Positions 1 through 22,694 of a stretch of 22,694 nt of DNA are shown here, in pieces. The position numbers were made by a program, and so were the translations under genes. The notes under the pieces were generated by a model. That model ran no database searches. It had not been told where the DNA came from and was given only the letters and a program-made list of their open reading frames with translations. Origin of the DNA: a virus; the IMG/VR virus record IMGVR_UViG_3300032116_006717, positions 1 to 22,694 of that record; one strand, given 5' to 3'. Positions within the stretch are counted from its first letter, which is position 1, and each line of letters starts with the position of its first letter.

Positions 1-9
1 AAAAAAGTT

Positions 10-38
10 TAGACAACAATATTATACACTGTTATCAT
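10..38 (+). promoter_or_regulatory. candidate sigma70 promoter upstream of the portal gene
   Basis: TAGACA (10-15) and TATCAT (33-38) each match the sigma70 -35 and -10 consensus at 5 of 6 positions, with a 17-base spacer. Transcription would start near base 45, leaving a very short leader that still contains the GAGG ribosome binding site at 46-49. The region is AT-rich, so a chance match is possible, and the preceding gene is not in view. Confidence 0.35.
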
Positions 39-56
39 ATTGTATGAGGTATAACC

Positions 57-1340
57 TTGAGTGATACATTTTTAGGACGTACTAGAGCATGGGTGGCTGA
101 AAAGCTAAATCCAGTTCAGCCCTCTATAGCTAGAGACGCTGGTTATCAAGTACCTGAAACAATAGTTGATTATGAAAGAGCTTATCGTGACGTAGAAGTA
201 ATACGTCGCGCTGTAGACATTATTATCAACGCTTGTGCAAATGTGCCATTGACCATAGATGGTGGTGCAGCTCCTAAAAAACTAAATAAACTTTTAAATA
301 TAACTCCTAATCCTTTTGAAGATAGAAATAGAATATTTCGCAGATCTTTCCTAGATTTTATGCTAGATGGTAATGCCTTTTTTTACTATGATGGAACATC
401 TCTATATGCATTACCTGCTAACGAAGTAGCTATTCAGCCCGATGAAAAGACTTTCGTTAAAAATTATCAATATCAACTCAGAAGTGGTTCGGTTCTTTAC
501 GGTTTTGACAAGCCAAAAGTTAATAATATAAACTTTGACCCGGATGAGATTATCCATGTAAAATCAGATAATGAAGATTCAATCTTTAGAGGTTCCTCTA
601 GGTTAAAGCCTCTTAGAAGACTGATAGAGCTGTATTATGCTTTAACAGACTTCCAAAGACAGTTCTTCAAAAATAATGCAATACCTGGCATAGTTTTACA
701 GACAGATTCTGTACTAAGTCAGAAGGTAAAAGAAAGACTACTAGAAGCCTGGAGAAATACTTATTCTAACGTATTTCAGGGAGCTAGAAGTCCCGCCATC
801 CTAGACGGTGGTTTGAAAATTGAAAAGTTTAGTAACATCAACTTCAGAGAACTAGATTTCGAAGCCTCAGTTGATAGATTACAGCAAGATATGTGTAAGG
901 CGTTAGGTGTACCTTATGTCTTACTAAAAAGCGGTAATAATGCTAACATAGAAGTAAACGAAAGACTTCTATATAATCACGTTGTTCTACCTATACTACA
1001 TAGTTATTGTAGCGCCTTTCAGTTATACTTTGCGGGAGATGTAAAAATATATCCAGATAAGTATGCGATCTCTGCTCTACAACCAGATAATAAAACTCAG
1101 GCTATGTATTATACTACTCTAGTAAATGGAGGTATCATATCTCCTAACGAAGCTAGAGAAGGTTTAAGACTATCAAGATCTACAGATCCAGAAATGGATA
1201 AGATAAGAGTGCCTCAAAATATAGTAGGTAGTGCTACAGACCCTTCTCAGGGCGGTAGACCAGTAGAAGAAGATAGAACAGAGCCTACAACAGTTACTCC
1301 CTTAGAGGATACAAACACACAAGGATCGACTAATGGATAA
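57..1340 (+). CDS. portal protein, HK97 gp3-like
   Basis: Ring-forming portal at the unique capsid vertex: it nucleates head assembly, docks the terminase and is the channel for DNA entry and exit. The 427-residue length and overall sequence fit HK97-type portals: an N-terminal segment on residues replaced by a stem-like region (DFQRQFFKNNAIPGIVLQTD), a central region rich in Arg/Lys helices, and a variable Pro/Thr/Asp-rich C-terminal tail after about residue 390. Start chosen is TTG at 57, with GAGG at 46-49 seven bases upstream; the ATG at 44 is in another frame and stops within a few codons. The gene overlaps the protease/capsid gene by 8 bases, the classic portal-protease-capsid order. 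The family assignment is from sequence resemblance and synteny. Confidence 0.9.
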   Translation: MSDTFLGRTRAWVAEKLNPVQPSIARDAGYQVPETIVDYERAYRDVEVIRRAVDIIINACANVPLTIDGGAAPKKLNKLLNITPNPFEDRNRIFRRSFLDFMLDGNAFFYYDGTSLYALPANEVAIQPDEKTFVKNYQYQLRSGSVLYGFDKPKVNNINFDPDEIIHVKSDNEDSIFRGSSRLKPLRRLIELYYALTDFQRQFFKNNAIPGIVLQTDSVLSQKVKERLLEAWRNTYSNVFQGARSPAILDGGLKIEKFSNINFRELDFEASVDRLQQDMCKALGVPYVLLKSGNNANIEVNERLLYNHVVLPILHSYCSAFQLYFAGDVKIYPDKYAISALQPDNKTQAMYYTTLVNGGIISPNEAREGLRLSRSTDPEMDKIRVPQNIVGSATDPSQGGRPVEEDRTEPTTVTPLEDTNTQGSTNG

Positions 1341-4194
1341 GAAATTTTACTTAAGTGCCTCATTTGAAGCGAATTCTGTACAGAAGAAAACAGGTAGCAA
1401 AAGTTTAAAAATTGCTGGCTATGCTAATACTGTAGATAAGGATCGCGCAGGTGATGTTGTACTTCCAGCAGCATGGGCTAAGGGAATAGACAGGTTTCGT
1501 AAGAATCCTGTTTTATTATATCAGCACAAACACGAAAATCCGATCGGCAGAGTAGACAAAGTAACTGTTGATAAAAAAGGTATGTTCATTGAGGCTTCCG
1601 TTAGTGAAGCTGCTGAAAAATTACACGGGGTTCATAGTCTCATAAAAGACGGAGCCCTAAAAAGTTTTAGCGTAGGTTTTCTAGTAAAAGACGGAAAACT
1701 AGATAAGGCTAACGATACATTCGTTATATCTGATGTTGAACTACTAGAAATCAGCGTTGTAAGTGTTCCTGCTAACCAGGAAAGTCTTTTCTCTGTAAAG
1801 AAGAATTTTGAAAATCAAGAAGAGTATGAGACCTTTAAAAAGTCTTTTCCAGTTCAAGATGCAAAAGAAGAAGAAGAGATTAAAGCTTCTATGACTTCAG
1901 AAGAGAAAGCTATCTTAGAAAACGAAGGCCCATATAGAATTGGTATAACTACTCGTGATATGGGACACTATCATATTTTCCAAATGACAGATACAGACGA
2001 TGGCGCTACTATTTTCGGCTCTGATTCTAGAGAGCACGTTCATCAGATAATTAATGGCCAAATTCAGGCTGCAGAAGGCCACACTCACAGAATTCTTACT
2101 ACCGCGGTTCACGCAGAGCAAGAAGACGAAGAAGAGGAAAGCGTTCCTAATATCTTTTTAATGAGTGGAACAGAAGATACTGTGCAGAAAACAGTAGAGA
2201 CAAAAGATTCTGAACAAGCCGAAGAAGATACTGTAGAAGAAACAGATCCTTACGAGCCAATTCCTTTTGTAAATCTATTAAGCGCAAGCACTGGAGCACT
2301 AGCTAATGGACAATTTGTTCAGCTAAAAGGTGAGAGGTATGTAATTACTAAGATTGCTACTTCGGATAGTCCAAGTTTCCAGTTTAAACAAGTAGATTTA
2401 CAGGGACAGCATCTTGATAAAATTTTAAACATTGACGCTACTTCCCTAGAAGTGTTAAATATATGGGATGTAGGAACAAATTTTGATATTCAGCTAGCAG
2501 AGATCGAAGAACTCAGTCTAGATGAAGATACAAAACAGACTATCCTAACAAACTTTAAAAACTTAAATAACGTAACCGAAAAAGATCTATATGATCTCAA
2601 AACAGACAACCTAGTAAAAACTAACCCAACTCTACAAGAAAAACTAAACAAAACAATAAACTTAGTATCTACTAAAAACTGGACTGATTCTGACTTTGTA
2701 GTCGCAAATAGAATTTGTCAAGTTATTCATAAATTGAAAGAAATTGAGCACAGTGAAGCATCTATGCGACAAATAATGCTAAAGCTTCACGGTCATTTAG
2801 AAGCTCAAACAAAGGAGAAATTAAATATGGCTACTCAGGCTGTTGACGAACCAGTTGTTATTGGTTCTACTGCTGAAACCAAGGCTGAGGCTACTGCCAC
2901 AGCTAAGGTTGCCGAGCCTCGTGTTGCTGAGCTAGTTGAAAAGACTGGTGAAGCTATCATCAAGGAAGCAGACGCAAAGGATAAGTACGGTGAGTATACT
3001 CCTCGTGAATCTGAAAAGGCTGCTGAACTTCAGGCTCAGATCAAGAAGTACAAAGACGAAATTGCTGCACTACAGAACAGCAAGATGGTATTCCAGGAGC
3101 AGTCACGTGCTTCTCAGTTCACTCAGCGTGAACTTGCTAATGCCTACCTACTATCTAAGGCACTTCGCAAGGAATCTGTATTCGACACCAAGCTAGGTGC
3201 TCGTATGAAGGCAGTAACAACTGTAGATCAGTTCCTATCAAACTTTAGCTCAGATGTTTATACTGAACTACAGCAGGAACTAGTTGTTGCTAAAATGCTA
3301 CGTCGTATGTCAGTAGACGCAAAGACTTTCAGAGTCCCAGTTGCTGACGAAGACACCGATGGTGATGTAGCACAGTTCGCTAGCGGAACATATACCACAG
3401 GTATTGCCGACGCTACCAACGTGCCAACTTCAAACCAGAGCACAATCAAGTCTGTAGACTTCACACCTCACAAGTTCATGGCTACAACACACCTAGCTAA
3501 GGACGAAGAAGAAGATACAATTCTTCCTCTACTAGACTTCCTACGTACCGCTTCTATGCGTCGTATGGGCCGTGCAATCGACAAGGCTCTACTACGCGGT
3601 GACGGTTCACTAAGCGGGTTCACTGCTTCACCAACTAATGCTATCACAGCAGGAACTGGTTATGCTGCAGTATTCAAGGGAATTGCAACCCTAGCCAATG
3701 ATATCTCTGGTCTCCGTGTTCAGACCGGCGGTAACTCAACCAAGGCTACCCCAGCTAACATTGCTAGCGCACGTGCCGTATTAGGTAAATACGGTCTACA
3801 GCTAGGAGATCACCTAGTATATCTAACAACTATTGAAGGATATAACGAGCTAGTATCAAATTCAGACTTCCGCACAGTTGATAAGTTCGGTCCAAACGCA
3901 ACCTATCTAACAGGTGCTCTTGGAGCTGTATACGGAATTCCAGTTATGATCACTGAGTTCCTAGACGTTGTAGGCGGTGCAGACCGTCACATCGGTCTAC
4001 TAGTATACAAGCCAGGGTTCCTAGTAGCTGAGCGCCGTGCAATGGAGATTGAGAGCGAATACGATCCACGTCGTCAGCTAACTGCAATCTACATGAGCAC
4101 ACGCCTAGACATGAAGGCACTAACAACTAACTCAAGTGCTGCCCTTGATGCAACCAAGTATTCAATGGCATCAGTAATCCGTTCTGGAGCATAA
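1333..4194 (+). CDS. prohead protease - linker - major capsid protein fusion (HK97 type)
   Basis: A 953-residue polyprotein. Residues about 20-155 are an HK97-type (S78/U35) maturation protease: His65 in LLYQHKHENPIG, Ser113 in LKSFSVGF and Glu139 in LLEISVVSVPAN fit the expected active site. Residues about 156-498 are a long acidic linker with three His-x-His motifs (212/214, 235/237, 250/252) and no family I recognise. Residues 499-953 are the HK97-fold major capsid protein with an N-terminal coiled-coil delta-like segment (about 560-610). The start has AAGGA at 1321-1325. Family knowledge says the protease cuts delta domains and itself during maturation; the linker may be a scaffold. An in-frame internal start at 2827 with a strong ribosome binding site and a codon-use change suggests that most MCP is made separately, with the fusion as a minor product. 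Confidence 0.9.
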   Translation: MDKKFYLSASFEANSVQKKTGSKSLKIAGYANTVDKDRAGDVVLPAAWAKGIDRFRKNPVLLYQHKHENPIGRVDKVTVDKKGMFIEASVSEAAEKLHGVHSLIKDGALKSFSVGFLVKDGKLDKANDTFVISDVELLEISVVSVPANQESLFSVKKNFENQEEYETFKKSFPVQDAKEEEEIKASMTSEEKAILENEGPYRIGITTRDMGHYHIFQMTDTDDGATIFGSDSREHVHQIINGQIQAAEGHTHRILTTAVHAEQEDEEEESVPNIFLMSGTEDTVQKTVETKDSEQAEEDTVEETDPYEPIPFVNLLSASTGALANGQFVQLKGERYVITKIATSDSPSFQFKQVDLQGQHLDKILNIDATSLEVLNIWDVGTNFDIQLAEIEELSLDEDTKQTILTNFKNLNNVTEKDLYDLKTDNLVKTNPTLQEKLNKTINLVSTKNWTDSDFVVANRICQVIHKLKEIEHSEASMRQIMLKLHGHLEAQTKEKLNMATQAVDEPVVIGSTAETKAEATATAKVAEPRVAELVEKTGEAIIKEADAKDKYGEYTPRESEKAAELQAQIKKYKDEIAALQNSKMVFQEQSRASQFTQRELANAYLLSKALRKESVFDTKLGARMKAVTTVDQFLSNFSSDVYTELQQELVVAKMLRRMSVDAKTFRVPVADEDTDGDVAQFASGTYTTGIADATNVPTSNQSTIKSVDFTPHKFMATTHLAKDEEEDTILPLLDFLRTASMRRMGRAIDKALLRGDGSLSGFTASPTNAITAGTGYAAVFKGIATLANDISGLRVQTGGNSTKATPANIASARAVLGKYGLQLGDHLVYLTTIEGYNELVSNSDFRTVDKFGPNATYLTGALGAVYGIPVMITEFLDVVGGADRHIGLLVYKPGFLVAERRAMEIESEYDPRRQLTAIYMSTRLDMKALTTNSSAALDATKYSMASVIRSGA
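2813..2829 (+). promoter_or_regulatory. internal ribosome binding site and ATG for the capsid protein
   Basis: AGGAG at 2813-2817 lies 9 bases before ATG 2827-2829, which is codon 499 of the surrounding protease-capsid frame. It is as good as or better than the signals of most free-standing genes here. Codon choice changes at this point from AGA/ATA-rich to CGT/ATC/AAG-rich, as expected where a heavily translated gene begins. Confidence 0.75.
2827..4194 (+). CDS. major capsid protein, HK97 fold, from the internal start
   Basis: The same frame as the fusion, translated alone from Met499 to give 455 residues, a normal size for an HK97-fold capsid protein with its delta domain. The first roughly 120 residues are Ala/Glu/Lys-rich and helical, including a short coiled coil (LQAQIKKYKDEIAALQNSK), and should be removed by the protease. 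The shell domain follows, with motifs such as RRMGRAIDKALLRGDG and the C-terminal strand region near RRQLTAIYMSTRLDMKAL. Arg codons here are mostly CGT/CGC, against AGA upstream. The next gene, a decoration candidate, shares this codon preference. The shell fold is inferred from family pattern and position; separate translation is inferred from the internal start. Confidence 0.75.
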   Translation: MATQAVDEPVVIGSTAETKAEATATAKVAEPRVAELVEKTGEAIIKEADAKDKYGEYTPRESEKAAELQAQIKKYKDEIAALQNSKMVFQEQSRASQFTQRELANAYLLSKALRKESVFDTKLGARMKAVTTVDQFLSNFSSDVYTELQQELVVAKMLRRMSVDAKTFRVPVADEDTDGDVAQFASGTYTTGIADATNVPTSNQSTIKSVDFTPHKFMATTHLAKDEEEDTILPLLDFLRTASMRRMGRAIDKALLRGDGSLSGFTASPTNAITAGTGYAAVFKGIATLANDISGLRVQTGGNSTKATPANIASARAVLGKYGLQLGDHLVYLTTIEGYNELVSNSDFRTVDKFGPNATYLTGALGAVYGIPVMITEFLDVVGGADRHIGLLVYKPGFLVAERRAMEIESEYDPRRQLTAIYMSTRLDMKALTTNSSAALDATKYSMASVIRSGA

Positions 4195-4209
4195 TAGTAG
4201 TTTAGGCAC

Positions 4210-4241
4210 GGGAGTAGGTAGTAGAGATACTACCTACTACC
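4210..4241 (+). other. hairpin between the capsid and decoration genes
   Basis: An inverted repeat GTAGGTAGTA (4214-4223) / TACTACCTAC (4228-4237) with loop GAGA; one more pair (4213/4238) extends it, and two more (4210-4211/4240-4241) follow after a mismatch. No T-run follows; instead comes the AAGGAG ribosome binding site of the next gene (4245-4250). More likely an mRNA stability or processing element than a terminator. Confidence 0.5.
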
Positions 4242-4257
4242 CATAAGGAGAAACAAA

Positions 4258-4878
4258 ATGGCAGGAGCCGGACAAAAATTCCTACATATCGTTGATGCCG
4301 ATCTAAGCTACAATGCTCAGTTTAAGACTTTTGATGAAATTCCATCACACGCTTTAAACTTCGGATCAACAATTAGATTTATGCCTGGTGTTTACGAAAT
4401 GGGAACTATCAATCTAGATAGTTTAACTTTCGAAGGCATCGGCAACCCAGCAGACGTAGTACTAGCAAACCTAGTTATAGGTGGCGCATCTGCAAACACT
4501 AATATTTTCCGTAATGTAACACTAAGCGGAAATAGCGGTGTAGCTGCTAGCACAGGCCGTAGCGTATTTATTACCAACGGTGCTACAGGAACTGTAAGGT
4601 TTGAAAACGTAACCTTCACAAATGGAGACCTTGGTATTGATAACCAAGCTCTAGTAGCTCTAGTAGTTGATCGTTGCGATGCACGTGCAGTAGACAGAGC
4701 AATCCGTTCTAATGCAGTAGTATCTGCAAACGTTCGTTTCAGTGTTCTAAATGCCTCTTCAAATGCATATTTCACTGGAGCAAACGCTACCCTAAAAGCA
4801 GTTCAAGTAATTGCTAGCCAGAGTGGCGGATCAAATACTGGTAATACGGTTGAAACAGTATCAGCACTAATTTCATAA
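4258..4878 (+). CDS. probable capsid decoration protein with beta-helix-like repeats
   Basis: A 206-residue protein directly after the major capsid gene, with strong AAGGAG seven bases before ATG. The body consists of short Asn/Gly/Val-rich strands, for example INLDSLTFEGIGNPADVVLA, then NIFRNVTLSGNSG, VRFENVTFTNGD and ALVVDRCDAR. This periodic hydrophobic pattern with Asn and Gly turns suggests a parallel beta-helix (pectin-lyase-like), as found in some virion surface proteins. No signal peptide or membrane segment is seen. Position after the capsid gene, capsid-like codon use and a terminator immediately downstream suggest an abundant virion protein, such as a decoration or head-fibre protein. 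No family is recognised with certainty; a minor tail or fibre role is the alternative. Confidence 0.65.
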   Translation: MAGAGQKFLHIVDADLSYNAQFKTFDEIPSHALNFGSTIRFMPGVYEMGTINLDSLTFEGIGNPADVVLANLVIGGASANTNIFRNVTLSGNSGVAASTGRSVFITNGATGTVRFENVTFTNGDLGIDNQALVALVVDRCDARAVDRAIRSNAVVSANVRFSVLNASSNAYFTGANATLKAVQVIASQSGGSNTGNTVETVSALIS

Positions 4879-4902
4879 GATTAGTCTACTGATAATCAAG
4901 TG

Positions 4903-4941
4903 AGAGGTAGCTGTTAGAAATAATGGCTACCTCTTTTTTTT
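4903..4941 (+). terminator. Rho-independent terminator after the decoration gene
   Basis: Perfect 9-bp stem AGAGGTAGC (4903-4911) / GCTACCTCT (4926-4934) with a 14-base loop, running straight into a T tract (4934-4941). It ends the capsid/decoration transcript. The ribosome binding site of the next gene (AGAGGA, 4942-4947) follows at once, so downstream genes depend on read-through or antitermination. Confidence 0.88.
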
Positions 4942-4951
4942 AGAGGAAAAT

Positions 4952-6229
4952 ATGGCAAACTATGTAACTCTAGCAGAAGTTAAAAACTATCTTAAGATTA
5001 ACAGCACAGAGCATGATGGTAGATTAGCAAATCTAATTACCTATGGCTGCTCTGTGATAGAGAGTTATTGTGGGCGAGTTTTCTCTTCTAATTCATATAC
5101 TGAGATATTTGATGGCGGAACCTCTAGCTTATTTGTTAAAAACATACCCGTAAATAATGTTCATCAGGTTTTAGAATATGATGGCAGACAGTATCAAGTT
5201 TTAGACGGTCCTACAATAGACAGTTCGATAGTTGACGCTTCTAGAGTAAATAAAACAGTTACTTCTAATACAGGGTTTAGTCTTCAAACTAGATTTGTAA
5301 AATATGGAATTTCATCCGGTCAGTTAAACGGTTCTGGAGGATATTTATCTTTAACAGACGACGATGATTTCTGGTTTGATAGCTTACCTTTTGCGGTTGA
5401 AGGCTGGTTTAGATTTAATACTTTAGTCAGCTCTCAGACCCTTTTCTCACAAGTAGAAGACAGTAATAACTATTGGAAGTTTGGTTTTAGCAACACACAA
5501 GGACTAGTTTTTGAAGCTAAGCAAGGCGGAACTCAAATTGCCTATGTAGCTAATGGTTCTGTTACTGGCTATACTGCTAATCAATATGTCCATGTTATGT
5601 TTTCTAGAGATGAGAATAACGGTTGCAGAATATTTAAAGGCGGATCTTTAGTAAGTCCTGTAGTAACAGTATCTAATGTATTCCCTAACCTATCCGCACC
5701 CGTAGAGATAGGAAGACAAAATTTAACAGATAAACAGTATTTCTCAGGTCAGTTAGATGAGATAAGAATGTCCCTAAATAGTTACAGAGCCAATGCTAAT
5801 TTTGTGCCACAAACCTACACATATTCAACAGATACAAACACTACGTTATTAATGCATTTTAACGGTTCTAAAGATGCTATTACTACCTATGATTCATCTT
5901 TAAATAGAGAACAGTATACATGGTATGGAGCTACTGGAGAAATAACTAAACACGTTGGGCAAGACACAGGTAGAGAGACTCTTAGTATCTTAGGTGTTAA
6001 ACAGTTTTATAACTATACGCATGGTGTAAAAATTACTTATAACGGTGGTTATGATACTATACCTTCTGATGTTAAACTAGTTACTTTAGACTATATTAAA
6101 GAATTACATAAAGGGTTAGAAAATAGAGCGGTTTCTCTACAAGGAGAAAGTATTTCGTCCTTTGAATTTACAGGTGGGTTTGCTCCGCATATTCGTCGCG
6201 TGTTGGATCTTTATAGGATTGTGATGTAA
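4952..6229 (+). CDS. head-tail connector (gp6/gp15-like) with an inserted LamG-like domain
   Basis: Residues 1-85 look like the N-terminus of a phage head-tail connector of the HK97 gp6 / SPP1 gp15 kind: LAEVKNYLKINSTEHDGRL, then an IESYCGRVF helix and a strand pair. Residues about 350-425 complete that fold: VKITYNGGYDTIPSDVKLVT, the usual GGY-x-x-(I)P-x-D pattern ahead of helices. In between, residues about 105-315 match a LamG/concanavalin-like jelly roll: FAVEGWFRF, YVHVMFSRD, FSGQLDEIRMS and a closing TTLLMHFNGS. Ordinary connectors have roughly 100-200 residues; this one has 425, the excess being the insert. The connector should form a ring under the portal, with LamG projecting outward, perhaps to bind glycans. 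The next gene begins at the overlapping TAATG. Confidence 0.8.
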   Translation: MANYVTLAEVKNYLKINSTEHDGRLANLITYGCSVIESYCGRVFSSNSYTEIFDGGTSSLFVKNIPVNNVHQVLEYDGRQYQVLDGPTIDSSIVDASRVNKTVTSNTGFSLQTRFVKYGISSGQLNGSGGYLSLTDDDDFWFDSLPFAVEGWFRFNTLVSSQTLFSQVEDSNNYWKFGFSNTQGLVFEAKQGGTQIAYVANGSVTGYTANQYVHVMFSRDENNGCRIFKGGSLVSPVVTVSNVFPNLSAPVEIGRQNLTDKQYFSGQLDEIRMSLNSYRANANFVPQTYTYSTDTNTTLLMHFNGSKDAITTYDSSLNREQYTWYGATGEITKHVGQDTGRETLSILGVKQFYNYTHGVKITYNGGYDTIPSDVKLVTLDYIKELHKGLENRAVSLQGESISSFEFTGGFAPHIRRVLDLYRIVM

Positions 6230-7713
6230 TGGTTGATAAGCCTATAGTTTTTATTGAAAACACAGGATTCCAAGAACTCACTGCTAAGTATTATAAAAGA
6301 GATAATAAATTATCTAAAGATCAGGAATCTTCTTATGCTAAAGCTTATGAAACATATGTAGGACAGTTATTTGGAACTATACTTCCTAGAACTTCAAGTT
6401 CAGATACTAGACCTGACATACCTATCACTAAAGCTGATGTAGATAAACTTCTTGAAAATAATCAAACAGAAGATAGCACCATATTTAGTTTTCTTGATGA
6501 ATTAAGACAGAATTTAGCAAAATTAGAAGAAGGAGTAGATTTTCAATCTTTAAGAGAAGCCTTTGTTAATGCTGCTAACACAGAAAAAGACCCTAATAGA
6601 AGATTATCTTTATTACAAACTATAGGAGGTATTGAAATTAAAGGTTCTTTCGGTATAGACTTATTAGGTGGTAGTGACGATTCTTTAAAAATTAGTAGAA
6701 AAACTCCTAGAGGATTAACAGGTAGACAGATAAATATAAAAAGTATTTTAGGAGGAGTAAAACCTGAAGGATCTAGTTTAGTTATACCGATAGTCACTTC
6801 TATAGATACTAGTAAAGTAGAAGCTAAACGTCTTGCTCGTACTATTAAAGATTTTTTTGACAGGGCAAAAGATAATTTACATAGCGCTATTACTGGAGAA
6901 TATTCTGGGACTGATCCTAAATTATTATATTTTAAAAATTCAGTTGCAGTTAAACAAATCAGAGCTAAGGGTCAGAATCTATGGATGCAGTATGTAATAA
7001 GATCTGGCGCAACTGTTAAGTCATATTCAGCCTATTTACCAGAGAGTTTTAAAGTACAGAACACCAACTTACAGGTGCAGAGTTCTAGTTTATATATAGC
7101 ATATACAACTGCATATGAAAATAAAGTTTTGGAAAGACTAAAAACAGCTATTCAAACTAAATCAGGACAAGCTGTAGATAAAATAATTAAAGATACAGAT
7201 ATCAAAGACCTATTGTTGGCTCCACCTACTGTAACTACTCAAATATTAGTACCTTCCGGAGGCTCTATACCTATTTCTACAGTTAAATACCCAAACAATT
7301 ATATACCTCGTATAAATAAAGCAGCTTTTCAAAGTAGAATTAATTCTATTGTATCTATTTTAAGAGAGACTAGAGGGTCTACTAAAACTATGGGTGATTT
7401 CATCACCGACGACACTATAACTGCTCTAACTAAAAGAGAGATGCTTCGTCGTATGCCTATCGGTCCTGTGGGAGGACCTCCTAAGTCTTCTAGAGTATTA
7501 ACCTATCGCACAGGTAGATTTGTAAATAGCCTACAGGTAATGGCTAATATAAGAACACAGAATATGCAATATTATTATGATCCTAACTACTGGGTTCACG
7601 AAGCTACTTCTAGAAATCCAAAAGATCTTATTGGTTCTTCCCTCAACTCTGTAACTAGAAGTCTGTTTGGTAAGAGGTTTAACCTAATAAAAGCTAATCA
7701 GAGTTTAGAATAA
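6229..7713 (+). CDS. putative neck / head-tail joining protein
   Basis: A 494-residue protein between the connector and the tail-terminator-like genes, the position normally filled by an HK97 gp10-like or lambda Z-like neck protein. The last 70 residues carry an RTGRF motif (427-431) in LTYRTGRFVNSLQV, then YYYDPNYWVHEATSRNP and a basic end; this resembles the RTG-x-F/L-x-x-S pattern of such neck proteins. The N-terminal 420 residues are not recognised: a Lys/Glu-rich helical start, then mixed strands and a Gly-rich stretch (residues about 135-185). It is much longer than usual neck proteins, so the N-terminal part may be an added domain. Starts at the TAATG overlap with the connector. Confidence 0.5.
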   Translation: MVDKPIVFIENTGFQELTAKYYKRDNKLSKDQESSYAKAYETYVGQLFGTILPRTSSSDTRPDIPITKADVDKLLENNQTEDSTIFSFLDELRQNLAKLEEGVDFQSLREAFVNAANTEKDPNRRLSLLQTIGGIEIKGSFGIDLLGGSDDSLKISRKTPRGLTGRQINIKSILGGVKPEGSSLVIPIVTSIDTSKVEAKRLARTIKDFFDRAKDNLHSAITGEYSGTDPKLLYFKNSVAVKQIRAKGQNLWMQYVIRSGATVKSYSAYLPESFKVQNTNLQVQSSSLYIAYTTAYENKVLERLKTAIQTKSGQAVDKIIKDTDIKDLLLAPPTVTTQILVPSGGSIPISTVKYPNNYIPRINKAAFQSRINSIVSILRETRGSTKTMGDFITDDTITALTKREMLRRMPIGPVGGPPKSSRVLTYRTGRFVNSLQVMANIRTQNMQYYYDPNYWVHEATSRNPKDLIGSSLNSVTRSLFGKRFNLIKANQSLE

Positions 7714-8159
7714 TGGCAACAAGTAGACGTAGAGAGATAGTTAACTATCTTATCACACAACTGAAAACTATAAACGGCTCTACGAGCCAATATGGATATC
7801 AGTTTAAAACCAACTTATCACAGAACGTGTTTAAAGGTCTTAAATATATAGATCAGATAAATGATTTTCCTGCTATTTATATTCAAGCAGGAGAAGAACT
7901 CTATAGATATAATTCTAAAACAAATACAGAAGCTTTTATGACTATTATGATTAGAATTTATGCACACGAAGAGCATAGTCTGTATAAACTAGAAGATCTT
8001 GTGGATGATATTACTCATGTTTTAGAGCGTGTTAAATATGACCAAAGTCACAAGATCATATCTGCCGAAATTGCGTCTATAGACACGGACTCCGGTTTAC
8101 TAGATCCCTATGGGTTAGGAGAAATAATGATTACGGTTCAGTATGATGTGGATGATTGA
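7713..8159 (+). CDS. tail terminator / neck-type protein, copy 1
   Basis: A 148-residue protein starting at a TAATG overlap. It begins with a basic helix (RRREIVNYLITQLKTING), then DQINDFPAIYIQAGEE, a strand (FMTIMIRIYAHEE), a helix (LEDLVDDITHVLERV) and a closing strand (YGLGEIMITVQYDVDD). This alpha-beta order and size fit lambda gpU-like or gp11-like tail terminators that cap the tail tube and join it to the head. The neighbouring downstream gene is a clear paralogue. The role is inferred from fold pattern and place between neck and tube genes. Confidence 0.55.
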   Translation: MATSRRREIVNYLITQLKTINGSTSQYGYQFKTNLSQNVFKGLKYIDQINDFPAIYIQAGEELYRYNSKTNTEAFMTIMIRIYAHEEHSLYKLEDLVDDITHVLERVKYDQSHKIISAEIASIDTDSGLLDPYGLGEIMITVQYDVDD

Positions 8160-8641
8160 TGAGTAGCAAACGTAGACAGATTATGAATGAAATAGTTTCG
8201 GCGCTCAAACTAATAGACGGAACTACAGAGACCCTACCTAACAGCCCTCGTAGTCCGTATACTTTTTGTACTAATGTATTTACAAACGTTTTTGCAAAAC
8301 AAGAATATTTATCAACTTTAAACGACTTTCCTAGTATTTGTTGTTATCCTATTAGTTCCGAAACTAGAGCTAGAATAGGAGATGCACAAGTTTTTTCTAG
8401 TTTTATTTTAGAAGTCAGAGGTTATGTCTATAGCGACGATAATCCTATAGAAAAAGCAGCTGATTTAGCTCAAGATATTCAATATATTATTGATTCTATG
8501 AAATATCGTTCTACTTTTAAAGACCTAAACGTAACTGAATGTAGAGTTCAGTCTCTATCAACAGATGAAGGCATAATGGAACCTTATGGAGTAGTAGAGA
8601 TTAGAGCGTTAATAGTATATATACAAGATTCTAACATTTGA
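8159..8641 (+). CDS. tail terminator / neck-type protein, copy 2 (paralogue)
   Basis: A 160-residue paralogue of the gene before it, sharing the basic start (KRRQIMNEIVSALKLIDGTT), the NDFPSI motif, the central strand (FILEVRGYVYSDD), the helix before MKYRS and the closing DEGIMEPYGVVEI (copy 1 ends DSGLLDPYGLGEI). Start is set at ATG 8159, overlapping the previous TGA as TGATG; a TTG one codon earlier is possible but unneeded. One copy probably acts as the tail terminator and the other as a head completion or second neck ring. Which is which cannot be told from sequence. Confidence 0.55.
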   Translation: MSSKRRQIMNEIVSALKLIDGTTETLPNSPRSPYTFCTNVFTNVFAKQEYLSTLNDFPSICCYPISSETRARIGDAQVFSSFILEVRGYVYSDDNPIEKAADLAQDIQYIIDSMKYRSTFKDLNVTECRVQSLSTDEGIMEPYGVVEIRALIVYIQDSNI

Positions 8642-8653
8642 AATTTTTATTAT

Positions 8654-8682
8654 TTGCGCCCTATAGTAAGTGGTGTTATACT
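8654..8682 (+). promoter_or_regulatory. candidate extended -10 promoter for the major tail gene
   Basis: TATACT (8677-8682) is preceded by TGT (8674-8676), giving the extended -10 form TGnTATACT. A weak -35 TTGCGC (8654-8659) sits 17 bases upstream. Transcription would start near 8689. This lies in the 95-base gap before the highly expressed tail tube gene, one of the few real gaps in the window. Confidence 0.5.
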
Positions 8683-8736
8683 TATAAAATATAAGAGGGA
8701 CCGCCTAACTCATAGGGTTATATTAAGGAGTTAATT

Positions 8737-9993
8737 ATGGCACAAACATTGAACCTTCAAAGAAATAGTGAAGTGTTCCTTTCTACTGTAAGTCTTAACG
8801 ATGGAGACGCAGTATCAGCAATGACACCGGCAAATACTTGGAAGGTTGAAATCCTTGCAGGTTATGCAATGTCACAGGCTGCAGCTACTCAGGACATCAA
8901 CAGCTTAGAGAGCGGTACTACACCAGATCGCTCTAGTAAGCGTTTTAAAACAGCAATGAACCCTGTAGAGTGGAATTTCCAAACATATATCCGTCCAACT
9001 GGTATTGAAAATACTACTGGCGGTACTTTGGTTCACACGTCAGGTAATTCAATGCCTACCTCAGATTGGTATCTATGGCAAGCTCTTATGTCAAATACTT
9101 CTACCTATACTACCAATAAGCTTACTAGCGTATGGCAGGCAGGTGGAAAGTTTGCTAGTGCTGCTAGAAATGCTAGCGGTAATACTGCTGCTCATACACC
9201 TAATTTCGGTACATCTGCTACTTATAATATGTATTTTAAACTTGATAACGTTATATATCAGGTATCTAATACAGCAGTTAATCAGGCTGCAGTAGACGCT
9301 GCTATTGACGCAGTTGCTACTACTACTTGGTCTGGATTTGGCACTAACCTAATAGAACTAACTGGTACTCCTAGAAATAATGCAGTATCTGTGTTTGGTG
9401 GTATTTTAAATAATGGAACCACAATAGACGCTAACAGTAATGCTTACGTAACCACTGCAACTCATTCTTATCAGCCTTGGGATCAGTGGAACGTAGCAGG
9501 AACAATCTCTACTGCAAGCTTCATTAAGAATAGACTTTCAAGCCTAACTGTTAAGTTTCAGCCTGAAGGCGGTTCTTCCACAACTTATACTTTCCCAATC
9601 ACGACTCTCACCTTCAACTATAACAATAATATCACCTTCATCACTCCAGAAGAACTATCAAAGGTCAATACCCCTATTGGTAGCTTCACGGGTTCTAGAG
9701 AAGTAACAGGATCATTCACTGCTTACCTACGTGGTGCAGACGGAGATTCTGCTCAATTCCTACGTGATCTAGCTAATGATCGTCGTCCAGCTCCTACTGC
9801 ATTCTCAAATGCAAACCTAGTTGTTGGAGGAGTTACTGCTCCATATTTAGCATTCAATATGCCTGCAGTAGTATTTGACGTTCCAACTCACGGAATTGAA
9901 GATATTATTTCAATATCAGTAAACTTCAAAGCACAGGAACCAATCAATACCGTTACAACCGGTGGTGAAGTAGACCTATACGCTAAGAAGTAA
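8737..9993 (+). CDS. major tail tube protein
   Basis: A 418-residue protein with an ideal AAGGAG (8725-8730) before ATG and codon use similar to the capsid gene, pointing to abundant expression. The N-terminal half has the pattern seen in many phage major tail proteins: KVEILAGYAMSQAAATQDIN, SGTTPDRSSKRFKTAMNPVEWNFQTYIRP. The C-terminal half is beta-rich and ends in strands such as AVVFDVPTHGIEDIISISVNF. These subunits stack as hexamer rings around the tape measure to form the tube. It is larger than lambda gpV (246 residues), probably because of a middle insertion of Asn/Thr-rich strands (residues about 110-250). Upstream are a candidate promoter and downstream a structured RNA, so it may form its own transcript. 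Confidence 0.8.
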   Translation: MAQTLNLQRNSEVFLSTVSLNDGDAVSAMTPANTWKVEILAGYAMSQAAATQDINSLESGTTPDRSSKRFKTAMNPVEWNFQTYIRPTGIENTTGGTLVHTSGNSMPTSDWYLWQALMSNTSTYTTNKLTSVWQAGGKFASAARNASGNTAAHTPNFGTSATYNMYFKLDNVIYQVSNTAVNQAAVDAAIDAVATTTWSGFGTNLIELTGTPRNNAVSVFGGILNNGTTIDANSNAYVTTATHSYQPWDQWNVAGTISTASFIKNRLSSLTVKFQPEGGSSTTYTFPITTLTFNYNNNITFITPEELSKVNTPIGSFTGSREVTGSFTAYLRGADGDSAQFLRDLANDRRPAPTAFSNANLVVGGVTAPYLAFNMPAVVFDVPTHGIEDIISISVNFKAQEPINTVTTGGEVDLYAKK

Positions 9994-9996
9994 CAT

Positions 9997-10020
9997 TTAA
10001 CTAGTTGAGGGGCTAGTTAA
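9997..10020 (+). other. hairpin A of the intergenic RNA
   Basis: Perfect 8-bp stem TTAACTAG (9997-10004) / CTAGTTAA (10013-10020), loop TTGAGGGG. It begins four bases after the tail tube stop codon. Bases GAGGGG of the loop (10007-10012) are fully complementary to CCCCTC (10061-10066) in the loop of a hairpin downstream. Confidence 0.7.
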
Positions 10021-10032
10021 CTTAATACCAAA

Positions 10033-10110
10033 GGCGCTTACCGCGACAATCTTTCGGGATCCCCTCATCCGATCGTGCGTCGATCAAACGGTAAGCGCCA
10101 CTTTATTTTT
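10033..10110 (+). ncRNA. structured RNA: four-way junction with a T-rich tail
   Basis: An 11-bp GC-rich closing helix, GGCGCTTACCG (10033-10043) / CGGTAAGCGCC (10089-10099), encloses three adjoining small hairpins: CGA/TCG (10044-10056, loop CAATCTT), GGAT/ATCC (10057-10070, loop CCCCTC) and GATCG/CGATC (10071-10085, loop TGCGT), followed by AAA (10086-10088). There are no unpaired bases between the helices except that AAA. The CCCCTC loop can kiss the loop of hairpin A. The region is far more GC-rich than the genes around it. It is followed by ACTTTATTTTT, an imperfect T tract, so it may end the tail tube transcript or protect its 3' end. I do not recognise an RNA family; the structure is read from complementarity only. 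Confidence 0.6.
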
Positions 10111-10125
10111 AAATTATGAGGAAAA

Positions 10126-10560
10126 ATGTCTAAAATTAAATCACTACTTGTCACTGGAGACAAGACTATTGATGTAGAATTTCCAGAAGCAGAAGGTTTC
10201 GTAGTTACTATTAGCTATGTTCCTCGCGAAGACTTAATGAAAATTAGAAATCAGGCACTAGTGTACAAATTCAACAAACGCACCCGCCAAAGAGAAGAGG
10301 AGGTGGATAATGACAAGTTTGTTGAGGCTTACGCTGAACGCGTAATTAAAGGCTGGAAAGGTCTTAAAGTTAAACATCTTCCAAAGTTGCTACCGGTAGA
10401 TATATCGGCAATGAACGCAGAAGATGAGTTACCATATTCTACTGAAGAAGCTCTTGAACTACTAAAAAATAGTAGTATTTTCGATCAGTTTATTACTGAT
10501 ACAGTAAATGATCTAGAAGCATTCTCTGTTAAGAAAAGAGAAACTGATCTAAAAAACTAA
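10126..10560 (+). CDS. tail assembly chaperone, lambda G-like
   Basis: A 144-residue protein between tail tube and tape measure, where the lambda G chaperone lies. It is acidic and mostly helical toward the C-terminus, with an N-terminal beta part (IDVEFPEAEGFVVTISYVPR). These proteins bind the tape measure and recruit tube subunits and are absent from the finished virion. The last codons, CTA AAA AAC TAA, contain a canonical -1 slippery heptamer, so a fraction of ribosomes should continue into the downstream frame to give a longer product. ATG follows a GAGG ribosome binding site (10118-10121). Confidence 0.8.
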   Translation: MSKIKSLLVTGDKTIDVEFPEAEGFVVTISYVPREDLMKIRNQALVYKFNKRTRQREEEVDNDKFVEAYAERVIKGWKGLKVKHLPKLLPVDISAMNAEDELPYSTEEALELLKNSSIFDQFITDTVNDLEAFSVKKRETDLKN

Positions 10561-10904
10561 AAAGTTACCTTCAGGAAACGTTTTCTGGGGGTAACATTAC
10601 TAAAGAACAATATTTTGAAATATGTCGACAAATGGGCAAAGAGCCTGTTGAGGAAGATATTCCTGTTGAACCAGGGGATTTATCTTTAGAAACTCAGCAG
10701 GCTCTTTTAATATTTAGTATTTTACCAGATAAAATTGAAGGTATGAACGGACTTTGGTTAGGCAAAGAATTTTCTGGTATAGGAGACATCTTTGATTTCT
10801 ACGAAATAGAGCATAGACGAGAGGTATTTGAACTGCTAACATATATTATTACTGAATATGCAAAATATTACGAGAAACAAAGAGAAATAAAATCAAGGAG
10901 ATAG
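10126..10904 (+). CDS. tail assembly chaperone fusion, lambda GT-like, by -1 frameshift
   Basis: The frameshift product joins 10126-10557 to 10557-10904: 144 residues of the G-like part plus 115 in the -1 frame, 259 in all. The -1 frame is open from the slippery site to TAG 10902-10904, with no stop. The T-like part is acidic and helical (EEDIPVEPGDLSLETQQALL, then LTYIITEYAKYYEKQREIK). The ATG at 10632 has no ribosome binding site before it and lies well inside this open frame, so independent translation from it is unlikely. In lambda a fixed G:GT ratio is needed for tail assembly; the same is inferred here. The tape measure gene begins two bases after the stop. Confidence 0.85.
10551..10595 (+). 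promoter_or_regulatory. programmed -1 ribosomal frameshift signal
   Basis: Slippery heptamer A AAA AAC at 10551-10557, in the correct register of the upstream frame, one codon before its stop. After a 6-base spacer, a hairpin (10564-10595) forms with a 14-bp stem: GTTACC pairs GGTAAC, TT faces GG as wobble pairs, and CAGGAA pairs TTTCTG with loop ACGT. Heptamer, spacing and stem are those of classic -1 frameshift sites. Confidence 0.9.
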
Positions 10905-10905
10905 A

Positions 10906-13900
10906 GTGGCCGGCACTATTACAACTATAGTAAGAGCTTTATTTCAATCTCAGGGCGCTGACAAAGTAGTTTCTGATATTAATAAAGTAGGAAAAGCAGG
11001 AGAAGAAAGCGCTAAAAAGCAAACACGTTTAGGTAATGAATCTACCAATACAGGTCGTGCCTTCTCCTCTCAGGCTTCTGGATTAGGTGGATTAGTTGCT
11101 GCCTATGCAGGAGCGGCTGCGACTACCTTTGCTTTACAACAGGCCTTTGCTGCTTTAAAGTCAGCAGCAGATTTCCAACAAATTATTTCCGGAACAAACG
11201 CGTTAGCTGCTAGTTTTGGTCAGTCTGGTTCTCAAATTTTAAATAGTATTCAAGATATAACTAAAGGACAGCTTTCTTTAAAAGAAGCTTCTGCTGCTGC
11301 TAACTTAGCTTTATCAGCAGGGTTTAATCCTCAACAAATAAATTCACTATCAGAAGTTGCTACTAAGGCTAGTAGAACTCTGGGTAGAGATCTTACTGAT
11401 TCATATAACAGATTAGTTAGAGGTGCTGCTAAATTAGAGCCTGAACTATTAGACGAACTGGGTATTTTTACAAGAATTGAACCAGCCATTGAAGCCTACG
11501 CATCTAAAACAGGAAAAGCTGCTTCTAGCTTAACTAACTTTGAACGTAGACAGGCGTTCGTTAATGCTATTATAGATGAGGGTTCTAGAAAATACTCAGA
11601 GATTAGTCTTTCTACTGATACCAGTTCGGAAGCTCTTAATAGATTAGCAGCGCGAATAGTAGATGTTGGAAATAAACTAGGAAGTATTTTAACAGACTTT
11701 TTAGCTCCAATAGCTAACTTTTTTGGAAAAGACCTAGGTAACTCTGTATTGATCTTCTTAGGTATCTTAACTCTTGCTCTTGGCAAGGGAAGAACTTTGT
11801 TAGAGGCTTTTTTTACAGACCTGTCTACCCGAGCTCTAGAAACCGGTGCTAGAGTTTCTTCTGCATTAACAGGACCTGCATTTACTACTAATATAGAAAA
11901 AGCTGGAGAAGCTTTAAAAGGCATTGGAGTCGGTTTAACTAAAGCAGAAGCAGCAACTATTAGATCTATTAAAGAAGGAACAGTTCAGCCTCAACAGATA
12001 CAGGCACGTATAGACGAATTAAAAGCTCTACAAGAAAGGCAACAAAGTAGACAGTTCGAAAAAGGATTACAAGGTAAAGCTTTAGATCAATCTATATCTA
12101 AAGCTAATGCTGCTGCAATAGCTATCAGGGAATTAGAAGAAGCTCAAAAGAAAGCATCTAATTCTTCTGTTATAGCTGGTTCTACTTTTGAAAAATTAGG
12201 CGGAGGATTGAGTAGATTAGCCACAGGAATAAGCTCGGCTTTAGGATATTTTAATCTTTTCCTAGCTACTTTAGGTGCTGCTCAGTTAATAGGCCAGGCA
12301 TTTGGTGTTGATATTTTAGGATCTATAACTAATTATTTTGTTAAATTACAAGAAACTATAAAGGCTACTGACGAAGCTTTAACAGGTTTAGTCAATGAAT
12401 TGGCTAAAGAAAAACTAGGAGAGTTTAAATTTAGAGTATCTAAAAAAGATATAGAAGAAAGTGCTGATTATGCTAGAGGTATTTTGGAAGACGCTTTAAC
12501 TAAAGCTAGTTCAGTTTTTGGTGCTAAATTCGAAGATTCTCTAGATACTTTTTTAAAGTCAGACATATCTACATATGATCGAATCACAGGTAATACAAAA
12601 AAAATACTTTTAGCAAAAGAAATAATACAAGAAATAGCTAAAATTAAACCAGATGCTGATTTGATAAAAATATTAACTACTGCCCCTGCAGAAGTTGGCG
12701 GTCAGACTAGTGATTATATAAAATTATTTGCTTCTGGCGAGTTGGCTAAGGGGGCTATAAATTTTGCAGATAAACAAGTTACAATACTAGATAATTCTGG
12801 AAAAATAGATAAACTTACAGGAGATTTGGCTTTAAATATAGGTTTAGGTATATCTGAATTAGCAAAATTTAACCAAGAACAAAAAACAGGATTACTAACT
12901 GCTGAATCTGCTTCTCAAAGAGTTATTGCGTTAGAAACAAGACTAAAAACTATTAGAGAAGAAGAAGAAAAAAGAAGTTTTCAGGCAGCTAAAATAGAAG
13001 ATCAAAACGATAAAGCTCGACAGTTAGGTGCTTTAAGTGATATAGCTACTCAAAGAATACGACTAGAAGAGCAATTGAAAGTAACTCAAGCAGTAGCTAA
13101 AGAACTATCTGAAAGAGAAAGAGTTAGAAAACTTGTAGAATCTACATTTTCTTCACAGATTAAAGCATTAGAAAATCTACCTGTAAGTGGGATTATTAAC
13201 CCAAATAAGACCCTAGCTAGGAGTCAAGAAGAAGTACAAAGAAATCAGATTAATCTTCTAAAAGATCTAGCAGAGGCCAGTATAAAGGCTATAGATGCAG
13301 AACAGGTAGCACTGAGTACTAATAAAAGAACTTTAGAACAGAATAAAAGTACTCTTACAAATTTACTTCAACAAGAGATATCTGGTAGAGATACTACAGA
13401 AGCTAGAGCCATAGTTTTAGCAGATATAGAAAAGTTAGAAAAAGAAATAAGCAATTCTAGTAATATAATTAATACTAGACAAGTAGAGTTGAATAAATAT
13501 CTTTCTGCTCAGGTTGGCTTTATGACTGAGGCCGGTAAACAAACATTTCAACTGTCTATTCAAGAAGAAAAAAGAACTTTACAATACCAAAAACAACTAG
13601 ACGTTTTAGAAAAACAATATGAGCAATTATTAATTCAAAATAAAATAAACCTTACACAAGCTCAAGGTGAAGCTACTCAGAGAGCAGGCCAAGCTCAAGT
13701 ACGCCTATTAGAATCTAGAATTAATTATCAAAAAGAATTAGAAAAAGCAGTAGATGCTACGTTAAAATTACAACAAGCAGAGTTAGAAGTCCAAAAAAAT
13801 CAAATAGATAGAACTCTTCAACTTGCAGATGCCAGAAGCGAATTAAATAAGGCTAGATTTGAATTAACTACTACTAAAACATTAGCCCCCCTGCAATTAC

Positions 13901-15894
13901 AGCAAGAAACACTATCTAGAACTCCAAATCTAGTAGCTCAGGAAACTCTACTTAAATTAGAACAGGATATAGCTAATGTAAATTATGCTAGAGAACTGTC
14001 CTTAATCCAAGAACGAAAAGCGGCAGCAGAAAAAGAATTTATAGCTTCAGAGAATAAATTAAAATTACAAGAAGAAGATTTACAAGCACAGTTAGCTGCT
14101 TTAGAAGGTAGAAAAGTATTAATAGATAATCAAAGACGTTTCGAAGATGAAGCTATAAAGAAAAGAGATGCTTTAGATAAATTAAAAATTCAAAATGAAT
14201 TAGCTGTTCTTAAGTTACAAGATGATTTAGCGCGAGTTAAAGCTATAGCCGATCTTGATATAGCTCTTGATAATAAACTACAGCGAGATTTTGAATTAGA
14301 TCTAGTAGCTAAGCAACTAGATTTATTACAACAGCAAAAAGAAGTATTCAAGATATTTTTATCAAGATATGAAGAATTAATAAATAGACAACTAGGTCAG
14401 GGAAGTATTTCAGCTACTAATATATTTGAAAATTTTGAACAAGACTTAGCTAAGGCTCAAAATAGACTAATTAAGAATATAGAATTATCTAATCAAATAT
14501 ATAACCAAGAAAGTAGAAATATACTTGAAAGAACAAAAGGCGAACTAGACGTAAATAAGGCAAGGGCTGGCGGAGCTAGTGCAGAACTAGCAAGACTAGC
14601 AGAAATTCAAAAACAAACTGAAGAAACAACAGCCTTAGCTAGAGTAGCTGAAGATCAAGGTAGAGAAGCAGATGCAAAATTATTAAAAGATAAGATAGCT
14701 GGACTAAAAACTGAAGCTAACTTAGCTTCTATTAGATATGATACCACTATAGCTCAGGCTGCTAAAGATGAAGTAATAGCTGCTCAAGCATACGCTTCTA
14801 AACTTCAAGAAATAGCAGACCAAAGAAATAAAGTTAAACAACTTTTTGAAGATATTAGTAGAGGTATTAAAGAAAACCTATCTACAGCAGTATTAGATTT
14901 CTTTAAAGCTATCAACCAAGGTATTCCTACTATTCAAGCTTTTAGAGAAGGTATGCAGAAGTTAGCTATTAGTGTTGCAGAAACTATCCAAACAGCTATT
15001 TTAAAGAAATTCTTAATTGAGCCTTTACAGAATTTGGTTGGAGGCGCTATTGGTTCTCTATATACTGCTATAACAGGAGACCAGCTAGCCAAAACAGGTG
15101 ATCAAATATTGCAGAGTGTATTTACAGGTAATGCCCTTAGAGTTACAATGGTCGGAGCAGGTGGTCCTGCTCCTGGACAAACTGGAGCAGCGGGAGTTAC
15201 TTCTACGAACGGCCCACAAACAGTAGGAGGTATGCCTGCAGCTACTAACGAAGCAGCGCAGGCATCACAAGGATTCGGTGATAAGCTAAAAGAGCTAGGG
15301 GTTAACTTTCAGACAGTAGGAACTGTAGCTGCTACTACTTTTGCGGCTACTTTAGCAGCTACTCGTGATTGGAAAAAAGCATTTATCTATACTGTAGTAA
15401 GTGCTCTAGGAACTGCTTTAACTCAAATAGCTACTAAACAATTATTTAGTGGCGCAGCAGGAGCTGGAGGAGCTGGTTTATTTAGTGGAATAGGCAGCTG
15501 GTTTAGCGGATTATTTAGTGGGCCTACTCCTGCAGGTGTTATGCCTAGCCTCTCTGGACCTTTATATAGTTCGGTCGGAGGACCTGTAAAACACATGGCC
15601 GCTGGCGGATATGCGGGTCTAAGAGACCGAGTTCCCGCACTATTGGAACCTGGTGAGTTTGTCATTCGTCGTCCAGCCGCTATGGCCATAGGAGGACAAA
15701 CCCTTAATCAGATGAATGCAACTGGACAAACTGCTCCAGGAAATGTTATGGTAAATGTAAATAATCAAGGAACCTCACAAGAAGTAGTGGGAACTCCGAA
15801 GGTATCTGTAAACGGAAGAGATATGATAGTAGATATAGTAGTAAGAGATATTCAGAATAACGGTCCAATTCGTAAGACCTTGAGAGGTATGTAA
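10906..15894 (+). CDS. tape measure protein
   Basis: A 1662-residue protein starting at GTG with AAGGAG (10895-10900) six bases before. It sets tail length, fills the tube and probably takes part in DNA passage. Seen in order: a helical, Ser/Gln-rich start; hydrophobic segments at about 57-85, 278-295 and 445-472; a very long Gln/Glu/Lys-rich helical region, about 680-1310, predicted coiled coil; an Ala/Gly-rich hydrophobic part near 1468-1530; and the C-terminal pattern GGPVKHMAAGGYAGLRDRVP / LLEPGEFVIRRPAA (about 1557-1592), common in tape measures. At roughly 1.5 angstroms per residue it predicts a tail near 250 nm. No peptidase motif was noticed within it. It follows the chaperone pair as usual. 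Confidence 0.95.
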   Translation: MAGTITTIVRALFQSQGADKVVSDINKVGKAGEESAKKQTRLGNESTNTGRAFSSQASGLGGLVAAYAGAAATTFALQQAFAALKSAADFQQIISGTNALAASFGQSGSQILNSIQDITKGQLSLKEASAAANLALSAGFNPQQINSLSEVATKASRTLGRDLTDSYNRLVRGAAKLEPELLDELGIFTRIEPAIEAYASKTGKAASSLTNFERRQAFVNAIIDEGSRKYSEISLSTDTSSEALNRLAARIVDVGNKLGSILTDFLAPIANFFGKDLGNSVLIFLGILTLALGKGRTLLEAFFTDLSTRALETGARVSSALTGPAFTTNIEKAGEALKGIGVGLTKAEAATIRSIKEGTVQPQQIQARIDELKALQERQQSRQFEKGLQGKALDQSISKANAAAIAIRELEEAQKKASNSSVIAGSTFEKLGGGLSRLATGISSALGYFNLFLATLGAAQLIGQAFGVDILGSITNYFVKLQETIKATDEALTGLVNELAKEKLGEFKFRVSKKDIEESADYARGILEDALTKASSVFGAKFEDSLDTFLKSDISTYDRITGNTKKILLAKEIIQEIAKIKPDADLIKILTTAPAEVGGQTSDYIKLFASGELAKGAINFADKQVTILDNSGKIDKLTGDLALNIGLGISELAKFNQEQKTGLLTAESASQRVIALETRLKTIREEEEKRSFQAAKIEDQNDKARQLGALSDIATQRIRLEEQLKVTQAVAKELSERERVRKLVESTFSSQIKALENLPVSGIINPNKTLARSQEEVQRNQINLLKDLAEASIKAIDAEQVALSTNKRTLEQNKSTLTNLLQQEISGRDTTEARAIVLADIEKLEKEISNSSNIINTRQVELNKYLSAQVGFMTEAGKQTFQLSIQEEKRTLQYQKQLDVLEKQYEQLLIQNKINLTQAQGEATQRAGQAQVRLLESRINYQKELEKAVDATLKLQQAELEVQKNQIDRTLQLADARSELNKARFELTTTKTLAPLQLQQETLSRTPNLVAQETLLKLEQDIANVNYARELSLIQERKAAAEKEFIASENKLKLQEEDLQAQLAALEGRKVLIDNQRRFEDEAIKKRDALDKLKIQNELAVLKLQDDLARVKAIADLDIALDNKLQRDFELDLVAKQLDLLQQQKEVFKIFLSRYEELINRQLGQGSISATNIFENFEQDLAKAQNRLIKNIELSNQIYNQESRNILERTKGELDVNKARAGGASAELARLAEIQKQTEETTALARVAEDQGREADAKLLKDKIAGLKTEANLASIRYDTTIAQAAKDEVIAAQAYASKLQEIADQRNKVKQLFEDISRGIKENLSTAVLDFFKAINQGIPTIQAFREGMQKLAISVAETIQTAILKKFLIEPLQNLVGGAIGSLYTAITGDQLAKTGDQILQSVFTGNALRVTMVGAGGPAPGQTGAAGVTSTNGPQTVGGMPAATNEAAQASQGFGDKLKELGVNFQTVGTVAATTFAATLAATRDWKKAFIYTVVSALGTALTQIATKQLFSGAAGAGGAGLFSGIGSWFSGLFSGPTPAGVMPSLSGPLYSSVGGPVKHMAAGGYAGLRDRVPALLEPGEFVIRRPAAMAIGGQTLNQMNATGQTAPGNVMVNVNNQGTSQEVVGTPKVSVNGRDMIVDIVVRDIQNNGPIRKTLRGM

Positions 15895-16835
15895 TGGTAT
15901 CCTATTATCCTAGTGGAGCAAATGTATCCCCAGATAACTATTCCATAGTAAGTAGTGTTACCTATACTTCTACAGGTTTGACTACTAGTTTTAATATAGG
16001 CCGCTATGTCGGCACTCCGGCCGAAGTCGCTATAGTAGTTGACGGAATAGTACAGGCCTATAATAGCTATACTCTATCTAATAATAAAGGAACGGTTAAT
16101 TTTATAGTAGCTCCAGGTGCTACGAGTCTAGAGATAAAAACTTTAGCAGTGCCAGATTTTCTGAAAATAACTAAAGATAGTCTTCAGATCTCTCCTATAT
16201 TTTATAGTAATAGCTCAGTTCTTAGTTATAATGGAAATAATTATCAGATAAATGGGTCTAGAACTGCATGGGCTATCACAGGAACTCCTGCTGAGGCAAA
16301 TCAGATGATGGTATCTGTAGACGGTGTCGTTCAAAATCCATCAGCATATACTTTTCCAAGTTCTACCTTAGGTAGTTATGGTATAGATATATCTCCGGCA
16401 CTAGCTTCAAATGTTGCTAATTTAGATATCCGAGTTTTTTCCGGCACCTCTACGCAAGTAGAAAGATTTACTACTATGTCTGATAGAAAACCAGATCGTG
16501 GCTTCTCTACTGATAAACAATTTGATACTTTAACTTTCGAGAGTCAGGCAGGATATGAGACTAGACGTCTGCGCAGTCGTCGTCCTCGTCGTAATTATAA
16601 TCTTACCTATACAAACATATCTGGAGTTCATAAAATAGCTATAGATAATTTCTATAATGCTAGAAGTGGTGATTATGAATCTTTTGTATTCGATCTTAGC
16701 CATATTAATGATAGCGGCTCTGTAACTGTTCGTTTTGACGGTCCTGTTCAGACTACTCATGTGGCTAGTTCTGGATCACAACCTTCTCAAAATTTCTATA
16801 CTGTTAGCATGAAGCTAAAAGAGGTATTTAGTTAA
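15894..16835 (+). CDS. minor tail / distal tail protein, lambda M-like, with two beta repeats
   Basis: A 313-residue protein starting at a TAATG overlap with the tape measure. The C-terminal domain (about 205-313) has a strand and Arg-rich pattern like lambda gpM and its relatives (QFDTLTFESQAGYETRRLRS; a final FYTVSMKLKEVFS). Before it lie two copies of a beta unit: residues about 40-84 (GTPAEVAIVVDGIVQAYNSY) and 130-182 (GTPAEANQMMVSVDGVVQNP). This VDG-V-Q-x-x-Y unit resembles repeats common in tail fibres. The gene lies ahead of the L-like gene, as M does in lambda. It probably sits at the tail tip, where the repeats could contact the cell or neighbouring fibres. Confidence 0.65.
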   Translation: MVSYYPSGANVSPDNYSIVSSVTYTSTGLTTSFNIGRYVGTPAEVAIVVDGIVQAYNSYTLSNNKGTVNFIVAPGATSLEIKTLAVPDFLKITKDSLQISPIFYSNSSVLSYNGNNYQINGSRTAWAITGTPAEANQMMVSVDGVVQNPSAYTFPSSTLGSYGIDISPALASNVANLDIRVFSGTSTQVERFTTMSDRKPDRGFSTDKQFDTLTFESQAGYETRRLRSRRPRRNYNLTYTNISGVHKIAIDNFYNARSGDYESFVFDLSHINDSGSVTVRFDGPVQTTHVASSGSQPSQNFYTVSMKLKEVFS

Positions 16836-18373
16836 TGACTTCTAGAAACTACGACTACATATTAAAAGTAAATACAACTACAGGGTTTAAGGCCGGTAAT
16901 ACTATTATAGGCGTTACTTCTCTAACAGAGGCAATCATAGCCAATGTAGATGTAGCTACTAGTAATATTAAGGTAAAACTATCTAATACGATTGCTGAAT
17001 TTCACGTTGGTGAACAGATATTCAGTAACTACATAGTTAAGACTACTAGTTCTAATACTCATGACATAGGCAACACTACTTCTACTTACACTCAACAAAC
17101 TACAGGAACTGCTACGGTTAGTGCTATTAACGTAAGCAAGTTTATTAAAGAGAAGAATAGTTTTGAGCAAAAGCCGCTGGTTAGACTATATACTATATAT
17201 TATCCTGGAGAGTGGTATCCTACTAATGAATATGGTAATCCAAGTGGAGACGGAGCAGGACTTGTCTGGCCTTATAGTTTTCCATTTAAATTCGCTGAAA
17301 TTCGCGGAGATTATATCTCAGACATAAACTATAGAGTTCATATGGGTGGTCAGGAGTTTATACCATATCCTATTAACAGCGGTGTCTTAAGCACAGATTC
17401 GTCTGGTAAAATAAATGACCTATCTATTACAGTATCTAACTTTGATAATCTTATAGGATCTCTTGTAGAAAACCCATTTCTTGTAGGTAATAATAGTACA
17501 GGATCTACCACTGCTTATGTTAACGGAGAATTAGTAAACGGCATAGATCCTAGAACAGTTCCTTCACATGGTAGTTACGATGCTAGCGTAAGGGAAGCCA
17601 GAGGACTTAATGCAGCATTTGATTATGATTCCACTTTATCTACTGGCGGAACTTGGACTAAACTAAAATTAGATTCTAGAGATCTCCTTGGTGCTGTTGT
17701 AGAGATAAAAACTACTTTTGCCAATTTTCTCGATGTGTGGCCTGAATACAGCACCGTATCAACTGAATCTTATAATGGATCTTCAAGTAATTTAATTAAT
17801 ATGGTAACTACTTTACCTTATAGAGTAGGAGATATTGTTACCAATAGTGTGACAGGTTCTAATAAATTTGAAATAGTAGCAATTAATCACCCATATCTAG
17901 TATGTAATACAGATGTAGGCGCTAATTTTATACCAGGATCTAACGTATTTATAGTAAATCAAGAACGTGATTCTGAAAACTATGTGCTAGATACTTTTAA
18001 AATTGATAGTCTTAGTGAATTAAATGAGCAAACTGCAACATTTTCATTAACCAGTTGGTTACAGTATTTTAAATTACAATTACCTAGACGTAAATTCTAT
18101 AAGAATGTCTGCCCTTGGGTGTATAAAGGAAGTGAGTGTCAGTATCCTACTGGCGGAACAGGTCTCATACCTGGATCTAACACTTTAATTGTATCTAATG
18201 GAACCTTATTAGCAGACGGAGCTACTGCTAATGGATTTTTTAATATTCGTAATGAAACTGTATACACTTTATCAGAAGACGTATGCGCTAAAAACTTACA
18301 GGCTTGTGAGTTACGAGGTAATCAATTTCATTTTGGAGGATTTCCTGGCACAGGAGGGACTTTACCAAGATAA
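16835..18373 (+). CDS. minor tail tip protein, lambda L-like with four conserved cysteines
   Basis: A 512-residue protein. Its C-terminus holds four cysteines (426, 435, 484, 491) in the setting typical of lambda gpL: NVCPWVYKGSECQY, then DVCAKNLQACELRGNQFHFG and GGFPG at the end. In lambda gpL this region binds an iron-sulfur cluster; the same is inferred here. Between the second and third cysteine lie about 48 residues of extra beta-like sequence. The first 100 residues and residues about 307-375 also look like beta insertions, with similar patterns (GFKAGNTIIG; YRVGDIVTNS). The core (about 115-300) contains the gpL-like strands LSITVSNFDN. Starts at a TAATG overlap; the next gene follows in the same way. 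It forms part of the tail tip around J. Confidence 0.8.
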   Translation: MTSRNYDYILKVNTTTGFKAGNTIIGVTSLTEAIIANVDVATSNIKVKLSNTIAEFHVGEQIFSNYIVKTTSSNTHDIGNTTSTYTQQTTGTATVSAINVSKFIKEKNSFEQKPLVRLYTIYYPGEWYPTNEYGNPSGDGAGLVWPYSFPFKFAEIRGDYISDINYRVHMGGQEFIPYPINSGVLSTDSSGKINDLSITVSNFDNLIGSLVENPFLVGNNSTGSTTAYVNGELVNGIDPRTVPSHGSYDASVREARGLNAAFDYDSTLSTGGTWTKLKLDSRDLLGAVVEIKTTFANFLDVWPEYSTVSTESYNGSSSNLINMVTTLPYRVGDIVTNSVTGSNKFEIVAINHPYLVCNTDVGANFIPGSNVFIVNQERDSENYVLDTFKIDSLSELNEQTATFSLTSWLQYFKLQLPRRKFYKNVCPWVYKGSECQYPTGGTGLIPGSNTLIVSNGTLLADGATANGFFNIRNETVYTLSEDVCAKNLQACELRGNQFHFGGFPGTGGTLPR

Positions 18374-18759
18374 TGGATTGGACTACATACTTATACCTGC
18401 CCTATGAAAGTTATAACTGTTTGACTCTTATAGAGAAGATATGTGAAGATCAAGGATATCGTATTCAGGGTATCGAAGAAATGAGTCAGTATCATTTCAA
18501 ACATAACTGGGGCTCTTCAGTATCTTACGAAGATATAGATAGATTTATTACACTTAATCAAGCAAAATTAGTAAATCTTTCAGACATACAAGAATTTGAT
18601 ATTATTCTTTTTAAATTGCGAGATATTAGACCACAACATTTCGGTGTTTATATTGGATTAAATAGATTTATTCATCATAGAAAATACATAAAAATTGATG
18701 AACTTAATCAAGAATATAGAGATAAGATAAAGTATATAATTAGATGGAAAGATATTTAA
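18373..18759 (+). CDS. NlpC/P60-like peptidase homologue, copy 1
   Basis: A 128-residue protein with the order of an NlpC/P60 fold: a helix with a Cys at its start (Cys16 in ESYNCLTLIEKI), then strands (FDIILFKLRD) and a His (89) in RPQHFGVYIGLNRFIHH. The downstream gene shows the same plan. NlpC/P60 enzymes cut peptidoglycan stem peptides; in lambda this domain forms the C-terminal half of tail tip protein K. In copy 1 the usual residue before the catalytic Cys (Asp) is Asn, so activity is less certain than in copy 2. It could be a structural relative that has lost activity. Confidence 0.65.
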   Translation: MDWTTYLYLPYESYNCLTLIEKICEDQGYRIQGIEEMSQYHFKHNWGSSVSYEDIDRFITLNQAKLVNLSDIQEFDIILFKLRDIRPQHFGVYIGLNRFIHHRKYIKIDELNQEYRDKIKYIIRWKDI

Positions 18760-19166
18760 AATACGAAGGATTTCCCTATAAACATTTAGGAGATAATCCA
18801 GATATAGGTATAGATTGTTTTAATCTCGTTCGATGGGTATATAAACACGAATTAGGTATAGAGATACCTCTATCTACTGCAGATTTTTGTAGTAATCCAG
18901 AAGAAAAATGGTATATAGAAACTAATAACCATTTGTTTGGTAAGCCTAGTGCTGAGAGAGCTGGGTTTAGGTCTGTTAAAACTCCGAAAGAATACGATAT
19001 GATTATTATGTCTATTGGAACTACCAATATTGCTAATCACTGCGCTCTCTATCTTGGTAAAGATAAAATTCTACAGACTATGATAGGTAATAACAGTTGG
19101 ATAGCTCCTTACGGTAGATATTATAAACAATATACGGTGGATATTTATAGATGGCATCAGTTTTAG
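18744..19166 (+). CDS. NlpC/P60-like peptidase, copy 2 (lambda K C-terminal-like)
   Basis: A 140-residue protein overlapping the previous gene by 16 bases and the next by 16. The motif GIDCFNLVRWVYKHELG puts the catalytic Cys at 25, in the D-C pattern typical of the family, and His99 lies in IANHCALYLGKDKILQT, the usual H-x-x-(L/I)-Y-(I/V)-G strand. The end matches copy 1 (YTVDIYRW; copy 1 YIIRW). Probable role: local peptidoglycan cleavage at the tail tip during DNA entry. With the JAMM protein next to it, it gives the two halves of lambda gpK as separate genes, here in reversed order and with one extra copy. Confidence 0.75.
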   Translation: MERYLKYEGFPYKHLGDNPDIGIDCFNLVRWVYKHELGIEIPLSTADFCSNPEEKWYIETNNHLFGKPSAERAGFRSVKTPKEYDMIIMSIGTTNIANHCALYLGKDKILQTMIGNNSWIAPYGRYYKQYTVDIYRWHQF

Positions 19167-19522
19167 AAAAATTAAAAGATCAAATGACTACTCATTTTAT
19201 TAATGAGTATCCTAGGGAGGCATGCGGTATAATAACTACTGACTGGGAGTATGTGCCTTGTAAAAATATCAGCGGATCTCCAAAAACTAATTTTATCTTA
19301 GATCCTGTTAGTTTATTACAATATGAAGATACTACGTGGGGCATAGTTCATTCTCATCCAGGAAGTGATAATCCTATACCTAGCGAAGAAGATATGGCCA
19401 GCACAGTTTTCGACTGCTACAAGTTTATAGTAGGGTTCAATAACCGTTTCTATATTTATTGGTATGATAAAAAACTAAAATCTCTTATGTATGAAGAGTT
19501 AGAAGAGCGACATCTTGTCTAA
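19151..19522 (+). CDS. JAB/MPN (JAMM) metallopeptidase, lambda K N-terminal-like
   Basis: A 123-residue protein with the JAMM zinc motif: GIVHSHPGSDNPIPSEED gives H67-x-H69-P, then Ser78 and Asp81 (H-x-H-x(8)-S-x-x-D), with Glu23 in PREACGII as the upstream Glu. In lambda K the JAB domain is N-terminal to NlpC/P60; here it follows as its own gene. Such phage JAB domains are thought to help process tail proteins or the cell wall. Ends at TAA 19520-19522, overlapping the start of the gpI-like gene. Confidence 0.8.
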   Translation: MASVLEKLKDQMTTHFINEYPREACGIITTDWEYVPCKNISGSPKTNFILDPVSLLQYEDTTWGIVHSHPGSDNPIPSEEDMASTVFDCYKFIVGFNNRFYIYWYDKKLKSLMYEELEERHLV

Positions 19523-20294
19523 TGTAACCGTATCATTTCATAAAAGTCTTTTACCTTACACTAATGGTATCAAACAATTAGAAATGACGACAGATGTCAT
19601 CTATTTCTTGTTTTTAAACTCTCTGAATCTATTTCCCGAGTTAGAACGTCTTGTAAGACATGCACGATTTAGTAAGCTTGAAGAGATAGCTATAATCCAT
19701 AAAGGTAAGTGTCTATCTCCCGAAGAGTTTTTATTCTTAGCTAAAGATGGAGAGACTTATCATATAGTTCCTATTTTTCGTGGTAGTGGACTTGAAGCTA
19801 TGGCTATAGGTTTTGCCATAGGTTTTGCCACTAGCTTTACTATATCTTTAGTGCAGGGAGCAAGTTTCGGTCAAGCTTTACTAAGAGGTTTAATAGGCGG
19901 AGCTGCAGGCGCCTTAGGGGCTGGAGCCTTTCAATCTTTTGGGACGGTTGCTTTAGAGGGAGCATCTTTAGCTACCGGTGGATTTGCTGCCTCAGGTATA
20001 ACAGCCCCAACAGTAGGATCTTATCTAGCCGCAGGACTTGCAAGCGCAGTGGGTAGTATAGCTCAAAATGTATTAGTTCCTATTAAACCTAAAATTAAAA
20101 GTATGGATTCTGCTGATTCTGGAGATAGGCGTAATAATGATGCTTTTGATAGCCAAATAAATACTGTGCACCCAAATCAATCTATACCACTTAATTATGG
20201 TATGTTAAGAGTAGCAGGGCAAATTATTAGTGCAGATGTAGATACTATATCTCACGATAAAGGTGCTATAATATCGGTGGCAAGCTATGTATAA
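19515..20294 (+). CDS. tail assembly protein, lambda I-like, copy 1
   Basis: A 259-residue protein. The N-terminus (about 1-90) is ubiquitin-like in strand order (NVTVSFHKSLLP ... ETYHIVPIFRGSG), followed by a Gly/Ala-rich hydrophobic part (about 93-185) with likely membrane or core helices, and the C-terminal segment RRNNDAFDSQINTV ... SIPLNYGMLRVAGQIISADV, like lambda gpI. gpI is needed for J-dependent tail tip assembly in lambda. The start chosen is TTG 19515: no in-frame ATG lies near, and its first residues (MSNVTVSFHK) line up with those of the paralogue (MYNIRFHK). Ends in AGCTATGTATAA, within which the paralogue starts. Confidence 0.75.
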   Translation: MSNVTVSFHKSLLPYTNGIKQLEMTTDVIYFLFLNSLNLFPELERLVRHARFSKLEEIAIIHKGKCLSPEEFLFLAKDGETYHIVPIFRGSGLEAMAIGFAIGFATSFTISLVQGASFGQALLRGLIGGAAGALGAGAFQSFGTVALEGASLATGGFAASGITAPTVGSYLAAGLASAVGSIAQNVLVPIKPKIKSMDSADSGDRRNNDAFDSQINTVHPNQSIPLNYGMLRVAGQIISADVDTISHDKGAIISVASYV

Positions 20295-20841
20295 TATACG
20301 CTTTCATAAAATATTATTACCATCCAATTCACAAACCCAAATATCAGCTGATATTCATAAAGTATCGGATCTTTTGTCTTATATTAAGAATCTTTATCCA
20401 AGTCTGGACAAATCTAGAATATTATTATTAACTACGGAATTTAAACCATTTCCAGATGCCTGGTTAACTAGAGACGAGATACCAGATGATCAAACGGGGT
20501 GTTATATAGTTCCTTTAATATGTGGAAACTTAGAGACAATAACAGCTTCTGTAGTAGGACAGGCTGTCGTAAGAGCAGTAGTAGGAACAGTTATTAGCTT
20601 TGCTCTAGGCGCAGTTATACAAGCTATTATGCCTAAGCCAAAAAGATCTGATACAGGTATAACAGATCAGGATAGAAGAAATAATGATGCTTTCGATGGT
20701 ATAATAAATACAGTTGACAGCAGTAATTCTATACCTTTAAACTATGGTATGTTGAGAGTTGGCGGCCAGATTATTAGTGCGGATGTAAATACTATTAATC
20801 ACGAAAAAGGTGATGTAATTAATGTATCAAGCTATGTATAA
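20124..20841 (+). repeat. direct repeat of 171 bases in the two gpI-like genes
   Basis: Bases 20124-20294 and 20671-20841 are homologous, each 171 bases long, encoding the conserved C-terminal 56 residues (from DRRNNDAFD to SYV) and a shared stop context AGCTATGTATAA. The bases between are not repeated. Confidence 0.85.
20287..20841 (+). CDS. tail assembly protein, lambda I-like, copy 2
   Basis: A 184-residue paralogue of the gene before it. The last 56 residues of the two are equal in length and 42 of 56 identical, with no gap, while the N-terminal and middle parts have diverged and this copy has a shorter hydrophobic part (LETITASVVGQAVVRAVVGTV, etc.). GGTGG (20276-20280) precedes ATG 20287. 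Its end repeats AGCTATGTATAA, so the J-like gene starts in the same way. Duplication is clear; whether both copies act in tip assembly is unknown. Confidence 0.75.
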   Translation: MYNIRFHKILLPSNSQTQISADIHKVSDLLSYIKNLYPSLDKSRILLLTTEFKPFPDAWLTRDEIPDDQTGCYIVPLICGNLETITASVVGQAVVRAVVGTVISFALGAVIQAIMPKPKRSDTGITDQDRRNNDAFDGIINTVDSSNSIPLNYGMLRVGGQIISADVNTINHEKGDVINVSSYV

Positions 20842-22694
20842 ATCTTACTATATTATAAACGGTAGATATGTGCCCTTTATCTCTGGAGGTAAAGGAGGAT
20901 GCTTCGCGGCAGGAACCCTTATAGATATTCCTGGCGGTAATAAACCTATTGAAGAAATACGAGTAGATGATATAGTAATTAGCTTTGATCATTATGGTAA
21001 ACTATCAAAGAATAAAGTCATTCAAGTATTCGAGCACGACGAAGATGAGCTAGTAGATATTTCTTTTTGGAATGGTAGTTTTAAAATAACACCTAATCAC
21101 TGGGTTTTAAATGAGAATATGGCTTTTACAGCTATAGGTAATTTACAAATAGATGATGTCTTAGTTGATAGATTAGGATATTATAGACCTATCTTAGAAA
21201 TTAAAAATATAGGTAAAAGTAAAGTATATAATTTTACTGTAGAAAATGATCATACCTATATAGCCAACGGCATTCGCGTGCATAATAAGGGTGGAGGAAA
21301 GGGAGCTTCTCCAGCTCCTGCTGTGGAGGCGCCTAATTCTCTATTTTCTACTGATATTTTCTTTGGCACTTTAGCTTTAGGAGAGGGACCAGTATATCGT
21401 ATTAATCCTAATGGACCTCAAGATATAGAATTTAACGAATCTACTATAGACGACTTAATAAAAATAGATGGTGATGGAACTGTAAATACTGAACTATTCT
21501 ATACGGCACAGTCAACAGGGACAGTTACAGGTAAAGGATTGCCAGCTAGTTTAGGTAGATTTGCTGGTAAAACTGTAACGCCTCAAGGACTAAACTCTCC
21601 AGTAAGTCTTAAAAAGGGTAATTTAGAGAGTATACCTAAAGTAGTTGTTACACAAAACACGAGTCAAAGCGCCTGGGATAGCTTAGAATTTAATTTCTTA
21701 ATCTCTGGGCTGCAAAGTATGGATAACAACGGTAACGTCAGTGGTTACTCGGTAGGTGTTAAAATAACTATTTATGACTATACAGGAGCTAATATACTTA
21801 AAGACGAAAACGGGGATGATTTAATAATAGAAAAAACTATATCAGGAAAAACTAATACTAATTTTAAATTTCAAATCTCAGCTATTATACCTGATAATGT
21901 TAAGAGTGGAAATGGATATCAGTTTAAAATTGAAAAAATTACTGATGATTCAGATAGCTCTAAAATACAAGATACTATACAGTTTGTTGGATGGGATGAA
22001 ATAAAAAACTCTAAACAAGTCTATCCTAGAACAGCACTGCTAGGATTTGCTTTAAAATCTACCGCTGAATATTCAGGCTCTATTCCTACTGTTACTTCGC
22101 TTGTAAAAGGCCTTATAATAAAGGTTCCTAGTAATTATAATCAACCTGTATTAGCTACAGGAGAAATTGATTGGAGAGAGTTAGAAACTCCTACTTCTGG
22201 CGCTCTTTCTTACACTACTTGTGGATATAGCTTAGAAAATCCAGGATCTTCTACTCAGCTTACAGAAGCTAATCCCATAATTTATAAAGGATCCTGGGAT
22301 GGTACTTTCGTCTATAAATGGACTCAGAATCCTATATGGGTTCTATATGATTTATTAACTAACCAGTCTTACGGATTAGGAATACCAGAAGGTAACATAG
22401 ATAAGTTTAAATTCTACAAGATAGCTCAATATTGTGATGCAGTTGACCCTAAGACAGGTAGATTTACAGGAGTCACTGGATATGCAGACAGCACCTTTAG
22501 AAGTAAACCTAGAGGTAAATTTACCACAGTAAGAGAAAATCAAATTGGAGTTAGTTTAGGAACTCAGATCATAGAGCGCAGATTTACTTGTAATATATCT
22601 CTTAACAGCCAAAAACAAGTTATGGATATTATTAATCAGATTACTGCTATATTTAGAGGTATCTTGTTCTACTCTGGCGGAAAGATCTCATTAA
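20822..22694 (+). CDS. host-specificity tail tip protein, lambda J-like, with N-terminal Hint domain (partial)
   Basis: Open to the window end: 624 complete codons. Residues 1-26 end in SGGKGG. Residues 27-155 are a Hint domain: Cys27 in CFAAGTLI, T90-x-x-His93 in ITPNHWVL, His144 in VENDHTYIANGIRVHN, ending His154-Asn155. Residue 156 (+1) is Lys. After it KGGGKGASPAPAVEAP corresponds to the Gly/Lys start of lambda J (MGKGSSKGH...), then a J-like part (FGTLALGEGPVY; NPIWVLYDLLTNQSYGLGIP). J forms the tail tip and binds the receptor. Start: AGGTGA (20808-20813) suits ATG 20822; ATG 20834 (Met5) is the position matching the previous junction. Carboxyl end is outside the window. The Hint block may cleave off itself, leaving a J beginning near Lys156. 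Confidence 0.85.
   Translation, partial: MYQAMYKSYYIINGRYVPFISGGKGGCFAAGTLIDIPGGNKPIEEIRVDDIVISFDHYGKLSKNKVIQVFEHDEDELVDISFWNGSFKITPNHWVLNENMAFTAIGNLQIDDVLVDRLGYYRPILEIKNIGKSKVYNFTVENDHTYIANGIRVHNKGGGKGASPAPAVEAPNSLFSTDIFFGTLALGEGPVYRINPNGPQDIEFNESTIDDLIKIDGDGTVNTELFYTAQSTGTVTGKGLPASLGRFAGKTVTPQGLNSPVSLKKGNLESIPKVVVTQNTSQSAWDSLEFNFLISGLQSMDNNGNVSGYSVGVKITIYDYTGANILKDENGDDLIIEKTISGKTNTNFKFQISAIIPDNVKSGNGYQFKIEKITDDSDSSKIQDTIQFVGWDEIKNSKQVYPRTALLGFALKSTAEYSGSIPTVTSLVKGLIIKVPSNYNQPVLATGEIDWRELETPTSGALSYTTCGYSLENPGSSTQLTEANPIIYKGSWDGTFVYKWTQNPIWVLYDLLTNQSYGLGIPEGNIDKFKFYKIAQYCDAVDPKTGRFTGVTGYADSTFRSKPRGKFTTVRENQIGVSLGTQIIERRFTCNISLNSQKQVMDIINQITAIFRGILFYSGGKISL

Follow-up and report, generated by a model that had tools for sequence, protein, structure and literature searches.

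All examined phages of a broad uncultured T5-like group share an RNA element in the gap that separates the gene for the major tail protein (MTP; tail tube) from that for the tail assembly chaperone (TAC). Two hairpin loops of this element carry complementary hexamers, GAGGGG in hairpin A (loop A) and CCCCUC at the apex of a longer arm (loop L), and its structure is almost certainly real. The element constitutes an undescribed RNA family of a known general kind, that of mRNA elements with loop-loop pairing near a start site. The favoured reading of its function, to which a probability of about one half is assigned, is that of a translational switch acting in cis: hairpin A, as a Shine-Dalgarno (SD) mimic, would occupy an anti-SD loop, and the chaperone site would stay open. 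The strongest functional clue, overlooked in a preliminary description of this DNA, is that the chaperone SD repeats GAGGGG in most relatives.

Locus and shared architecture

The window, meaning the whole stretch of DNA analysed, is a 22.7-kb record (22,694 nt; IMGVR_UViG_3300032116_006717) of an uncultured T5-like siphovirus, with genes in the order portal, protease/head, connector, tail terminators, MTP, two TAC frames and tape measure. Gene matches bear out the earlier placement of the element, with the major tail gene on one side and the frameshifted chaperones on the other, within an MTP-TAC gap of 132 nt (Table 1). The GC content is 50% in the element versus 36% in the window. Hairpin A with its 8-bp stem and the 11-bp helix, here termed P1, were recovered as previously drawn, and the loop-loop complementarity comprises six pairs, five of them G-C.

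Table 1. Features of the MTP-TAC region in the window (window coordinates)
Feature	Position	Strand	Remarks
Major tail protein gene (MTP)	8737-9993		phrog_3575
MTP UAA stop codon	9991-9993	+	13 nt upstream of GAGGGG
Hairpin A	9997-10020	+	8-bp stem 9997-10004/10013-10020, 8-nt loop UUGAGGGG
GAGGGG in loop A	10007-10012	+	SD-like; 5' partner of kissing helix
Linker, hairpin A to P1	10021-10032	+	single-stranded, 12 nt in window
P1 5' strand GGCGCUUACCG	10033-10043	+	11-bp helix
P2 5' strand CGAC	10044-10047	+	covariation; replaces part of the first junction hairpin described earlier
P3 5' strand UCGG	10054-10057	+	L054, L059 fold likewise
CCCCUC, apical loop L	10061-10066	+	partner of loop A GAGGGG; putative anti-SD for TAC
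P3 3' strand CCGA	10069-10072	+	L054, L059 fold likewise
P2 3' strand GUCG	10079-10082	+	covariation
3' bulge AUCAAA between P1 and P2	10083-10088	+	asymmetric bulge in most relatives' folds; possible hinge
P1 3' strand CGGUAAGCGCC	10089-10099	+	11-bp helix
U/A-rich single strand, P1 to SD	10100-10115	+	terminator-like U tract only in some clades
TAC SD AUGAGG	10116-10121	+	6 pairs with CCUCAU 10063-10068 of loop L, -8.1 kcal/mol
TAC first frame	10126-10560	+	phrog_313; gene presumed controlled
TAC second frame	10632-10904		

Homologous loci were gathered by searching IMG/VR with MTP, TAC and TAC-alignment queries, and those with 150 nt or more of DNA ahead of the TAC start were retained (147 loci, 85 distinct sequences). 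GAGGGG, then CCCCUC, then the TAC start occur at similar spacing in all 147 of these uncultured T5-like loci. When 75 distinct intergenic sequences were folded singly, with both hexamers constrained to be single-stranded, one shape was shared among them: hairpin A directly after the MTP stop codon, a linker, and an unbranched arm in which P1, a 3' bulge, P2, an internal loop and P3 lead to CCCCUC at the tip. The stop-to-GAGGGG distance is 9-25 nt (median 15; 75 distinct loci). The loop of hairpin A is mostly 7-11 nt in length with GAGGGG usually on its 3' side, and CCCCUC occupies the 3' side of the apical loop or a position close to it, as in the usual geometry of loop-loop complexes. Hairpin A was not predicted in L103 and L188 in these constrained folds. 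The arm is highly stable, with approximately 20-27 bp interrupted by internal loops that differ among clades, and few bases besides the two hexamers are invariant. The element thus has the defining feature of kissing-loop RNAs, namely two hairpin loops with conserved complementarity.

The preliminary description had P1 enclose three adjoining hairpins in a four-way junction. This junction is the minimum-energy fold of the window: at -29.3 kcal/mol, it is 1.8 kcal/mol better than the linear arm (-27.5 kcal/mol). The relatives argue against it. The arm is unbranched in 72 of the 75 distinct sequences, the branched ones being two window-type sequences and L172. Among the nearest relatives, the arms of the second junction hairpin are unpaired in both L054 (AAUU/AUCU) and L059 (AAAU/ACCC), and the third hairpin also fails in L054; P2 and P3 are instead kept and covary. 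The earlier judgement that the fold is unlikely to have arisen by chance has fared better. In the window, none of 200 dinucleotide shuffles of the region folds as well as the native sequence (z -3.4), the same architecture recurs at 147 of 147 homologous loci, and covariation is strong.

Covariation, distribution and novelty

Sequence-only alignments placed hairpin A out of register, and RNAalifold then retained P1 only; hence, a covariance model (R2) was trained on 15 sequences from one clade only. R2 nonetheless recovers loci from every clade, 73 of the 75 tested, including the window (9998-10100, 32 bits, E 1.6e-4), and misses L085 and L089, though both carry the motif. In the R2-based alignment, 96.5% of cells are paired against 74.1% after shuffling, two-sided changes are found in 567 cells against 171 and affect 30 of 37 pairs, and the covariation score is 0.659 against 0.245, whereas slid versions pair in 50% of cells at most. 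As the alignment is fitted to the structure, these figures are biased towards it, and with many closely related rows the cells are non-independent events; the per-sequence folds described above are independent of the alignment.

The preliminary description had called for compensating changes, and every stem exhibits them. All 7 modelled pairs of the hairpin A stem covary (94.6% of cells paired), the 13 modelled pairs of P1 have each changed on both sides (98.4% paired), P2 has two-sided changes in 3 of its 4 pairs (98.8% paired), and P3 covaries as well. Conversely, the six pairs of the kissing core are paired in 98.7% of cells and no two-sided change was seen among them. This core lacks covariation evidence because it is virtually invariant, its few departures being rows in which the model aligned loop A out of register. 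The pairs that flank the core vary more freely. The pair at position -1 is UA in 62 sequences, CG in 2 and unpaired in 11, while that at position +7 is GC in 47, GU in 12, AU in 4, UA in 1 and unpaired in 11. Owing to exceptions, in which A faces G in the L068/L085 group and C faces A in L189 and L197, the flanks provide only partial evidence of covariation. The retention of the element through near-complete turnover of its stem sequences indicates that it is under strong selection.

A 21-base pattern search of the viral collection returned 77 loci, of which 73 are at the MTP-TAC junction and 4 resemble chance matches. TAC was detected within 60 nt at 72 of these junction loci, and the remaining one is on a contig cut inside TAC. 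Whole-contig searches with R2, on contigs of up to 173 kb, found at most one copy per contig and no copy in some members, in which the sensitivity of the model is limited. The same model found no element in the cultured T5-like phages KIT04 and Gostya9 or in the CPphiVTCCBPA_418 record, where a minor tail protein gene directly follows MTP.

Neither the window nor six diverse relatives gave a match above the gathering threshold in Rfam 15, and an E-value search yielded scores far below threshold. DNA similarity to phage records was absent or limited to chance matches of 21-25 nt, and a literature search found no description of an RNA like the MTP-TAC element. The only match in a prokaryotic genome is L212 (LUQU01000016.1), 5 kb long and assigned by binning to a SAR86 metagenome-assembled genome (MAG). 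This scaffold has the RNA element along with a TAC gene and a gene of MTP size, and is either a misbinned phage contig or a hint of SAR86-like hosts. Additionally, the 41-kb record L140 (PQ773600.1) is labelled a “Corynebacterium phage”, but its gene order and level of matching in the MTP-TAC region are similar to those of Salmonella and Escherichia T5-like phages, and the host label may be wrong.

The chaperone Shine-Dalgarno and the proposed switch

Of 75 distinct loci, 53 have GAGGGG as the SD of TAC. This hexamer serves as the SD at none of 69 MTP starts, where AAGGAG is used in 65, and at none of 157 other ORFs, and it occurs only 16 times outside the element in 393 kb. In T5-like phages without the element, the TAC SDs are of the GGAG type. 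Because the SD repeats GAGGGG, loop L is complementary to both loop A and the TAC SD, and a loop of the element that is complementary to the downstream SD is the hallmark of SD-sequestering switches. The L:A duplex is the stronger of the two in 65 of 75 loci (mean -16.5 versus -12.5 kcal/mol), and L:SD is the stronger in the other 10. In most loci, L:SD is also better than duplexes with shuffled SDs.

The SDs that depart from GAGGGG retain part of this complementarity, namely AUGAGG in the window clade (L046, L053, L054, L059), GAGAGG in the L115 group and AGGGGG in L166. Loops A and L are unchanged in the window clade despite its altered SD, and likewise in the L115 group, where GAGAGG has one mismatch to L and a duplex energy of about -8 kcal/mol that is often no better than that of shuffled SDs. 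No covariation was detected between the SD flanks and L. These points, together with the 10 loci in which L:SD is the stronger duplex, count against the switch described next.

The favoured reading is a switch in the MTP-TAC stretch of the late mRNA that would control TAC initiation. Hairpin A, the 5' arm of which begins a few nucleotides from the MTP stop codon, would display its SD-like GAGGGG to loop L. Pairing of L with loop A would generate the kissing complex, leave the SD free and allow the chaperone to be made, while pairing of L with the TAC SD would close the site. The partners in A:L are the first to be transcribed and their duplex is usually the stronger one, so the open kissing state would be the likely default. 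Were hairpin A removed, most simply by a ribosome that terminates at the MTP stop codon, L would be free to close the site, and the closed site would restrain chaperone and tape-measure output during heavy translation of the tube protein. MTP translation is suggested as the input because hairpin A lies inside or beside the footprint of a terminating ribosome. We infer that L and the SD truly pair, that A:L is the open and L:SD the closed state, and that MTP translation is linked to the switch.

Such a mechanism would involve a chain of matches, with the SD matched to 16S rRNA, L to the SD and A to L. Hexamers that remain locked while the stems drift would follow from this chain, and competition is for this reason the simplest reading. 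Its full three-partner logic, in which the SD-mimic hairpin and the real TAC SD compete for one anti-SD loop and the virus thereby senses tube translation and sets the ratio of tube to chaperone and tape measure in the absence of a protein regulator, is proposed tentatively, as a possibility that falls short of being probable. In more general terms, the element probably sets the amount of the helper (TAC) relative to the tube. If the switch operates as proposed, it would represent a protein-free way to proportion an abundant structural protein and a scarce chaperone encoded by neighbours on one mRNA.

Alternatives, related systems and neighbouring genes

The long and highly stable arm directly 3' of the most-needed gene, together with a tertiary contact conserved throughout the relatives, could also be reconciled with a static kissing-loop fold whose role is to protect an mRNA end or to define one, either by blocking 3' exonucleases or through a cut by a double-strand nuclease such as RNase III that parts the abundant tube mRNA from the downstream tail mRNA. 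Such a fold leaves both the repeat of GAGGGG in the chaperone SD and the invariance of the core, as opposed to the covarying stems, unexplained, and it is considered unlikely. Invariant loops on freely varying stems are also seen in protein-bound RNA, and most clades have two copies of GAGGGG per element. The kissing fold or GAGGGG might be recognized by a protein of the phage or the host that represses or activates TAC, as feedback by tail proteins like that at the T4 gene 32 leader pseudoknot. However, an operator of this type has no need for the perfect complementarity of L, does not account for the SD copy, and is faced with few invariant bases beyond the two hexamers and the lack of a candidate protein; it is regarded as rather improbable.

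A regulated terminator had been among the earlier suggestions, and certain clades fit it. In the window and in several clades, a U-rich tract comes after P1 (10-15 bp), with 7 U in 8 nt in L085, L115, L157, L166, L187 and L092, and an intrinsic terminator or attenuator composed of P1-P3 could have its tube-to-chaperone read-through tuned by the kissing loop. Across the members, however, the first 8 nt after P1 contain anywhere from 3 to 7 U, with only 3-4 in L099, L090, L103 and L177, such that the U tract expected in all members of a terminator class is not a general feature. The stem-loop, at about 67 nt with internal loops, is also unlike an ordinary terminator, and a terminator scan listed none at this position, although one with so large a loop could exceed the limit of the scan. 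A terminator is judged very unlikely. A separate small RNA, also proposed earlier, finds no support in the sequence. The translational switch and its rivals can combine.

The closest parallel to the proposed switch is found in plasmid ColIb-P9, where pseudoknot formation reportedly activates initiation and an antisense RNA is said to regulate it. There, a loop between two genes pairs with a remote element close to the SD of the second gene, as loop L would do here. In both systems, the upstream frame ends right at that place, beside the helix that controls, or here would control, the fold (at the 9-25 nt given above); translation of that frame governs the fold in ColIb-P9 and would do so here. 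The parallel is with the ColIb-P9/IncI repY-repZ pseudoknot switch (Asano and Mizobuchi 1998, as cited in PMC10286972). In contrast to that switch, the conserved pairing here joins two hairpin loops upstream of the SD; the SD would compete as a third partner, and a complete structural gene provides the upstream frame.

A comparable coupling is the Min Jou long-distance interaction of phage MS2, in which the interior of the coat gene pairs with the replicase start region (PMC11339067). Pairing between a structural-gene region and a downstream start site couples two protein amounts in MS2, as is proposed here, but the present element belongs to a double-stranded DNA phage and consists of a compact intergenic kissing complex with a putative anti-SD loop. 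The T-even gene 32 leader likewise contains a phage mRNA pseudoknot near a start site, which serves as the nucleation site for an autoregulating protein, although it is not known to have an SD mimic or a loop-loop contact. The SAM-II and preQ1 riboswitches are pseudoknots that sequester the SD, which takes part there in an alternative tertiary pairing, as proposed for TAC. Unlike these riboswitches, the element has no conservation resembling a ligand pocket, as its internal loops vary between clades.

Further features were noted in the neighbouring genes. At window 10551-10595, the slippery heptamer AAAAAAC lies immediately 5' of the stop codon of the first TAC frame, followed 6 nt downstream by a hairpin (GUUACC 10564-10569/GGUAAC 10590-10595). 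The heptamer is close to the end of this frame in 112 of 113 distinct relatives, and on sequence grounds it is a conserved -1 frameshift site predicted to fuse the two TAC frames. Upstream, a single 953-aa frame (1333-4194) matches the head maturation protease phrog_80 at its N-terminus (residues 6-305) and the major head protein phrog_10 at its C-terminus (residues 440-799), an apparent protease-capsid fusion. Both of two neighbouring genes at 7713-8641 match the tail terminator family phrog_3907, which suggests a tandem duplication. Finally, the gene at 4952-6229 joins a head-tail adaptor (phrog_442) to a C-terminal region with matches to baseplate wedge or virion structural proteins.
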